A DNA stretch of 64,000 nucleotides, taken from contig NZ_JATM01000003.1 in assembly GCF_002003665.1 (NCBI RefSeq), positions 186,001 to 250,000 of the forward strand, in the 5' to 3' direction. Source of the DNA: Bombella intestini. GTDB lineage: Bacteria; Pseudomonadota; Alphaproteobacteria; Acetobacterales; Acetobacteraceae. Under the pieces are notes generated by a model. That model saw only the letters and a list, made by a program, of their open reading frames with translations, was not told where the DNA came from and did no database searches. The translations under genes and the position numbers were made by a program. Below are positions 1-64,000 of the stretch, piece after piece. Each line of letters opens with the position of its first letter. The first letter of the stretch is position 1.

Positions 1-792
1 ATCCGTATCCCGCCGCTGCCAGACCAGAGCCGCCCCGCACCACCGCCGCCGCCTAATCCGGCGTTGGTCCAACAGCTGCGGGACATGATTATTTATGAGG
101 ACGATCATCTGATCGTGCTGAACAAGCCATCTGGTCTGGCAACGCAGGGTGGCCCCGGTATTACTGTGCATGTGGACATGATGTTGGAGGGCCTGCGGCC
201 AGAAGGTGGGGACAAGCCCCGTCTTGTCCATCGTATTGACCGTGATACATCCGGTATCCTGCTTCTGGCTCGTACTCCCGGTGTGGCGGCCAAACTGGCA
301 GCGGCTTTCCGGGGGCGGGATGTTAGCAAGACTTATTGGGCAGTGGTTGTCGGGCGGCCCAGCCCGGCCGAAGGTGTGATCGACCAGCCATTGGCTAAGG
401 TTGGAGCCGGCGGAGCCTCGCTTATCGTTCCTGTCTCTCGTGGAGAGGAGGATGCAATGAGTGCCAAGAGTTCCTATGAAACGCTGGATGCTACCGGCAA
501 GCGTTTTAGCTGGCTGGCTCTCTCCCCTTGGACGGGGCGCACCCATCAGTTGCGTGTCCATACAGAAAGTCTAGGCACCCCCATTCTTGGGGACCCCCGC
601 TACGGAGGTGAAACGGCCCATGTGGAAGGTTTCCCCGACAGGCTGCATCTTCATGCTCGGATGTTGGATTTCCCACATCCGGCAGGGGGACGGTTGCAGG
701 TAGCCGCTCCTTTGCCGCCTCATATGCGTGAGACCTTCCAGATGTTGGGTTTCATTGCGGGGGATACACCGGCACCACGTCGGACACGGTAA
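1..792 (+). CDS. rluC: RluC/RluD-type 23S rRNA pseudouridine synthase, 5'-truncated by window edge
   Basis: The frame is open from base 1, so the gene begins upstream; about 263 codons are visible. It isomerises specific uridines of 23S rRNA to pseudouridine in the cytoplasm. The RluA-family active-site motif HRIDRDTSG is present, with the catalytic Asp encoded at 238-240. The family motifs VLNKPSGLATQGG, GRTHQLRVH and GDPRYGG are also intact. The first visible residues (IRIPPLPD, then a proline run) look like the linker that follows the N-terminal S4 RNA-binding domain in RluC, so that domain should lie just outside the window. An ATG at 87 lies inside the catalytic domain and is not the start. 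RluC is preferred over RluD only by the S4-linker look. Confidence 0.9.
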   Translation: MRIPPLPDQSRPAPPPPPNPALVQQLRDMIIYEDDHLIVLNKPSGLATQGGPGITVHVDMMLEGLRPEGGDKPRLVHRIDRDTSGILLLARTPGVAAKLAAAFRGRDVSKTYWAVVVGRPSPAEGVIDQPLAKVGAGGASLIVPVSRGEEDAMSAKSSYETLDATGKRFSWLALSPWTGRTHQLRVHTESLGTPILGDPRYGGETAHVEGFPDRLHLHARMLDFPHPAGGRLQVAAPLPPHMRETFQMLGFIAGDTPAPRRTR

Positions 793-850
793 TAGGCTGG
801 CAGGGGCAGCGGCCCTTCTTGCGGATTAAGAGAACAAGGACAACAGGCAG

Positions 851-3457
851 ATGAAGAAGCTGGCAGCAATCCTGATCGGACTGATAGTGGTGCTGACGGG
901 CATAAGCCTTGCTCCGCAGTTTCTGATAGACCAGAACAGGTTGCGTCAGAGCGTCAAGGAAGTTTTCCAGCGTCAGACAGGCTTGGAATTGAAGATGGGG
1001 GAAACCTCCTTTCAGCTTCTGCCTTGGCCGTCTTTTCAGGCAACTAATGTGGTGCTGACCCGCCCGGGCTGCACGCCTTTTGTGGCGGCTCGTTCTGTCC
1101 ATGCTGATATGTCTCTGCTAGCCATCCTGAACCGGGAAATTTCCTTTCAGCAATTTACGGTGAAGGGAGCGGGCATCATGCTGCATCGGGCCAGTGAGAA
1201 AGACTGTTCTACATGGCTGCCTATGATCTCGCAGGATAAAGGAGCGGTGGTTCTGCCGGGTCACGATGGCCGGGTTAGCCCCCGTTGGAAAGTCAGTTTC
1301 GGGGGGCTGCACCTGACCAACGCAGAACTTTCATGGCAGGATGATTTATCAGACGGCCATGTTCCTGCGGGCGGGCATCTCCATATTGATAGTCTGGACT
1401 TGGCAGGAATGCGCAGTGCCAGCCCGTGGGTGGACCTGCAGGGTTCGCACGACCATACGCCCTTTACACTGCGGGGGCGGGTTGGGCCGCTCAACCGGCT
1501 GGTGTCGGCCAAAGCAGAGCAGAAAGACCCGTGGGCCTTCAGTCTGGGCATGACGCTAGGAGAGGGGGAGCATCAGGATCATGCCACGTTGGATGGTGTC
1601 ATGCGGGATGCTCATCATCTGCAGGGTGTGAACTTTACTCTTTCGGGGCGTTGGTCGTCCTTGCAGGGTATGAGGCATCTTTTCCCTCATGCGCTTCCGG
1701 CTGACCTTGGGCAACTGGAAGGTACGATCCGTTTCCATAGCGATGACGGGGTGGGTTCTACTTCCGCCGCTACAAATGGGGCCGATATGGCCCTGACGGA
1801 TGCTCTGCTCCATTTGCCGGGTAGATTGGTGCCGGATCAGATTCATGTCCATCTCGGTAGTGTCAGCTTGCCCGCAGGAGAGTGGCATATTGCAGCGCCT
1901 CTTCAGCTGAGTGATATCCAAATTGATGCAGACAGTGCGCAGGCACCGCTTGTGCTACAGGGGCAGGCGATTTGGGGGCGTTATGCATGGCTCTTTCATG
2001 GGGAGGCTGAAAGCCTCCAGCAGGCACGGATCGCCGCTTTTAGTCGAGACCCGGCTTCCGTTGGGCTGAAATTGAACGTGCAGGGGCAGGATAGGACATT
2101 ATCCAGTCTCTTCAATCGTAATGATGCCGCTAAAACAGATGCCAGACAGGATCATGTATCCTTCGACCTTCAGGGGCAGGTCGGCCAGCAGGGGAGTACT
2201 CTAGCTCTCTCCGGTCAGGCGGCGTTGCTCCAGCTTCCCGACATCAGGGGGCTATCCGGCCTGCTGGTACATGATGGTCATGTGAAGGGACAGCTTATCA
2301 TGGGGCCGGTGAAGGATGCTGGTGTGTCATCCTTGTCTGTTCAGGATGTGGAGTTTGAGAGCCAAGAAATTGGCGGCACAGTGTCGGCTGAACTTCCTGT
2401 TCAACCAGAAGCCGGGCTGATGGGTAAGCTGCATCTGACTCATCTGGACGGGGACCGCTTTACATACGCCCCTATTATGGCACCAACCGAAACCACATCA
2501 CCGGCTGGTATTCATCAGTCTGAAGATAAATCACAGCTAGTGCAGAAGCCTGAGTCTGCTCCTGCTCATGGAAAGACCCCTACAGGGCTTCTGACCCAGT
2601 GGTTTGGAGGGATGGCGACTAGACCAGCAGATATTGATGTAATGGCTGATCGGCTTAATGTAGCGGGCATCGCCTATCAGGGGGTACATCTGCACCTTCT
2701 AGGGCTGGAAGGGCGATTGAGTCTGTCCGTGCTGGAAGGAACTGTGCAGGATGTGCCTCTCTCGGGGGAGATTGTGCTGGATGGCTCTCAAGAACCCGTG
2801 CGGATGGGCATGAAAGCCGATCCTCTCATCTTGCCTGCAGGCTGGGTGCAAACCTTGCTAGGGCAGGACATAATGTTTGAAGGGCCTGTGCAGTTGGATG
2901 GTGCTATTGGCACGGAGGGGGCACAGTCTGCGGCCCTGTGGCAGGGGCTGGATGGACAAATAGGTCTTTCACTTGTGGATGGCCGTGTTCATCGAGATGT
3001 TCTTGCGCCTCTAGCAGGGCCTGAGGCTAGTCTGTTGAAGCTGGGGTCCGGCACGATGGGGTTGCGTTGCCTAGCTGGGACGGTAAGGTTTGACCATGGG
3101 CAGGCGCATTTCAATGATATGGCACTGGAAGTGAAGCATCTTTCCGTTATCGGGCAGGGCACGATGACGTTGGATGACATGAGCTATACGCTCCAGCTTG
3201 TTCCGCACGTCACTCTTGTGGGAGCGGATTTCTCCACTCCGCTGGTTCTTTCCGGGCAGAAAGGTACGTTCCACATCGGGGCGCAAGGGAAGGATCAGGC
3301 CACGCTGAATACGGCTAACTTTGGTAATGATGCTTGCGCCTATGCTGTGCAGCAGGCCCGTGCCGGTCGGAAGGGGCTAGCCCTCCCTGCACGGGATGAG
3401 GGTGGCTCCAGCAAGGCAGGCAACTTGCTGCGTGCCTTCGGCCTTGGTGGTAACTGA
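851..3457 (+). CDS. AsmA family protein
   Basis: An 868-residue protein with one N-terminal membrane anchor (about residues 4-22) followed by a long periplasmic body. The AsmA pattern is visible at both ends: the start resembles AsmA (anchor, then a segment reading RQTGLELKMGETSFQLLPWP), and the last 250 residues carry the conserved AsmA C-terminal region (GTMTLDDMSYTLQLVP). AsmA-like proteins are large inner-membrane-anchored beta-rich proteins linked to outer-membrane biogenesis and inter-membrane phospholipid transport. The length is ordinary for alphaproteobacterial members. It lies 58 nt after the pseudouridine synthase and 23 nt before the ATP12 gene, so one transcript is plausible. The exact cargo cannot be read from the sequence. 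Confidence 0.88.
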   Translation: MKKLAAILIGLIVVLTGISLAPQFLIDQNRLRQSVKEVFQRQTGLELKMGETSFQLLPWPSFQATNVVLTRPGCTPFVAARSVHADMSLLAILNREISFQQFTVKGAGIMLHRASEKDCSTWLPMISQDKGAVVLPGHDGRVSPRWKVSFGGLHLTNAELSWQDDLSDGHVPAGGHLHIDSLDLAGMRSASPWVDLQGSHDHTPFTLRGRVGPLNRLVSAKAEQKDPWAFSLGMTLGEGEHQDHATLDGVMRDAHHLQGVNFTLSGRWSSLQGMRHLFPHALPADLGQLEGTIRFHSDDGVGSTSAATNGADMALTDALLHLPGRLVPDQIHVHLGSVSLPAGEWHIAAPLQLSDIQIDADSAQAPLVLQGQAIWGRYAWLFHGEAESLQQARIAAFSRDPASVGLKLNVQGQDRTLSSLFNRNDAAKTDARQDHVSFDLQGQVGQQGSTLALSGQAALLQLPDIRGLSGLLVHDGHVKGQLIMGPVKDAGVSSLSVQDVEFESQEIGGTVSAELPVQPEAGLMGKLHLTHLDGDRFTYAPIMAPTETTSPAGIHQSEDKSQLVQKPESAPAHGKTPTGLLTQWFGGMATRPADIDVMADRLNVAGIAYQGVHLHLLGLEGRLSLSVLEGTVQDVPLSGEIVLDGSQEPVRMGMKADPLILPAGWVQTLLGQDIMFEGPVQLDGAIGTEGAQSAALWQGLDGQIGLSLVDGRVHRDVLAPLAGPEASLLKLGSGTMGLRCLAGTVRFDHGQAHFNDMALEVKHLSVIGQGTMTLDDMSYTLQLVPHVTLVGADFSTPLVLSGQKGTFHIGAQGKDQATLNTANFGNDACAYAVQQARAGRKGLALPARDEGGSSKAGNLLRAFGLGGN

Positions 3458-3480
3458 ACAGAGAAAGAAAGGACGGCGTC

Positions 3481-4194
3481 ATGGCGCAGTTCCACAAGCG
3501 GTTCTGGAAGCAGGTAACAGTGGGGCCGGTTGGTGAAGAGGGCCAGCAAGGGCCTTTGCTGGATGGCCGCCCCGTCAAGCTGCCTGCTGGGGGGCTTCTG
3601 GCTGTGACATCACCCGTTCTGGCGCAGGCCCTTGCGGAGGAATGGAAGCAGATTGCTGTAGGGGCGCAGTTTACCCCTGATGATCTGGCCCTGACACGTA
3701 TTGCGGGCAGCTATATCGAGCGTATCCTGCCTGATCGTGCCGCTATGGAAGCCGCTCTGCATGCTTATGGCATTGATGACAATCTTTGCTATCAGAGTGC
3801 CGCACAGGATGAGAGGGTGGTAGCCCGCATCCGGGATTGGGCGGCGGAGCAGGGGCTGCATCCTGCTATGACGGATGGCCTCATGCCGCTAACACAGCCA
3901 GAAACTTATAAGGAGGCTCTGAAGCGGTACCTTTCCGCACGGGAGCCACTTATTCTGGCAGCTCTAGGTGTGATGGTGCCCATCACGGGGAGTCTGCTTC
4001 TACCGTTGGCCTTGGTGTATGATGTCGTCAGCTTCGATGATGCCGTGCATTTGGCCCATGCGGATGAATATCGCCAGCTGGAAAAGTGGGGCCATGATAA
4101 AGAGTTGGCCACATTGTTGGAGAAGCGGAACACGGATATTGCCGATGCGCTCCGTTTTTTACATTTGGCGCAGGGTAGAGCTCTGAACGGCTGA
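3481..4194 (+). CDS. ATP12 family F1-ATPase assembly chaperone
   Basis: A 237-residue soluble protein of the ATP12 family. In mitochondria ATP12 binds the F1 alpha subunit and prevents its aggregation during ATP synthase assembly; alphaproteobacteria carry the homologue. The family hallmarks are visible: an N-terminal segment RFWKQVTV followed by LDGRPVKLPAG, the block AEEWKQ (about 55-60), and LALTRIAGS followed by an acidic helix near residues 76-95. The full length matches the bacterial family. The start has an AAAGGA ribosome site about 9 nt upstream. It is the last gene of the short plus-strand run that begins with the pseudouridine synthase gene and is closed by a strong terminator at 4201. 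Confidence 0.88.
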   Translation: MAQFHKRFWKQVTVGPVGEEGQQGPLLDGRPVKLPAGGLLAVTSPVLAQALAEEWKQIAVGAQFTPDDLALTRIAGSYIERILPDRAAMEAALHAYGIDDNLCYQSAAQDERVVARIRDWAAEQGLHPAMTDGLMPLTQPETYKEALKRYLSAREPLILAALGVMVPITGSLLLPLALVYDVVSFDDAVHLAHADEYRQLEKWGHDKELATLLEKRNTDIADALRFLHLAQGRALNG

Positions 4195-4200
4195 TAAGAA

Positions 4201-4237
4201 AAAAGCCCTTTTGGCATTACGGCCAGAAGGGCTTTTT
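4201..4237. terminator. Bidirectional intrinsic terminator between convergent genes
   Basis: The arms AAAAGCCCTTTTGGC (4201-4215) and GCCAGAAGGGCTTTT (4221-4235) form a 15-bp stem with one G-T wobble. The stem is flanked by an A run and a T run, so it can act in both directions. It sits 6 nt after the ATP12 stop and 23 nt from the ispDF stop on the opposite strand. Confidence 0.93.
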
Positions 4238-4260
4238 TGATGATCTTTTAGGAGAGCGTT

Positions 4261-5484
4261 TTACTCTCCGCTGTCTGGCACCATGATGCTGACGGCAGCG
4301 GTGGCAGCGATGCCTTCTTCCCGTCCTGTAAAGCCCAGACGCTCGGAAGTCGTGGCTTTAACAGAAATGCGGCTGGGGTTGACCTTCAGCAGCTCGGCAA
4401 GGCGGGCGCACATAGCTTTGGCATGGGGACCGATCTTCGGGCGCTCACAGATAATCGTCAGGTCGGCATTAACCAGCATCCCCCCTTTGGAGCGGATAAG
4501 GTCCCCAGCATGGATGAGGAAGCGGGCAGAATCCATGTCACGCCATTTCTCATCCGTGGGGGGGAAGTGGCGGCCGATGTCGCCCTCATTCAGCGCCCCA
4601 TAGATGGCATCGCAGAGCGTATGGATGCCCACATCCGCATCGGAGTGACCGGCAAGACCCTTCTCATGGGGTATCTCGATGCCACAGAGGATGAGTTTGC
4701 GACCTTCGGCGAAGGCATGAACATCATAGCCCAGACCGACACGGGGTAGAAGAACGGGTGCCTGCACAGGCTGGGTCTTTTGGTCCTCAATTACACGTTC
4801 AAGCCGCATCAGATCCTCCGTAACGGTCAGTTTGATATTATCTTCCGAGCCCATGACGATTGCTACCTTGTGACCTTCTGCCTCCAGCAGGCCAGCATCG
4901 TCGGTCAGGGCTGTGCGGTGGCGGTCATGCAGGTCCCGCAGCAGGGGGAAGGAAAAGCCCTGCGGGGTTTGGGCACGCCAGAGGCCTTCCCGTGGGACTG
5001 TCCCCGTGATGACGCCACCTTCCACCTTCTTCAACGTATCGCTGACAGGTAGGGCGGGGATGACGCCTTCAAAACTTTCTAGAGCCTCAAGGGTGCGGGC
5101 GATGACAGCAGCAGGCACGCAGGGGCGGGCACCATCATGCACGAGGACGATATCTGGTTGTTCTGGCAACTTGGCCAGAGCCTCCAGCCCAGCCCGCACG
5201 CTATCATGACGTTCTGCACCACCCTCGACTGGGGGGAGGACATCTAGTCCTGCTAGAGCCTCGGGCAAGAGCGGGTCACTGCCAACCGGCTGGAGGACAT
5301 CCACGTGTGGCAATAGGGCCAGAGCGGCATGTCGGATAACTGGTTGGCCTGCCAGAAGATGGAACTGCTTGCTGATGCTGGCCTGCTCTTGTGTAGCACC
5401 GGCGGAGAAGCGCCGCCCACGTCCCGCCGCCAGAAGAAGGGCGGCAATGCGTTTGCGTTTGGGGCGGGCGTGAGGGGCGTTCAA
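4261..5484 (-). CDS. ispDF: Bifunctional 2-C-methyl-D-erythritol 4-phosphate cytidylyltransferase / 2,4-cyclodiphosphate synthase
   Basis: A 407-residue fusion for two steps of the MEP isoprenoid pathway. Residues about 10-235 are IspD: nucleotide-binding loop LLLAAGRGRRFSAG at 17-30 and VLVHDGARPCV near 113-123. Residues about 247-407 are IspF: metal ligands Asp254 and His256 in GYDVHAF, then His288 after GHSDADV, and TTSERLGFTGR near the C-terminus. IspDF fusions are usual in alphaproteobacteria. The predicted start is TTG (5482-5484) with AAGGA about 9 nt upstream; no ATG nearby fits better. It follows apaG on the same strand after 28 nt, probably in one transcript. The downstream terminator at 4201-4237 closes it. 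Confidence 0.95.
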   Translation of the reverse strand: MNAPHARPKRKRIAALLLAAGRGRRFSAGATQEQASISKQFHLLAGQPVIRHAALALLPHVDVLQPVGSDPLLPEALAGLDVLPPVEGGAERHDSVRAGLEALAKLPEQPDIVLVHDGARPCVPAAVIARTLEALESFEGVIPALPVSDTLKKVEGGVITGTVPREGLWRAQTPQGFSFPLLRDLHDRHRTALTDDAGLLEAEGHKVAIVMGSEDNIKLTVTEDLMRLERVIEDQKTQPVQAPVLLPRVGLGYDVHAFAEGRKLILCGIEIPHEKGLAGHSDADVGIHTLCDAIYGALNEGDIGRHFPPTDEKWRDMDSARFLIHAGDLIRSKGGMLVNADLTIICERPKIGPHAKAMCARLAELLKVNPSRISVKATTSERLGFTGREEGIAATAAVSIMVPDSGE

Positions 5485-5512
5485 GATGGTCAGTCCTTCT
5501 TTTACGGGTTTG

Positions 5513-5989
5513 TCAGTGGGTCATGCCCATATGGTGGGGGCTGTCCAGACTGAAAACGGGCACGGTGACATCAAAACGGTGACCACTGGTTGGAGCGATC
5601 ATATGGTAGATGCCCTCCATGAAGCCGCTGGGTGTTTTGAGCTCAGCGCCGGATGTATATTGGTAGCTGCTATCTGGCGCAATGATGGGTTGCTCGCCTA
5701 CTACGCCCTCGCCATGCACTTGTTCCCGCCCGCCACGTTCATCTGTGATGGTCCAGCTGCGGGAGAGAAGCTGGATGCTCTCCTTACCCTTGTTCTCGAT
5801 CAGAACATGATAGAGCCAGACATAACGATGCTCTTCCGGGTCGGAATGTTCATCAACCCAGAAGGGGCGGACATTGACAGTTATCTCCCCAGTCCGGGCC
5901 GTGAAGGCAGGCAGGGCCGTTATGGGTTCCATCTCGAGGGTTTCCGTCTCGACCATAGGGTCTTCCGGAGGGGGGGAATTATCGGACAT
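5513..5989 (-). CDS. apaG: ApaG domain protein
   Basis: A 158-residue ApaG protein with an immunoglobulin-like fold. The hallmark is the VHGEGVVGEQP stretch, which carries the GxGxxG-type loop, followed by YTSGAELKTPSGFMEG, the most conserved part of the family. E. coli ApaG has about 125 residues, so this one carries a roughly 25-residue acidic, proline-rich N-terminal extension. The molecular role is not settled in the literature: apaG mutants affect cobalt resistance, and the domain also occurs in F-box proteins and DNA polymerase delta-interacting proteins. The ATG at 5989 is preceded by AGGGG. It is upstream of ispDF on the same strand. Confidence 0.9.
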   Translation of the reverse strand: MSDNSPPPEDPMVETETLEMEPITALPAFTARTGEITVNVRPFWVDEHSDPEEHRYVWLYHVLIENKGKESIQLLSRSWTITDERGGREQVHGEGVVGEQPIIAPDSSYQYTSGAELKTPSGFMEGIYHMIAPTSGHRFDVTVPVFSLDSPHHMGMTH

Positions 5990-6083
5990 GGGCCCCTACT
6001 TAGAATCATTATAGCGATTTGTCAGGTCATTCTGTCAGGGCTGGGGGATTTTCCCCTCTTGGTATTCAGGAAATTTGGAATCT

Positions 6084-6140
6084 GTCGTGGCGCAGCCCGT
6101 CACGTTCCGCCCGGGGAGAAAGCGTGAAGGGCTGCACGAC
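6084..6140 (-). terminator. Long imperfect hairpin downstream of metZ
   Basis: On the minus strand, GTCGTGCAGCCC (6140-6129) can pair with GGGCTGCGCCACGAC (6098-6084), apart from a short bulge, with an inner CGTGA/TCACG helix. It begins about 9 nt after the metZ stop. There is no clear T run, so termination is likely but unproven. Confidence 0.4.
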
Positions 6141-6148
6141 CACGGAGA

Positions 6149-7363
6149 TTATTTACCGGCCTTCAGGGCGGCTTCGGCACCACGGCGAAGGTCTTCAATC
6201 AGGTCTTCCGCATCTTCCAACCCGACCGAGAAACGGATTGACCCATCCGTAATACCCAGAGCGGCCCGCTGCTCCGGTGTTAGTTTGCGGTGGGTGGTTG
6301 TGGCAGGATGAGTGGCAAGGCTACGGGCATCCCCTAGATTGTTGGAGATGGCAATAAGGCGGAACGCATTAAGGCAAGCAAAGGCTCCTTCCCGGCCATT
6401 GGCCACGCTGAAGGCTACCAGTGTGCCGCCGTTGCTCATCTGCTTGCGGGCAAGATCGGCCTGAGGATGGTCTTTACGACCGGGATAGCGGACAGATGTA
6501 ATGCCGGGTAGCTCGCTCAGGGCATCAGCAACACGAGCCGCATTACGGGCCATGGCATCCACACGCAGGCGCAATGTTTCCAGCCCCTTGGAGAGAACCC
6601 ACGCATTGAAGGGGGAGAGCGTATTGCCTGTATTACGGACGAAGGGCTGGAGTGTTTCGGTGATCCATTTTTTGCTGCCCAGAATGGCCCCGCCCATCAC
6701 ACGGCCCTGACCATCAATATGCTTGGTACAGGAGTAGATGACGACATCCGCACCAAGTTCCAGCGGTTTTTGGCCAACAGGGGTAGCAAAGACGTTATCA
6801 ACCATGAAGACAGCCCCAGCCTTATGGGCGAGGTCCGCAATATGGCGGATATCCAGCACATCCAACATTGGGTTGGAAGGTGTCTCAATCAGCACGGCCT
6901 GCGTGGGTTTGGAGAGAGCCTCTTCCCACGCTTTGGGGTCTGTACCATCCAGCATGACGGTCTCAATCCCGTAGCCGGGGAGCAGCGAGTCCAGCAGCCA
7001 GTGTGTGGAGCCGAAGAGGGCGCTGCTGGCCACAACGCGGTCACCGGCCTTCAGTTGGGCGAGTAGGGCGCAGGAGACAGCCCCCATGCCGGTGGATGTT
7101 GTCTGGCAGGCTTCAGCCCCTTCCAACAGAGCGAGGCGATCTTGGAGCGCATCCACTGTAGGGTTGCCGTAGCGGGAATATTGAAGGTGCTGAATTGTGC
7201 CTTCAAAGGTGGCATCAGCCTGTTCCGCACTGTCATAGACAAAGCCGGATGTTGGGAAGATGGCGTCAGACGTTTCGCCATGTTCGGTACGGTTGCGAGC
7301 ATCGTGCAGCAGACGTGTGTCAGTGCGGCAGGAGGCAATGAAGGATGGGTCGGTAGAGGGCAT
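6149..7363 (-). CDS. metZ: O-succinylhomoserine sulfhydrylase
   Basis: A 404-residue PLP enzyme of the Cys/Met metabolism family. MetZ condenses O-succinylhomoserine with sulfide to give homocysteine directly, bypassing cystathionine. The PLP lysine is Lys214 in SCTKHIDGQGRVMGG, the signature that separates MetZ from cystathionine gamma-synthases; SRYGNPT (63-69) and the VDN of the PLP pocket (188-190) are also present. The length is typical. The ATG at 7363 has GGAGGA 5 nt upstream. The gene stands alone on the minus strand behind its own promoter and a SAM-II riboswitch, so it should be shut down when S-adenosylmethionine is plentiful. O-acetylhomoserine as an alternative substrate cannot be excluded. 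Confidence 0.93.
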   Translation of the reverse strand: MPSTDPSFIASCRTDTRLLHDARNRTEHGETSDAIFPTSGFVYDSAEQADATFEGTIQHLQYSRYGNPTVDALQDRLALLEGAEACQTTSTGMGAVSCALLAQLKAGDRVVASSALFGSTHWLLDSLLPGYGIETVMLDGTDPKAWEEALSKPTQAVLIETPSNPMLDVLDIRHIADLAHKAGAVFMVDNVFATPVGQKPLELGADVVIYSCTKHIDGQGRVMGGAILGSKKWITETLQPFVRNTGNTLSPFNAWVLSKGLETLRLRVDAMARNAARVADALSELPGITSVRYPGRKDHPQADLARKQMSNGGTLVAFSVANGREGAFACLNAFRLIAISNNLGDARSLATHPATTTHRKLTPEQRAALGITDGSIRFSVGLEDAEDLIEDLRRGAEAALKAGK

Positions 7364-7454
7364 GGGTTCCTCCAGCTTGAAGAGGCAGGGCTACAAAATG
7401 ACCTGCCCGATTAGGATGGAGGCCGTATGAAGTCCTGATTCTACGGGAGAGAAA

Positions 7455-7517
7455 CAGGGCCTCTTTAGCGCATGTTTTTTTACCTCGCCGCAAGCCGGCC
7501 TATCAAATCACGAGGGC
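7455..7517 (-). promoter_or_regulatory. SAM-II riboswitch
   Basis: Read on the minus strand from 7516, the leader shows the SAM-II plan. The P1 arm CCTCG is followed by TGATTTG, then GGCC GGCTTGC, the P1 return arm CGAGG (7487-7483), an A-rich connector TAAAAAAACA, GCTAAA (7469-7464), and a second GGCC (7461-7458) that can pair with the first GGCC (7500-7497) to close the pseudoknot. These are the conserved elements known from metA, metX and metZ leaders of other alphaproteobacteria. SAM binding stabilises the pseudoknot and lowers expression. The element lies about 90 nt from the metZ start codon, further than in textbook SAM-II leaders, where it masks the ribosome site. The call is by motif reading, without a covariance search. 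Confidence 0.88.
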
Positions 7518-7546
7518 AGTCTACCTTTCGGCAGCACCACGCTCCG

Positions 7547-7575
7547 ACTATGCGCTTGGTGGGAGGGAGCGTCAA
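7547..7575 (-). promoter_or_regulatory. Predicted sigma-70 promoter of metZ
   Basis: On the minus strand TTGACG (7575-7570) and CATAGT (7552-7547) are separated by 17 nt. Transcription would start near 7540, about 25 nt before the first paired base of the riboswitch. Confidence 0.6.
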
Positions 7576-7619
7576 GGAGAAGCAGTGATGCCATGTTGTA
7601 AAACTCTACGAAAAGGGGA

Positions 7620-7648
7620 TTGCATGGCACACAGCCTGCCAGTATAAG
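7620..7648 (+). promoter_or_regulatory. Predicted promoter of tRNA-Gly
   Basis: TTGCAT (7620-7625) and TATAAG (7643-7648) are separated by exactly 17 nt. The expected start near 7655 lies just before the mature tRNA at 7661. Confidence 0.65.
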
Positions 7649-7660
7649 GGCCTCCACGAA

Positions 7661-7734
7661 GCGGATGTAGTTCAATGGTAGAACGGCAGCTTCCCAAGCT
7701 GCATACGGGGGTTCGATTCCCCTCATCCGCTCCA
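7661..7734 (+). tRNA. tRNA-Gly (anticodon CCC)
   Basis: The sequence folds as a full cloverleaf of 74 nt with encoded CCA. The acceptor arm GCGGATG pairs with CATCCGC. The D arm is GTTCAATGGTAGAAC. The anticodon stem GCAGC/GCTGC encloses the loop TTCCCAA, giving anticodon CCC, which reads GGG. The T arm is GGGGGTTCGATTCCCCT with the invariant TTCGA. The gene stands alone between metZ and the NCS1 permease gene. Confidence 0.97.
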
Positions 7735-7773
7735 AACTCTCCCCAAAAAATGAGATAGTCCGCTTCCCACCCC

Positions 7774-9138
7774 TTAGAGGGATGGAGAGGCAGTTTTGCG
7801 CCGTGCCAGCAAAAGATAGCTGAGCGTAGAGACGAGCAGGGCTGTCAGCCATGAGATGTCCACGCCGTGCAGCCGCTCCAGCAGTGGGCCATGATAGAAG
7901 GACAGGTTGAGAAAGGGGATTTCAGCCAGAATCCCCAGCCCGTAGCTGAATAGGGCCGGGCCATTCACAAGCCCATAGACGCCGCCATCCCGTTCGAAGA
8001 AGGATGAGACGTGATAATCCCCCTTACGGATGAGGTAGAAGTCCGCCAGATTTATGGCTGTCCATGGGATCATGACGGCCATGAGCAGGTCCAGCAGGGC
8101 GCTATAGGCGGCATTGAAGGACTTGGCCATGAAGAGAGCCATCGCTGTAGCTGTTAGGATGATGAGCAGGGTGATGATGAGGCGACTGCGGCCCCGTGGC
8201 TGCCAGCTAGTACGGCAGCTATGCAGCAGCGTGATAAGAGAGAGCGTGCAGCAGTAGAGGTCCATGGCATTGGCAAAGGCGATGGATAGCCCCAGCACAA
8301 GAATGATTAGCCCTGCCCACGGCCCGGTCATGTGTGTGATGGCAACGGCAGGCGATAGACCCGTTGCGGCACTGAGGAAGGCTCCCGCTGCCATTGCCAA
8401 AAAGGTTCCACCGACTGTACCGCCATAGCAGGCGAGGAAAATACGGGGATAGCTAGCCTTTTCATCCGGCAAATAGCGTGAGGAGTCCGAGACGTAAGGA
8501 GCCGTAGCGATCTGCCAGAGTACGGCGATGGAAAAGGCCTGAAGAAAACCAGCAAAAGAGCCGTGCATGTCTGCCAGAAAGGCTTGTCCGTTTGGCAGGC
8601 TTGCTAGTCCGACAAAGAAGCAGAGCAGGATGACGGCAGCCGTGATGAAGGAGACGGCTGAGGAAAAGATTTCGATTGTCCTATAGCCGATAATGCAGGG
8701 CAGCAGGCTGAGCACAGCCATGATGAGAATGGCCGGATGTGCTCCCAGCAAAGGTAGGACGCTTCGCAGCGCATCGCCGCCTACCACGCAGTTTGAAGCA
8801 ACAAAGCTGACATACATGATGACGACCATCAGGATGACCGGAATGGCCCCCCACGCCCCGAATTGCCCCCGGCTTTGAATCATCTGCGGGACACCCAGCC
8901 GTGGCCCCTGCACAGCATGAAGAGCCATGAAGACCGCCCCGAGCAGGCTGCCCAGCAGGAAGGCAAGGGCTGTCATGCTAAAGGAGATATGACATTGCAA
9001 CGGGCCTAACGCACCGGTCACGACTGTTAGCAGCGTCATGTTAGTGCTGAACCAGATGGTGAACTGGTCCCGGGGGCGTCCCCGCCTGTCCGAGGCGGGG
9101 ATGGGGTGGATGGTGTGTTGTTCAATTGCTGAGAACAT
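7774..9138 (-). CDS. NCS1 family nucleobase:cation symporter-like permease
   Basis: A 454-residue integral membrane protein with about 12 hydrophobic segments, resembling the cytosine/purine permease (NCS1) family. The N-terminal signature is present: RPRDQFTIWFSTNMTLLTVV just before the first helix, then QSRGQFG near residue 87. These transporters bring in cytosine, purines, allantoin, hydantoins or thiamine precursors with H+ or Na+; the substrate cannot be read here. It is the last gene of a minus-strand run after the TonB-dependent receptor (38-nt gap) and homocysteine S-methyltransferase. This suggests that the receptor and permease form outer- and inner-membrane steps for one solute (inference). 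Confidence 0.85.
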   Translation of the reverse strand: MFSAIEQHTIHPIPASDRRGRPRDQFTIWFSTNMTLLTVVTGALGPLQCHISFSMTALAFLLGSLLGAVFMALHAVQGPRLGVPQMIQSRGQFGAWGAIPVILMVVIMYVSFVASNCVVGGDALRSVLPLLGAHPAILIMAVLSLLPCIIGYRTIEIFSSAVSFITAAVILLCFFVGLASLPNGQAFLADMHGSFAGFLQAFSIAVLWQIATAPYVSDSSRYLPDEKASYPRIFLACYGGTVGGTFLAMAAGAFLSAATGLSPAVAITHMTGPWAGLIILVLGLSIAFANAMDLYCCTLSLITLLHSCRTSWQPRGRSRLIITLLIILTATAMALFMAKSFNAAYSALLDLLMAVMIPWTAINLADFYLIRKGDYHVSSFFERDGGVYGLVNGPALFSYGLGILAEIPFLNLSFYHGPLLERLHGVDISWLTALLVSTLSYLLLARRKTASPSL

Positions 9139-9176
9139 GATGGTCTGCCTTGCCGTGATCCGTGCCTGAAATGCCG

Positions 9177-11708
9177 TTACAGGCTGATGTTGATGCGCCC
9201 GTAATAATATCCCCCTGTCATGGGGATACCGGCGGAGTTGTTGTCATAGAACAGCGTGCCAAGGTAGGAGTTCTCGGCTGGCATCCGGCGAGGGCGGATA
9301 TTGAAGAGATTATTCCCGCCGATAGCGAGATGGATGCGCTTTGTAGCCTGGAAGCCGACCTCAAGGTCTGTCAGCCATGCGGGTGTGTTTACGAAGCGGT
9401 GGAACTGGCTCTGTGAATATTGCAGGGCAGCCGGTGCCATGTCCTGATAAGTCACGTTGTTGACCGTCTCGCCATAGCGGGTCTGGCGTAGGTTCACGTT
9501 CCAGCGGTTCAGCTTCCAATAGGCATTGAGAACAATCTTGCTGCGTGGTGATGCTGTGGTGAGATAGCCGATCTGCTGGGCATTGAGGATGGGTGATTCA
9601 TCTGCATAGGTATTGAGATGATGGATGCGGGTCCGGTTAAGATTGAGAGCCATGCTGAGATTGAGTGACCCGTAGCGGTGCAGCTTCAGATTGTAATCGG
9701 CCATGATGTCCAGCCCCTGCGTGCGGGTGCTGGCACCGTTGGTGAAGTAGGTTGCCGTTACGTTGTCCGGGTCCAGACCGCTGGGCAGGGCGGCCCCCAT
9801 AAGGGCGATGGCGTTTTCTGCTGCACTACCCTGAAAGCTGCCACCCGGAGCAATGCGGTTGCGGATATTAATCTGATACACATCCACAGAGACATGAAGA
9901 TTCGTAATGGGTTCCATCACGATGCCGCCGCTGGCGTTGGTGGAGCGTTCGGCTTTCAGCTTCTGTGCTCCGAGGGAACTGGCCGCCACGGAGCTGACGG
10001 GCAAGCTGGCGGAGGCCCCGTTGGGAATAACGCTTAGTGCGCTGTAATGCTGCTCCAGCAGGGTTGGGGCACGATAGCCGTTGCTGATGGTAGCGCGTAT
10101 GGCAAAACGTTTCGTAAAGTCATAACGGGCGGCGACTTTGCCTGTCTGGGCATTGCCGGAATCGGTGTAATGTTCGTACCGCCCGCCGAAATCGACATCA
10201 AGATGACGTAGCGGGTGAAAATCAGCATCAATGTAACCGGCCCAGACATTGCGGGTCCATGATCCGGCATTCTGTGGCATCAGGCCCGAAAAGCCCTGAA
10301 GGCCGCCCTTGTAGTAGGAGGCAGGTTCACCAGCACCGATGGTGTATTTCTCTAGCCTGTGCTGTGCCCCGAAGGAGAGATCCAACGAGTGGCCCGGAGC
10401 AAAGGCAAATTTGCGGCTGATATTTAGCGTGTTGTTCCACTGTTCGTTTTTGAAGCGTTCTGTCCGAACTTTGGTGGGGGATGTGCCATAATCGGCATAA
10501 TAAGCCGGGTTGCCGCTGTTTTTAAGGCTCATATGGTCATCATCAGCCCCGTAGGTTGTGTTGGCATCCCAATGAAACCCAGCAGGCAGACGGCCTTTTA
10601 GCCCCAGAGTGACGGCGAAATCCTGTTCCTCCATGGCCTCAATGGGGGAAAAGCCGTTGGGGAAATATTGTGGGAAGACATCCGGTGTCCGGTAATCCTG
10701 AAAGCCTTCGCCGTGACGGTGGGCATAAGTGACAAAGCCATAGCCCTCCAGCGACTGGGTAAAGTGCTTGCCGAAATTGAGACTGAGGGTCTGGCGGGTC
10801 TGTTCAGCAAGGCTAAGGGCAGGGTCATCATACAGGCCCGTGCGGTCATCAATGCCTTTTTGGATGAAATGGTCCGTATGGAACATCTGTCCAGCGAGAT
10901 TGACGTAGCCATCCTCACCAAGGGAAAAGCCTTTGTCGAAGCCGAACTGATACTGCCAGCCATCGCCATTATAGGCATTTGCGCCGGTCTGGGCATCGAT
11001 ATCAGAGCTTTTGATGTCCTTTTTCAACACAATGTTGATGACACCTGCCAATCCATCTGCCCCATAGCGGGAGGCTGCTCCATCCCGCAGGATTTCGATA
11101 TGGTCGATAGCTTCAGGAGGAATCATGTTCAGATCGACCGGACTGGAGCCTTCCTCTGGCCCACTGTCGGCACTGATGTTTGCTGTGGTGTGGCGGCGTA
11201 TGCCGTTGACAAGCACAAGCGTATGATTGGGGTTAAGCCCCCGCAGGCGGATGGAGGATGTCAGAGCAGAGGCATCATAGCCTGCCGTGCTGATGGTGAC
11301 AGAGGGATTGATGCGGGCCAGCGCATCCGCCACGTTGAGCTGCCCTGTTCGCTGGAGCTGCTGAGCTGTGACAATATCAATAGGCGATGTACTGGTGCGT
11401 GCCCGTTTTAGGGGGGTGTTGGTCTGCCGGACAGTTAGATGTTCGGTAGATGTGGCATTGATGGCGTGGGGCCGATGGTGGGGATGGGCTGTAGTTGTAT
11501 GGGGCACAGCTTTTGTTGCACCACTACCCTTTTTATGGGGTGCTCTGGTGGTTGTAACCGGGCCGTGGGTGGGAGCGGCGGCCAGAGCGGGGGATGCAAG
11601 GCCGGACATGGCTGTGGAGAGCCCGAGACCAAAGCTGCATGAGCCCATCAAGCAGGACAGGGATAGCAGGGAGGCAGGCAGACGGTAAGGGCCATGCAGG
11701 CGGGGCAT
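9177..11708 (-). CDS. TonB-dependent outer membrane receptor
   Basis: An 843-residue TonB-dependent receptor. The start at 11708 (first residues MPRLHGPYRL) has GGAGAAACA just upstream; the longer open frame would run into the preceding gene. It has an N-terminal signal peptide ending in SPALAAA, then about 50 Thr/His/Pro-rich residues, then the plug domain (DALARINPSVTI, RLRGLNPNHTLVLVNGIRR, EILRDGAASRYGADGLAGVI), and a 22-strand-type barrel with the C-terminal block GGNNLFNIRPRR. The chain ends in ISL rather than the usual final Phe. It imports a scarce ligand across the outer membrane using TonB energy. The plug looks like the general siderophore/small-molecule type, and the ligand is not identifiable. 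It lies between homocysteine S-methyltransferase and an NCS1 permease in one apparent operon. Confidence 0.92.
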   Translation of the reverse strand: MPRLHGPYRLPASLLSLSCLMGSCSFGLGLSTAMSGLASPALAAAPTHGPVTTTRAPHKKGSGATKAVPHTTTAHPHHRPHAINATSTEHLTVRQTNTPLKRARTSTSPIDIVTAQQLQRTGQLNVADALARINPSVTISTAGYDASALTSSIRLRGLNPNHTLVLVNGIRRHTTANISADSGPEEGSSPVDLNMIPPEAIDHIEILRDGAASRYGADGLAGVINIVLKKDIKSSDIDAQTGANAYNGDGWQYQFGFDKGFSLGEDGYVNLAGQMFHTDHFIQKGIDDRTGLYDDPALSLAEQTRQTLSLNFGKHFTQSLEGYGFVTYAHRHGEGFQDYRTPDVFPQYFPNGFSPIEAMEEQDFAVTLGLKGRLPAGFHWDANTTYGADDDHMSLKNSGNPAYYADYGTSPTKVRTERFKNEQWNNTLNISRKFAFAPGHSLDLSFGAQHRLEKYTIGAGEPASYYKGGLQGFSGLMPQNAGSWTRNVWAGYIDADFHPLRHLDVDFGGRYEHYTDSGNAQTGKVAARYDFTKRFAIRATISNGYRAPTLLEQHYSALSVIPNGASASLPVSSVAASSLGAQKLKAERSTNASGGIVMEPITNLHVSVDVYQINIRNRIAPGGSFQGSAAENAIALMGAALPSGLDPDNVTATYFTNGASTRTQGLDIMADYNLKLHRYGSLNLSMALNLNRTRIHHLNTYADESPILNAQQIGYLTTASPRSKIVLNAYWKLNRWNVNLRQTRYGETVNNVTYQDMAPAALQYSQSQFHRFVNTPAWLTDLEVGFQATKRIHLAIGGNNLFNIRPRRMPAENSYLGTLFYDNNSAGIPMTGGYYYGRINISL

Positions 11709-11742
11709 CGTTGTTTCTCCAGAGTGCGAAAAGGATGGCGGG

Positions 11743-12744
11743 TTAGTCGGGGGAGGAAAAGCGGGTAGCGAGGGCGGTGATATGTTCCGGGCCGATGCCG
11801 CAGCATCCACCAATGATGTTGGCGCCGGCCTCGTGCCAGCGTTGGGCGAATTCGCCGTAATGCTGCGGGGTCAGCGTGCCATCTAGCGGTGTGATGCTTT
11901 CATTTGCGCCTTGGCCCTTATCCTCATGGTGGTTATGAGCGAAGCCATTGGCATAAACACCAAGCTGTAGGGTGGTCGTGGAATCACCGTGAGCCTTCAG
12001 CACGTTGCGGGCTGTTCGTAGTGCCACTTCCATGATGCGAGGGTCGCTACAGTTGAAGAGAAGAGCCTCTAACTTCAACCGAAGGGCAGCCTTCACGGCT
12101 TCTTCCAGCCGTTCACCTGATCGCAAGCAGACCGGGGCGTGCTGGTGGATGAGTGCTGCGGGATCGGAATCATCCAATGTGAAGCTTCCCCAGAAGGGCC
12201 GTGTATCGTCCGTATTCTGGCGAACGAGCCGGTGGGCTGTTTGGAGTTCCGCAATGCTGCTTTGTGTCTCTGCCAGCCAGAGGTCAACCGATGGTGCTAG
12301 CCCAGAGATGAGCGGGGTTAGGATGGCCTCTGCTTGCTGAGGGGTGAAGAGGTCGGGCCGGTAGGAGCCGCCAGTTGGAGGTAGAGAACCAGCCAGAAGG
12401 GGGTATGTCCGTTGTGCCTCTCCATTGGTTTGCGCCGCAATGGCCTGCCGTCCCAGATGGCCGGATAGACGGGCTAGTGTTTCGCCCTGTTCTGCAAAAC
12501 GCTCTTCACCAATATGAAAAGGCACCACGGCATAGCTATTGCTTGTGATGACCTGCGCCCCTGCCTTGAGGAAATTTTCATGTGCCTGTTGCACTAGGTC
12601 AGGCCGCTCCATCAGGCTGAGGGCTGACCATTCCGGTTGGCGGAAGGGGGCCCCCATGCGGTGCAGTTCACGTCCCATTCCGCCATCCAAGATGAGAGGA
12701 GTGCGAGCATTATCGGGAAAGATGGACGTGATGGAGGAAGGCAT
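11743..12744 (-). CDS. mmuM: Homocysteine S-methyltransferase
   Basis: A 333-residue cobalamin-independent methyltransferase that passes a methyl group from S-methylmethionine (or SAM) to homocysteine, giving methionine. The three zinc-binding cysteines are visible: Cys232 in LLFNCSDP and Cys314-Cys315 in GGCCGIGPEH. The N-terminal LDGGMGRELHRMG and SNSYAV blocks also fit the family. The length is normal. No B12-binding domain is present, which separates it from MetH. It is the first gene of a minus-strand unit with the TonB receptor (34-nt gap) and NCS1 permease, behind a 331-nt A+T-rich leader. The usual partner MmuP (an amino-acid permease) is absent, which makes the neighbours interesting. 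Confidence 0.92.
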   Translation of the reverse strand: MPSSITSIFPDNARTPLILDGGMGRELHRMGAPFRQPEWSALSLMERPDLVQQAHENFLKAGAQVITSNSYAVVPFHIGEERFAEQGETLARLSGHLGRQAIAAQTNGEAQRTYPLLAGSLPPTGGSYRPDLFTPQQAEAILTPLISGLAPSVDLWLAETQSSIAELQTAHRLVRQNTDDTRPFWGSFTLDDSDPAALIHQHAPVCLRSGERLEEAVKAALRLKLEALLFNCSDPRIMEVALRTARNVLKAHGDSTTTLQLGVYANGFAHNHHEDKGQGANESITPLDGTLTPQHYGEFAQRWHEAGANIIGGCCGIGPEHITALATRFSSPD

Positions 12745-13075
12745 GGCGTCTCTGTCTCATCGGGGGATGGCTGCGCCCCCTTGTATTTCTGTCTGTTGAA
12801 GAAGCGTCATGGGTAAAAAAAGCGGTGAAAAATATCAATCCCATACATATATAAGCATAGTGTTATATGTAAAGTATAAGCGGGAGCAGGAAAGGCAGTT
12901 ACTGGGTAGAATAAATGAAAATCAGTTAATGGAATGTATTTCATCACATAAGGATGTGATTATCCTGATGTAAAACGCTGTAAAAAATATTTTGCCTCAG
13001 CCCGGAAAAAGCCGCCTGCTTCCCTACTGAAATATGAATCCCACCCTCTATGATAAGACGGTGGGAGCAGTGGGA
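12745..13075 (-). promoter_or_regulatory. 331-nt non-coding A+T-rich upstream region of the mmuM operon
   Basis: I see no gene here. The stretch 12830-12990 is clearly richer in A+T than the surroundings and should hold the mmuM promoter. It contains a perfect inverted repeat ATCACAT-AAGG-ATGTGAT at 12943-12960, a second pair ACATATA/TATATGT (12845-12851 and 12864-12870), and GGAATGTATTTCA at 12931-12943, which differs by one base from the TGAA-N5-TTCA pattern of MetR sites. A regulator is not identified. Confidence 0.45.
13039..13066 (-). terminator. Weak hairpin after the secreted-protein gene
   Basis: TCCCACC (13039-13045) and GGTGGGA (13060-13066) form a 7-bp stem 10 nt beyond the stop codon on the minus strand. 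It is followed by TTCATATTTC, which is not a clean T run. Confidence 0.35.
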
Positions 13076-13624
13076 TTAGGGGCTGTTGAGGGTGTCTTGA
13101 TATTTTTGACCATCGAACACCCAGCGGTCATTTCCATCAACGACGATATCAGCCATGCCATTATGACGCTGACGGGCGATACGGATGGTGCCATTCACGC
13201 TATCAAGCAATGTGTCCCATTTATCGCCATTTTTACGGTAAATGGAGGTTGTGCAACCCGCCGAACCGCAGAGGCGATAGGATTGTAGCTGGACAAACAG
13301 GATTGTGCCTTTTTGTTTCGGGGCAAGTTTGGCCGTACCAGTTAGGACGATGGGCTGTTCGTTATGGCGAGTTGCATCTTCCAGAAGGTCGGTATTCAGA
13401 CTGCGGGCCGCATTGTCTAGTTCCGTACCGGGTTGAGATTTTAGCTCCACAGGAATGGTGCCAGAAGATTGGGATGCGTGATGGCGATGTGCTGAATGTT
13501 TCGCCGTGTTTGCCCCGGCAGGGGTAATCAAGGCAAGGCCAGAGAGGGCCATGACAGTGGCAGCGGGACGCAGGCTTTTGGTAAAGCCATGAAAGCGGCG
13601 AGAGGCAGGTGATAGGCGGGTCAT
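13076..13624 (-). CDS. Small secreted protein of unknown function
   Basis: A 182-residue protein that I do not recognise. It begins with a basic segment and a hydrophobic stretch (about residues 20-36) ending in TPAGANT, a good Sec signal peptide with likely cleavage after Ala38. The mature part starts with a His/Ser-rich segment and continues with a compact, probably beta-rich region. It has two close cysteines in RLCGSAGCTTSIY that could form a disulfide. The C-terminal part (IVVDGNDRWVFDGQKY) reads like a beta-sheet repeat unit. The ATG at 13624 has AGAGGA about 10 nt upstream. It follows the dioxygenase gene after 42 nt on the same strand, so the two are probably co-transcribed. Confidence 0.7.
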   Translation of the reverse strand: MTRLSPASRRFHGFTKSLRPAATVMALSGLALITPAGANTAKHSAHRHHASQSSGTIPVELKSQPGTELDNAARSLNTDLLEDATRHNEQPIVLTGTAKLAPKQKGTILFVQLQSYRLCGSAGCTTSIYRKNGDKWDTLLDSVNGTIRIARQRHNGMADIVVDGNDRWVFDGQKYQDTLNSP

Positions 13625-13666
13625 GGCGTTGTTATCCTCTGGGAAGAGCAGGAAGGAGCAGGGGCG

Positions 13667-14404
13667 TTATTCATAACGTAATGTGACGACAAGCACATCC
13701 CGATAGGCGGGGTGTGCCGGGTCTTCCGGCTCGACAGCTGTCACGCCGTGATAAACCCGGTGGTCATCCACAATGGCTGTATCCAGGGGGTCCGTTAGAG
13801 TGAAGGAGCCTAAAACAGTCTGTTGATCCAACGCATGGATGCTGGTGACGCCTTCACGAATATTGCAGCGGTTGACCATGAAGACGAACACCCAGTCTAC
13901 ACCATCTCGATGCATCCCTTCTGGCGTGGGGAGAGCGTCCGCATCATTGGCAGCCTCGATACGGAACTGATGCACTTCTACATGCCATGATGCTGGCTGT
14001 GGTCGTTCAGAAGAGAGATGATCTGCCATGCTGGAAGAGGCCTGAAGAATGGCTGTCAGGGCAGGATGGTGCCCGATCTCATCTGTGATCGGGCTGAACC
14101 AGCGTTCCACACCGCCATTGAGCACATTATAATCTCGGCTCTGGTAATGGGGTTGATGTTCTTTGCGTGTTAGATTGTCGCCAGTGATGGAGAAAGTGGC
14201 ATAACGGCGGCGGCGATAGCGTCCACCATCGGCCATGTAGAGGTCCACGCCCAGATCGTTCCAACTTTCCGCGAAACCCTGCCAGTCTTTCAGGCCGTAG
14301 GATTCTAGCCATGTTTTAGCGCGCTGTGCAGGGAGAAAGGCAAAACCGTCTTTCGTGATCTGCTGTTCGGTAGAGGCGGTGGGTATTGTGCAGGATGGAG
14401 TCAT
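13667..14404 (-). CDS. 2-oxoglutarate/Fe(II) dioxygenase family protein (2OG-Fe_Oxy_2 type)
   Basis: A 245-residue protein resembling the small 2OG-Fe dioxygenase family that includes free L-isoleucine 4-hydroxylase. The iron triad is visible: His165 and Asp167 in MHRDGVDW, and His219 in VYHGVTAV, followed by RDVLVVTLRYE, which supplies the Arg expected for 2-oxoglutarate binding. The start is placed at 14404 (AGGGAG 7 nt upstream). An in-frame start at 14473 would add 23 residues without a good ribosome site. Family members hydroxylate free amino acids or similar small metabolites, but the substrate here is unknown. It is followed by the secreted protein gene. Confidence 0.8.
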   Translation of the reverse strand: MTPSCTIPTASTEQQITKDGFAFLPAQRAKTWLESYGLKDWQGFAESWNDLGVDLYMADGGRYRRRRYATFSITGDNLTRKEHQPHYQSRDYNVLNGGVERWFSPITDEIGHHPALTAILQASSSMADHLSSERPQPASWHVEVHQFRIEAANDADALPTPEGMHRDGVDWVFVFMVNRCNIREGVTSIHALDQQTVLGSFTLTDPLDTAIVDDHRVYHGVTAVEPEDPAHPAYRDVLVVTLRYE

Positions 14405-14537
14405 AGTGGGCGGCTCCCTGTAGCCGTAATGAAAACAGAATGGAACTGGCACCTGTCCGGCATTACGGATCATGATGGCACGTCCGCCTAGTATAGGGGG
14501 TCTCAGGGCTGCTGTCTTGCGCTCTATGCACCCTCCA

Positions 14538-14575
14538 TGAAAAACCCCTTCGCACGATGTGGAAGGGGTTTTTCA
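14538..14575 (-). terminator. Strong intrinsic terminator downstream of ndh
   Basis: TGAAAAACCCCTTC (14538-14551) and GAAGGGGTTTTTCA (14562-14575) form a perfect 14-bp stem with a 10-nt loop. On the minus strand it starts 21 nt after the ndh stop. The T runs are part of the stem. Confidence 0.88.
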
Positions 14576-14596
14576 CGGCAGAACTAAAAGAGGGTC

Positions 14597-15859
14597 TTAC
14601 TTACCCTTGTTCTCGATGGGCGTTTCTTTGCCGTTCAGGTCTGGATTGTTGGGTCGGAAGCGTTCGCCAAGAGCGGCGCAGATGGTACGGAAAATACCGC
14701 TGATGCCCATCTGGTGCTGGCGGAACAACCCTTCATGAATAAAGCGGGCCAGTTGCGCTCCAAGGCCGTGGCCACCAAAGCCTTTCTTGGAAGGCCACAT
14801 GCCCCAAGCATTGTAGCGGCCCAGAGCCACAACGGCGCCACGGTCGTTATAAACGAAGGGAACGGGTTGTTTGCCTGTCAGCTGCCGGGGAATAGCGACA
14901 CGGCCAACATAGCGGCCTTCCTGTCGGGCTGCCTGAGCCGTAGGGGCAGTCGGGTTGACCTCCATACGGGCACAGTCCCCAATCGCATAAATGGACGGGT
15001 CTTTCGTGGTCTGGAGCGTATCAGTGACCATGATCTGCCCACTGCGGCTAAGCTCAAGATTTTTGAGGAGGGACGTTGCAGCGCAGGCCTTCACACCGGC
15101 CGCCCAGATGGGGAAGTCGGACTCAATACGGCGGCCATCCTTGAGGGCAATATAACCACAGCCAACTTCGCTAACCATGCCGTTCGTGATGACATCAAAA
15201 CCCAGCTTCTCCAGCTCGGCTTGTGCCTCAGCTGATACCTGTTCCGGGAATGGTGGAAGGAGGCGGGGTTGTGCTTCAATCAGTGTGGGCTTTAGCAGTC
15301 TTTTCCGTGCGGACGGACCAAGGCCGGGTGTGCTGTCGATAGCCTGACAGAGTTCAGCAGCCAGCTGCACGCCCGTGGCACCACCGCCGACAATGCTGAG
15401 ATTGACAGGCTTGTTTGTCAGCTGTGCCCGTTCGATGAGGGAGCGGAAACGGTCGTGAATGACGTTTGCATCAGCCAGAGTGTTGAGGAAGAGGCAGTTC
15501 TCTTTTGCACCCGGCGTACCAAAGTCGTTTGCACAGGCCCCCAGAGCCACGATCAGCAGATCGTAGTTCAGTACCTGCCCATTTTCTAGGTTCAGCGTCT
15601 TTGTTGTGCTGTCGATGGTATCCAGCGTGCTCTGGATGAAGGAGAAGCCAAAACGTTTGGCAAGCTCGTTAAAGGCGAAAAGATTCCCCTTCGGGCCGAT
15701 CGTGCCAGAGGCGAGCTCATGTAGAACGGGCTTCCAGATATGGACGGCGTTCTGATCGATCAGGGTAATCCTGACCTTAGAATTGTGGCTGAGCTGGGTT
15801 GCGGCTTCCAGCCCGCCAACACCCCCCCCTAGAATGACGACATGCTTTTTTGCGGACAT
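14597..15859 (-). CDS. ndh: Type II NADH:quinone oxidoreductase (NDH-2)
   Basis: A 420-residue flavoprotein that passes electrons from NADH to quinone without pumping protons, attached to the inner face of the membrane. The FAD-binding fold is at the N-terminus (VVILGGGVGGLEAATQL), and the second dinucleotide fold has SIVGGGATGVQLAAEL near residues 160-175. The segment IWAAGVKA and the later YAIGDCARM supply the usual FAD contacts. The start MSAKKHVV at 15859 has GAGGA about 9 nt upstream; an open extension of 32 codons upstream lacks family similarity. A simple NDH-2 respiratory chain is typical of acetic acid bacteria. It is monocistronic, with a strong terminator. Confidence 0.93.
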   Translation of the reverse strand: MSAKKHVVILGGGVGGLEAATQLSHNSKVRITLIDQNAVHIWKPVLHELASGTIGPKGNLFAFNELAKRFGFSFIQSTLDTIDSTTKTLNLENGQVLNYDLLIVALGACANDFGTPGAKENCLFLNTLADANVIHDRFRSLIERAQLTNKPVNLSIVGGGATGVQLAAELCQAIDSTPGLGPSARKRLLKPTLIEAQPRLLPPFPEQVSAEAQAELEKLGFDVITNGMVSEVGCGYIALKDGRRIESDFPIWAAGVKACAATSLLKNLELSRSGQIMVTDTLQTTKDPSIYAIGDCARMEVNPTAPTAQAARQEGRYVGRVAIPRQLTGKQPVPFVYNDRGAVVALGRYNAWGMWPSKKGFGGHGLGAQLARFIHEGLFRQHQMGISGIFRTICAALGERFRPNNPDLNGKETPIENKGK

Positions 15860-16099
15860 GAAACCGTTCCTCGTTTTTCCGACGTGATTTTCGTGACAGG
15901 CGTAAGCAGGACGCATAACTATTCGTGCTCTAGCCGTCCGTATCAGTATATACAAGCCCTGTCATGGTAATCGACATGGTTTTCTGAGTATATCAGTCCC
16001 CTATTTTAAGGGGGGCTGCTGTCCGCTGATGGTAGGGCAGGCCCGGTCCGTATAACAAGGCCGATACCCTACCACATCCGGGGGTGGGAACCCCCAGCT

Positions 16100-17335
16100 T
16101 TAGCTCCGGTAAGAGCCGTTGATGTCGATATAACCGTGGGTGAGATCACAGGTCCAGACGCTCGAACATCCCAAACCAAGGCCTATATCTGCCGTGATTG
16201 TGATCTCCTGCTGGCGCATGTAGGCATCCAGCGCATGGACGTCATGCTCTTTGACGCTGCCTTTACTGGCCACCCAATGGTCCCCGATGGCGATGGAGAG
16301 GCGGTCCCTGTCAGCAGGTTCACCGCTCTTGCCAACGGCCATGACGATGCGGCCCCAATTGGCATCTTCCCCAGCAATGGCGGTCTTCACCAATGGAGAG
16401 TTAGCAATGGCCATGGCAATCCGCCGGGCGGACTGCTCGCTCTGTGCGCCTTGCACATCGACACGGATCAGCTTGGTGGCCCCTTCGCCATCCCGGACAA
16501 CCAGCAGGGCCAGCTCATGGAGCAGGTCCTTCAGGGCTGCACGGAACTCGGCCAGTGCTGAATCCTCATGACTGCTGATCGCCTCATGCTTTGCCTGCCC
16601 AGTGGCGAAAAGCATTAGCATGTCCGATGTGGATGTGTCTGAATCCACCGTGATGGAGTTGAAGCTCGGTCCCACACCTTCTTCTAGCAGGGCCTGAAGA
16701 ACCGGCTGAGGCAGAGCGGCATCCGTGGCGACATAGGCCAGCATCGTGGCCATGTCCGGGGCGACCATGCCGGACCCCTTGGCGATTCCTTGAATGCAGA
16801 CCGGCGTGTCGCCTATCGTCACTTCACGGCGGGCGGCCTTGGGGAAGGTATCGGTCGTCATGATAGCGCGGGCAGCGTCTTCCCAGCCGTCATCATGCAA
16901 GGCCTCGATAGCTGCAGGCAGAGCCGAGAGGATCTTTTTGTAAGGGAGTGTCTCGCCAATTACGCCAGTAGAGGCGAGGAAAACATCCTCAACTGGGCAC
17001 CCCAGCAGGTGTGCTACTTCACCAGCACAGGCCACCACGGCTTCTTCCCCGGCACGACCGGTGAAGACATTTGCATTGCCGGAGTTCACCAGCAGTGCCC
17101 GTGCATGAGGCGTGTTCGCAAGGGCGCCGCGGCACCAGGGGATGGGAGCCCCCGGGCAGAGATTGCGGGTGTAGACACCTGCTGCCGTTGTGCCCGGGGC
17201 GAACTCGACCAGCATAAGGTCGGTCCGCCCGCTATAGCGGATATTGGCTTCCACACCACTAAGCCGCACCCCGGCGATGGAGGTCAGCTTAGGCAGTGAG
17301 AGCGCCAGCGGGGAGCGGGGGTATGGTTTCGCCAT
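16100..17335 (-). CDS. argJ: Bifunctional glutamate N-acetyltransferase / ornithine acetyltransferase
   Basis: A 411-residue arginine biosynthesis enzyme. It recycles the acetyl group from N-acetylornithine to glutamate and, in bifunctional forms, also makes N-acetylglutamate from acetyl-CoA. The self-cleavage site is clear: KGSGMVAPDMATMLA, with Thr197 becoming the N-terminal nucleophile of the beta chain. LLVNSGNANVFTG (81-93) and ASTGVIGE (121-128) are the substrate-binding loops, and the C-terminus keeps the DLTHGYIDINGSYRS ending. The gene follows the periplasmic parvulin gene with only 3 nt between them, so it is almost certainly translated from the same transcript. Confidence 0.95.
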   Translation of the reverse strand: MAKPYPRSPLALSLPKLTSIAGVRLSGVEANIRYSGRTDLMLVEFAPGTTAAGVYTRNLCPGAPIPWCRGALANTPHARALLVNSGNANVFTGRAGEEAVVACAGEVAHLLGCPVEDVFLASTGVIGETLPYKKILSALPAAIEALHDDGWEDAARAIMTTDTFPKAARREVTIGDTPVCIQGIAKGSGMVAPDMATMLAYVATDAALPQPVLQALLEEGVGPSFNSITVDSDTSTSDMLMLFATGQAKHEAISSHEDSALAEFRAALKDLLHELALLVVRDGEGATKLIRVDVQGAQSEQSARRIAMAIANSPLVKTAIAGEDANWGRIVMAVGKSGEPADRDRLSIAIGDHWVASKGSVKEHDVHALDAYMRQQEITITADIGLGLGCSSVWTCDLTHGYIDINGSYRS

Positions 17336-17338
17336 GGC

Positions 17339-18277
17339 TTAGTGTGTTGCCTGTGCCGGAGCAGCAGCCGGTGCCGGTGCGCTGGTGATGGGCTGGCCCT
17401 TGGCATCATAATGCACGATTCGAGCCTGCTTCTCGGCGGCTTCCACAACCTGCCGGACTTCCTGACGGATCAGGTCACGGCGGATTTGGTCACGGACCTG
17501 CTCAAAGCTCGGCACAGGGGCTGTCCGTGTGCCCAGAACCTGAATCACATGCCAGCCATACTGAGTATGAACCGGCTTCTGGGTGATGGTGCCGGACTTC
17601 ATAGAGAAAGCAGCATTGGAGAAGTCAGGGATCATGTCCCCGCGTTTGAACCAGCCGAGGTCACCGCCGTTTGTCCCACCGGAAGCTTTGTCCGTGGAGA
17701 GGCGGCCGGCCAGCTTGGCGAAATCAGCACCCTTGTTCAGCTGACGGATGATGCCCTGTGCCTTGGCTTCGCTATCCACGAGGATATGGCGGGCATGAAC
17801 TTCTTCCTCAGGCTTCTTGGAAGCATAATGCTCCTGATAGTAAGCCTTTAGGGCTTCGTCTGTCAGTTTCGGAGCAACCTGCTCTTCCAGATAAGCGTTC
17901 TGGAGCACGTTGTTGGCAGCAGCCTCCATAGCGGCTTTGACGGCAGGCTTGTTTGCCAGACCAGCCTTGTCAGCCTGAAGCTGGATGGCCTTCTGGTCGA
18001 TGAGCTGATTAATCAGCAAGGGAATGATGACGGCAGGCTGAAGCTGGCGGGCTTCCGGCGGCAGTGTAGCAGCAGCACGCTGAACATCGCCCAGAGTGAT
18101 CTTCTGATCATTCACGGTGGCCAGCAGCATGTTGGGGTCTGCTGCGGGCTTGGCCTGCGGCTGTGCAGCGGCGGCTGGCTTGGCATCAGCGGCCAAGGCC
18201 TGTGCCGTCAGCGAGGCAGAAGAGGAGACGCCCCCGATGAGGGCCGTGCACAGGAGGAGAGAGCGGGAAAGCCGCAT
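17339..18277 (-). CDS. Periplasmic parvulin-type peptidylprolyl isomerase
   Basis: A 312-residue protein with an N-terminal Sec signal peptide (MRLSRSLLLCTALIGG through AQALA), an Ala/Lys/Pro-rich linker, an N-terminal SurA/PrsA-like helical region, and a parvulin domain near residues 155-255. That domain is marked by ARHILVDSEAKAQ, GGDLGWFKRGDMIPDFS and TQYGWHVIQVL. It should catalyse proline isomerisation and help fold exported proteins. The start at 18277 is chosen because ACGAGG lies 6 nt upstream; an ATG at 18292 would add five residues. The C-terminus is Ala/Pro-rich (APAPAAAPAQ). It is upstream of argJ in the same unit. Confidence 0.9.
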   Translation of the reverse strand: MRLSRSLLLCTALIGGVSSSASLTAQALAADAKPAAAAQPQAKPAADPNMLLATVNDQKITLGDVQRAAATLPPEARQLQPAVIIPLLINQLIDQKAIQLQADKAGLANKPAVKAAMEAAANNVLQNAYLEEQVAPKLTDEALKAYYQEHYASKKPEEEVHARHILVDSEAKAQGIIRQLNKGADFAKLAGRLSTDKASGGTNGGDLGWFKRGDMIPDFSNAAFSMKSGTITQKPVHTQYGWHVIQVLGTRTAPVPSFEQVRDQIRRDLIRQEVRQVVEAAEKQARIVHYDAKGQPITSAPAPAAAPAQATH

Positions 18278-18620
18278 GTAAGACCTCGTCATTTCAATCT
18301 GTTAGAACTCAGCCTTTTCACCATGACAAAGCCTGCTTGCCCTAGCAAGAGCTTTACGGGCAGAAACGTGAAGTATTTCCTATATTTTATGTCATCATAA
18401 GTGTGAGGTGGCATTGCCGGTTCTCAGCGGGGGAAAAAGTGGGGAATGGTGCTGTGTCCAGAAGGAGGACAGGGGCTTTCCCATTGACCATGATGGCGAG
18501 GCCCCTTATGTCGGACATAATATGAAAAGCGTTGTGACCATCCGTAGCAGGCGTTTCCCGGTTTCCCGTGGGGAGAAGGGGCGTACGCAGTCGCTGATGG
18601 CAAAATTTTCAGGGTAACTC
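18278..18620. promoter_or_regulatory. Divergent promoter region between the parvulin gene and secA, with a candidate secA promoter
   Basis: This 343-nt stretch holds no convincing gene. On the plus strand TTGACC (18484-18489) and TATGTC (18507-18512) lie 17 nt apart and could be the secA promoter. An A+T-rich segment near 18370-18400 (CTATATTTTATGTCATCATAA) could serve the opposite gene. A short hairpin CTTGC-CCTA-GCAAG lies near 18333-18346. Confidence 0.4.
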
Positions 18621-21275
18621 ATGCTTTCACGCCTTGCTCGCGCCCTCTTTGGCCACTCCAACGACCGTTCGCTCAAGAAGTATCAACGGCGTGTGCCAGA
18701 GATCAATGCTCTGGAGCCGCAGGTGCAGGCTCTCACAGACGATGAACTGAAGGGTAAGACGGTGGAGTTCCGTCAGCGTCTGGCTGAGGGTGCTTCTCTG
18801 GATGACCTGCTAATTGAGGCTTTCGCTGTGTGTCGCGAGGCCTCCCGCCGTGTGCTGGGTATGCGTCATTTTGATGTGCAGCTCATTGGGGGCATGGTCC
18901 TGCATGATGGGCGCATTGCCGAAATGCGGACGGGTGAGGGTAAAACCCTTGTTGGTACTTTGGCCGTTTATTTGAATGCGCTGTCCGGTAAGGGGGTGCA
19001 TGTTGTTACGGTCAATGACTATCTGGCCAAACGTGATGCTGAGGAAATGTCCCGTCTGTATGGCTTCCTTGGCCTGACCACCGGTGTGATTATCCCGAAC
19101 CTGACGGACGATCAGCGTCGTGCGGCCTACGGGGCGGATATTACATACGGAACGAACAATGAGTTCGGCTTCGACTATCTGCGGGACAATATGAAATATT
19201 CGCTGGATGAAATGGTCCAGCGTGCTTTCAGCTTTGCCATCGTTGATGAGGTCGACAGTATCCTTATTGATGAGGCTCGCACGCCGCTCATTATCTCTGG
19301 CCCTGCGGATGATAGTTCCGATCTTTACCGCCATGTAGATGCTGTGATCGCCCGTCTGGTGAAGGAACAGGACGTCTTTGAGAAGGACGAGAAACTGCGC
19401 ACCGTCACGCTGACGGAAAAAGGGTCCGACCGTGTCGAGGAGCTGCTGCAAGAGGCTGGCCTGCTGCATGAAGGTGGACTGTATGACCTTCATAATATCT
19501 CGGTTGTCCATCATGTTCAGCAGTCTTTGCGGGCGCGGACGCTCTTCACGAGGGATGTTGATTACATCGTCCGTGATGGCAAGGTGATGCTGATCGATGA
19601 GTTTACGGGCCGTATGATGGATGGGCGCCGTTACTCCGATGGTTTGCATCAGGCGTTGGAAGCTAAGGAAGGCGTGGAAATTCAGCAGGAAAACCAGACG
19701 CTGGCTTCCATTACTTTCCAGAACTATTTCCGTCTCTACCCCAAGCTGGCCGGTATGACCGGTACAGCTATGACAGAGGCGGATGAATTCGCCGAGATTT
19801 ACAACCTTCAGGTTGTGGAGATTCCGACAAACCTGCCCGTCCGCCGTAAGGATGCGGATGATGAGGTCTATCTCACAGCGGAAGAGAAATACGAAGCCGT
19901 GGCAGAGCTTGTCCGCAAGGTGCATGAGACGGGCCAGCCCATTCTTGTTGGTACGGCCTCTATTGAGCAGAGCGAGGTTCTGTCTCATTTGCTGCGGCAG
20001 AAGCGTATTCCGCATAACGTGCTGAATGCCCGTCACCATGAGCGTGAGGCCAGCATCATTGCACAGGCTGGTGCACCGGGTGCTATCACGATCGCTACGA
20101 ACATGGCGGGCCGTGGAACGGACATCAAGCTCGGCGGTAATGTCGAGATGCTGGTGGCAGAGAAGACCGCTGGCATTGAGGATGAAGCTGAGCGGGCCAC
20201 TGTGGAGGAGCAGGTTCGTGCACAGGTGGCGGCTGACCACAAGAAGGTGCACGAGCTTGGTGGGCTGTATGTCATCGGGACAGAACGGCATGAAAGCCGC
20301 CGAGTGGATAATCAGCTGCGTGGGCGGTCCGGCCGTCAGGGTGACCCCGGTAATTCCCGCTTCTTCCTCTCCCTTCAGGATGATCTGATCCGTATTTTCG
20401 GGTCGGACCGCATGGGGGCGATGATGCAGAAGATGGGCCTCAAACGGGGTGAAGCTATCGTTCACCCGTGGCTGAACCGAGCCTTGGAAAAAGCGCAGAA
20501 AAAGGTCGAGGCTCGTAACTTCGATATGCGCAAGAACACGCTGAAATATGACGATGTCATGAATGCTCAGCGTAAGGAAGTCTACGCTCAGCGTCGTGAG
20601 TATATGGCTTCTGCTGATGTATCCGGTGTGATTGCGGATATGCGGGGCAAGGTGATTGAAGAGCTTGTCCATGCCCATATCCCGCAGAATTCCTTTGTGG
20701 AAGCATGGGATATCGATGGTCTGGCATCAGAGCTTCACCGTATTCTCAATCTGGATATGCCGATTGCCGATTGGGCAAAAGAAGACGGCATGGATGAGGA
20801 GCATCTGATCGACCGTATCGAGGATACGGCGACAAAGGCCCATGCGGCCCGCTCCGCTACTGTCGGCCCGGAGATGATGAGGTTGATTGAGAAGCATATC
20901 CTCCTGACCTCTTTTGATGGGGCATGGAAGGAGCATCTGCACGGGCTGGACCAGATGCGGCAGGGGATTGGCTTGCGGGCCTATGCTCAGCGTGATCCGC
21001 TGAATGAATATAAGCAGGAAGCCTTCCAGATGTTCACTTACATGTTGGAAGACCTGCGGATCCGTGTTGTGCAGTCCGTCAGCCATGTCCAGCCTGTCAG
21101 TGAAGCCCCGACCATGCCGCCAGCACCGACAGGCATGATGGAGGAGGGTGCCTCTGAGGAGGAAGCTCTGGATACGGCGACACTGGCCCGCTGGCTTAAC
21201 GAGGTGCCTCGTAATGCGCCGTGCCCTTGTGGGTCCGGACAGAAGTTCAAGCACTGCCACGGCAGAATGATTTAA
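18621..21275 (+). CDS. secA: Preprotein translocase ATPase SecA
   Basis: An 884-residue ATPase that drives unfolded preproteins through SecYEG. The Walker A motif is MRTGEGKT (residues 102-109), Walker B lies in [16 protein letters not shown] near 207-222, and the second nucleotide-binding domain carries [15 protein letters not shown] near 493-507 and [13 protein letters not shown] near 560-572. The preprotein cross-linking and helical scaffold domains are all in frame. The C-terminal zinc motif [14 protein letters not shown] for SecB and lipid binding is intact. The length is normal. The ATG at 18621 follows AGGGTAACTC. It is read as a single gene, with a hairpin directly after the stop. Confidence 0.98.
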
Positions 21276-21304
21276 GAAGGGGCCGCCTTTTCCGGGCGGC
21301 CTTC
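21276..21304 (+). terminator. GC-rich hairpin after secA
   Basis: GGCCGCC (21281-21287) pairs with GGCGGCC (21295-21301), extended by GAAG/CTTC. It lies 5 nt after the secA stop. The following bases (TTCTGACG) are only weakly T-rich, so termination may be partial. Confidence 0.5.
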
Positions 21305-21367
21305 TGACGCACGTTGCTGGTGCATGGAATATAGACGTTCAACGTTTTTTTAGGAGAATTAGGGTCC

Positions 21368-22117
21368 ATGGCAGGACATTCACAGTTTAAGAACATCATG
21401 CACCGTAAAGGGGCGCAGGATGCCAAGCGTGCCAAGCAGTTTGCCAAAGTCATCCGTGAGATCACGGTGGCAACACGGTCCGGTATGCCAGACCCGGCCA
21501 TGAACCCTCGCCTGCGTGCCGCCATTACGGCAGCTCGTGAAGTCAATATGCCCAAGGATACGGTCGAACGTGCCATCAAGAAGGCCAGCGGTGCCGGTGG
21601 CGGGGAAGATTATGTGGCTGTCCGTTACGAGGGTTATGGTCCGGCTGGCGTGGCCATCATCATCGAAGGTCTTACGGATAACCGCAACCGTACGGCTTCT
21701 GAGGTCCGGGCTGCATTTTCCAAGCATGGTGGCTCCATGGGGGAAACCAATTCAGTGTCCTTTGGTTTCGATCATATCGGTGTGATCGCTTACCCGCAGG
21801 ATGCTGCCTCTGAAGATGACATGCTGGAAGCCGCCATCGAAGCTGGTGCTGATAACGTGGAAACTACAGAAGATGGCCACGAGATTACCACAGCAATGGA
21901 AGCCCTGATGAGCGTGCGTGATGCGCTGGAGGGCCGTTTCGGCGAGCCTCGTTCTGCCAAGCTGGATTGGCGTCCGCAGACGACTGTCACGCTGGATGAG
22001 GATCAGGCCCGTTCCGTTCTCAAGCTAATTGATGTGCTTGAGGAAAATGATGACGTGCAGGCTGTTTACGCCAACTTTGACATTCCAGACGAGGTAGCCG
22101 AGGCTCTAGCAGCTTGA
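21368..22117 (+). CDS. yebC: YebC/PmpR family protein (TACO1 homologue)
   Basis: A 249-residue protein of the YebC family, known either as a DNA-binding regulator or, more recently, as a factor that relieves ribosome stalling. The N-terminal signature [18 protein letters not shown] is almost family-invariant, and the [20 protein letters not shown] segment and the [17 protein letters not shown] block follow. The length is typical. In many bacteria yebC directly precedes ruvC, as here, where the yebC stop TGA overlaps the TTG start codon of ruvC. An AGGAGAATTAGGGTCC leader sits before the ATG. Confidence 0.95.
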
Positions 22118-22620
22118 TCCGCCTTATGGGGATAGACCCCGGCCTGCGCTTTATGGGCTGGGGTATTGTCGATGTGGAGGGGAATCGTCTGCGCCATGTT
22201 GCCGATGGTGTTTTGGCAACCCAGAGCGGTGATGACGTTCCCCGCCGCCTTTGCGACTTGCATGAAGGGTTGATGAAGCTCATTCAGCACTATGGCCCCA
22301 CGGAAGCTGCCGTTGAGGAGACCTATGTAAACCGTAATGGCTCTTCTACGCTCAAGTTAGGCTATGCTCGTGGTGTAGCCCTTGTCGTGCCGGCTCTTGC
22401 CGGGTTGAGTGTGCATGAATATGGCGCCATGGCCGTAAAGCGTGCGGTTGTCGGTACGGGAGCAGCGACTAAGGAGCAGGTCAGCATGATGGTCCGCCGT
22501 CTTTTGCCGGGGGCGGAGGTGAAGCGGGCTGATGCTTCCGATGCGCTCGCTATTGCGATTTGTCATGCTCATCATCGGGCGAGTGCGCAGCATGTGGGTG
22601 CGGGAGTGCGCATGGCATGA
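22114..22620 (+). CDS. ruvC: Holliday junction resolvase RuvC
   Basis: A 168-residue endonuclease that cuts Holliday junctions after RuvAB branch migration. The four acidic catalytic residues are visible: Asp8 in GIDPGLR, Glu69 in AAVEETYV, and the pair in [18 protein letters not shown] near the C-terminus. The start is TTG at 22114, overlapping the yebC stop; this gives the usual [10 protein letters not shown] beginning and has GAGG 10 nt upstream. An ATG at 22126 would remove four conserved residues. The gene overlaps ruvA by 4 nt (ATGA). Confidence 0.96.
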
Positions 22621-23255
22621 TCGGGCAGTTAACAGGTCTTGTCTCTCATATTGAAGGGGGTCACTGCCTCATTGATGTTAATGGGGTAGGCTATGTTGTA
22701 TCGGCATCAAGCCATACGCTCGGGCTGTTGCCTCGCCCGCCAGAAGTGGCCCGTGTGCTGGTGGAAACCATCGTGCGGGAAGATGCTATTCAGCTGTTTG
22801 GCTTTGCGGAAGCGGATGAACAGGCATGGTTCCGCCTTCTCACGACTGTTCAAGGGGTGGGTACCCGTGTGGCTTTGGCCATTCTGTCAGTTAGTCGTCC
22901 TAGTCTGCTGTGGAAGGCTGTCCATGCGGAGGATAAGACTGCCTTTACGCAGGCCGCTGGGGTCGGCCCCAAGCTGGCAGCGCGTCTCTTAACGGAGCTC
23001 AAAGGCAAAGTGGCCAAAATGCCAGCTCCTGCCGGTATGAGCGGGGCGAGCATGACCACTGGAGGGGGCGAGGCGGCTCTTAGCACCAGTCTGCATGGGA
23101 GTGCAGGGTTGGAGCAGGATGCCCTTATGGCTCTGGAAGGTCTGGGCTTCCGTCGTGCAGAAAGCTGGCCGATCGTCAGCCGGCTCATTGGGGAGAATGA
23201 CGGGGCGGGGCTGGATGTCATCATCCGTCTTGCTCTTAAGGAACTGGCCCGGTAG
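22617..23255 (+). CDS. ruvA: Holliday junction branch migration protein RuvA
   Basis: A 212-residue tetrameric protein that binds four-way junctions and loads the RuvB motor. It starts [11 protein letters not shown] at the ATG that overlaps the ruvC stop. Domain I (OB fold) covers about 1-65, with VGYVV in it. The helix-hairpin-helix motifs follow ([15 protein letters not shown] and [19 protein letters not shown]), and the C-terminal RuvB-binding domain begins near 160 with [14 protein letters not shown]. The Gly/Ser-rich flexible linker between them is present. It is translationally coupled to ruvC and 29 nt from ruvB. Confidence 0.96.
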
Positions 23256-23284
23256 GCAGAGGGAAGAGGGAAAGAGCAGGGCCG

Positions 23285-24334
23285 ATGAACCAGTTTGTAC
23301 CAGAGACACCTTCTGGCCGTGCGCCGGAGACGGATGCCACACGTCAGCCCGAGGATGTGGCTGATACCACCCTGCGGCCGCAGACTTTGGCCGACTTTAC
23401 AGGCCAGAAAGCCAGCCGGGAAAATCTTTCCATTTTTATCGAGGCCGCCCGTAAACGGGGTGATGCGCTGGACCATGTTCTGCTGCATGGCCCGCCGGGA
23501 TTGGGGAAGACAACCCTTGCCCAGATCGTTTCTCGTGAGCTTGGTGTGGGTTTTCGGGCTACGTCAGGCCCGGTCATTCAGCGTGCTGGAGACCTTGCGG
23601 CGATTTTGACGAACCTGCAGCCTCGAGATGTGCTGTTCATTGATGAAATTCATCGTCTCCAGCCAGCGATTGAGGAAATTCTTTATCCTGCGATGGAAGA
23701 TTTCCAATTGGACCTCGTCATTGGTGAGGGGCCGGCGGCTCGCTCAGTGCGGATTGATTTGGCCCCCTTTACGCTCGTAGCAGCCACGACACGCTCTGGT
23801 CTGCTGGCAACACCGTTGCGGGACCGGTTCGGTATTCCGTTGCGTTTGGTTTTCTATACGCCTGATGAGTTGCGTCAGATTGTTAGCCGTGGCGCAGAGA
23901 AGCTAGGCATGGCGTTGACGGATGAAGGGGCGGAAGAAATTGCCCGCCGTTCCCGTGGGACACCTCGTATTGCTGGAAGGCTGCTGCGCCGAGTGCGGGA
24001 CTTTGCCCTTGTGGCGAAGAAAGGGGTCGTTGATCGTGCGTTGGCAGATGCAGCCCTCTCTCGACTGGAGGTAGACAGCCACGGGCTTGATGCGATGGAT
24101 AGACGTTATCTCCGCCGCATTGCCGAGCATCACCGGGGTGGCCCCGTGGGGGTGGAAACATTGGCGGCGGCACTGGCGGAAGCCCGTGATACGTTGGAAG
24201 ACGTAGTGGAACCCTATTTGATACAGGAAGGGTTGATCCTGCGGACCTCACGGGGGCGAATGCTGGGGGAACCCGGATGGCGTTATCTCGGCCTCAACCC
24301 ACCTTCTGATAATCTGGCACCACGGTTCCTATAA
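23285..24334 (+). CDS. ruvB: Holliday junction branch migration ATPase RuvB
   Basis: A 349-residue AAA+ hexameric helicase. Walker A is GPPGLGKTT near residues 69-77, Walker B is LFIDEIHRL near 117-125, sensor 1 lies in [11 protein letters not shown], and the arginine finger region is ATPLRDRFG. The C-terminal winged helix for DNA binding ends with the family block [16 protein letters not shown]. The N-terminal tail of about 25 residues is acidic and Thr-rich and probably disordered. The ATG at 23285 follows GGGAAAGAGCAGGGCCG. It is third in the ruvCAB run and 35 nt before ybgC. Confidence 0.97.
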
Positions 24335-24369
24335 GGGCTGGTGCGGGCGGCCATTAGGGAGAATACGAC

Positions 24370-24804
24370 ATGGCGGCACATCACTGTCAGTTCCGCATTT
24401 ATTATGAAGATACAGATGCGGGGGGTATCGTCTATCACGCCCGGTATCTGGGCTTTGCCGAACGTGCCAGAGCTGAGGCATTGCGCAGCCTTGGGCTTGG
24501 CGTTGGGGAAATGGCGGAAGAGGATGGAATCGGTTTTGTCGTTCGGCAGTTGAGTATCCGTTATCACGCCCCCCTGCGACTGGATGAGCTGATGGATGTG
24601 GAAACGGTTTTGCTCCAGAAGGGCGGGGCTCGGCTGAAGCTGAGACAGGTCATCACCAATCTTTCCCGAGGTGGGCAGAAGTCGGTCGTGATTGAGGTGG
24701 AGCTAGCCTGCCTGAAATTGGCTAGCATGGCTCCGTTGCGGCTGCCTGTTGCCTATCAGGAAAAACTGGCAGGGCTGGAGGTATCGGGCGGGGATTCTGC
24801 CTGA
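24370..24804 (+). CDS. ybgC: Tol-Pal-associated acyl-CoA thioesterase YbgC
   Basis: A 144-residue hot-dog-fold thioesterase. The family active-site signature RIYYEDTDAGGIVYHARYL covers about residues 9-27, with the catalytic Asp in EDTD. YbgC cleaves acyl-CoA and is linked to phospholipid metabolism at the inner membrane; it is commonly the first gene of the tol-pal cluster, as here. The ATG has GGGAGAATACGAC upstream. The 125-nt gap to tolQ may hold a separate tol promoter, for example TTGAAA at 24853, but I see no strong -10 element. Confidence 0.93.
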   Translation: MAAHHCQFRIYYEDTDAGGIVYHARYLGFAERARAEALRSLGLGVGEMAEEDGIGFVVRQLSIRYHAPLRLDELMDVETVLLQKGGARLKLRQVITNLSRGGQKSVVIEVELACLKLASMAPLRLPVAYQEKLAGLEVSGGDSA

Positions 24805-24929
24805 CAAAAGATTTAAAGATAAAGATGTTTGCTCTTTCTGCGTCCTGTGCCATTGAAAAAAGTACTTCCTGCCGCAACATGGGCAGTAGTCCTTTACCTA
24901 ACCGACCATAGAAAACAGGAGAAAGCGGA

Positions 24930-25661
24930 GTGGATCAGGCTGTGAATTCGAGTGCTCTGGGTGCTGCCGGGGCAGCGGGGCTTTCGCCCTTCCATCTGTT
25001 CCTACATGCTTCTCTGGCTGTGCAGCTGGTCATGATCGGGCTGGTGCTGTGTAGCATTTTTGTATGGGCGGTCATTGTGGAGAAGGTGCTTCTCCTGCGG
25101 CGGGTTAATCGAGAGGCCACGACTTTTGAGGATCGCTTTTGGTCCGGTGGGTCGCTGGATGATCTGTATGACAGTGAAGGGGCACGCCCGGTTCATCCCA
25201 TGGCTGCTGTCTTCGGGGCGGCGATGGGGGAATGGCGTCGTTCGTCCCGTATTGCGGGTATTGATGTGATCCACGGTGGTACGTCTGAGCGTATCGACCG
25301 GGCTATCAGCATCACAATCAGCCGAGAGACAGAGCGTCTGAGCCGTTACCTTGTGATGTTGGCGACCATCGGTCCGGTCGCCCCATTTGTCGGTCTGTTC
25401 GGAACGGTCTGGGGTATCATGCATGCTTTTAGCTCCATTGCTTCCATGCACAACACAAATCTTTCCGTTGTGGCACCGGGTATTTCCGAAGCACTTTTTG
25501 CAACAGCTATCGGTCTGTTAACAGCCATTCCCGCCTATGTGGCTTACAACCTCATCAGCCGTAGTGTGGATAATTTCGCTGAGCGGCTGGAAGGGTTCGG
25601 GACCGAGTTTGCGGCTATCCTGTCCCGCCAGTCTGAAGAACGTGGCAGCGGGAGGAGCTGA
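24930..25661 (+). CDS. tolQ: Tol-Pal system inner membrane protein TolQ
   Basis: A 243-residue MotA/TolQ/ExbB-family protein with three membrane segments (about 28-50, 145-170 and 178-205). With TolR it forms the proton channel that energises TolA for outer-membrane constriction and Pal recycling. The conserved channel stretch is seen in PFVGLFGTVWGIMHAF and EALFATAIGLLTAIPAYVAYN. The start is GTG at 24930, with GGAGAAAGCG upstream. TolQ, not ExbB, is supported by the ybgC-tolQRAB-pal gene order. The tolR gene follows after 5 nt. Confidence 0.95.
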   Translation: MDQAVNSSALGAAGAAGLSPFHLFLHASLAVQLVMIGLVLCSIFVWAVIVEKVLLLRRVNREATTFEDRFWSGGSLDDLYDSEGARPVHPMAAVFGAAMGEWRRSSRIAGIDVIHGGTSERIDRAISITISRETERLSRYLVMLATIGPVAPFVGLFGTVWGIMHAFSSIASMHNTNLSVVAPGISEALFATAIGLLTAIPAYVAYNLISRSVDNFAERLEGFGTEFAAILSRQSEERGSGRS

Positions 25662-25666
25662 GCATC

Positions 25667-26101
25667 ATGGAGGCTTCATCACGCATCGGGCGGGGCAGAA
25701 GTAGGCGGAGCCGCCCAGAAGCAAACATCAATGTGACCCCGTTGGTGGATGTTATGCTGGTGTTGCTCATCATTTTTATGGTGACGGCACCTATGTTGAC
25801 CAGCGGTGTGAATGTCGATCTTCCGCAGACGAGTGCTAAGCCTGTCAACTCTGATGACAAGCCCATCACAGTGTCCATCAAGAGCGATGGCAGCCTGTAT
25901 CTGGGGGATGATCCCGTCAGTGCAGATGAGCTGGTAGCTCATCTCAAGCAGTTGGCGAGCGATGATTCCGGTCGCCGTATTTTCGTGCGGGCCGATGCGC
26001 ATATCGACTATGGCAAGGTGATGAGTACGATGGGGCAGATCACATCTGGCGGCTTTACCCATGTTGCCCTGTTGGCGCAGCAGCCACAGGGCGGCCAGTA
26101 A
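25667..26101 (+). CDS. tolR: Tol-Pal system protein TolR
   Basis: A 144-residue ExbD/TolR-family protein. It has an N-terminal basic segment, one membrane helix carrying the proton-conducting Asp in NVTPLVDVMLVLLIIFMVTA (about residues 23-42), then a periplasmic domain with the GG-free fold ending in GQITSGGFTHVALLAQQP. It pairs with TolQ to form the proton-driven motor. The GGAGGAGCTGAGCATC ribosome site overlaps the tolQ end. The spacing (5 nt upstream, 11 nt downstream) shows tight coupling within the tol operon. Confidence 0.95.
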   Translation: MEASSRIGRGRSRRSRPEANINVTPLVDVMLVLLIIFMVTAPMLTSGVNVDLPQTSAKPVNSDDKPITVSIKSDGSLYLGDDPVSADELVAHLKQLASDDSGRRIFVRADAHIDYGKVMSTMGQITSGGFTHVALLAQQPQGGQ

Positions 26102-26112
26102 GGAGAGCCTGC

Positions 26113-27135
26113 GTGAGCTTCTCTGCGTCATCACGATTTGACGAGATTCCACCGCCCTATCAGCGGCGGGAGCGGGGGCAGGGCAGCCTTGTAACGGGTG
26201 CTGTGCTGCTCTCCCTGTTGCTGCATGGGGGGGTGTTGGTCTTTCTACTCTGGCACCCGCAGCCGCCGTTGCCGGAACCACCGGCAGAGCAGACGGTCAC
26301 TATGGTGTATGAGGCAGCCGGGGGTGCCCGTCCGGCTGCTCGGTCCACGCATAAGGCTGAAGTTTCGGCCCCACCTGCTCCGGTGGAGGCAAAGGCTCCC
26401 CCTACGCCACAGCCGCCTAAGCCGAAGCCAGTTGAACCACCGCCACCCGCTCCTCCGCCGCCTCGGCCTGTACAAGCCGCCCCGGAGCCGTCTCATGTGG
26501 CTGTGAAGACACCGGTTCAGCAGCGTGCCCCTGTGCGGGAAAAGGGCGAGGTGAGTGAGCAAGCAAAGCCGAAGCCGGAACCTGTGCATAAACAGGCGCA
26601 GGTAAAGGCACCGGAGCGTAAGGTGGAGAAGCCACCTGCCAAGCCGCAGCTTTCCCATACCCAGCAGGAGCATGAGGCTAAAAAGACGCAGGAGGACAGC
26701 CGTTCTCTGTTGGCTACGTTGGATGAGTATCGGAGCCAGGAGAAGCAAGAGCGTCCGCCTAAGGCGTTGCCTAATCAGGCACAGGGCGGGTCTCCTCGTG
26801 GCGGTGGCCGTCCTGATGGTGATACGGGTGCTTTGACGAGTGGCGAGCAGAATGCCATCGGGTCATCCGTACAGCGTTGCTATCAAGAAGATACACTGGC
26901 TCGAAACTACCAGAATTTCTCTGCACGTATGATGGTCACGGTGGATGCAGCCGGCGAAGCGCGCATGGTCACATTTTTGCCGGAGACTCGTGCCCGTATG
27001 GCAGCGGACCCGACCTATCGGGTTCAAGCCGAACGGGCCCGGGATGCCGTGCTGAGTCCTACCTGTTCCCGCCTGCCCGTACCCAAGCGCATGCTGGGGC
27101 AGGTGAGGCAGTTCCGTTTTCTGTTCAAGCCCTGA
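26113..27135 (+). CDS. tolA: Tol-Pal system protein TolA
   Basis: A 340-residue TolA-like protein with three parts. There is a cytoplasmic N-terminus and one membrane helix at about 26-47 (with SLLLHGG, as in TonB/TolA anchors). A long Pro/Lys/Glu/Ala-rich stalk of some 180 residues follows. The C-terminal domain has SSVQRCYQEDTLARNYQNF and two Cys that probably form a disulfide, as in TolA domain III. It links the TolQR motor to TolB-Pal. The stalk is proline-rich like TonB, not the Ala/Lys helix of E. coli TolA. The start is GTG at 26113 with AGGAGAGCCTGC upstream. The identity rests strongly on its position in the operon. Confidence 0.88.
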   Translation: MSFSASSRFDEIPPPYQRRERGQGSLVTGAVLLSLLLHGGVLVFLLWHPQPPLPEPPAEQTVTMVYEAAGGARPAARSTHKAEVSAPPAPVEAKAPPTPQPPKPKPVEPPPPAPPPPRPVQAAPEPSHVAVKTPVQQRAPVREKGEVSEQAKPKPEPVHKQAQVKAPERKVEKPPAKPQLSHTQQEHEAKKTQEDSRSLLATLDEYRSQEKQERPPKALPNQAQGGSPRGGGRPDGDTGALTSGEQNAIGSSVQRCYQEDTLARNYQNFSARMMVTVDAAGEARMVTFLPETRARMAADPTYRVQAERARDAVLSPTCSRLPVPKRMLGQVRQFRFLFKP

Positions 27136-27160
27136 GGCTGGATTTATCTGAGGTTATTGC

Positions 27161-28531
27161 ATGTCCTTTTTTTCTGATACCGAGGCTGAACTTCTTCAGA
27201 AGCATCTTTCTCGCCGCTCCCTGCTTGGTGGGGTTGCTGCGGGCGGTGTTCTTGTTACGCCTCTGGCCTTGCTGGGAAGTCGTAGCGCACGGGCTGCTAG
27301 CGGAAACGCCCCAGCAGAGATCACAGTGGCCGGGGCTCATCAGGCACCCATTCCCATTGTGATTCCAGATTTTGGACCGGGTCTGGGGAATCAGATTTCC
27401 AGTGTGATTTCTTCTGACCTTTCCAGCACGGGGCTGTTTCAGGTCATGGGGGGTACGGTACCGGCTTCTGTTCAGCCGGACTTCTCAGCATTGAAGGCTC
27501 GTGGTGCCCGTGTAGCTGTGGCCGGGAGTGCTGCAGGGTCTGACCATGTGCGGGTGGAGGTGCGCCTGTGGGATGTCGTGGCAGGCCAACAGATGGAAGG
27601 CCGGGCCTATACGGCTTCTCCGAGCAACTGGCGTCGTATCGCTCATATTATTGCCGATTCTATCTATAAGCGTCTGCTGGGTGAGGATGGGTATTTTGAT
27701 ACTCGTATCGCTTATATCTCCCGGACAGGCCCGCGCCGCCATCAGGCCACACGTCTGGCCATTATGGATCAGGACGGTGCCAATGCTCATATGCTGACTA
27801 ATGGCAACTGGCTGACGTTGGAGCCACGCTTCAGCCCCATTAGTGAGCAGCTGGCCTTCCTGTCTTACGCTAATAATCGCCCTCGTGTGTATGTGTATGA
27901 CCTCAATACGGGGCAGCAGACTATTCTTGGGACGTTTGAGGGTATCTCTTTTGCGCCTCGCTTCTCTCCAGATGGGCGCAGCATCATCCTGTCTGCCACG
28001 ACTAAGGATGGTGGGGCGGATCTGTATCTGATCGATCTGGCCACCCAGCACCGTCGCCGTCTGACATCGGCACCGGGTGTGATTGATACTAGCCCGTGCT
28101 TTAGCCCGGATGGTCAGAGCATTGTCTTTAACTCCGACCGTGGTGGCTCGCCGCAACTTTATGTGATGAGTGCAAACGGTGGAAATGCTCATCGCATTTC
28201 TTACGGTAATGGTCACTATGGGTCGCCGGTATGGTCCCCGAGGGGTGACCAGATTGCTTTCGTCCGTATTGGCTCTGGTGGGTTCACCCTCGGCGTGATG
28301 GGGCCGGATGGTGTTGGGGAGCGGTCTCTGACACAAGGTTTTACTGTGGAGAGCCCAAGTTTCGCACCAAATGGTCGGGCACTGGCCTTCTGCCGCCAGA
28401 ATGCAGCGGGTGCCGGTGGTGCGGGCTTTACCTCTTCTGTCGCTGTGATTGACGTAGCGGGTTTCAATGAGCATATCATTCCCACTACGACAGGGGCTTC
28501 TGATCCAGCATGGTCGCCGTTGCGGCGCTAA
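27161..28531 (+). CDS. tolB: Tol-Pal system beta-propeller protein TolB, with Tat-like signal
   Basis: A 456-residue periplasmic protein. The TolB amino-terminal domain follows the signal peptide (IPIVIPDFGPGLGNQISSVI). The six-bladed propeller comes next, with repeated WD40-like units such as PRFSPDGRSIILSATTKDGG, CFSPDGQSIVFNSDRGG and PVWSPRGDQIAFVR. TolB binds Pal and TolA. The signal region is odd: HLSRRSLLGG at residues 15-24 precedes the hydrophobic stretch and matches the twin-arginine pattern S-R-R-x-L-L, so export by Tat instead of Sec is possible. The cut site is near SARAASG. It is followed by a 154-nt gap, then pal. Confidence 0.95.
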   Translation: MSFFSDTEAELLQKHLSRRSLLGGVAAGGVLVTPLALLGSRSARAASGNAPAEITVAGAHQAPIPIVIPDFGPGLGNQISSVISSDLSSTGLFQVMGGTVPASVQPDFSALKARGARVAVAGSAAGSDHVRVEVRLWDVVAGQQMEGRAYTASPSNWRRIAHIIADSIYKRLLGEDGYFDTRIAYISRTGPRRHQATRLAIMDQDGANAHMLTNGNWLTLEPRFSPISEQLAFLSYANNRPRVYVYDLNTGQQTILGTFEGISFAPRFSPDGRSIILSATTKDGGADLYLIDLATQHRRRLTSAPGVIDTSPCFSPDGQSIVFNSDRGGSPQLYVMSANGGNAHRISYGNGHYGSPVWSPRGDQIAFVRIGSGGFTLGVMGPDGVGERSLTQGFTVESPSFAPNGRALAFCRQNAAGAGGAGFTSSVAVIDVAGFNEHIIPTTTGASDPAWSPLRR

Positions 28532-28685
28532 GCGTAGGGAACGGTTGTTTGGGGCTGTGGGAGACGTTGCGCTTCCATGGCTCTGGTAGCCCTTGGGGCT
28601 GCCATGCGTCTTTCCTCACCTGCATCTTGCGGGTGGGTGAAAACTCCCCCATTTACTGGGGTGCATCTTTTTGCAGGAGATTGTC

Positions 28686-29168
28686 ATGAAGTTGAAGATG
28701 TTCGCTGTGCTGGGTATGGCCTGCGCTCTGACCGCTTGTAGTGGTGACCATAAGAACCACGATAATGACGGTGATGGGCAGAACACCCAGCAGATGAGTC
28801 AGGGCCCTGTTCCGGGTAGTCAGGCTGATCTGGTCGCCACTGCCGGGGACCGTGTTTATTTCGAGCTGAATAAGAATCAGCTTAACAGCGAAGGTCGTGC
28901 CACGCTGGACAAGCAGGCTGCTTGGCTGGCTCGCTACCCTCAGGTCAACATCCTGGTTGCTGGTAACTGCGATGACCGTGGTACGGAAGAGTACAACATT
29001 GCTCTTGGCCAGCGTCGTGCTAACGCTGCTCGTGAGTATCTGGAAGCCAAGGGCGTGGCTCCGGCCCGTATCATGACGATCTCTTACGGCAAAGACCGCC
29101 CGACAGCTGATGGTGATACACCAGAAGCATGGGCACAGAACCGTAACGCCATTACGTCTGTCCGCTAA
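28686..29168 (+). CDS. pal: Peptidoglycan-associated lipoprotein Pal
   Basis: A 160-residue outer-membrane lipoprotein. The signal peptide ends in the lipobox LTAC, so Cys is lipidated near residue 18. An Asp/Asn/His-rich linker follows. The OmpA-like peptidoglycan-binding domain is complete: RVYFELNKNQLN, then AGNCDDRGTEEYNIALGQRR, with the Asp and Arg that hold diaminopimelate. The start at 28686 has AGGAGATTGTC directly upstream. Pal fixes the outer membrane to the wall and is recycled by TolB/TolA. A hairpin at 28584-28604 (TGGTAGCCC/GGGCTGCCA) in the gap before the gene could adjust its expression relative to tolB. Confidence 0.97.
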   Translation: MKLKMFAVLGMACALTACSGDHKNHDNDGDGQNTQQMSQGPVPGSQADLVATAGDRVYFELNKNQLNSEGRATLDKQAAWLARYPQVNILVAGNCDDRGTEEYNIALGQRRANAAREYLEAKGVAPARIMTISYGKDRPTADGDTPEAWAQNRNAITSVR

Positions 29169-29225
29169 AGCAGGCCCGGTTCCGGGAAACCTGTAGGAGG
29201 GGCAGCGGTGCCCTTTCAGCAAAGG

Positions 29226-29257
29226 TCGGGCCGGTTTTCTTAACCGGCCCGATTTTT
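29226..29257 (+). terminator. Intrinsic terminator after pal
   Basis: TCGGGCCGGTT (29226-29236) and AACCGGCCCGA (29242-29252) form a perfect 11-bp stem followed by TTTTT. It separates pal from cpoB. Confidence 0.92.
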
Positions 29258-29294
29258 ATGTGCGATTATTGCCTGTCCGTTGGGAGATGAGATC

Positions 29295-30215
29295 ATGCGT
29301 CATTCTGCTCGGCCCGTTCTGGGGCCTGTTTCAGCCACTCTGAAGGGAGCGTTGGGGGCCTTGCTGCTTTCCTGCACGGCGATTGCACCGCTCGGCTCCG
29401 CATGGGCGGATACTGGTCTCTCGCGCGAAGCCATTATGCAGCAACATCAGGCACTGGCCCGTCAGCATGGTGGTAGCAGTGACGATGGCACAGGCAGTCT
29501 TGATGATCAGGGAGATGATTTGTCCGCTCCCTTGCCGGTAGCATCTAGCAGTAGTGGAAGTAGGTCTTCTGAAGGAAGCTCTTCAAGCCGTACTAGCGGG
29601 GACTTGGTTGCCAACCTGCTGGAGCGTGTGAATTCTCTGGAAGGTCAGGTACGGGAGATGCATGGCCAGATAGAGCAGATGAGCAATCAGCTTCATCAGG
29701 ATGAAGCGACGACGACCAAGCAGCTTGGGGATATGCAGTTTGCTCTTGAGAATGGCCATCATACCGCAGCTCGTCCCTCTACCGTAGCTGAAACATCTGC
29801 TACGGCTCCAGCAGCCGCACCGCATGTGGCTTCTGCCACGGAGGCGTTGCAGGCTGGTCGTGCGGCTCTGAAGGCCCATCAGTATGAGACGGCTGAAACA
29901 CAGGCCCGTCAGGCACTTAAGCAGAGCAAAACAGGGTGGAGCCACACAGAGGCCCAGTACCTACTGGCGCAGTCCCTTGCTGGTCAGAAATCCTACAAGA
30001 ATGCGGCTCTGACTTATTACGATGTATATAGCCACTCGCCGGAGTCCCCTCGGGCACCAGAGGCTTTGTTGGGTGTTTCGGCTTCTATGCTGGCATTGGG
30101 TAATAAGACGGCCTCTTGTGAGGCATTGCGGCGGCTGCATAAAGAATTTCCCAATGCTTCGGCTCGTGTGAAGTCTTCTGAGAAAATCTTCAGTGAACGG
30201 GCTGGCTGTCATTAA
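29295..30215 (+). CDS. cpoB: Tol-Pal system accessory protein CpoB (YbgF)
   Basis: A 306-residue periplasmic protein. It has an Ala-rich signal peptide ending near SAWADTG, a Ser/Asp-rich low-complexity segment, a coiled coil (LLERVNSLEGQVREMHGQIE, continuing to about residue 145) that would trimerise, and a C-terminal TPR domain. The TPR domain reads like CpoB: SYKNAALTYYDVYSHSPESP followed by EALLGVSASMLALGN. CpoB coordinates cell-wall synthesis with Tol-driven constriction. The start ATG at 29295 has GGGAGATGAGATC upstream. The 3' end overlaps the proposed tilS start by 23 nt. Confidence 0.9.
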   Translation: MRHSARPVLGPVSATLKGALGALLLSCTAIAPLGSAWADTGLSREAIMQQHQALARQHGGSSDDGTGSLDDQGDDLSAPLPVASSSSGSRSSEGSSSSRTSGDLVANLLERVNSLEGQVREMHGQIEQMSNQLHQDEATTTKQLGDMQFALENGHHTAARPSTVAETSATAPAAAPHVASATEALQAGRAALKAHQYETAETQARQALKQSKTGWSHTEAQYLLAQSLAGQKSYKNAALTYYDVYSHSPESPRAPEALLGVSASMLALGNKTASCEALRRLHKEFPNASARVKSSEKIFSERAGCH

Positions 30216-31467
30216 AAATAACGTCAGAGAGGCCAGAGAAGAAGAGCCCGTCACGCAGAGTGAATTCTCATCTCTTATGGAGCGGCTCGGGCCTATAGGG
30301 CCGGATGAGGCGGCGCATCCGCTCTGTATGGCGGTATCCGGTGGTGGGGACTCCATGGCTTTGGCGTTGCTGGCTCGGCGATGGCGGCAGAATGTTCTGG
30401 CTCTGGTCGTGGATCATGCTCTGCGCCCAGAATCAGCCGAGGAAGCCGCCTTAACCTGCCAGCGTTTGGCTGCGTTAGATATTCCTTCACGGCAACTTAC
30501 GTTGGGACCTTTGAAACCCGGCGGTATGCAGCAGCGGGCCAGAGAAGCACGGTTTGAAATACTGGAAGCTGCTTGTGTTGAAGCGGGCGGGTCCGTTCTT
30601 TTGGTCGCTCACCATGAGGCAGATCAGGAAGAAACGCTCTGGATGCGTCAGGAGCGGGGGAGTGGGACCCGAGGGCTATGTGGCATGGCAACCCGCACCG
30701 TGAGAGGGCGGATCACGTTGCTGCGGCCATTGCTGGGCATCAGGCCAGAACGCCTGCGGGAGACGCTGCGGCAAGCGGGCGTGGTTTGGTGTGAAGACCC
30801 TTCTAATCAGAATCGCCGGTTTCGCCGTGTAGAAGTCCGGCAGGACCTGACTGATGATGAGCGGCAGGAGATGCATGATGTCAGGCAACGGGCCTGTGCT
30901 GCACAACGAGGCACGGAGCAGCAGCTGGCAGTAAAGGCCGCCCGCTATGTGGCGTGGCAGCCGGAAGGCTGGCTGAAATTTGCCCCCGATGCTCTTTTGC
31001 CCCCATTAGGGGATGAGTTGCTGGGGCGGTTGATCCGCCTTGTGGGTGGGCAGGAGTATGTGCCAGAGCGTCAGGCCGTTTCGGCTTTACGGCAGGCGGG
31101 GACGGGGTCTCTAGGGCGGACCTGCCTTGCCTCCCTTCGGGGGCGGGAAGTTGGTTGGATGCTGTATCGTGAAGCCCGGAATTTAGAAGAGAAAGTACCG
31201 GCTCGGCATGGGCAATGCTGGGATGGGCGTTGGCGTTATTTAGGGTCGGACCGCCCGGATGCGGTGATTGCGGCTCTCGGGCCGCATCGGCGGGAGGGGC
31301 GTGGTATACCGGCCTGCGTTCTGCCCGCTTTGCCTGCTCTGTGGAGCGGGGATGAGCTGCTTGCCGTACCAGAGGGGATGAGGGGGCTGCGTCCCGACCT
31401 GCCCCGTGTAACCTTTGTGTGGGATGGGGGATCTCCCTTGACAGGGGAACGGGATTGGAACGGCTGA
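30193..31467 (+). CDS. tilS: tRNA(Ile)-lysidine synthetase TilS
   Basis: A 424-residue enzyme that attaches lysine to C34 of tRNA-Ile(CAU), converting it to an AUA reader. The PP-loop motif SGGGDSMAL lies near residues 49-57, and the conserved block usually seen as HHxxDQxET is HHEADQEET here. The RPLLGIRPERLRE segment and CEDPSNQNRRFRR complete the N-type ATPase core. The start is uncertain: GTG at 30193 overlaps cpoB, while ATG at 30277 lacks a ribosome site. The position between cpoB and ftsH is common in alphaproteobacteria. Confidence 0.92.
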   Translation: MNGLAVIKNNVREAREEEPVTQSEFSSLMERLGPIGPDEAAHPLCMAVSGGGDSMALALLARRWRQNVLALVVDHALRPESAEEAALTCQRLAALDIPSRQLTLGPLKPGGMQQRAREARFEILEAACVEAGGSVLLVAHHEADQEETLWMRQERGSGTRGLCGMATRTVRGRITLLRPLLGIRPERLRETLRQAGVVWCEDPSNQNRRFRRVEVRQDLTDDERQEMHDVRQRACAAQRGTEQQLAVKAARYVAWQPEGWLKFAPDALLPPLGDELLGRLIRLVGGQEYVPERQAVSALRQAGTGSLGRTCLASLRGREVGWMLYREARNLEEKVPARHGQCWDGRWRYLGSDRPDAVIAALGPHRREGRGIPACVLPALPALWSGDELLAVPEGMRGLRPDLPRVTFVWDGGSPLTGERDWNG

Positions 31468-31617
31468 AACCAGCTTGATAAATGCGGCAAGATGAGGGTT
31501 TTTCATCCATTTTACCCCGATGGGGGTGGGAACGCTGCCAGAAATACCTATCTTGAAGGGACTAAGTGTGGTGTGGGCCTTTGCTCCTGCGCCCCGATTT
31601 GTGAGGTTTTTGTAGAG

Positions 31618-33507
<1,890 letters not shown>

Positions 33508-33535
33508 TATAATAGACTGTTCGCTGATAATTGGG

Positions 33536-33572
33536 ACGGGCGTATGGCGGTGGCTATACGCCCGTTTTGTTT
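33536..33572 (+). terminator. Intrinsic terminator after ftsH
   Basis: ACGGGCGTAT (33536-33545) pairs with ATACGCCCGT (33556-33565), a perfect 10-bp stem with a 10-nt loop, followed by TTTGTTT. It lies 28 nt after the ftsH stop. Confidence 0.88.
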
Positions 33573-33700
33573 ACGAAATGCTTGCGTATCAAGGGAATGG
33601 CTGGCATTTCAGGGGGCGTTTCACGGTGTAACAGGTGGGCCTGTCCTGTCGGCGACCGGTAGAAAGCAGGCAGAGAGACAGAAAATACAGAGGGGAAGTC

Positions 33701-35071
33701 ATGGCAGACAAGCGGATGTTTTTCGGCACTGACGGTATCCGTGGTACGGCCAATACGGCACCCATGACGGTTGAGATCGCTCAGAAGTTGGGGCAGGCGG
33801 CGGGACTTTATTTCTGCCGACAGGGAGAGACGGGGAGACAGCACCGTCATACGGTCGTTCTCGGTAAGGATACACGCCTTTCCGGTTATATGATTGAATG
33901 TGCCCTGGTCTCGGGGTTTTTGTCCGCTGGTGTGGATGTGGTGTTGCTGGGTCCTCTGCCAACCCCGGCTGTTGCTTTCCTTACACGGTCTCTGAGGGCC
34001 GATCTGGGGGTTATGATTTCAGCCTCTCATAATCCATTTACGGATAATGGGATTAAGCTGTTCGGTCCGGATGGGTTCAAGCTCTCCGATGCGGTGGAGA
34101 AAGAGATTGAGGCCCTCATGGCAGAAGACTTGAGCGGCCAGCTAGCTTCTCCTGCAGCTATAGGGCGAGCCTCTCGCCTGAATGACGCAGCCGGGCGGTA
34201 TATTGAGAGTGTTAAATCATCCTTTCCCCGTGGGTTGCGTTTGGATGGTCTGAAGATTGTCCTAGATTGTGCGCATGGCTCTGCCTATCGTGTGGCACCT
34301 GCCGCCTTGTGGGAGCTTGGGGCAGAGGTCATCACCATAGGGGCTTCGCCGGATGGTCTGAACATCAATGATGGTGTTGGCTCTACTCATCCAGAGGCTC
34401 TTTGCGAGGCGGTGCGTGCCAATAAGGCTGATTGCGGCATTGCGCTTGATGGCGATGCGGACCGTGTCCTGTTTGCTAATGAACGTGGCGAGTTGGTAGA
34501 TGGTGACCAGATACTGGCCCTTATCGCCACGCTCTGGAAGCGTATGGGATGGCTGAATGGTACCGAGATTGTAGCGACTGTTATGTCCAATATCGGGCTG
34601 GAAGAGTATCTGAAAACACAGGGGCTGAGCCTGCATCGTACAGCGGTTGGTGATCGTTACGTTGTAGAGCGTATGCGTCAAACTGGTGGCAATCTGGGCG
34701 GGGAACAGTCTGGCCACATGGTGTTGTCCGACCATGCTACAACGGGGGATGGTCTTCTGGCCGCCCTACAGGTACTGGCGGCTCTGGTAGACTCTGGCAG
34801 GCCTGCCAGTGAGCTTTGCCACCTTTTCACGCCATATCCGCAGACATTGAAGAATGTACCCTATAAGGGGACGAATCCTATGCAGAACCCGGCTCTAGGA
34901 GAGACTGTCCGCTGGGCGGAAGAGCAGCTTGCTGGGAAGGGACGTCTCGTTTTGCGGGCTAGTGGAACGGAACCTTTGATCCGTGTGATGGTGGAAGCTC
35001 GGGATGAGGCACTAGTAGCGGATGTGGTGGAGCGGGTCAGTGCTCACATCCAGCAGTTGGCAGCGCGCTAA
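33701..35071 (+). CDS. glmM: Phosphoglucosamine mutase
   Basis: A 456-residue enzyme interconverting glucosamine-6-phosphate and glucosamine-1-phosphate on the way to UDP-GlcNAc. The phosphoserine loop is [18 protein letters not shown] near residues 102-119. The metal loop is [11 protein letters not shown] near 246-256, the sugar-binding loop GGEQSGHMV near 335-343, and the phosphate loop [14 protein letters not shown] near the C-terminus. The start at 33701 ([15 protein letters not shown]) has AGGGGAAGTC upstream; 22 in-frame codons before it lack similarity. It is monocistronic between two terminators. Confidence 0.97.
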
Positions 35072-35100
35072 ACAATACATTAGGATTCTGCGCAGAGAAG

Positions 35101-35134
35101 AAGCCCCCGAGCCTATGGCACCGGGGGCTTTTTG
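35101..35134 (+). terminator. Intrinsic terminator after glmM
   Basis: AAGCCCCCG (35101-35109) and CGGGGGCTT (35122-35130) form a 9-bp stem followed by TTTG. It may serve in both directions between glmM and the convergent regulator gene. Confidence 0.88.
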
Positions 35135-35193
35135 TTAGATCATTGGTAGCGTAGGAGGGAGGGGCTGACTCGGCATCCGCCCCTTTTTCCGTT

Positions 35194-35943
35194 TTAGCCC
35201 GCCTGACGCATGGGGGGAGTCCCGTCAGAAAAGGTCTGCGGGGCAACATGGTTAGCACTGTTGGAGACAACGGCTGGGTCTTGCAGAATGTAGCCACGGC
35301 CCCAGACGGTCGTGATCATATGTTCAGCCCCAAAACGCTGGAGCTTACGGCGCAGCTTGCAGATGAACACATCGATGATCTTCATCTCGGGTTCATCAAT
35401 ACCGCCATAGAGGTGATTCAGGAACATATCCTTGGTAAGGACAGCACCCTTACGCAGAAGGAGCAGCTCCAGAATGGAGTATTCTTTGCTGGTCAGGTGC
35501 AGGAAGTGACCATTGACGCTGACCATCCGGCTCTCTAGGTCCAGCTCTAGCGGGCCGACACGCAGACGTGGCTCGGAGATGCCATAGGCACGGCGGGTTA
35601 GGGCCTGAATACGGGCCTGTGCCTCGTTCATGTCGAAGGGCTTCGTCACATAGTCATCAGCACCAGCGGAGAAGGCAGAAACCTTGGTGGAGGAATCCAT
35701 CCGGGCAGACAAAACCATAATAGGCGTTGCGATGCGGGAGCGCCGAAGCTGGCGGATCAGTTCTTCCCCTGGTAGGTCAGCCAAGTTCAGCTCGGTTATG
35801 AAAAGATCATAATCGTAGTGCTTGAACATGTTGAGAGCTTCATCAGCGGTTCTGACATGATCGACCGCATAAGAAGATTTTTCCAACACCTTCACCAGAT
35901 GGTTCACCGCAACGCTGTCGGTATCAGCGATGAGAATACGCAT
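35194..35943 (-). CDS. ctrA: CtrA-like response regulator with Glu at the phospho-acceptor position
   Basis: A 249-residue OmpR-type regulator. The DNA-binding half is close to CtrA, the alphaproteobacterial cell-cycle regulator: LTSKEYSILELLLLRKGAVL, KDMFLNHLYGGIDEPEMKII and FICKLRRKL, with VWGRGYIL. The receiver is altered. The phospho-acceptor, Asp51 in Caulobacter CtrA (LDLNLPD), is Glu51 here (TELNLAD), and the codon on the minus strand is a clear GAG. The upstream acidic pair Glu7-Asp8 is Asp7-Thr8; Ser79 and Lys101 are kept. The C-terminus is RQAG instead of the Ala-Ala degron. The start at 35943 has AGGGGAGTT upstream. It is probably active without phosphorylation (inference). Confidence 0.88.
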   Translation of the reverse strand: MRILIADTDSVAVNHLVKVLEKSSYAVDHVRTADEALNMFKHYDYDLFITELNLADLPGEELIRQLRRSRIATPIMVLSARMDSSTKVSAFSAGADDYVTKPFDMNEAQARIQALTRRAYGISEPRLRVGPLELDLESRMVSVNGHFLHLTSKEYSILELLLLRKGAVLTKDMFLNHLYGGIDEPEMKIIDVFICKLRRKLQRFGAEHMITTVWGRGYILQDPAVVSNSANHVAPQTFSDGTPPMRQAG

Positions 35944-36427
35944 AATTTCAACTCCCCTTGGACTGGTTGTAGTATGGAAGATATTTTTTATAGGATGCAA
36001 CCTTTGATTGTTTTTCTTGTAATCCATACAACTAGAACAGGAGCTACTTCTGCTCTCCGTATGGGGCATTTTTGTGTTGAGTAGATGATAATTTAATGTC
36101 GTCTTTTGCACTGAGGAAGAAAATAAGGGGAATGGGCTTCAATAATTAAGATGAATACTTATCCCTTTGTGTGTAACTATCTATGTATATTCAATTTTTG
36201 GCGAATATCACAGGAACGTGAAAAGCGTTTTACTAAATAAAGAAAAAATTAAAATAAGCATGAAGCCACATTAGAGCAAATTACCGAACACACTTATCGG
36301 AATAACTTTTCTTTTTTTACGGAGTTGGAGCCGCTTAATAATTTTTTACGCAAAGAAATAAAACCGCTTTACTCCCATTTTTATAGAGCAAAATAATATA
36401 ATTAGGATTTTGGAAGTCCGAATCGCT
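35944..36427. other. 484-nt A+T-rich non-coding region upstream of the CtrA-like gene
   Basis: No gene is seen in either strand. The stretch is markedly richer in A+T than the rest of the window and should hold the regulator promoter, probably in its left part, where TATAAAAAATATC lies on the minus strand near 35975-35995. TTAA-N7-TTAC at 36335-36349 is one base short of the CtrA box TTAA-N7-TTAA. The distance to the gene is over 390 nt, so its relevance is unclear. A GANTC methylation site (GAATC) lies near 36420. Confidence 0.5.
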
Positions 36428-36880
36428 TTAGGCGTCGCCGGGCTCTGTCGTGCTGGATGCCAGAAGCTGGGTGATCTGCTCTGGCGTGCCAATCAGCGCA
36501 CAAGCAACAGGGTGCGTCCTGTCTGCAACCAGTACAAGGCGTGTCTGTGCAGAGCTAGGAAAGAGGTCAGTCTCTAGCGTGAAGACAGACGCATCTTGCT
36601 GCCCCTGTGCCTCCGCCTCGCGGGCCGCCTCGCTAAGGAGGCGGGCGCTGATGCGCTCCAGCGCAGGGAGGAGGCGGCTAGCTGTTTGCTCTTCCGTCTC
36701 ACCGCCCTCCGTTGTGGAGTGGCGGTGATGGGCGATGAGCTCGTTCCATCCTGCACGGGTTAGGAAACTAGGAATCCCCGCCTCTGGTGTAGTGCGTTCG
36801 GCACGAAGGATGAGGCCGTTCTGAGCAAGGGAGAGGATATCCAGTTTGGGCAGGCGGGTTGGATCAAGCGTGATGGCCAT
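36428..36880 (-). CDS. Hypothetical protein coupled to the M29 aminopeptidase gene
   Basis: A 150-residue protein that I do not recognise. It has no signal peptide or membrane segment. The middle (residues about 50-90) is a Glu/Ala-rich helix-forming stretch (EEQTASRLLPALERISARLL). The C-terminal half reads like an alternating beta-alpha fold (TRLVLVADRTHPVACALIG, then PEQITQLLASS). Its ATG overlaps the aminopeptidase stop as TAATG, so it is translated by coupling. An alternative GTG start three codons upstream (36889) is possible. The order suggests a partner or accessory protein of the aminopeptidase, but nothing in its sequence proves this. Confidence 0.7.
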   Translation of the reverse strand: MAITLDPTRLPKLDILSLAQNGLILRAERTTPEAGIPSFLTRAGWNELIAHHRHSTTEGGETEEQTASRLLPALERISARLLSEAAREAEAQGQQDASVFTLETDLFPSSAQTRLVLVADRTHPVACALIGTPEQITQLLASSTTEPGDA

Positions 36881-38118
36881 TAGACCCACTCACCAGAGCG
36901 CATAAGAGGAACTTTCTGGCCGTCCTTCACTCCATCAATATCGATTCTGTCGGAACCGATCATCCAGTCGATATGGATGATGGAGTGATTGGCCCCACGG
37001 GCGATCAGCTCATCCTCGCTTAGCCCGTCAGGGTCGGTCATACATTTTGTGTAAGCCTGGCCGAGGGCAATATGGCAGGCGGCGTTCTCATCAAACAGAG
37101 TATTTTGATACAGGATGCCGCTCTGGGAAATGGGGGAAGAGTGAGGGACAAGGGCGACTTCACCAATGCGGCGAGCCCCTGCATCGCTCTCTAGAATACG
37201 GTTCAGAACATTTTCGCCTTTGCTGGCGTGAGCTTCCACAATGCGGCCTTTCTCAAATCGGACCTGAATCCCGTCAATCAGGGACCCTTGATGGAAGAGC
37301 GGCTTGGTGCTGGAGACGGTCCCTTCCACACGGGCGCAGTGCGGTGTGGTGAAGACCTCCTCTGTCGGAATGTTCGGGTTGCAGACAACGCCATTTCTAG
37401 CTTCCTCAGCACCACCGGCCCAGAGGTGACCATCAGCCAGCCCGACTGTTAGGTCTGTTCCAGGCCCGGTGAAGTGCAAGGCGTCAAAGCGGCGGTCATT
37501 GAGCATGGCGGCACGGGCATGGAGGGTCTTGTTATGCGCTGCCCAAGCGGAGACAGGGTCTGCCACATCCACACGGGAGGCATGGAAGATGCCGTTCCAC
37601 AGGGCCTTCAGAGCTTCATCTTCTGGGAGATCAGGGAAGACCTGTTGTGCCCATGCTGGGGTGGCACAGGCGATGATGTTCCAGTTGATGTCAAAATTGG
37701 TGATGCGCTCCATAGCGGGGCGATAGGCCGCAGAATTAGCCCGGCTAACACGGGAGATATGGTCCGGGTTCTGGTCCTTCAGCAGGGTGGGGTTTCCCCC
37801 TGTGATGGCCATACGGGCAGCCCCGTTGCCAAAAGCCTCTGCCATGCCATTGGCTAGCCAGCCCGCAGCGGTGTCGAAACCGTCCTCGTGCCCGTGAATA
37901 AAGCGGGCCAGCGTGGTTTCATCATCCTGATACAGCGTGGTGACGAGAGAGGCCCCGGCCTTGTAGGCATGGGCGGTAATACGCCGGATGAGGGGCACGG
38001 CCTCCAGCCCCGCTGTGATGATGAGTTGCTGGCCGGGGCTGATGTTCAGCCCGGTGCGGACGGAAACTTCAGCCAGACGGTCCAGAAGTTGCTCATGTGT
38101 GAAAGATGATGTGGGCAT
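36880..38118 (-). CDS. M29 family aminopeptidase (thermophilic aminopeptidase type)
   Basis: A 412-residue cytoplasmic metallo-aminopeptidase resembling AmpS/aminopeptidase T, which removes N-terminal residues with low specificity using two metal ions. The family metal ligands are visible in order: Glu in PNIPTEEVFTTPH, Glu in ARVEGTVSSTKP, His in ACHIALGQAY, and the His and Asp of SIIHIDWMIGSDRIDIDG close to the end. The length matches the family (about 410). It starts at 38118. It shares one base with the stop/start of the downstream hypothetical gene and follows hisC after 36 nt on the same strand. Confidence 0.9.
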   Translation of the reverse strand: MPTSSFTHEQLLDRLAEVSVRTGLNISPGQQLIITAGLEAVPLIRRITAHAYKAGASLVTTLYQDDETTLARFIHGHEDGFDTAAGWLANGMAEAFGNGAARMAITGGNPTLLKDQNPDHISRVSRANSAAYRPAMERITNFDINWNIIACATPAWAQQVFPDLPEDEALKALWNGIFHASRVDVADPVSAWAAHNKTLHARAAMLNDRRFDALHFTGPGTDLTVGLADGHLWAGGAEEARNGVVCNPNIPTEEVFTTPHCARVEGTVSSTKPLFHQGSLIDGIQVRFEKGRIVEAHASKGENVLNRILESDAGARRIGEVALVPHSSPISQSGILYQNTLFDENAACHIALGQAYTKCMTDPDGLSEDELIARGANHSIIHIDWMIGSDRIDIDGVKDGQKVPLMRSGEWV

Positions 38119-38154
38119 GGGATAATCTCGTGAAATGATGATGTTTGGATGGAA

Positions 38155-39219
38155 TTAGAGAGACAGGATTTCGTCTAATGCCTTCAGCAGGGCATCCATT
38201 TCCTCATCTGAGCCGATGGTGATGCGGAGCCAGTCGCTGATGCGGGGGCTGCTTCCCTGATGGCGGACGATGATAGCCCGCTCCCGCAGAGCATTGAAGA
38301 GCGTATCAGCCGAGCAGTCGGGGTGATGAACCAGAATGAAGTTACCTACGGAGGGCAGAACCTTTAGCCCACGCTCCCGCAGGGCCGTGACGGTGCGGTC
38401 TCGTGTAGCGATGATGCGGCCGACAGTCTGTTCTAGCCATGCTTTATCCCGGACAGACGCCTCCGCCCCGGCCTGTGCAGGGCGAGAGAGGGGGTAGGAG
38501 TTGAAGCTGTCCTTCACGCGTATCAGTCCCTCGATCAGCTCGGGCGAACCGATAGCATAGCCTACACGCAGCCCCGCCAACCCGGAGGATTTGGAGAAGG
38601 TACGGGTAACGAGTAGGTTGGGATAACGCTGCGTGAGTGGAACGACACTTTCGCCACCGAAATCAACATAGGCTTCATCAATGATGACCGTCTGGGTGGT
38701 GAAGCGTTTTAGCAGCGATTCAATAGCGGAGACGGGCAGACCGATACCGGTATTGGCGTTGGGGTTGGCGATGATGATGCCACCAGCTGGTCCCTCGTAA
38801 TCCTCCACGGCGATGGTGAAATCATCCCGTAGGGGAATGGTACGATACTCCAGCCCGAACATCTGGCAGTAGATCGGGTAGAAACCGTAGGTCACATCGC
38901 TAAACAACACCGGCGCATCATTGCGGAATAACGCTTGGAAGGCATGGGCGAGGACTTCATCAGAGCCGTTCCCGGCGAAGACACATTCAACTGGAACCTG
39001 TTCCTGCTCAGCAATGGCCGTACATAGGGCGAGGGCCGCCGGGTCGGGATAGAGGCGCAGGCGGTCATCTGCGCTGGCCTTTATGGCTTCCAGCGCACGA
39101 GGGGATGGGCCGTAGGGGGATTCATTTGTGTTCAGCTTGATGAGCGTGGCCATGCGGGGCTGTTCGCCGGGGACGTAGGGCTGGAGGTCGTGAACCTTCT
39201 TGTTCCAGAACTGGCTCAT
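38155..39219 (-). CDS. hisC: Histidinol-phosphate aminotransferase
   Basis: A 354-residue fold-type I PLP aminotransferase. HisC converts imidazole acetol phosphate to histidinol phosphate; some paralogues also accept aromatic substrates. Visible features are LIKLNTNESPYGPSPRALEA at the N-terminus, AGNGSDEVLAHAFQA (PLP phosphate region), the IIIANPNANTG stretch, IDEAYVDFG, and the PLP lysine in TRTFSKSSGLAGLRVGYA. The length is typical. The start ATG overlaps the stop of the ankyrin gene (ATGA), so translation is coupled. Other his genes are not in the window, so a wider aminotransferase role cannot be excluded. Confidence 0.92.
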   Translation of the reverse strand: MSQFWNKKVHDLQPYVPGEQPRMATLIKLNTNESPYGPSPRALEAIKASADDRLRLYPDPAALALCTAIAEQEQVPVECVFAGNGSDEVLAHAFQALFRNDAPVLFSDVTYGFYPIYCQMFGLEYRTIPLRDDFTIAVEDYEGPAGGIIIANPNANTGIGLPVSAIESLLKRFTTQTVIIDEAYVDFGGESVVPLTQRYPNLLVTRTFSKSSGLAGLRVGYAIGSPELIEGLIRVKDSFNSYPLSRPAQAGAEASVRDKAWLEQTVGRIIATRDRTVTALRERGLKVLPSVGNFILVHHPDCSADTLFNALRERAIIVRHQGSSPRISDWLRITIGSDEEMDALLKALDEILSL

Positions 39220-39719
39220 TGTGCAATCTCCCCCTCAAACAGGCTGCCCAACCCTTGGCGGTGAGCAAGGTCACGGGCGGACAGGCCTTCGGCATCACGA
39301 ATATCGGGATTGGCACCATGTTCCAGCAGCATACGGGCTATGCCCTGTCGCCCGAACATGATGGCAAACATGAGCGGCGTGCGGCCAGCATGGTTGGCTT
39401 GATCAATATGCGCTCCACGTTCCAACAGCAGGAGGGCAATGGCCTCATATCCTTTAAAGGCCACCCCGGAGAGAGCCGTAGCTCCCTTGGCATCTACGCC
39501 GTTCGGGTCGGCCCCGTTATCCAGCAGCAGGCGGGCCGTATCGAGCTGGTCGTTATAAGTGGCGACAATTAGTGGGGTATAGCCTCGGCTGTCGGCGCAG
39601 TCGGCAGGCATTCCGGCTTCGAGAAACTGTCTGACCAGATCATTCTCTCCATTGCGGGCCGCATCAATGAAGAGAGCGGTGATCTGCTCTGGGGTGAAGG
39701 ACATTTCGGGCTGCGTCAT
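39216..39719 (-). CDS. Ankyrin repeat protein
   Basis: A 167-residue cytoplasmic protein built almost wholly of ankyrin repeats. About four units are visible: NGENDLVRQFLEAGMPADCA, RGYTPLIVATYNDQLDTARL, ATALSGVAFKGYEAIALLLL and GRTPLMFAIMFGRQGIARML, with the final half-repeat LSARDLAHRQG. There is no signal peptide, unlike many periplasmic bacterial ankyrin proteins that protect catalase. Such folds bind partner proteins, and the partner is unknown. The stop overlaps the hisC start by 4 nt, an unusual fixed coupling worth comparing across species. Confidence 0.88.
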   Translation of the reverse strand: MTQPEMSFTPEQITALFIDAARNGENDLVRQFLEAGMPADCADSRGYTPLIVATYNDQLDTARLLLDNGADPNGVDAKGATALSGVAFKGYEAIALLLLERGAHIDQANHAGRTPLMFAIMFGRQGIARMLLEHGANPDIRDAEGLSARDLAHRQGLGSLFEGEIAQ

Positions 39720-40067
39720 GGATGGGCTGCCTTTGTGATAAAAGAATGTGCACGCATGTGGCCTCCGAATGTCCTGCCTGTTTGCGGCTAGGTCAAGGGG
39801 GAAGGGCCTCTCTGATACGTCGGATATGTGATTGATGCAGGATGGATGGAAGAGGGCAGCATGACCGGAATCTGCCTTAGGGTCTGACAGGTGCGACCTG
39901 TCTATACTCTGGAGGTAGGAAAATTGACCTTATTTGTCTGTTGGGCATTGCGTTCTTTCGCAGGATAAGGCCACTTGTGAAATATCCGGACTATGACAGG
40001 CCGTGTTAAGGGGCATGAGCCTGACATGGGAGACCGGATGATTGTTTGAATTGAGGATGTTAGATCA
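39720..40067. promoter_or_regulatory. Divergent promoter region between the ankyrin gene and tkt
   Basis: This 348-nt stretch shows no gene. The tkt ribosome site GAGGA lies near 40053. A perfect 15-nt inverted repeat ACAGGT-GCG-ACCTGT sits at 39887-39901, immediately before a -10-like TATACT (39903-39908), so a repressor or activator site at a promoter is possible. TTGACC also occurs near 39923. Confidence 0.4.
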
Positions 40068-42143
40068 GTGAACAGTATGCTGTCGAAACTTGGCATAGAC
40101 ACGATCCGCACATTGGTGATGGATAGTGTAGAGCGCGCAAAATCCGGTCACCCGGGTACCGCAATGGCTCTGGCTCCGGCTATGTATGCTTATTGGCAGT
40201 TTACGATGTATTATAACCCGGCCGATCCCTTTTGGCCGGGGCGTGATCGATTTATTCTCTCGGGTGGGCATGCGTCTATCCTTCTTTATGCCACGGTCTT
40301 TCTTGCCGGAGTGAAGGATATTGAGAACGGACAGGTCGTTGACCGTCCGGCTCTGACGTTGGAAGATTTGAAGAACTTCCGCCGGTTTGAATCCCGCACG
40401 CCGGGTCATCCCGAATATGGGCTGACTGCCGGCGTTGAAATCACAACCGGTCCGTTGGGGCAGGGATGCAGTAGTGCCGTTGGCATGGCCATGGCCGAGC
40501 GGTGGCTTGCTACCCATTATGGGCGACCGGGCTATGACCTATTTGGCTATCACATTACCTCTTTCTGCGGTGATGGGGACATCATGGAGGGTGTCGCCGC
40601 CGAGGCTGCGTCTCTGGCCGGGCATCTCAAGCTGGGCAACCTGACATGGGTCTATGATAGTAACCGTATTTCCATTGAAGGCTCCACGGATGTAACCTTC
40701 ACGGAAGATGTGGCTATGCGTTTTGCCGCCTACGGGTGGCAGGTGCTGGAGGTAGATGATGGCAATGATGTTCCTGCCATCTGCGAAGCTCTACAGCAGG
40801 GCCGTGCAGAAACCTCTCGCCCAACGCTGATTATTCTGAAGACGGTCATTGGTTATGGGGCACCGGGTAAGGCCGGTACAGCCTCCGCCCATGGTGAACC
40901 GCTCGGTATGGAAGCACTGGTGGGGGCCAAGAAAGCCTACGGCTGGCCCGATGACGCACCGCACTTTACTGTGCCTGAAGGCGTGAAGGAGCGTTTCCAG
41001 GAGCTGGCTGGCCAGCGTGGCGCTAAGGCTCAGGCGGAATGGGAGGCGCAGTTTGCTGCCTATTGTACCGAGTATCCGAAGGAAGGGGATGAGCTAAAGC
41101 ACATCTTCGCTGGTACATTGCCGGAAAGCTGGGACCAAAATCTACCCGTCTATCCTGCTGATGAAAAAGGGATCGCATCCCGCCAGAGCTCCGGTGAAGT
41201 GCTGAATGCTATAGCGTCTCAGTTTCCGTGGCTGGTTGGTGGGGCGGCAGACCTTGCGCCATCCACCAAGACGCTCATCAAGGGGGCACGGTCGTTGCAG
41301 GCTCCGTCCAACATGGTGCAGGAAGGAGCGCATTATGATGGTCGGAACGTCCACTTCGGGGTGCGTGAACATGCAATGGCAGCCATTTGTAATGGCCTAG
41401 CCCTGAGTGGCCTACGGCCCTTCTGTGCGGGCTTCCTGATCTTCTCGGATTACATGAAGCCCGCTATCCGTCTTGCGGCTTTGATGCATCTGCCAGTGAT
41501 CTATGTCTTCACTCATGATTCTATTGGCGTGGGTGAAGATGGGCCGACCCACCAGCCGATCGAACAGCTAGCCCAGTTTCGGGCGATGCCGGGGCTGACT
41601 AGTTTGCGTCCGGCAGATGCAAATGAAGTGGTGGAAAGCTGGCGTGTCGCCATGCAGCATCGTGCTGGCCCTGTGGCCCTTGCCTTGACCCGGCAGAATC
41701 TGCCAACGCTGGACCGTACCCGTTATGCTTCTGCCGCTGGCGTGGCTCGTGGTGGTTATGTTCTAGCCGATTGCGAAGGTACGCCGGAGGTCCTGCTTAT
41801 GGCTTCTGGCTCCGAAGTGTCGCTTGTTGTTGGGGTCTATGAACGGTTGAAGGCCGAGGGGGTGCGGGCCCGTGTGGTTTCCATCCCGAGCTTTGAACTG
41901 TTCGAGAAGCAGGCTCGCACCTATCGTGACGCTGTGCTGCCGCCTTCTGTCCGTAGGCGTGTTGGTGTGGAGATGGCGTCCGGGTTTGGCTGGGACCGCT
42001 ATGTGGGGCTGGACGGTGTCGTCATTGCCATGAATAGCTTCGGTGAATCCGGAGCAGCATCGGAGCTGATGGAAAAATTCGGCTTTACAGAACAGGCTGT
42101 TTACGAGCAGGCCCGCCTCTTGTTACGGGCCGCAGAAGACTGA
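40068..42143 (+). CDS. tkt: Transketolase
   Basis: A 691-residue thiamine-diphosphate enzyme that moves two-carbon units between sugar phosphates. The N-terminal signature KSGHPGTAMALAP is near residues 25-37, and the TPP/metal motif FCGDGDIMEGVAAEAAS is near 165-181. HFGVREHAMAAICNGLAL in the pyrimidine domain carries the catalytic Glu. The C-terminal domain is complete. The start is GTG at 40068, with GAGGA 10 nt upstream; ATG at 40077 is an alternative. It is the first gene of the pentose phosphate and gluconate operon and is followed by tal-pgi after 18 nt. Confidence 0.97.
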   Translation: MNSMLSKLGIDTIRTLVMDSVERAKSGHPGTAMALAPAMYAYWQFTMYYNPADPFWPGRDRFILSGGHASILLYATVFLAGVKDIENGQVVDRPALTLEDLKNFRRFESRTPGHPEYGLTAGVEITTGPLGQGCSSAVGMAMAERWLATHYGRPGYDLFGYHITSFCGDGDIMEGVAAEAASLAGHLKLGNLTWVYDSNRISIEGSTDVTFTEDVAMRFAAYGWQVLEVDDGNDVPAICEALQQGRAETSRPTLIILKTVIGYGAPGKAGTASAHGEPLGMEALVGAKKAYGWPDDAPHFTVPEGVKERFQELAGQRGAKAQAEWEAQFAAYCTEYPKEGDELKHIFAGTLPESWDQNLPVYPADEKGIASRQSSGEVLNAIASQFPWLVGGAADLAPSTKTLIKGARSLQAPSNMVQEGAHYDGRNVHFGVREHAMAAICNGLALSGLRPFCAGFLIFSDYMKPAIRLAALMHLPVIYVFTHDSIGVGEDGPTHQPIEQLAQFRAMPGLTSLRPADANEVVESWRVAMQHRAGPVALALTRQNLPTLDRTRYASAAGVARGGYVLADCEGTPEVLLMASGSEVSLVVGVYERLKAEGVRARVVSIPSFELFEKQARTYRDAVLPPSVRRRVGVEMASGFGWDRYVGLDGVVIAMNSFGESGAASELMEKFGFTEQAVYEQARLLLRAAED

Positions 42144-42161
42144 CTGGAGAGGAGCAAAACA

Positions 42162-45011
42162 ATGGAAGGCACCCTGCCAGAGACCCCTTTGACCGGTCTG
42201 GCCCGTCATGGCCAGTCCATTTGGTTGGACTTCATCAGGCGAGATTTCGTTGAAGATGGTCGCTTGGCCGCCATGGTGAAGGAGGACGCCCTGAAGGGGG
42301 TGACCTCCAACCCCGCTATTTTTGAGCAGGCCATCGGGCATGGTGCGGAATATGAAGAAGCCGTACAGGCCCTTCTGGAGACGGGTAGCCTGACCGCTGG
42401 AGAACTCTATGAGGCTCTGGCTGTGGAGGATATCCGTCAGGCCTGTCAGGTTCTGCGCCCTGTTTTCGATGAGACAGGCGGGCGGGATGGCTATGTCAGC
42501 CTTGAGGTCTCTCCCTATCTAGCCCATGACGCCAAGAGAAGTTTGGAGGAAGCCCGCAGGCTTTGGCAGCAAGTGGATCATCCTAATGTGATGATCAAGA
42601 TTCCGGCAACGGAAGAAGCCATTCCAGCCATCGAGCAGGCCATTGCTGAAGGTATCAATGTCAATGTCACGCTTCTCTTTGCGATTGGCATGTATGAAAA
42701 GGTGCTGGAAGCGTATCTGAAAGGGTTGGAGACACGGGTAAAAGCTGGTTTGCCAGTAGGGCATATCGGTAGCGTGGCCTCTTTCTTTGTCAGCCGTATT
42801 GATGGACGGATTGATGCCCGGATCGACCGCCGCATTGCAGCGGAAGACCCGGAAAGTGAGGCACTGCAAGCATTGCGGGGGAAGGTGGCCATTGCCAATG
42901 CCCGTATGGCGTACCAGCATTACCTTAGTGTTATAGCAAGCCCTCGTTGGCAGGCACTGGCGGCAAAGGGAGCGCAGACACAACGCCTTCTCTGGGCCAG
43001 CACAAGTACGAAGGATAAAGCCTATCGTGACGTGCTGTATGTGGAGGAGCTGATTGGTGCCGATACCGTTAACACGCTACCGCCCCGCACGCTGGAGGCC
43101 TTCCGAGACCATGGGGTTCCAGAGGGGCGTTTGGCTCAGAATGTAGAGGCTGCCCGTAAGATTCTGCTGGAAGCGGAGCGGTTGGGGCTTGATCTGGATG
43201 GTGTGGCCACCACCTTGTTGGAAGAAGGGGTGGCGGCTTTCGAGGTCGCTTTTGATGGATTGCTCGGTGCGGTTGCAGCCCGCCGGGAAGCTGTTTTGGG
43301 GGAACGTCTTATGCGAGTATCCTTGGCACTGTCAGGTGAGTTGGAAAATGCCGTTGTCGCGGCCGGTAAGAGCTGGAGCCAGGACGGCAAGGTACGGCGC
43401 ATATGGGAGCGTGACGCCTCTGTCTGGACCAATGGGCCGGAAAGTAAATGGCTGGGATGGCTGGATGTCGTAAAAAACGGTCGGGCCGCTCTTGAGACTT
43501 ATGAAGCCCTTGGCCGTGAGGTGAAGGAGCGTGGCTATAGCGACGTGCTGCTTCTGGCTATGGGTGGGTCCAGCCTTGGACCGGAAGTGCTGGAAGAAAC
43601 ATTTGGGCGGGTTGCTGGTGGTCCTAAGCTGCATGTGCTGGACAGCACCGACCCTCAGCAGGTAGCCAGCTTCCGCAAGGCTATCGACCCGGCCAAGACG
43701 TTGTTCATCGTGTCCAGTAAGTCCGGCAGTACACTGGAGCCGAACATCCTGTTCGCCTATTTCTGGGATCAGGCAGAAAAAGCTTTGGGTCGCAGCCCGA
43801 GTGAGCATTTTGTTGCCGTGACGGACCCCGGCTCTTCATTGGAGACATTGGCTAAAGAGCGTGGGTTTGCCCATATCTTCCATGGCAACCCAGAGATTGG
43901 TGGCCGGTATTCCGTTCTGTCCGCCTTTGGCCTCGCCCCAGCTGCGGCGGCGGGGTACGATGTTCGGTCCTTGCTGGATAGTACTCAGCTGATGATTGAG
44001 GCTTGTGACGCTTCCGTTCCGCCCGTTACTAACCCCGGCGTGAATCTGGGGCTCGCCCTTGGTGTGGCAGCAACGAGCTTCCGGCGGGACAAGGTCACGT
44101 TTGTGGCGTCACAGAAAATTGCCTCCCTTGGGGCTTGGCTGGAGCAGCTTCTGGCTGAGAGTACCGGTAAGAACGGTACGGGCCTCATCCCCATAGATGG
44201 CGAGCCGCTGGGCACCCCTGAAGTGTATGGGGATGACCGTGTTTTCGTGGAGCTGCGGTTGGGGCATGAGCCAGTCAATCCGGGGCTGAAGGCCCTGCGT
44301 GAGGCGGGGCATCCTGTCGTAACCTTGCATCTGGATGATGTTAGCCAGATCGTGCAGGCTTTCTTTGTGTTTGAGTTTGCCACGGCGGTAGCTGGGTCCG
44401 TGCTGGGGATCGATCCATTTGATCAGCCAGATGTAGAGTTCAGTAAGGTGGAAACCCGCAAGCTAACCAAGGCTTATGCCGAAACGGGGCACTTGCCGGA
44501 GGAAACACCCTTCGCCAAGGATGGCGATCTTGCCTTCTATGCTGATGAGCGCAACCGTGAAGCCTTGGGCAACGGCAGTGCAGAAACCATTCTGAAAGCT
44601 CATTTTGACCGTGTGGGTAAGAATGATTATATTGGCCTCCTAGCTTATATTGAGCGGAACAAAGCCCATATCGCCTGGGAGCAGACGGTGAGAACAGAGT
44701 TGAGGGACCAGCTTCATGTCGCAACAGCGGCGCAGTTTGGTCCACGCTTCCTTCACTCGACAGGCCAGGCCTATAAAGGAGGCCCTAATAGCGGTGTCTT
44801 CCTACAGGTGACGGCAGATGATGCTGCCGACCTGCCCATCCCGGGGCATGCCTATAGCTTTGGTGTCGTTAAGGCCGCTCAGGCACGAGGGGATTTTGAC
44901 GTTCTGGCTGCCCGTGGCCGTCGTGCGCTGCGTGTGCATATTGCCGGGCCCCTGCATGCAGGGTTGGACCGTCTCGCTCAGCTGGTGACAGATATTCTAA
45001 AAGGAGCTTGA
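42162..45011 (+). CDS. tal-pgi: Bifunctional transaldolase / glucose-6-phosphate isomerase
   Basis: A 949-residue fusion. Residues about 1-370 are transaldolase, with the Schiff-base lysine Lys146 in [13 protein letters not shown] and the early block [12 protein letters not shown]. Residues about 385-949 are phosphoglucose isomerase, with [16 protein letters not shown], the phosphate-binding [13 protein letters not shown] and the C-terminal domain GLLAYIERN. Both halves keep their active-site residues, so both reactions are expected. This fusion is a known trait of acetic acid bacteria. It allows fructose-6-phosphate made by transaldolase to be isomerised within one polypeptide. It sits between tkt (18 nt) and gnd (2 nt). 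Confidence 0.96.
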
Positions 45012-45013
45012 GG

Positions 45014-46018
45014 ATGCGTATCGGAATTGTCGGACTTGGCCGCATGGGTGGCAATATTGCTGTCCGCTTGACCCGCAAGGGGCATGATGTTGTCGCGTTC
45101 GACCGGACACCCGCTGTCACCGAGAAGATTGTCGAGCGGTCAGAAAAGGGGCGGGCTCAGGGAGCCCCAACCTTCGAGAAAATGGTTGAGCTTCTTGCTG
45201 GTGAGGAGCGGCGTGTGATCTGGGTCATGCTGCCAGCCGGTAAGGTGACAGAAGATTGCATACAGAAGCTCGCCCCCCTGCTGGGTAAGGGTGACATCAT
45301 CATTGATGGTGGCAATACATATTACAAGGAAGATATCCGCCGGGCGAAAGAGCTGGCCGAGCGTGGCATTGATTATATCGATGTCGGCACCTCTGGCGGT
45401 GTCTGGGGTCTCGAGCGGGGCTACTGCATGATGTATGGCGGCGAAAAACACGCTGCTGAATATGTGGACCCGATTTTGAATGCTTTGGCACCGGGTATGG
45501 GGGATGTGCCCCGTACGCCGGACCGTGAGGACGATGGACGTCATGATCCACGGGCCGAGAAAGGGTACCTTTATTGTGGCCCGGCCGGTGCTGGCCATTT
45601 TGTGAAGATGATTCACAACGGCATTGAATACGGTATGATGCAGGCCATTGCTGAAGGCTTTGATGTGCTGGCTAGCAAGAACTCCGAAAAACTGCCGGAA
45701 GAAGAGCGTTACGACCTGCATTTGGCCGATATCGCCGAGGTATGGCGCCGTGGCAGTGTCGTCTCTTCTTGGCTGCTGGATCTGACAGCCGAGGCTCTGG
45801 CTCGTTCTGGTGACCTGAACGAATTCAGTGGCGAGGTGCAGGACTCCGGGGAAGGCCGTTGGACGATCGAAGCCGCCATCGAGGAAGATGTCCCCGCACC
45901 GGTGATGACAGCCGCCCTATTCACACGTTTCCGGTCCCGTACTGGCAACAACTTTGCCGAGAAGGCCTTGTCTGCCATGCGGTACGGCTTCGGTGGTCAT
46001 ACCGAACGCAAGAAGTAA
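45014..46018 (+). CDS. gnd: 6-phosphogluconate dehydrogenase, decarboxylating (short, YqeC-like type)
   Basis: A 334-residue enzyme that oxidises 6-phosphogluconate to ribulose-5-phosphate and CO2. The Rossmann motif is [16 protein letters not shown] (about 4-19), the substrate loop [15 protein letters not shown] (about 122-136), and the catalytic Lys and Asn lie in [16 protein letters not shown]. The chain is about 330 residues, not 470 as in E. coli Gnd, so it belongs to the short type often NAD-preferring in acetic acid bacteria (family knowledge; cofactor not proven). The start ATG at 45014 has AAGGAGCTTGAGG upstream, overlapping the end of the previous gene. Confidence 0.95.
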
Positions 46019-46096
46019 TACATTGTCCTGAAGAGCGGGGGATGCGGGTAGGGGGCCGCACCCCTTCTTCCCCCCGGAAGGGAGGAGGAGACTCAC

Positions 46097-46939
46097 ATGA
46101 CAGAAATATCCCCGACAATCAGATTGGTGCTATCCGACATGGATGGCACCATTCTTGATTCTGACCATACCATTTCTCAGACAACAGGCGCAGCTGTACA
46201 GCGCCTTGCTGAGCGGGGTGTGGCTCTGGCACTTGTCAGTGCTCGTATGCCGGCGGCCGTGCTGCCCTATGTTCGTCAGCTTGGGTTGAAGGGGCCGTGT
46301 GCGGGGTTTAACGGTGGAGTCTTTTTCACGCCCGATGGAAATATTCTAAAAAGCCATCATTTCCCCGTTGAGAGCCTCATGGCTATTATGGAAGCTCTGT
46401 CTTCTTTCCCTGTGGAAATCTGGTTTCAAACAGAACAGGAATGGTTGGTTCGTGATAGCCAAACGCCGTTGGTACAGCGGGAGCGGGAGCTTACGGGTAT
46501 GACCCCACGGGAGGTTGAATCCCTTCCCATTACGCCGGAAACGGTAAACCGGCTCATAGTCTGTTCTGATGATATAGCTTTGGTTGCTCGGCTGGAGGAA
46601 GAGTTGGCACCTCCTTTTGATGGGCGTGCCAGCATGTTGCGTTCGGCTCCCCATAAGCTGAATATCACGCCCGCCAAGGCCACGAAGGGGCAAGCCGTGG
46701 TTGAACTTGCCAGACTATATGGCGTGACCCCGCAGGAAGTTGCCGCTCTTGGTGATGCCCCTAACGACATTCCCATGTTGCAGGCCGCTGGTATGAGCAT
46801 TGCTATGGGGCAGGCGCAGGACTCTGTGAAAGAGCAGGCGAGCTATGTTACCGGAAAACCTGATGAAGGTGGCTGGGCATACGCAGCCGAGACGTTCATT
46901 ATGCCGACAGCTCCTTTTTCAGATGGGAGCAGAAAGTGA
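46097..46939 (+). CDS. Cof-type HAD-IIB family phosphatase
   Basis: A 280-residue HAD hydrolase. Motif I is LSDMDGTILDSD near residues 13-24 with the nucleophile Asp, motif II lies in LALVSARMP, and motifs III and IV are in KATKGQAVVELARLYG and ALGDAPNDIPMLQAAG. The cap inserted between motifs II and III has the Cof (C2B) layout. Such enzymes dephosphorylate sugar phosphates and other small phosphates. Here it lies inside the pentose phosphate operon between gnd and pgl, so a damage-control or sugar-phosphate role is plausible (inference). The ATG at 46097 has GGAGGAGACTCAC upstream. Confidence 0.92.
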   Translation: MTEISPTIRLVLSDMDGTILDSDHTISQTTGAAVQRLAERGVALALVSARMPAAVLPYVRQLGLKGPCAGFNGGVFFTPDGNILKSHHFPVESLMAIMEALSSFPVEIWFQTEQEWLVRDSQTPLVQRERELTGMTPREVESLPITPETVNRLIVCSDDIALVARLEEELAPPFDGRASMLRSAPHKLNITPAKATKGQAVVELARLYGVTPQEVAALGDAPNDIPMLQAAGMSIAMGQAQDSVKEQASYVTGKPDEGGWAYAAETFIMPTAPFSDGSRK

Positions 46940-46958
46940 TTCGGAGGGTACGACGGGT

Positions 46959-47699
46959 ATGACAACGGACATGCGCCATGCGGCCGTGGAGGTTCTGAAG
47001 GATTCAGAGGCAGTTGCTATGGAAATGGCAAAGCTGCTGATTGCGACAGTGAAAGAAAAGCGGGAAGGCAAGGTACGCATCGCTCTTTCTGGTGGGTCTA
47101 CGCCTAAACAGCTTTTTGCGATTCTCGCCCGGCCTGAAATGGCCCAGCAGGTCGATTGGTCTCGTGTCGAGATTTTCTATGGGGATGAACGTCATGTGCC
47201 CGAGGGCCATGCGGACAGCAACCATGCGAGCGCCCGCACATTGTTGCTTTCCAAGGTTTCCATTCCGGCGGATCAGATTCACCCGATGCCGACAGATACC
47301 ACGGCCAAGGAGGATGCCGCCCGGTATCAAAGTGTTCTGGAAAAGGCCTACGGCTCCACAACCCTTGAGGCAGGCCGCCCGCTCTTTGATATTGTCATGC
47401 TCGGTTTGGGAACAGACGGTCACACAGCATCTTTGTTCCCCGGTGAACCTGTTCTTGAGGAAAAGAAGGCTTGGGTGAGCGTTGCCGCCCCCAGCACAGC
47501 CCCGCATGAACGTCTGACATTAACTTACCCGGCCATTGCCTCCAGCGCATTGGTTGTCTTCTTGGTGACAGGGGAAAATAAAGTACCAATGTTGGCCCGT
47601 TTGCGTCAGGGTGATGGCAGCATCCCATCCGGGCGTATTGTTTCGGAAGGGAAAATCCTCATACTGGCAGACAGCGCTGCTGCTGGAGAGCCTTCATGA
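46959..47699 (+). CDS. pgl: 6-phosphogluconolactonase
   Basis: A 246-residue hydrolase that opens 6-phosphogluconolactone to 6-phosphogluconate, the second step of the oxidative pentose phosphate pathway. The Pgl/NagB-family pattern is visible: IALSGGSTPKQLFAIL near residues 44-59, then the acidic block FYGDERHVPEGHADSNHASA near 76-95 and VMLGLGTDGHTASLFPG near 147-163. The start is placed at 46959 (MTTDMRH) with GGAGG upstream. It follows the HAD gene after 19 nt and overlaps rpiA by 4 nt (ATGA). Confidence 0.95.
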   Translation: MTTDMRHAAVEVLKDSEAVAMEMAKLLIATVKEKREGKVRIALSGGSTPKQLFAILARPEMAQQVDWSRVEIFYGDERHVPEGHADSNHASARTLLLSKVSIPADQIHPMPTDTTAKEDAARYQSVLEKAYGSTTLEAGRPLFDIVMLGLGTDGHTASLFPGEPVLEEKKAWVSVAAPSTAPHERLTLTYPAIASSALVVFLVTGENKVPMLARLRQGDGSIPSGRIVSEGKILILADSAAAGEPS

Positions 47700-48385
47700 A
47701 CGTAGATGACTGTAAACGTGCTGCTGCCCATCTTGCTGCAAGCCTTGTCAAACCGGGAATGGTTGTCGGGCTGGGAACAGGAAGCACAGCAGCCTTCATG
47801 ATCGAACGGCTTGGCGAGCGTGTTGCCAAAGAGGGGCTGAAGATTCAGGCCATTCCAACCTCTGAGGAGTCAACAAAGCTTGCTCGTGCAGCGGGGATTC
47901 CGATCACGACGTTTGCAGATCATTCCGTAGTCGACATCACTATTGATGGTGCGGATGAAGTGGAACGTAAAACGCTTCATCTCATCAAAGGGTTGGGGGC
48001 TGCTCTGCTACGTGAGAAGATTGTTGCACAGGCGTCACGGCGTTTTGTCGTGATTGTCGATGTGACCAAACCGGTTGACCAGCTTGGCCAGCGGGTGCCC
48101 GTACCAGTGGAAGTTGTTCCATTTGGTTACGAGGCAACAGCGGCTCGTCTGGAGGCTATGGGGGCAAAGGTTATTCGCCCTCGTCGGCATCTGACGGGTG
48201 AGCTACTTACTACCGATAATGGGAACAGGATACTTGATTGCGCTTTCGGTCCAATCGATGACGTGCAGGCTCTGGCCGCACGACTTGATGGTACGGTGGG
48301 CGTGGTGGAGCATGGGTTGTTCCCCAATATGGCGACCGATGTGTTGGTTGCCACCGAACGGGAGGTTGAACAATGGGCGCCATGA
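47696..48385 (+). CDS. rpiA: Ribose-5-phosphate isomerase A
   Basis: A 229-residue isomerase of the non-oxidative pentose phosphate pathway (ribose-5-phosphate to ribulose-5-phosphate). The N-terminal block VVGLGTGSTAAFMIERLGE (about 22-40) binds the phosphate. DITIDGADEVERK (about 80-92) carries catalytic Asp residues, and IKGLGAALLREKIVA follows. The length is typical. The start overlaps the pgl stop. The 3' end overlaps the gntK start by 13 nt, so pgl, rpiA and gntK are translationally linked. Confidence 0.96.
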   Translation: MNVDDCKRAAAHLAASLVKPGMVVGLGTGSTAAFMIERLGERVAKEGLKIQAIPTSEESTKLARAAGIPITTFADHSVVDITIDGADEVERKTLHLIKGLGAALLREKIVAQASRRFVVIVDVTKPVDQLGQRVPVPVEVVPFGYEATAARLEAMGAKVIRPRRHLTGELLTTDNGNRILDCAFGPIDDVQALAARLDGTVGVVEHGLFPNMATDVLVATEREVEQWAP

Positions 48386-48942
48386 CAGAGAAAGAGGCTG
48401 CTCAGGCAGCAGCTGGTATTGCTCCGCATTACATTGTGGTGATGGGTGTTTCCGGTAACGGCAAGACCACTGTAGCCGAGTTGCTGGCCAAGAGCCTCGG
48501 CTGGCCGTTTCAGGAAGGGGACGATCTGCACCCCAAAGCCAATGTGGAGAAAATGCGCAACGGCCACCCGTTGACGGATGAGGACCGCGCCCCTTGGCTG
48601 GAGCTGTGTCATGACTGGCTGGCCAAATGCGCTGAGAAGGGTACCGGTGCCGTACTGACATGCTCCGCCCTGAAGAAGAAATATCGTGACGCATTGGCCA
48701 AGCATATTCCGGTGCAGTTCGTTTATCTGAAGGTGGACCCGAAGATCATAGAGGAACGGCTGCAGCACCGTGTCGGGCATTACATGCCGCCAACCCTGCT
48801 GCCAAGCCAGCTGGCCACTCTGGAAGAACCGACCGATGACGAGCCTGTCATTCGTGTTCCCGGTGATGCAACACCGGAAGAGCTGCGTGACCGCGTGATC
48901 GAGCGTCTGCGTGTTGTGCCGCCGCCGCAGATGGTAGACTGA
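48373..48942 (+). CDS. gntK: Gluconokinase
   Basis: A 189-residue GntK-family kinase phosphorylating gluconate to 6-phosphogluconate. The P-loop is GVSGNGKTT near residues 25-33, and the family block EGDDLHPKANVEKMRNGHPL follows at about 48-67. CSALKKKYRDALA and HYMPPTLLPSQLATLEEP are further hallmarks. The N-terminus carries about 15 extra residues. The start ATG at 48373 has GGAGG 7 nt upstream, located inside rpiA. It feeds gluconate made by periplasmic oxidation into the pathway encoded upstream. A terminator follows. Confidence 0.95.
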   Translation: MGAMTEKEAAQAAAGIAPHYIVVMGVSGNGKTTVAELLAKSLGWPFQEGDDLHPKANVEKMRNGHPLTDEDRAPWLELCHDWLAKCAEKGTGAVLTCSALKKKYRDALAKHIPVQFVYLKVDPKIIEERLQHRVGHYMPPTLLPSQLATLEEPTDDEPVIRVPGDATPEELRDRVIERLRVVPPPQMVD

Positions 48943-48992
48943 TACGGGGCTTCTGGCATTCGTTCAGAAATGGTCCTTAGGGACTTTGGAAG

Positions 48993-49021
48993 ATGGCGGG
49001 GCGTTGGCTCCGCCATTTTTT
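48993..49021 (+). terminator. Intrinsic terminator after gntK
   Basis: ATGGCGG (48993-48999) and CCGCCAT (49010-49016) form a 7-bp stem with a GGCGTTGGCT loop and a run of six T. It ends the tkt-gntK operon. Confidence 0.88.
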
Positions 49022-49104
49022 GTAGGAGGGGAGTAGAGAAGAACAGCAGGCTTCTACTTTGTTACTCCCCTCGGGGCTACCGATACTAAGAAACGTCCGG
49101 GTGG

Positions 49105-50574
49105 TCAGAGCGAGGCGGCTGTCTGCCAGCCCGGGCCGATAATGGCAATACGGCGATGACGGCCTGTGCCTTGTAGAATGATGGCCTCGCATTTTTCGAG
49201 ATAAGTTAGCTGACGTCGTGCACGGCCAAGAGAGTGTGTGCCATAGGCACGGGCCAGAGCGGCATCATCTGGGCAGGGCTCTCCCTCCATGGCAGCACGG
49301 GCCAGCAAGAAATAGACGGGCTGCATGTCCTCAGGGAGGCGGCCGGCCCGTTGCTGGATATCCTGCCATGCGTCACTTTCAGCCTGTTCCCGTGTGATGC
49401 CGCAACGGATAGTGCTTAGCATGGTCTGAAACTGAGGCATGGGCAGGATGTTGCGGGAGAATCCGGCCAGCCGGGCCCGCATTTGGAAGTCCTGATACAA
49501 GGTGGCGAGTGGCCGATAGGCCGCATCTTCATCTTGCCCTGCTTCGGCTACCAGATTCCAGAGTGTTTCCGGGTCAGGGGTGGCCATTTGCTGGCTCTGC
49601 TGTTGCTCTCTGGCATCGCGGGAAGAACTGTAGGCATCCAGCTGGGCAAGCAGGTCCGGTTTGGGGGCCGCTGGTTCCTTGCGGGGGCGGGGAGCTGGTT
49701 CGGGTGGGGCCTCTAGAATGAGGTCACGTAGCTCATCCATGGGAATATTGGGCTGCTCCAGCGGCATGAGGGCAGGCCCTCCGGCATGGCTGGCAGTTTC
49801 GACTGGGCCGATGGTAACTCGCTGTGGGCGGCGGGCCAGAGCAGGCCCCAGAGCCATGAACTGACCACGAGCAAGGTCCCGGAACGCTTCAGCGGCGCGG
49901 CGTTCCATGCCTAGTAGGTCGGCTGCACGGGCCATGTCTATGTCTAGAAAGGTCCGGCCCATTAGAAAATTAGAGGCTTCTGCAGCGACATTCTTGGCGA
50001 GCTTGGCAAGACGCTGGGTCGCAATGATGCCCGCCATGCCACGCTTGCGCCCACGGCACATGAGGTTCGTCATGGCATTGAGAGAGATGCGGCGAGCTTC
50101 ATCGGAGGTATCGCCCCCTGCGATGGGCGCAAAGAGCTGCGCCTCATCCACCACAATGAGAACCGGGTACCAGTAGGCCCGTGGGGCTTCGAACATGCCT
50201 GTTAGAAAGGCTCCTACCGAGCGGAGCTGTCCTTCTGGCTCACTCTGCTCCAGATTCAGTACGACAGAAGCCCGGTGCATTCGCACACGCTCCCCTGCAC
50301 TCCGCAGGCTGGCTTCAGACTGTGTGTCTGTCTCGATGACAAGATGGTCGTATTTTTCGGCTAGAGTAACAAAGTCCCCTTCCGGGTCGATGATGACCTG
50401 TTGGACAAGGGTTGCGCTCTGCTCCAGCAAGCGGCGAAGGAGATGAGATTTCCCAGAACCGGAGTTGCCCTGTACGAGCAGGCGGGTAGCCAGAAGTTCG
50501 GGCAAGTCGATATGGGCATCCTCGCCACGGGTCGTGGTGCCAAGAAGAAGGGGGCCGAAATGTGATGAACTCAT
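49105..50574 (-). CDS. HerA-like / DUF87 P-loop ATPase
   Basis: A 489-residue ATPase. Walker A is VQGNSGSGKSHLLRRLLEQ near residues 34-52, Walker B is LIVVDEAQLFAP near 138-149, and the block RGRKRGMAGIIATQRLAKL fits the HerA/FtsK superfamily, as in bacterial DUF87 proteins. The last 200 residues are a separate, mostly helical, Pro/Gln/Ala-rich extension ending in a winged-helix-like part (SLGRARRQLTYLEKCEAIIL). HerA-type motors act on DNA in repair or conjugation, but this one has no NurA nuclease beside it. The stop/start overlap with the flavoprotein gene is 4 nt. The function is unresolved. Confidence 0.8.
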   Translation of the reverse strand: MSSSHFGPLLLGTTTRGEDAHIDLPELLATRLLVQGNSGSGKSHLLRRLLEQSATLVQQVIIDPEGDFVTLAEKYDHLVIETDTQSEASLRSAGERVRMHRASVVLNLEQSEPEGQLRSVGAFLTGMFEAPRAYWYPVLIVVDEAQLFAPIAGGDTSDEARRISLNAMTNLMCRGRKRGMAGIIATQRLAKLAKNVAAEASNFLMGRTFLDIDMARAADLLGMERRAAEAFRDLARGQFMALGPALARRPQRVTIGPVETASHAGGPALMPLEQPNIPMDELRDLILEAPPEPAPRPRKEPAAPKPDLLAQLDAYSSSRDAREQQQSQQMATPDPETLWNLVAEAGQDEDAAYRPLATLYQDFQMRARLAGFSRNILPMPQFQTMLSTIRCGITREQAESDAWQDIQQRAGRLPEDMQPVYFLLARAAMEGEPCPDDAALARAYGTHSLGRARRQLTYLEKCEAIILQGTGRHRRIAIIGPGWQTAASL

Positions 50575-51812
50575 GGCGTTACTTTACCGGGCAATGAGCG
50601 CGAGAGCCAGTGATGAACGCCTTCTGCACAGCAGTAGGCGGTAGAAAAACAGCCTTGTAGTAGATACCCACCTGTAGGGGCGTCCCAGTCCAGCATTTCA
50701 CCACAGGCAAACAGACCGGGCTTATGGTGGAGCATGAGATTATCATTCAGGGCGTCCAATTTTAGGCCGCCAGCGGTGGAGATGGCCCGGTCCAGTTCGG
50801 CAGGGGCTATAAGACGTAGGGGGGCCTGCGTGATGGCGTTTGTCAGCTCTCTTGCTGTGCGGGCTTCCGGGCAGAGGCGAACAAGTAATTCCCGCATGGT
50901 GCGGTCCAGCCCTAATGCTTTGCGGAGTTTGTTGCTACGGCTTTCACGGATGCGCTGGCGGGAGAGACGTTCCATGATGCGCTCCGTTCCCAGAGTCGGG
51001 CGGAGATTTAGATGGATTGTTATGCCCTTCTCATCTGCCTTTGCCAGAGCCTGCCGCAATAAGGCTGAAAGGGCGTAGAGTGGTGCGCCTTCTAGCCCCC
51101 GCTTTGTGATGATGATGTCGCCTCGTTGTGTCTGACCCGCAAAACTGAGTGTGATGCCCCGAAGGGTGGCACCTTCATGGCGGAGTAGGAACTCTTCTGG
51201 CCAATCCGGCATGAAACCACAGTTAGAGGGGGCAAAGGGGGTGCAATAGTCTTTCAATAGTGAGGCCCAGTGCCCATCACTGCCCAGTCGTGACCAGCTT
51301 CCACCGCCACAGGCTAGGATAACGGCTTGTGCGGTTCTGTGAACAGGCCCTTCGGCTGTCTGGAAGGTGAGGGAGAGGCCTTGCATGTCTGTCAGCCTGT
51401 GCCGGGGAAAGAATTGCACGCCTTGTTCCTGCAGGCGGTTGAGCCAGCGGCGCAGAAGAGGAGAGGCTTTGAGAGATTTTAGGAATACGCGACCAGAACT
51501 GCCGGTAAAGCAGGGTTCGCCCAGCTCTTCGGCCCAGTGGCGGAGAGCCTCGGGTGGAAAGCAGCGGATAATGGGTTCCAGCCGGTTCTGTGCAGCACCA
51601 TAGCGTTGAAGGAATAGGTCTAGCGGTTCGCTATGGGTTAGGTTCAGCCCGCTGCGCCCAGCCATAAGGAATTTTCGTCCCGGTCTGGCCATGTGGTCGA
51701 ACAGATGGACCTTATGGCCTTTTTTACTGAGACGTTCGGCAGCGAACAGTCCGGCCGGGCCTGCGCCGATGATGGCAATGGGGGATGTCTGTGCCGTGCT
51801 GGTATCAGGCAT
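50571..51812 (-). CDS. HI0933/BaiN-like NAD(P)/FAD-dependent oxidoreductase
   Basis: A 413-residue flavoprotein of the HI0933 group. The FAD-binding Rossmann motif is IAIIGAGPAGLFAAERLS near residues 12-29, followed by FLMAGRSGLNLTHSE near 48-62, a hallmark of the family. ILACGGGSWSRLGSDGHWA is the second nucleotide region, and the C-terminal ISTAGGLKLDALNDNLM with the GYLLQGCFSTAYCCAEG block binds FAD. The physiological substrate is unknown for the family; one relative works on bile acids, which is not expected here. It is upstream of the HerA-like gene, which starts within its stop codon, so they are co-translated. Confidence 0.88.
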   Translation of the reverse strand: MPDTSTAQTSPIAIIGAGPAGLFAAERLSKKGHKVHLFDHMARPGRKFLMAGRSGLNLTHSEPLDLFLQRYGAAQNRLEPIIRCFPPEALRHWAEELGEPCFTGSSGRVFLKSLKASPLLRRWLNRLQEQGVQFFPRHRLTDMQGLSLTFQTAEGPVHRTAQAVILACGGGSWSRLGSDGHWASLLKDYCTPFAPSNCGFMPDWPEEFLLRHEGATLRGITLSFAGQTQRGDIIITKRGLEGAPLYALSALLRQALAKADEKGITIHLNLRPTLGTERIMERLSRQRIRESRSNKLRKALGLDRTMRELLVRLCPEARTARELTNAITQAPLRLIAPAELDRAISTAGGLKLDALNDNLMLHHKPGLFACGEMLDWDAPTGGYLLQGCFSTAYCCAEGVHHWLSRSLPGKVTP

Positions 51813-51950
51813 GAGTGATCCGTTCGGTTGGGTGATTTGCGGGAGTGAGCTGTTGTTAGCCTGTTCCGGCCTCTCGGGGAAGACAAACCAGAGGCAGGCA
51901 GGCTATGGAAGAGAAAAGGTCATGAGGTGGCCATGAGGAGAAGGAACGAC

Positions 51951-52781
51951 ATGAAACTCTGCACAACGGTTCAGGAAATGCGGCAGGAACGGGCAAAGCT
52001 TGGGACAGTCGGTTTTGTCCCGACTATGGGGTTCCTGCACGAGGGGCATCTCTCCCTCGTCCGGCGTGCTAGAGAAGAGAATGAGGCTGTTGTCGTCAGT
52101 CTTTTTGTCAATCCCATCCAGTTTGGCTCTCCTGATGATCTGGCCAATTATCCCCGTGCGGTAGAGAGGGATATTGCCTTGTTGCAAAAAGAGGGTGTGG
52201 CCTGTGTTTTCACGCCGGATGCAGCCGAGTTTTACCCCGATGGTTTTGCTACGCAGGTGGATGTAGGCGGTGTAGCGCAGGAGTTAGAAGGGCCATCACG
52301 CCCTGGTCATTTTGCTGGTGTAGCAACGGTGCTGACCAAATTCTTTAACATCGTCCAGCCGCAGCGGGCCTATTTTGGGCAGAAAGATGCCCAGCAATGC
52401 GCTGTCGTCCAGCGTTTCGTACAGGACCTGAATATTCCGGTAGAGATCACCACCTTGCCAACATGGCGGGAGGCGAATGGTCTGGCAGGCTCAAGTCGTA
52501 ACAGCCGTCTGACAGAGGAGGAACGCAGCCGGGCACCGGTTCTGCATCAGGCTTTATGTCGTGCCCGTGATCTGGCCCGGGGTGGCGAGCGCAGGCGCAT
52601 GGTTCTGGAAGAGGCCATACGGGATGTGCTGGTGAAGGCCGGCCTGACAGAGATTGATTATGTCACCGTGGTGAACCCAGAAACCTTTCAGACAGAAGAG
52701 ACGGTGGGGGAAACGGCTCTGGCCTTGTTGGCTGTGAAGTTGGGGGCTGTTAGGCTGATTGATAATATGCCTCTGTTCTGA
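51951..52781 (+). CDS. panC: Pantothenate synthetase
   Basis: A 276-residue enzyme joining pantoate and beta-alanine with ATP to give pantothenate. The nucleotidyltransferase motif GFLHEGHLSLVRRARE (about 28-43) matches the usual PTMGALHEGHLSLV, and VVSLFVNPIQFGSPDD, QRAYFGQKDAQQ and the ATP-binding SSRNSRL are present. The loop before it reads REANGLAG where most have READGLAM, a mild change next to the active site. The start at 51951 has AAGGAACGAC upstream; eight codons before it are not conserved. It is monocistronic and divergent from the flavoprotein gene. Confidence 0.93.
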   Translation: MKLCTTVQEMRQERAKLGTVGFVPTMGFLHEGHLSLVRRAREENEAVVVSLFVNPIQFGSPDDLANYPRAVERDIALLQKEGVACVFTPDAAEFYPDGFATQVDVGGVAQELEGPSRPGHFAGVATVLTKFFNIVQPQRAYFGQKDAQQCAVVQRFVQDLNIPVEITTLPTWREANGLAGSSRNSRLTEEERSRAPVLHQALCRARDLARGGERRRMVLEEAIRDVLVKAGLTEIDYVTVVNPETFQTEETVGETALALLAVKLGAVRLIDNMPLF

Positions 52782-53040
52782 AGAGAAGTTGCAATAATTC
52801 TCATGTTGCCAATGAATGGAACGGAATGATCTTCTTTTAACAAAGGGGGTCGTATCTGTCCTATTATTCGTGCGTGGAAATTTATTTAAGACAAGAGCAG
52901 TCCTATGGTTGCAACCTATGCATGACAATACATGCTGGCATGATGCAAAAACCCGGATTGGCTTCTGGTCAATCCGCAGGTGAGGGGGTAGCGTGGCGAG
53001 GTAATGAGGCATTTACATATGCTTGAAGGAGATATCGAGC

Positions 53041-54159
53041 ATGGTTGAGAAAACCCCCCGCACCGTTTCAGCCCCCAAGAAATTCATCATCGGCACGGGC
53101 CTGCTCGCTCAGCTGCATGATTTTGTAAAAGATTTTGGTGATAACGCTTTCATCATTAGTGACGAGTTCTTTGTTGAGCGTGTTGAGAAAGAGTCCGTTG
53201 CCGGGCTAGAGAAAGCAGGGCTGAAGGGTAAGGCCGAAAAATTCCAGCGTGAATGTACGGATGCCGAGATCAAGCGTCTGGGCGAGCTGGCCAAGGCGCA
53301 GGGTGCTAACGTGATTGTCGGTATCGGTGGCGGTAAGACGCTGGATACCAGCAAGGCCGTGGCTCACTATTACAAGCTGCCTCTCATCCTTTATCCGACT
53401 ATCGCCTCTACCGATGCTCCGTGCATTGCTCTGGCTGTCATCTACACGGAGAAGGGCGAGTTTGACCGTTATCTCTTCCTGCCGCAGAACCCCGATGTGG
53501 TGGTGGCTGACACGGGCGTGATCGCCGGTGCACCGGTACGCTTCTTTGCAGCGGGTATTGGTGATGCTCTCTCCACCTATTTCGAAGCCCGTGCTTGCTA
53601 TAATTCCGACGGTGTGAACCTGTCCTGCAAGCGTCCGTCCCGCACGGGGCTGGGTCTGGCCCGTATGTGCTACGATCTGGTTTGCCAGAATGTTGATCTG
53701 GCCATGGACGCCGTGCGCAACAAGGTGCCGACCCGTGCGCTGGAAGAAATGGTCGAAGCGACCATTTACCTCAGCGGTACAGGTGCAGAGACAGGCGGTC
53801 TGGCTGCTGCTCATGCTGTGCATAACGGTATGACCGTTATTGAAGACCTCCACCACGCTCAGCATGGTGAGAAAGTGGTGTTCGGTCTGCTGACCCAGCT
53901 GGTTCTGGAGAATGCACCGAAGGAAGAGATCGAAGAAGTGCTGCGTGTTGTCCGGTCTGCAGGCCTGCCGATGACCCTCAAAGAGCTTGGGGTCAAGGAG
54001 TTTGTGGAGGCAGACTGGCGCAAGGTGGCAGAGATTGCCTGCGATAAGAATGACACGATGGGCAATCTGCCTTTCAAGGTCACGCCGGATGATGTCTATC
54101 ATGCCATGGTTGCAGCAAATGCCCTTGGCGAGCGTTACCGTGCTGCCCATCAGGGCTAA
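53041..54159 (+). CDS. gldA: Glycerol dehydrogenase (iron/zinc-containing alcohol dehydrogenase family)
   Basis: A 372-residue NAD-dependent enzyme oxidising glycerol to dihydroxyacetone. Visible features are the NAD-binding IVGIGGGKTLDTSKAVAHYY, the PTIASTDAPCIALAVIY stretch, and the metal ligands Asp in AAGIGDALSTYFEA, His in AAAHAVHNGMTVIED and His in HHAQHGEKVVFG. The length matches GldA. The start at 53041 has AAGGAGATATCGAGC upstream. The 259-nt leader contains the hairpin GGATTG-N9-CAATCC (52955-52975) and the palindrome GGTTGCAACC near 52908, possible control points. It is followed by a strong terminator. Confidence 0.95.
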   Translation: MVEKTPRTVSAPKKFIIGTGLLAQLHDFVKDFGDNAFIISDEFFVERVEKESVAGLEKAGLKGKAEKFQRECTDAEIKRLGELAKAQGANVIVGIGGGKTLDTSKAVAHYYKLPLILYPTIASTDAPCIALAVIYTEKGEFDRYLFLPQNPDVVVADTGVIAGAPVRFFAAGIGDALSTYFEARACYNSDGVNLSCKRPSRTGLGLARMCYDLVCQNVDLAMDAVRNKVPTRALEEMVEATIYLSGTGAETGGLAAAHAVHNGMTVIEDLHHAQHGEKVVFGLLTQLVLENAPKEEIEEVLRVVRSAGLPMTLKELGVKEFVEADWRKVAEIACDKNDTMGNLPFKVTPDDVYHAMVAANALGERYRAAHQG

Positions 54160-54205
54160 TATGGCCTGACAGGCTAGGGCTGTGGAAGTACGGCTCTTTA
54201 TAAGA

Positions 54206-54240
54206 AAGGTCCGGAGTTTTCAGGCTCCGGGCCTTTTTTT
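54206..54240 (+). terminator. Intrinsic terminator after gldA
   Basis: AAGGTCCGGAG (54206-54216) pairs with CTCCGGGCCTT (54225-54235) with one mismatch in the stem, followed by a run of seven T in all. Confidence 0.9.
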
Positions 54241-54290
54241 GTGAGGTACGAGCGATTAGTAAAGTTTCTGATACAGGAGGATTGGAGATC

Positions 54291-55253
54291 ATGCCGTACA
54301 GAGTTGCTATTATTATTCGGACAAAGAATCGTCCCCTGTTTCTGGCTCGGGCTTTTGAGAGTCTGCAGCGGCAGAGCTTTCAGGATTTCCGTGTGTACGT
54401 CATTAATGATGGCGGAGATCCCGATGAGGTATTCCGGGTCATCTCGCTATATGGCCCTAGCGAGGCAGACCGTGTCGTCCAGATGGACCTCCCAACTTCA
54501 GCAGGTCGGGCGCAAGCCATGAGCATCGGGCTTGGGCTTGTCAAAGAAGAGTATGTCCACATCCACGATGATGACGATACGCTAGAGCCCGAATTTTACG
54601 CACGCACTGTTGCTTATCTTGATGATGACCGGGCCGGTACGTTCGTAGGGGTGACGACAAGCAGCTACGATATTGTTGAGCATATGGAAGGGGGGCAAAT
54701 CGTTTTCGATAAGCGTTTTGATACCCTCGGGCGCAAGGAAGGGTCCATTGTTGATTATGGCCTATTTCTGGCGCATGTCAGCTTGCTCAGCACGATTACG
54801 ACAGTGTTTCGCCGCTCGGCTATTCCGGCCTCAGATGGGGTGAATACGACCCTGCCTTATGTGGAAGATCAGGACTTTTTCCAGCGTCTCATGTTGGCGG
54901 GGGAAGTGGGGATTATTCCGGATTTTCTGGCAAATTACCATCAGAGGCCATTTAGGACTGGCGGGCCGGATGATAAGAGCGAGACAGAGTTCTCCTACGA
55001 TGCCATCATTGCTTATACCAATACTGTGCTGCGAGATGCCATTCAGGGTAAAGGCCGAGGAAGAGAGTTTCAGGCGGCGTTCCTCCAGCAGGCTCGTCAG
55101 GAATACCGTCTTGCCGCATCATTTTCCCAGCAGGCAGAGCAAGCCCGGGAAGAATGTAGTCGATTACGGCAGGAGATGAGCGAGCTGAGAGGTGAGTTTA
55201 ACCGCCTGTCCCGTTTCATAGTGCAGCTTGCTGACAGGTTGGAGGGGCGTTGA
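54291..55253 (+). CDS. Family 2 glycosyltransferase
   Basis: A 320-residue GT-A-fold glycosyltransferase. The N-terminal domain reads RVAIIIRTKNRPLFLARAFE and VYVINDGGDPDEVF, and the metal-binding acidic run is HIHDDDDTLEPEF near residues 90-102. VEDQDFFQRL (around residue 190) is the usual acceptor-side ED motif. Residues about 275-320 form a coiled coil (QAEQAREECSRLRQEMSELR onward), unusual for a plain GT2. The start ATG at 54291 has AGGAGG 10 nt upstream; TTG at 54282 is too close to it. The gene ends 12 nt from the convergent chemoreceptor gene. The sugar and acceptor are unknown. Confidence 0.88.
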   Translation: MPYRVAIIIRTKNRPLFLARAFESLQRQSFQDFRVYVINDGGDPDEVFRVISLYGPSEADRVVQMDLPTSAGRAQAMSIGLGLVKEEYVHIHDDDDTLEPEFYARTVAYLDDDRAGTFVGVTTSSYDIVEHMEGGQIVFDKRFDTLGRKEGSIVDYGLFLAHVSLLSTITTVFRRSAIPASDGVNTTLPYVEDQDFFQRLMLAGEVGIIPDFLANYHQRPFRTGGPDDKSETEFSYDAIIAYTNTVLRDAIQGKGRGREFQAAFLQQARQEYRLAASFSQQAEQAREECSRLRQEMSELRGEFNRLSRFIVQLADRLEGR

Positions 55254-55265
55254 CCCCTCTCTCTG

Positions 55266-56777
55266 TTACCGCTGCGCCTGAAGGATAAATTCACTTAGCA
55301 GCTGGCGAAGCTGGCGTGTCCGCTGGGCCATGTTGGAGGTCGCCGCAGAGGTTTCTTCCACCATAGCGGCATTCTCTCGTGTACCTTGATCAATGGTGAC
55401 GACAGCCCCGTTGACATCCCGTAGGGCCGATGCTTGCTCGGATGTTGCCTTGGAGATTTCTTTGAGGTGTGTACCGATATTGGCCACGCTGGAGATGATG
55501 GTGTCGATGGCGCCGCTGGCATCTTTCATGATGGTGGACCCAGAACTGACGTGGGTCTGAGATGTGGTGATGAGGTCTTTGACCTCTTCAGAGGCATCGC
55601 CGACCCGGTTGGCCAATTTGCGGATTTCCTGTGCTAGAACACGGAAGCCACTGCCTGCCTCTCCTGCATGGGCGGCTTCCACGCCGGTATTAAGGGCCAG
55701 CAGATTGGTTTGCGTGGCGATATTGGAGATGACGTTTGTAATCTTGTTTACGGCCTCGGCGGAGCGTTCAATCTCTTCCATGGCCGTGCTGGCACGGCGA
55801 ATCATGGTGCCGAATTGTTCTGTAATAGTTTGGCATTCCTCCACAAACTGAGTGGCCTCACTGACACGGGCCTCGGTGGAGGAGACTGTAGCGGTGATCT
55901 GTTCTACGGCGGCGGCTGTTTTCTCAACAGAGGCTGCCTGCCGTTCTGTACGCTGGGCGAGGTCTTGGGCAGCGCTGTTGATCTCATCGGCTGTATTGTC
56001 GATGCTTTCTGTCGCTTCGCTGATGGTATGGAGTGTCTGACAGAGCGATGAGATAGCACGATTGAGGTTGTCGCGCATGGGGAGGTAGGTGTTGGGGAAA
56101 TCCCCCTCTACCGTGTGCGAGAGATTTTTGTTGGCGAGCGCATCAATAATGTGCCCAAATCGCTCTGTGACAAACCGCCGTTCTTGCTCGATGGCTTCAT
56201 CAAGCTTGTTCATTTCCTCTTTATTGAGCTTCTTGGCCTCGTCAATATAGATGGAAATGGTGAGTTCCATGTCCAAAAAGACGGCTTTGCAGAGGCTGGT
56301 AAGGGATTCCGTCAGCTTGGAGAAAGGTATCTTGGCGGGCAGGAGTGGTGCCGGGGGGGCTAGCTGAGTTGTAACATCTGTGATGATGGAGGTCAGCAGA
56401 AGGGCGTAGCCGCCAATATACCAACGTGGTTCCAGCCCGATTTTGGCATGGGTACGACCGATTTGGCGGACGGTATTGGCATATTGCAGGCCGAAATTAG
56501 CCGCTGAAATATTCTTCCAATAGGTGAGCTGTGCCTGTTTGGCTCTTTGTATCTGTGCTTCTGAACTGAAGAAAATTCTTGTATGCGGTTCTTGGCGGAC
56601 CGAGTCATAAAACGCATCAAGGGCTTTGGGCAGGCATCTGTTAACATATTTCTCAATACGGCGGATAGCCAGACAGTCCCGTTCCCCCAGTTTGAGAAAA
56701 TGCAGCCGGGATTTCAGGTCGTCAGTATCCTCAAGGCTTTCTTTTGGATTAGTCATGATGGCTGAAAAATTAGACAT
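55266..56777 (-). CDS. Globin-coupled methyl-accepting chemotaxis protein (HemAT-like)
   Basis: A 503-residue soluble chemoreceptor without membrane segments. The N-terminal protoglobin domain (about 25-170) carries the proximal heme ligand His110 in GRTHAKIGLEPRWYIGGY, the hallmark of globin-coupled sensors. A linker with a HAMP-adjacent type block (DFPNTYLPMRDNLNRAI) is followed by the coiled-coil signalling domain, with the tip LLALNTGVEAAHAGEAG near 360-376. Expected role: oxygen sensing through a CheA/CheW array. The start at 56777 is chosen because GGGGAT lies just upstream; an ATG at 56795 lacks a ribosome site. The C-terminal CheR-binding pentapeptide is absent. Confidence 0.92.
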   Translation of the reverse strand: MSNFSAIMTNPKESLEDTDDLKSRLHFLKLGERDCLAIRRIEKYVNRCLPKALDAFYDSVRQEPHTRIFFSSEAQIQRAKQAQLTYWKNISAANFGLQYANTVRQIGRTHAKIGLEPRWYIGGYALLLTSIITDVTTQLAPPAPLLPAKIPFSKLTESLTSLCKAVFLDMELTISIYIDEAKKLNKEEMNKLDEAIEQERRFVTERFGHIIDALANKNLSHTVEGDFPNTYLPMRDNLNRAISSLCQTLHTISEATESIDNTADEINSAAQDLAQRTERQAASVEKTAAAVEQITATVSSTEARVSEATQFVEECQTITEQFGTMIRRASTAMEEIERSAEAVNKITNVISNIATQTNLLALNTGVEAAHAGEAGSGFRVLAQEIRKLANRVGDASEEVKDLITTSQTHVSSGSTIMKDASGAIDTIISSVANIGTHLKEISKATSEQASALRDVNGAVVTIDQGTRENAAMVEETSAATSNMAQRTRQLRQLLSEFILQAQR

Positions 56778-57057
56778 GCTATCCCCGTTAAGCATTATTT
56801 AATCGTCACTTGATCGTGATGGAACAAGATATTTTGAAAGCCCTGTGTCTAATAACAATGTTACCAGCACATTAAATAGAATATGAAATTAGTGCAATGA
56901 ATTGGCCTTAATATTCTATTATATTTCTTGTTGTTATCCATTAATTGGCATGTATTATTTCTGTTTCTTTTTAGGGTGTGTCTGGATGGTCTCTGTCCTG
57001 ATATGTTGGTGCCTTCATATCTGGCCATAAAGAAATGGTGGATGGGAGAGCGTGACG

Positions 57058-57903
57058 ATGGTTTTAGGTGGGGAGGCAGGAGTGCCTCTGCAAAGGGCGG
57101 AAGGCACGTTCACGCTCAGCGCGCGTGTCCGGGAGGGACAGACACGGCGGGATGTTTTGCGGCAGGGAGGGTGTAGTCGGCTGCTGTTTCCCCGGCGTGA
57201 TGAAACCCAGCTTGAGGCCGTTATGGTCAATATTTCCGGCGGGCTAGCGGCGGGGGACCAGCTGCGGCATGAGGTACGATGTGAGGAAAGGGCCGAACTT
57301 CTTATAAGTAGTCAGGGGCATGAGCGTGTTTACCGTGCCCGTTCGGAAGACCCGCCCGCTGTAATCCAGACGATCTGTCATCTAGCTCCACATTCTCGAC
57401 TGGAATGGCTGCCTCATGGGACCATCTTCTTCAATGGGGCTCGGTTGGAACGTTCCATGACGGTAGAGATGGCGGGTACAGCCAGTTTTCTTTTTTACGA
57501 GAGTCGTATTTTGGGCCGCCGTGGCTCTGGGGAGCAGTTACAACGGCTGCATGTGCGGGACAGGCTGAGCATCCGGCGGGACGGGCACCCGGCGTTGGAA
57601 GATAGCACAATCATGACAGGGGATGGCTTGCATGAGTATCTTCAGCAGGCTCCGATTGCGGATGGGGCCTGTGTGGAGACCATGCTTGTTCTGGTGGATA
57701 GAGAGGCAGAGAGTTATCTGCCCCGGCTGCGCTCTTTGTTGGAGGATACAGGGCCGGAAGCCTCTTTTGCGGCATCCTGCTGGGATGGCAAACTCGTCAT
57801 GAGGGGGCTAGCCCGTAATAATTGGGTAGTTGAATCTCTCATGAGCAAGATTGTGCCCTGCCTTCGCTCAGGCCGGAGGCTTCCGACAGGCTGGCGTATT
57901 TAA
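57058..57903 (+). CDS. ureD: Urease accessory protein UreD
   Basis: A 281-residue urease maturation chaperone. UreD with UreF and UreG loads nickel into the apo-urease and binds UreC directly. The family block VNISGGLAAGDQLRHEVRCE (about 56-75) is clear, followed by HSRLEWLPHGTIFFNGA (about 109-125), ESRILGRRGSGE and the C-terminal VVESLMSKIVP. The ATG at 57058 lies 9 nt after GGAG; an upstream GTG at 57052 is too close to the ribosome site. It is the first gene of the urease cluster, behind a 280-nt A+T-rich region shared with the divergent chemoreceptor gene. Confidence 0.93.
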   Translation: MVLGGEAGVPLQRAEGTFTLSARVREGQTRRDVLRQGGCSRLLFPRRDETQLEAVMVNISGGLAAGDQLRHEVRCEERAELLISSQGHERVYRARSEDPPAVIQTICHLAPHSRLEWLPHGTIFFNGARLERSMTVEMAGTASFLFYESRILGRRGSGEQLQRLHVRDRLSIRRDGHPALEDSTIMTGDGLHEYLQQAPIADGACVETMLVLVDREAESYLPRLRSLLEDTGPEASFAASCWDGKLVMRGLARNNWVVESLMSKIVPCLRSGRRLPTGWRI

Positions 57904-57955
57904 GAGGAGGCGTTATTGTGGCGGGGAGCAGGTGTAGGCAGGGAGCAAATGGAGC

Positions 57956-58258
57956 ATGAAACTCACCCCACGGGAAAAGGATAAGCTGCTGGTGGCGATG
58001 GCTGCCATCGTGGCCCGTAAGAGGTTGGAGCGGGGTGTGAAGCTGAACTACCCTGAAGCCGTGGCCCTGATTACCGATCATGTCGTGGAAGGTGCCCGCG
58101 ATGGCCGCAGCGTGGCGGACCTTATGGCCAGCGGTGGCGAAGTATTGGTGCGGGAGCAGGTCATGCCCGGTGTAGCGGAGATGATTGCCGATGTGCAGGT
58201 TGAAGCCACCTTTCCCGATGGAACAAAATTAGTGACCGTTCATGACCCAATCCGCTGA
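57956..58258 (+). CDS. ureA: Urease gamma subunit
   Basis: A 100-residue structural subunit of urease. The sequence is canonical: [20 protein letters not shown] at the start, [20 protein letters not shown] in the middle and [20 protein letters not shown] near the end. Urease splits urea into ammonia and carbamate; the gamma subunit is part of the (alpha-beta-gamma)3 unit. The ATG at 57956 has GGAGC 2 nt upstream and a further GGGAGC about 10 nt upstream. It overlaps ureB by 17 nt, and 52 nt separate it from ureD. Confidence 0.97.
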
Positions 58259-58604
58259 GCAACAGCAGGAGTGCCTGCCAGAAGGAGCCATTCCCGGTGA
58301 GATTTTACCCGCAGAAGGGGAGATCATTCTCAATGAGGGGCAACCGACCCGGCGGCTGATGGTTGTCAATACAGGTGATCGCCCCGTGCAGGTAGGCAGT
58401 CATTATCATTTTGCCGAGGTGAACCCGGCCCTGCATTTCGATCGTGAACAGGCCTGGGGCTGGCGGTTGGATATTCCTTCTGGCGGGGCTGTCCGTTTCG
58501 AGCCGGGGCAGGAGCGGGAAGTAACGCTCGTTCCCTATGGTGGTGCAGGGCAGATCAGAGGGTTTCATGGTGGGGACCGGAACAGAGAGAAGGAAATATC
58601 ATGA
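58242..58604 (+). CDS. ureB: Urease beta subunit
   Basis: A 120-residue structural subunit. The family core is complete: [19 protein letters not shown], then [40 protein letters not shown] and [13 protein letters not shown]. The first 16 residues before IPGE are an extra Gln/Glu-rich extension; no closer start codon is available, so the extension seems real. The ATG lies inside the end of ureA, which suggests coupled translation. The stop codon overlaps the ureC start (ATGA). Confidence 0.96.
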
Positions 58605-60310
58605 GCCGTTTGTCTCGCCATGATTATGCCCATCAGTACGGCCCCACGACTGGAGACCGCCTGCGACTAGCCGATACGGCACTGATTGCTGAAATTGAAG
58701 ACGATCGGACTCTTTATGGGGAAGAGGTGTGCTTTGGTGGTGGCAAGACCATCCGGGACGGCATGGGCCAGTCCCAGCGCAGTCAGGCTGAAGGAGCGAT
58801 GGATACGGTCATCACCAATGCGGTGATTTTTGACCATTGGGGAATCATCAAGGCGGATATTGGCATTCGTGCGGGCCGTATTGCGGCCATCGGTAAGGCT
58901 GGGAACCCGGATACCCAACGGGGGGTGGACATTGTCATTGGGCCGGGAACGGAGATCATCGCTGCGGAAGGGCGCATCGTCACGCCGGGCGGGATCGATA
59001 GTCACATTCACTATATTTGTCCCCAGCAGGTTGAAGAAGCCCTCGCCGCTGGGGTCACGACCCTCGTAGGTGGGGGAACAGGTCCCGCCACCGGGACAGC
59101 CGCCACAACCTGCACGCCGGGGCCATGGCATATGGCCCGGATGCTTCAGGCCGCTGAAGGTCTGCCCGTTAATCTTGCTTTTGCGGGAAAGGGTAATGCT
59201 TCTCGCCCTGCGGCACTGGAGGAGATGGTGCGTGCCGGGGCTTCCTGCCTGAAGTTGCATGAAGATTGGGGCAGTACGCCATCTGCTATTGACTGCTGTT
59301 TGTCTGTCGCAGATCGGATGGATGTGCAGGTGATGATTCACACTGATACGCTCAATGAAAGCGGCTTCGTGGAGGATACCATCGCCGCCTTTAAGGGGCG
59401 GACGATTCACGCTTTCCATACGGAGGGTGCCGGGGGTGGCCATGCACCGGACATCATCCGAGTGGCGGGCTTACCGAATGTGCTGCCATCCTCCACCAAT
59501 CCGACCCGACCTTACACGGTTAATACGCTGGATGAGCATCTGGATATGCTGATGGTTTGCCACCATCTCAATCCTCGTGTGCCAGAAGATATCGCCTTTG
59601 CGGAAAGTCGTATCCGTAAGGAGACCATCGCCGCAGAGGACATTCTCCATGACATGGGGGTGCTGGCCATGATGTCCTCAGACAGTCAGGCGATGGGCCG
59701 TGTGGGGGAAGTCCCCCTGCGGACATGGCAGACAGCCCATAAGATGAAATGCCAGAGAGGGCCTTTGACGGGGGATAATGAGCGGGCGGATAATGCCCGC
59801 ATCAAACGCTATCTGGCTAAATATACCATCAATCCCGCTATTGCTCATGGCTTGTCGCATGAAGTTGGCTCTATTGCCGTAGGGAAGCTGGCTGATCTGG
59901 CTGTGTGGGATCCGGCCTTCTTTGCTGTTAAGCCCGACCTTGTGGTGAAGGGTGGGATGATTGTTTACGCCATGATGGGCGACCCTAATGCGTCTATTCC
60001 CACACCGCAGCCTGTGCATGGCCGGATGATGTTTGGAGCTTATGGCGAGGCTTTGGCAGCGACCTGCACGACTTTTGTCTCGCAAGCCGCTTTGGAGGAT
60101 GAGATCGGCCTGAAGTTGGGGTTGAAACGTTCCCTCTCTGCGGTACGCAACACACGGGGCGGTATTGGCAAGGTGGATATGGTCCATAACAACGCCATGC
60201 CTCATATTGAAGTTGACCCGGAAACTTATGAAGTCCGGGTTGATGGTGAGCCGCTGACCTGCGAGCCTGCGGCTGTTCTCCCTATGGCACAGAGGTATTT
60301 TCTGTTCTGA
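58601..60310 (+). CDS. ureC: Urease alpha subunit (catalytic)
   Basis: A 569-residue catalytic subunit. The nickel ligands are visible: His135 and His137 in [13 protein letters not shown], the carbamylated Lys218 in [11 protein letters not shown], the His pair around [12 protein letters not shown], and Asp in [13 protein letters not shown]. The mobile flap Cys320 lies in [17 protein letters not shown]. The length (about 570) is standard. All catalytic residues are kept, so an active enzyme is expected. The first codon overlaps the ureB stop, and the stop overlaps ureE (TGATG). The subunits are separate genes, unlike the fused forms of Helicobacter. Confidence 0.98.
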
Positions 60311-60798
60311 TGAAACATGTTGTCGATATCCTGCCAGCAGGTCGCTGGAACGAGGCAGAGGCCGCTGATGTTTTCGTGGCGGATTATGAGGGGCGGCACA
60401 GGCGGCGCATTGTTCTGTCCCTAAAAAGCGGGGAGCGTGTTCTGCTGGAGTTGAAGGAGGCCCGTCTGCTTAATGAGGGGGAAGGGCTGGTGCTGGATGA
60501 TGGGCGTATCATTCGGGTAGAGGCTCTGCCGGAAGCCCTTATGGAAGTCACGGCCCATTCGGCTTTGCATCTGCTCCAGTTGGCATGGCATCTGGGTAAC
60601 CGGCATTTGCCTGCCATGATAGAGGAAAAGCGGATTCTGGTGCGGCAAGATGCCGTGATTGCCGATATGCTCGCTGGGCTAGGGGCGCATGTGCATCTCT
60701 GCGAGGCACCTTTTTCGCCAGAAAGCGGGGCCTATGCGGGGCGTGGCGGGCATGATCATGCCCACAGCCACAGCCACAGCCACAGCCACAAGGTCTGA
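60310..60798 (+). CDS. ureE: Urease accessory nickel chaperone UreE
   Basis: A 162-residue metallochaperone delivering Ni2+ to the UreDFG-apourease complex. The N-terminal peptide-binding domain starts [13 protein letters not shown]; the metal-binding domain carries HLLQLAWHLGNRHLPAMIEE, which holds the conserved interface His. The C-terminal tail is a His/Ser-rich run (HDHAHSHSHSHSHKV) encoded by a CACAGC tandem repeat, so it can hold several extra metal ions, as in Klebsiella UreE. The start overlaps the ureC stop by one base, and the stop overlaps ureF by one base. Confidence 0.95.
   Translation: MKHVVDILPAGRWNEAEAADVFVADYEGRHRRRIVLSLKSGERVLLELKEARLLNEGEGLVLDDGRIIRVEALPEALMEVTAHSALHLLQLAWHLGNRHLPAMIEEKRILVRQDAVIADMLAGLGAHVHLCEAPFSPESGAYAGRGGHDHAHSHSHSHSHKV
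60763..60790 (+). repeat. CACAGC tandem repeat in the ureE 3' end
   Basis: Four complete CACAGC units plus CACA run from 60763 to 60790. The hexamer keeps the frame and encodes repeated His-Ser, so slippage would change only the length of the His-rich tail. Confidence 0.9.
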
Positions 60799-61469
60799 TG
60801 AACCGAGTGGAAGGAATAGGCTTTCTTCAGCTTCTCTCATGGGTATCTCCGGCCTTTCCGACAGGCAATTACGCTTATAGTCACGGTTTGGAATGGGCTG
60901 TAGAGCAAGGTAGCCTGCATGATGTGCAGTCCCTCTGCCTGTGGCTTACAGCCCTTCTGGAACATGGTTCCCTGAGGAATGATCTAATCTTTCTGAAGGA
61001 AGCGTGGGACCATGCCACGGATGAAGCTGCCCTCATGGAGCTGGCAGCTCATGTTCTAGCCTGTGCATCATCACGGGAACGGTATGAGGAAACGCTCTGG
61101 CAGGGGGAGGCTTTTCTACGGGCAGCATCTGTTTGGCAGCCCGACTGTGAGAGACTGCGCCAGATGATGGCGTGTCCGCTACCGGTGGCGCAGGGACTTG
61201 TTTTTAGCCGGGGCGGTGTCGGGCGGGATGAAGCCCTTCAGGCAGGGGCTTATGGTGCCGTGGCGGCTCTTGTGGCAGCTGTGGTCAAGCTGGTGCCATT
61301 GGGGCAGACGGATGGGTTGCGTGCGCTGCACCATATGGAGCGTGTCATCCAGAAGGCCGTGTTAGAGACCAAGGGGCGGACATTGGCGGATGTGGGTAGT
61401 GCCTGTTTTGCTGCCGACCTTGCGGCTATCCATCACGAAACACAGAGAACAAGGCTTTTTCGTACATGA
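60798..61469 (+). CDS. ureF: Urease accessory protein UreF
   Basis: A 223-residue helical protein, part of the UreD-UreF-UreG maturation complex; UreF is thought to gate GTP hydrolysis by UreG. The family pattern is visible: [20 protein letters not shown] near residues 9-28, [10 protein letters not shown] after it, and [20 protein letters not shown] in the later helices. The ending is [18 protein letters not shown] and beyond. The stop overlaps the ureG start by 4 nt (ATGA). It is translationally coupled to ureE as well. Confidence 0.95.
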
Positions 61470-62104
61470 CGACATCATCTTCTGATCATCTGGTTGCCGG
61501 ACGGCACGGCCCTTTGCGTGTGGGGATTGGCGGGCCGGTCGGTACGGGTAAGACGGCCCTCATGGATGCGCTCTGTCGTATTTTCCGCCAGTCTTATAGC
61601 GTGGCGGCCCTGACCAACGATATCTATACCCGTGAGGATGCCGAGTTCCTCACCCGTGCCGGCTCTCTCCCGCCAGAGCGGATTATGGGGATCGAGACAG
61701 GGGGATGCCCGCACACGGCCATCCGGGAAGATGCCAGCATCAATCTGGCAGGGATCGAGACGTTGCGGGAGCGGTTTCCCGATCTGGACCTCGTTTTGGT
61801 AGAAAGTGGGGGTGATAATCTCGCTGCCACTTTCAGCCCCGAACTGGCAGACTTGACGATTTATGTCATTGACGTGTCTGCTGGGGATAAGATTCCCCGT
61901 AAGGGTGGGCCGGGAATTACACGCAGCGATTTGCTGGTTATCAACAAGACGGACCTTGCACCGCATGTCGGGGCCGATTTGAACGTGATGGACCGGGATA
62001 GCCGCATGATGCGGGGCAGCCGTCCTTTTGTCTTCACCAATATCCGGGCTGGTGAAGGGGTGGAGGCCGTTGCCCGCTTTATCATAGAGCAGGGTGGGCT
62101 GTAA
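61466..62104 (+). CDS. ureG: Urease accessory GTPase UreG
   Basis: A 212-residue SIMIBI GTPase driving nickel insertion into urease. The P-loop is [16 protein letters not shown] near residues 23-38. [20 protein letters not shown] and [17 protein letters not shown] carry the metal-binding Cys-Pro-His of Ure[21 protein letters not shown] is the switch region, and [15 protein letters not shown] the guanine-specificity motif (NKTD). The length is standard. It ends the urease cluster, with a hairpin at 62108. Confidence 0.97.
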
Positions 62105-62107
62105 CCC

Positions 62108-62131
62108 GCCCTGACTCCTTCAGGGCTTCTT
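62108..62131. terminator. Hairpin between ureG and the convergent permease gene
   Basis: GCCCTGA (62108-62114) and TCAGGGC (62120-62126) form a 7-bp stem followed by TTCTT on the plus strand. It overlaps the last codons of the permease gene on the minus strand. Confidence 0.5.
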
Positions 62132-63736
62132 CAGGCCAGCACAGAGAGAGCAGACTGTGTCGTCCTGCTCTGGCAGGCACAGCATGTCGGGCCGTTCATA
62201 CTCGCCCTCGCAAGAGATGCAGCGGTGTAGGTCGGTGTTGGCTGTTCCATCGGAATGGAAGCGGGGGGCGGCAATGCCGTCATCATCCCGCAGTAGGTAG
62301 GTGCGCCCTCGTGTCAGCAGGGCCAGAAGAGGCGTAGCGATGCTGGCGACCAGAAAGGCGATGAGGGCGGAGTAGGGCTGTAATCCAGCCCCTAGCACGC
62401 CCTCATAGGCTAGAATGGAGACCAGAGTTGCTAATAGGAAGGCCCCCGTGCCAACCGGATTAACGGCGGGGAGCATCGTCCGGCGGAACTCTGGTTCTTT
62501 CGGGGAAAGGCCAAGCAGATATTTGTTGAAGACAATATCCGCCGTAACGGTCATGATCCATGCGATGGCACAGTCTGCATAGAGGCTGAGAATGGCCTGA
62601 AGGATGGAGAACATGTTACCTTCCATCAGGGCTAGAGCCAGCAGCAGATTAATGACCAGAAAGACCAACCGGCCGGGGAAATGGCCCGTTAGCCGTGTAT
62701 AGGCACTCGTCCATGCGAGCGAGCCTGAATAGGCGTTCGTGACGTTGATCTTGATCTGACTGATAACGACCAGCACTACAGCCAGAATCATGGCGAGGGT
62801 GGGGGTAAAGATAGTCTGCAAAGCGGCAAGGAACTGATGCACCGGCTCGGTAGCGGTATGGGCACCAACCTGCTTCAGAATAAAGACAGCTAGAAACGCC
62901 CCGATGATCTGTTTCAAAGCCCCCAGAATGACCCAGCCCGGCCCCGCTGCAATGACGCTGAGCCACCATGATAGGCGGTTCTCTTTCGTCTTTGTGGGCA
63001 TGAAGCGCAGATAGTCGATTTGTTCACCAATCTGCGCCATGAGAGCGAGGGCCACGCCAGAAGAAAGCATGATAGCCGAAAGACTCAGGGCCTCATGGCC
63101 GGAAAGACCGGGGAAGCTGAGAAAATGCGGCACCAGGGCAGGTTGTTTGTAGATGAGATAGCTTACTGGCCCTAGCATGAGCAGCAGCCAGAGCGGTGTC
63201 GTCCAGACCTGCATTTTGGCGAGAGCCTTCATGCCATAAAGGACGAAGGGGAAGACTACGAGCGTAGAGAGCAGATACCCGGCCCAGAGCGGTAGCCCCA
63301 GCCCAAGAGCCAGCCCCTGCGCCATGATTGATCCCTCCAGCGCAAAGAGAATACAGGTAAAGCTGGCAAAGACGAGCGAGGTCAGGATGGAGCCACTATA
63401 GCCAAACCCGGCGCCACGGGAGATCAGGTCAAGATCGATATTATATCGGGCGGCATACCAAGCGAGTGGAAAGCCGCTGATGAAGATGATGAAAGCTGCT
63501 ACCAGAATACCCAGAATGGCATTCCATGTCCCATAAGAGAGAGCGATAGAGGCACCAATGGAGAAATCGGCCAGATAGGCAATACCACCTAGAGCCGTAA
63601 TAGCTACCGTTGCGGGCGACCAGCGGCGATAATGGCTAGGGGCGTAACGGAGGGGGTAATCATCATCGGCCCGTTTGCCGTCATGTCTGTCATCTGTCTG
63701 AGAAGAAGAGGGCGTTGTTTGCTGGCCTGTACTCAT
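62120..63736 (-). CDS. NCS1-like purine/cytosine permease family transporter with cysteine-rich C-terminal tail
   Basis: A 538-residue membrane protein with about 12 helices resembling the nucleobase:cation symporter-1 family. The N-terminus is hydrophilic (about 40 residues, Ser/Thr/Asp-rich). After the last helix comes a cytoplasmic tail with CISC, a lone Cys 10 residues later, and CSLC (last 37 residues). These Cys pairs could bind zinc. From memory, similar Cys-rich tails occur in transporter-like sensor kinases; this should be checked. The start at 63736 has GGAGACACC upstream. It faces the urease operon, so a urea, allantoin or purine-derived substrate is plausible but unproven. Confidence 0.78.
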   Translation of the reverse strand: MSTGQQTTPSSSQTDDRHDGKRADDDYPLRYAPSHYRRWSPATVAITALGGIAYLADFSIGASIALSYGTWNAILGILVAAFIIFISGFPLAWYAARYNIDLDLISRGAGFGYSGSILTSLVFASFTCILFALEGSIMAQGLALGLGLPLWAGYLLSTLVVFPFVLYGMKALAKMQVWTTPLWLLLMLGPVSYLIYKQPALVPHFLSFPGLSGHEALSLSAIMLSSGVALALMAQIGEQIDYLRFMPTKTKENRLSWWLSVIAAGPGWVILGALKQIIGAFLAVFILKQVGAHTATEPVHQFLAALQTIFTPTLAMILAVVLVVISQIKINVTNAYSGSLAWTSAYTRLTGHFPGRLVFLVINLLLALALMEGNMFSILQAILSLYADCAIAWIMTVTADIVFNKYLLGLSPKEPEFRRTMLPAVNPVGTGAFLLATLVSILAYEGVLGAGLQPYSALIAFLVASIATPLLALLTRGRTYLLRDDDGIAAPRFHSDGTANTDLHRCISCEGEYERPDMLCLPEQDDTVCSLCAGLKKP

Positions 63737-63909
63737 GAGGTGGTGTCTCCTTGTCTTCCAGAAGGGTAGACTAGGGTATTCATAACGAAACCGGAACAGT
63801 AAAAATCCGTTTCTGTGGATTTGTATGAGAGGGCAGTCGCTATAAGGCCGTTGGGCAGGCACCGTCCGAATAAGGGGGTGTTTTTACTCTCGGGAAGCAC
63901 ATTTGTGTT

Positions 63910-63929
63910 ATGTTACGTTTTTGTAACAT
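63910..63929. promoter_or_regulatory. Perfect 20-nt inverted repeat, candidate operator
   Basis: ATGTTAC (63910-63916), a GTTTTT spacer and GTAACAT (63923-63929) form 7-nt perfect arms, the kind of site bound by TetR- or MarR-like dimers. It lies 170 nt upstream of the minus-strand permease and just before possible ATG starts (63928 or 63950) whose frames run out of the window, so the target gene is undecided. Confidence 0.5.
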
Positions 63930-64000
63930 GGCGCTAACTTTCGGTAATCATGGCAGGAATTGCCAGTATTCATCAGGGGAAAAGGCCTTTCCCGTATGGG

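Follow-up and report, generated by a model that had tools for sequence, protein, structure and literature searches.

The ctrA gene of Bombella intestini

The window analysed here is a 64,000-nucleotide stretch of the genome of Bombella intestini, a bumble-bee symbiont and acetic acid bacterium. One of its minus-strand open reading frames encodes a 249-residue protein (MRILIADTDS...FITELNLADLPG...MVLSARM...DDYVTKPF...PMRQAG) in which a receiver domain precedes a winged-helix DNA-binding domain. Judged by its domains, family matches and gene order, the gene is the ortholog of ctrA and the sole copy in the genome. CtrA is a textbook phospho-controlled cell-cycle regulator, also of motility, that is essential in several Alphaproteobacteria and is activated by phosphate on one aspartate. 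The features of the locus, in window coordinates, are as follows.

35194..35943, minus strand: ctrA coding sequence, 249 amino acids plus stop; 97% identical to CtrA of Bombella favorum, with matches to PF00072, PF00486 and the NCBIfam CtrA model
35590..35943, minus strand: receiver domain, residues 1–118, with a degraded acidic pocket (PF00072 match over residues 3–112; residue survey)
35791..35793, minus strand: codon 51, GAG, encoding Glu where the phospho-acceptor Asp would be (translation)
35920..35925, minus strand: codons 7–8, Asp-Thr in place of the Mg2+-binding Glu-Asp (translation; E7 and D8 are each present in 83 of 86 outgroup CtrAs)
35707..35709, minus strand: codon 79, the switch Ser/Thr position, retained as Ser (translation; residue survey)
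35641..35643, minus strand: codon 101, Lys, retained here and lost in 20 of 58 core acetic-acid-bacteria CtrAs (translation; residue survey)
35278..35565, minus strand: CtrA-type winged-helix DNA-binding domain, residues 127–222, subject to very strong purifying selection (PF00486; mean dN/dS about 0.004 within Bombella)
35197..35208, minus strand: C-terminal RQAG, without the Ala-Ala ClpX degron (translation)
33635..35071, plus strand: glmM, a conserved neighbor of ctrA in acetic acid bacteria (neighborhood comparison)

Both Pfam domains scored above their cut-offs (Response_reg, E = 2.6e-23; Trans_reg_C, E = 4.2e-20), and the top NCBIfam model was CtrA (NF045991, E = 1.1e-86), matched at 290 bits, below a curated cut-off of 350 bits that was set for Rhodobacterales. 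The DNA-binding domain (LTKDMFLNHLYGGIDEPEMKIIDVFICKLRRKL) is clearly CtrA-like, as a first-pass annotation of this DNA had proposed, and a purine-rich stretch (GGGGAGTTGAAATT) stands directly before the ATG start that we used. The same annotation had read Glu51 (codon GAG), Asp7-Thr8, Ser79 and Lys101 in the receiver, and the translation agrees at every one of these residues: the Asp acceptor and the acidic pair are gone, and Ser79 and Lys101 are kept. A Caulobacter CtrA sequence served only as an alignment guide, and no conclusion depends on it by itself. Two possible objections had also been raised, a second, canonical ctrA in the same genome and an assembly error at codon 51. A search of the genome (2,023,176 bp in 12 contigs, the largest 670,913 bp) found no second ctrA, the next best match being 37% identical, and an assembly error is in practice excluded because Glu51 recurs in many independent assemblies. 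The published genome of B. intestini LMG 28161T comprises 12 contigs at 299x coverage (PMC5112900).

The annotation was likewise right that the usual C-terminal Ala-Ala is missing. In Caulobacter, this ending of CtrA is used for ClpXP turnover. Ala-Ala was found in 8 of 8 D51 outgroup proteins, in 1 of 37 proteins from other acetic acid bacteria and in none of nine Bombella proteins, all of which end in AG.

Residue 51 and the phosphorelay across the Acetobacteraceae

The Glu51 state is not confined to this lineage; it spans most of the acetic acid bacteria examined and is not a Bombella oddity. Within the genus, B. favorum, B. mellum, B. pluederhausensis and B. apis are among the species that carry it, with either GAG or GAA as the codon, and among named genomes it is also present in Gluconobacter, Asaia, Neokomagataea, Saccharibacter, Acidomonas, Swaminathania, Tanticharoenia and Brytella, with position 8 mostly Ser, Asn or Thr. 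Other acetic acid bacteria have His, Asn or Asp at residue 51, and Ala51 (GCG or GCT) is found in Parasaccharibacter apium, B. saccharophila, Bombella sp. ESL0385 and B. dulcis; other Acetobacteraceae MAGs carry the canonical Glu7-Asp8 and Asp51. In a family sample drawn evenly from GTDB, 159 Acetobacteraceae CtrA proteins could be scored at residue 51, and 59 of them are not Asp51 (46 Glu, 5 Ala, 3 His, 3 Arg, 1 Asn and 1 Ser).

Several individual genes deserve mention. The ctrA of B. dulcis (L102; G002:C12:342754-343505), an Ala51 gene, has a frameshift near codon 95 and may be a pseudogene or reflect an assembly error, and that of Asaia platycodi (L120), from a draft assembly, is apparently frameshifted around codon 90. 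Five proteins (L311, L310, L315, L308 and L314, from G077, G230, G194, G033 and G268) form a highly divergent clade of CtrA-like proteins whose residue 51 is Arg, Ser or His; they have no acidic pair, and their genomes no relay. Two relay-bearing genomes contain a second, divergent CtrA-like paralog with a Gln-Gly pair and Asp51 retained (L305 in G030, contig C11; L307 in G076, contig C4). In Plastoroseomonas hellenica, a CtrA-like protein (L117:3001-3672) lacks the acceptor Asp (DAVVIGPSLSDMDG) and has a degraded pocket.

In this sample, the CckA–ChpT phosphorelay is missing wherever the Asp acceptor is missing. Among the 159 CtrAs, Asp51 occurred with ChpT and/or CckA in 81 cases and with neither in 19, whereas a residue other than Asp occurred with neither in 59 cases and with either in 0. 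ChpT was surveyed in the same genomes with PF10090. For CckA, the query was an Acetobacteraceae protein identified as CckA by its NCBIfam and PDB matches; the first bait served only as bait, with no conclusion depending on it by itself. Among Asp51 genomes, which often encode paralogous hybrid kinases, the cut-off of E = 1e-85 gives a less clean separation, and the best match in any non-Asp51 genome (4.4e-77, in G035) is a different type of kinase that falls short of it. In a second ChpT search, which used a family-specific profile built from seven Acetobacteraceae sequences, five positive controls scored between E = 1e-30 and 1e-61, and nothing better than 2e-9 was found in 66 relay-less genomes, where the weak matches sit in frames of histidine-kinase length (604–1203 amino acids). 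Only five phylogenetically independent pairs were available, too few for a sign test, and the association between residue 51 and the relay rests on few independent evolutionary events.

In B. intestini itself, the search for cckA and chpT that the annotation had called for found neither: ChpT was detected neither with PF10090 nor with the seven-sequence profile, and no CckA-type kinase was present, none of the 12 receiver domains in the genome lying at the C-terminus of a kinase. The annotation had argued that a wild gene fixed in the Glu state would mean a relay that is dispensable or rewired in this lineage. With neither CckA nor ChpT in the genome, the relay is dispensable there, but strict fixation does not hold, given Ala51, His, Asn and Asp in relatives. 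Contig C12 carries two adjacent kinases (L039:2224-5684, minus strand), a REC-PAS-HisKA protein (499 amino acids, with an HDFNNLL box) and a REC-HisKA protein (654 amino acids, with a degraded receiver), with no output regulator adjoining; the REC-PAS kinase was rejected as a CckA on its architecture, which has no C-terminal receiver. Two single-domain receivers lie in a che operon and match CheY best, and therefore provide no evidence for DivK or CpdR. SciP (DUF1153) stayed below the cut-off in all sampled Acetobacteraceae, relay-bearing and relay-less alike, and is therefore uninformative.

Loss of CckA and ChpT in this group has already been reported: both are often missing in Rhodospirillales while CtrA stays (Brilli et al. 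2010, PMC2877005; a 2021 survey, PMC8116508). We found no report of a natural replacement of the CtrA acceptor in this clade in the non-subscription literature that was searched.

Order of events, constraint and flagellar linkage

On a CtrA tree built without column 51, the acetic acid bacteria cluster together. Their first-branching members (G065, G140, G188, G225 and G080) have no relay and a degraded acidic pair, mostly Glu-Gly, and retain Asp51. Glu51 arises after these first branches and is followed by Ala, His, Asn or reversion to Asp, all within the relay-less group; a relay-less MAG (G090) has an apparently independent Glu51 amid Asp51 relatives. Outgroup CtrAs keep E7, D8, D51 and K101 in 83–85 of 86 rows, with 1–3 parsimony changes each, and in the core clade of acetic acid bacteria columns 7, 8, 51 and 101 change 6, 14, 9 and 8 times. 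Position 51 thus changed 9 times over 27 tree-length units in the core clade and once (in G090) over 32 units outside it. Since its 9 changes compare with a mean of 10.5 across the receiver, position 51 evolves at about the average rate, and Glu is therefore not tightly held. Ser79 (in nearly all proteins), Asp96, Asp97, Asp56 and Pro102 are retained inside the core clade.

The two halves of the protein are under different constraint. The ratio of receiver to DNA-binding-domain changes is 2.0 in the core clade versus 1.29 outside it, and dN/dS within Bombella, which is approximate because dS is high for some pairs, is about 0.06 for the receiver, about 0.004 for the DNA-binding domain and 0.37 for the tail. 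The gene is intact in 10 of 11 Bombella genomes. The ctrA gene is functional, with its value mostly in the DNA-binding half.

Where Acetobacteraceae carry the relay, ctrA is arranged divergently to the gene of a FliI-type flagellar ATPase (PF00006, T3SS_ATPase_C) and lies near cheR, cheB and chpT. The divergent fliI-ctrA pair is retained in the first-branching relay-less genomes and in Gluconobacter, Neokomagataea, Acidomonas, Tanticharoenia and Brytella, and in these five genera glmM stands on the other side of ctrA (glmM-ctrA-fliI). In Bombella, the fliI neighbor has been lost and glmM-ctrA kept. This stepwise synteny supports the orthology of CtrA and points towards a role in motility.

The intergenic region between fliI and ctrA in acetic acid bacteria contains a TTAA-N7-TTAA-like site matching at least 7 of 8 positions in 24 of 27 loci, versus 4.9 expected, and among the spacers tried at these 27 fliI-adjacent loci N7 was best, with no other exceeding 11. 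In most Gluconobacter genomes the site has a fixed place about 127 bp upstream of ctrA, where the conserved box reads TTAA-N7-TAA; alignment conservation is 0.90 in the half-sites, 0.69 in the spacer and 0.78 in the rest, a contrast equaled by 6 of 289 windows of that alignment. The fliI-ctrA pair and this conserved candidate box tie CtrA, at the level of sequence, to flagellar regulation in Gluconobacter. In B. intestini, no CtrA box was found before ctrA (best match, 6 of 8), and TTAA-N7-TTAA is not enriched in the genome (11 full sites with N7 versus 13 with N5 and 15 with N8). Because flagellin and che genes are still present in B. intestini, it may have a flagellar regulon. A second OmpR-family regulator lies on contig C8 at about 126127-127059 (L331:4128-5060, plus strand), just upstream of fliL/fliM-like genes and near a flagellin gene; its receiver is too degraded for Pfam (16.5 bits, cut-off 30.2), its top family model is CtrA, and it resembles a flagellar regulator of the FtcR/Rem type.

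Interpretations of the altered receiver

The acceptor has changed and both proteins that deliver phosphate are gone, and CtrA activity must therefore be set in another way. We favor, with a probability of roughly three in four, a model in which an ancestral acetic acid bacterium lost the relay and the receiver turned into a pseudo-receiver that works independently of phosphorylation, attached to a strongly conserved DNA-binding domain with flagellar output. In this model, the CckA–ChpT phosphorelay would have been lost in an ancestor of the group, after which the Mg2+-binding acidic pair would have degraded and Asp51 been replaced, most often by Glu. The receiver would persist as a folded platform that retains Ser79, the Asp96-Asp97 motif and Pro102, with the DNA-binding domain almost unchanged. 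CtrA would likely bind CtrA boxes without phosphorylation, its output would be set by the amount of CtrA, and it may help to drive flagellar genes. We infer that CtrA is not phosphorylated in these bacteria, that it binds constitutively and that it acts in motility.

What Glu51 itself contributes is a narrower question. The residue may be a natural phosphomimic, selected to lock CtrA in a constitutively ON state upon relay loss, a reading that we hold tentatively and at somewhat less than even odds. D51E, which the first-pass annotation had named as a laboratory substitution, indeed serves as a phosphomimetic in Caulobacter (PMC4241560) and in Rhodobacter capsulatus (PMC6363796). Of the 59 non-Asp proteins, 46 have Glu, far more than carry any other residue, and Glu51 persists in many genera; the switch residue Ser79 is retained in nearly all proteins. 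However, Glu is mutationally close to Asp, Lys101 has been lost in 20 of 58 proteins, and Ala51 occurs in P. apium, B. saccharophila, ESL0385 and B. dulcis; several core members have Asp51, and still other proteins His51 or Asn51. For these reasons, Glu51 may, but need not, make CtrA constitutively active, and in the sister Bombella species with Ala51, CtrA activity, if any, must be independent of a carboxylate, which argues against a strict requirement for a phosphomimetic carboxylate at least in that Bombella subclade. A more far-reaching history, to which we give a probability somewhat short of one-half, is that nature made the D51E allele: after relay loss Glu51 would have kept the regulon ON, and in the bee-associated lineages even Glu would have become dispensable, turning a switch into a constitutive regulator.

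It is unlikely that the pseudo-receiver has been rewired to sense a protein partner or ligand instead of phosphate. Purifying selection on the receiver (dN/dS about 0.06) and the invariance of Asp96-Asp97 and Pro102 speak for such an input, but a dimerisation role alone would account for this conservation, and in the clade ctrA has no linked gene that would make a candidate partner. Still less probable is that ctrA is in decay, its receiver drifting and the gene heading for loss: the frameshifted ctrA of B. dulcis, Ala51 in its relatives and very divergent copies in g24, g68 and g40 would fit such a course, but the very low dN/dS of the DNA-binding domain and the intact gene in 10 of 11 Bombella genomes do not. 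Continued phosphorylation of CtrA, on Glu or another residue, by a non-cognate kinase such as the contig C12 REC-PAS kinase is very improbable, since for all the CckA-like HDFNNLL core of that kinase it has no C-terminal receiver, ChpT is absent, and the Mg2+ pair and the acceptor are both degraded.

The pseudo-receiver model that we favor relates to three known systems. The B. intestini protein is orthologous to the CtrA of the CckA–ChpT–CtrA phosphorelay known from Caulobacter and other Alphaproteobacteria; the two share their domain layout and have near-identical DNA-binding domains. In the D51 Acetobacteraceae, ctrA, chpT and che/fli genes form a cluster. Unlike in that phosphorelay, B. 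intestini has neither CckA nor ChpT, and its CtrA has other residues in place of Asp51 and the Mg2+ pair and lacks the Ala-Ala degron. The substitution is identical to that of laboratory D51E alleles, at the identical residue, but it is natural, clade-wide and joined to loss of the acidic pair and the relay, has relatives with Ala, His or Asn, and is known here from sequence. Finally, the combination of an acceptor-less receiver with a working winged-helix domain resembles orphan OmpR/PhoB-family regulators with atypical (pseudo-) receivers. This one, however, descends from a master regulator whose near relatives continue to rely on phosphorylation, and the transition can therefore be traced inside one family. 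The states before loss (D51 with the relay), in between (D51 without the relay) and after loss (Glu, Ala or His) are all extant, and their coexistence makes the escape of a master regulator from its kinase testable in culturable, industrially used bacteria such as Gluconobacter.
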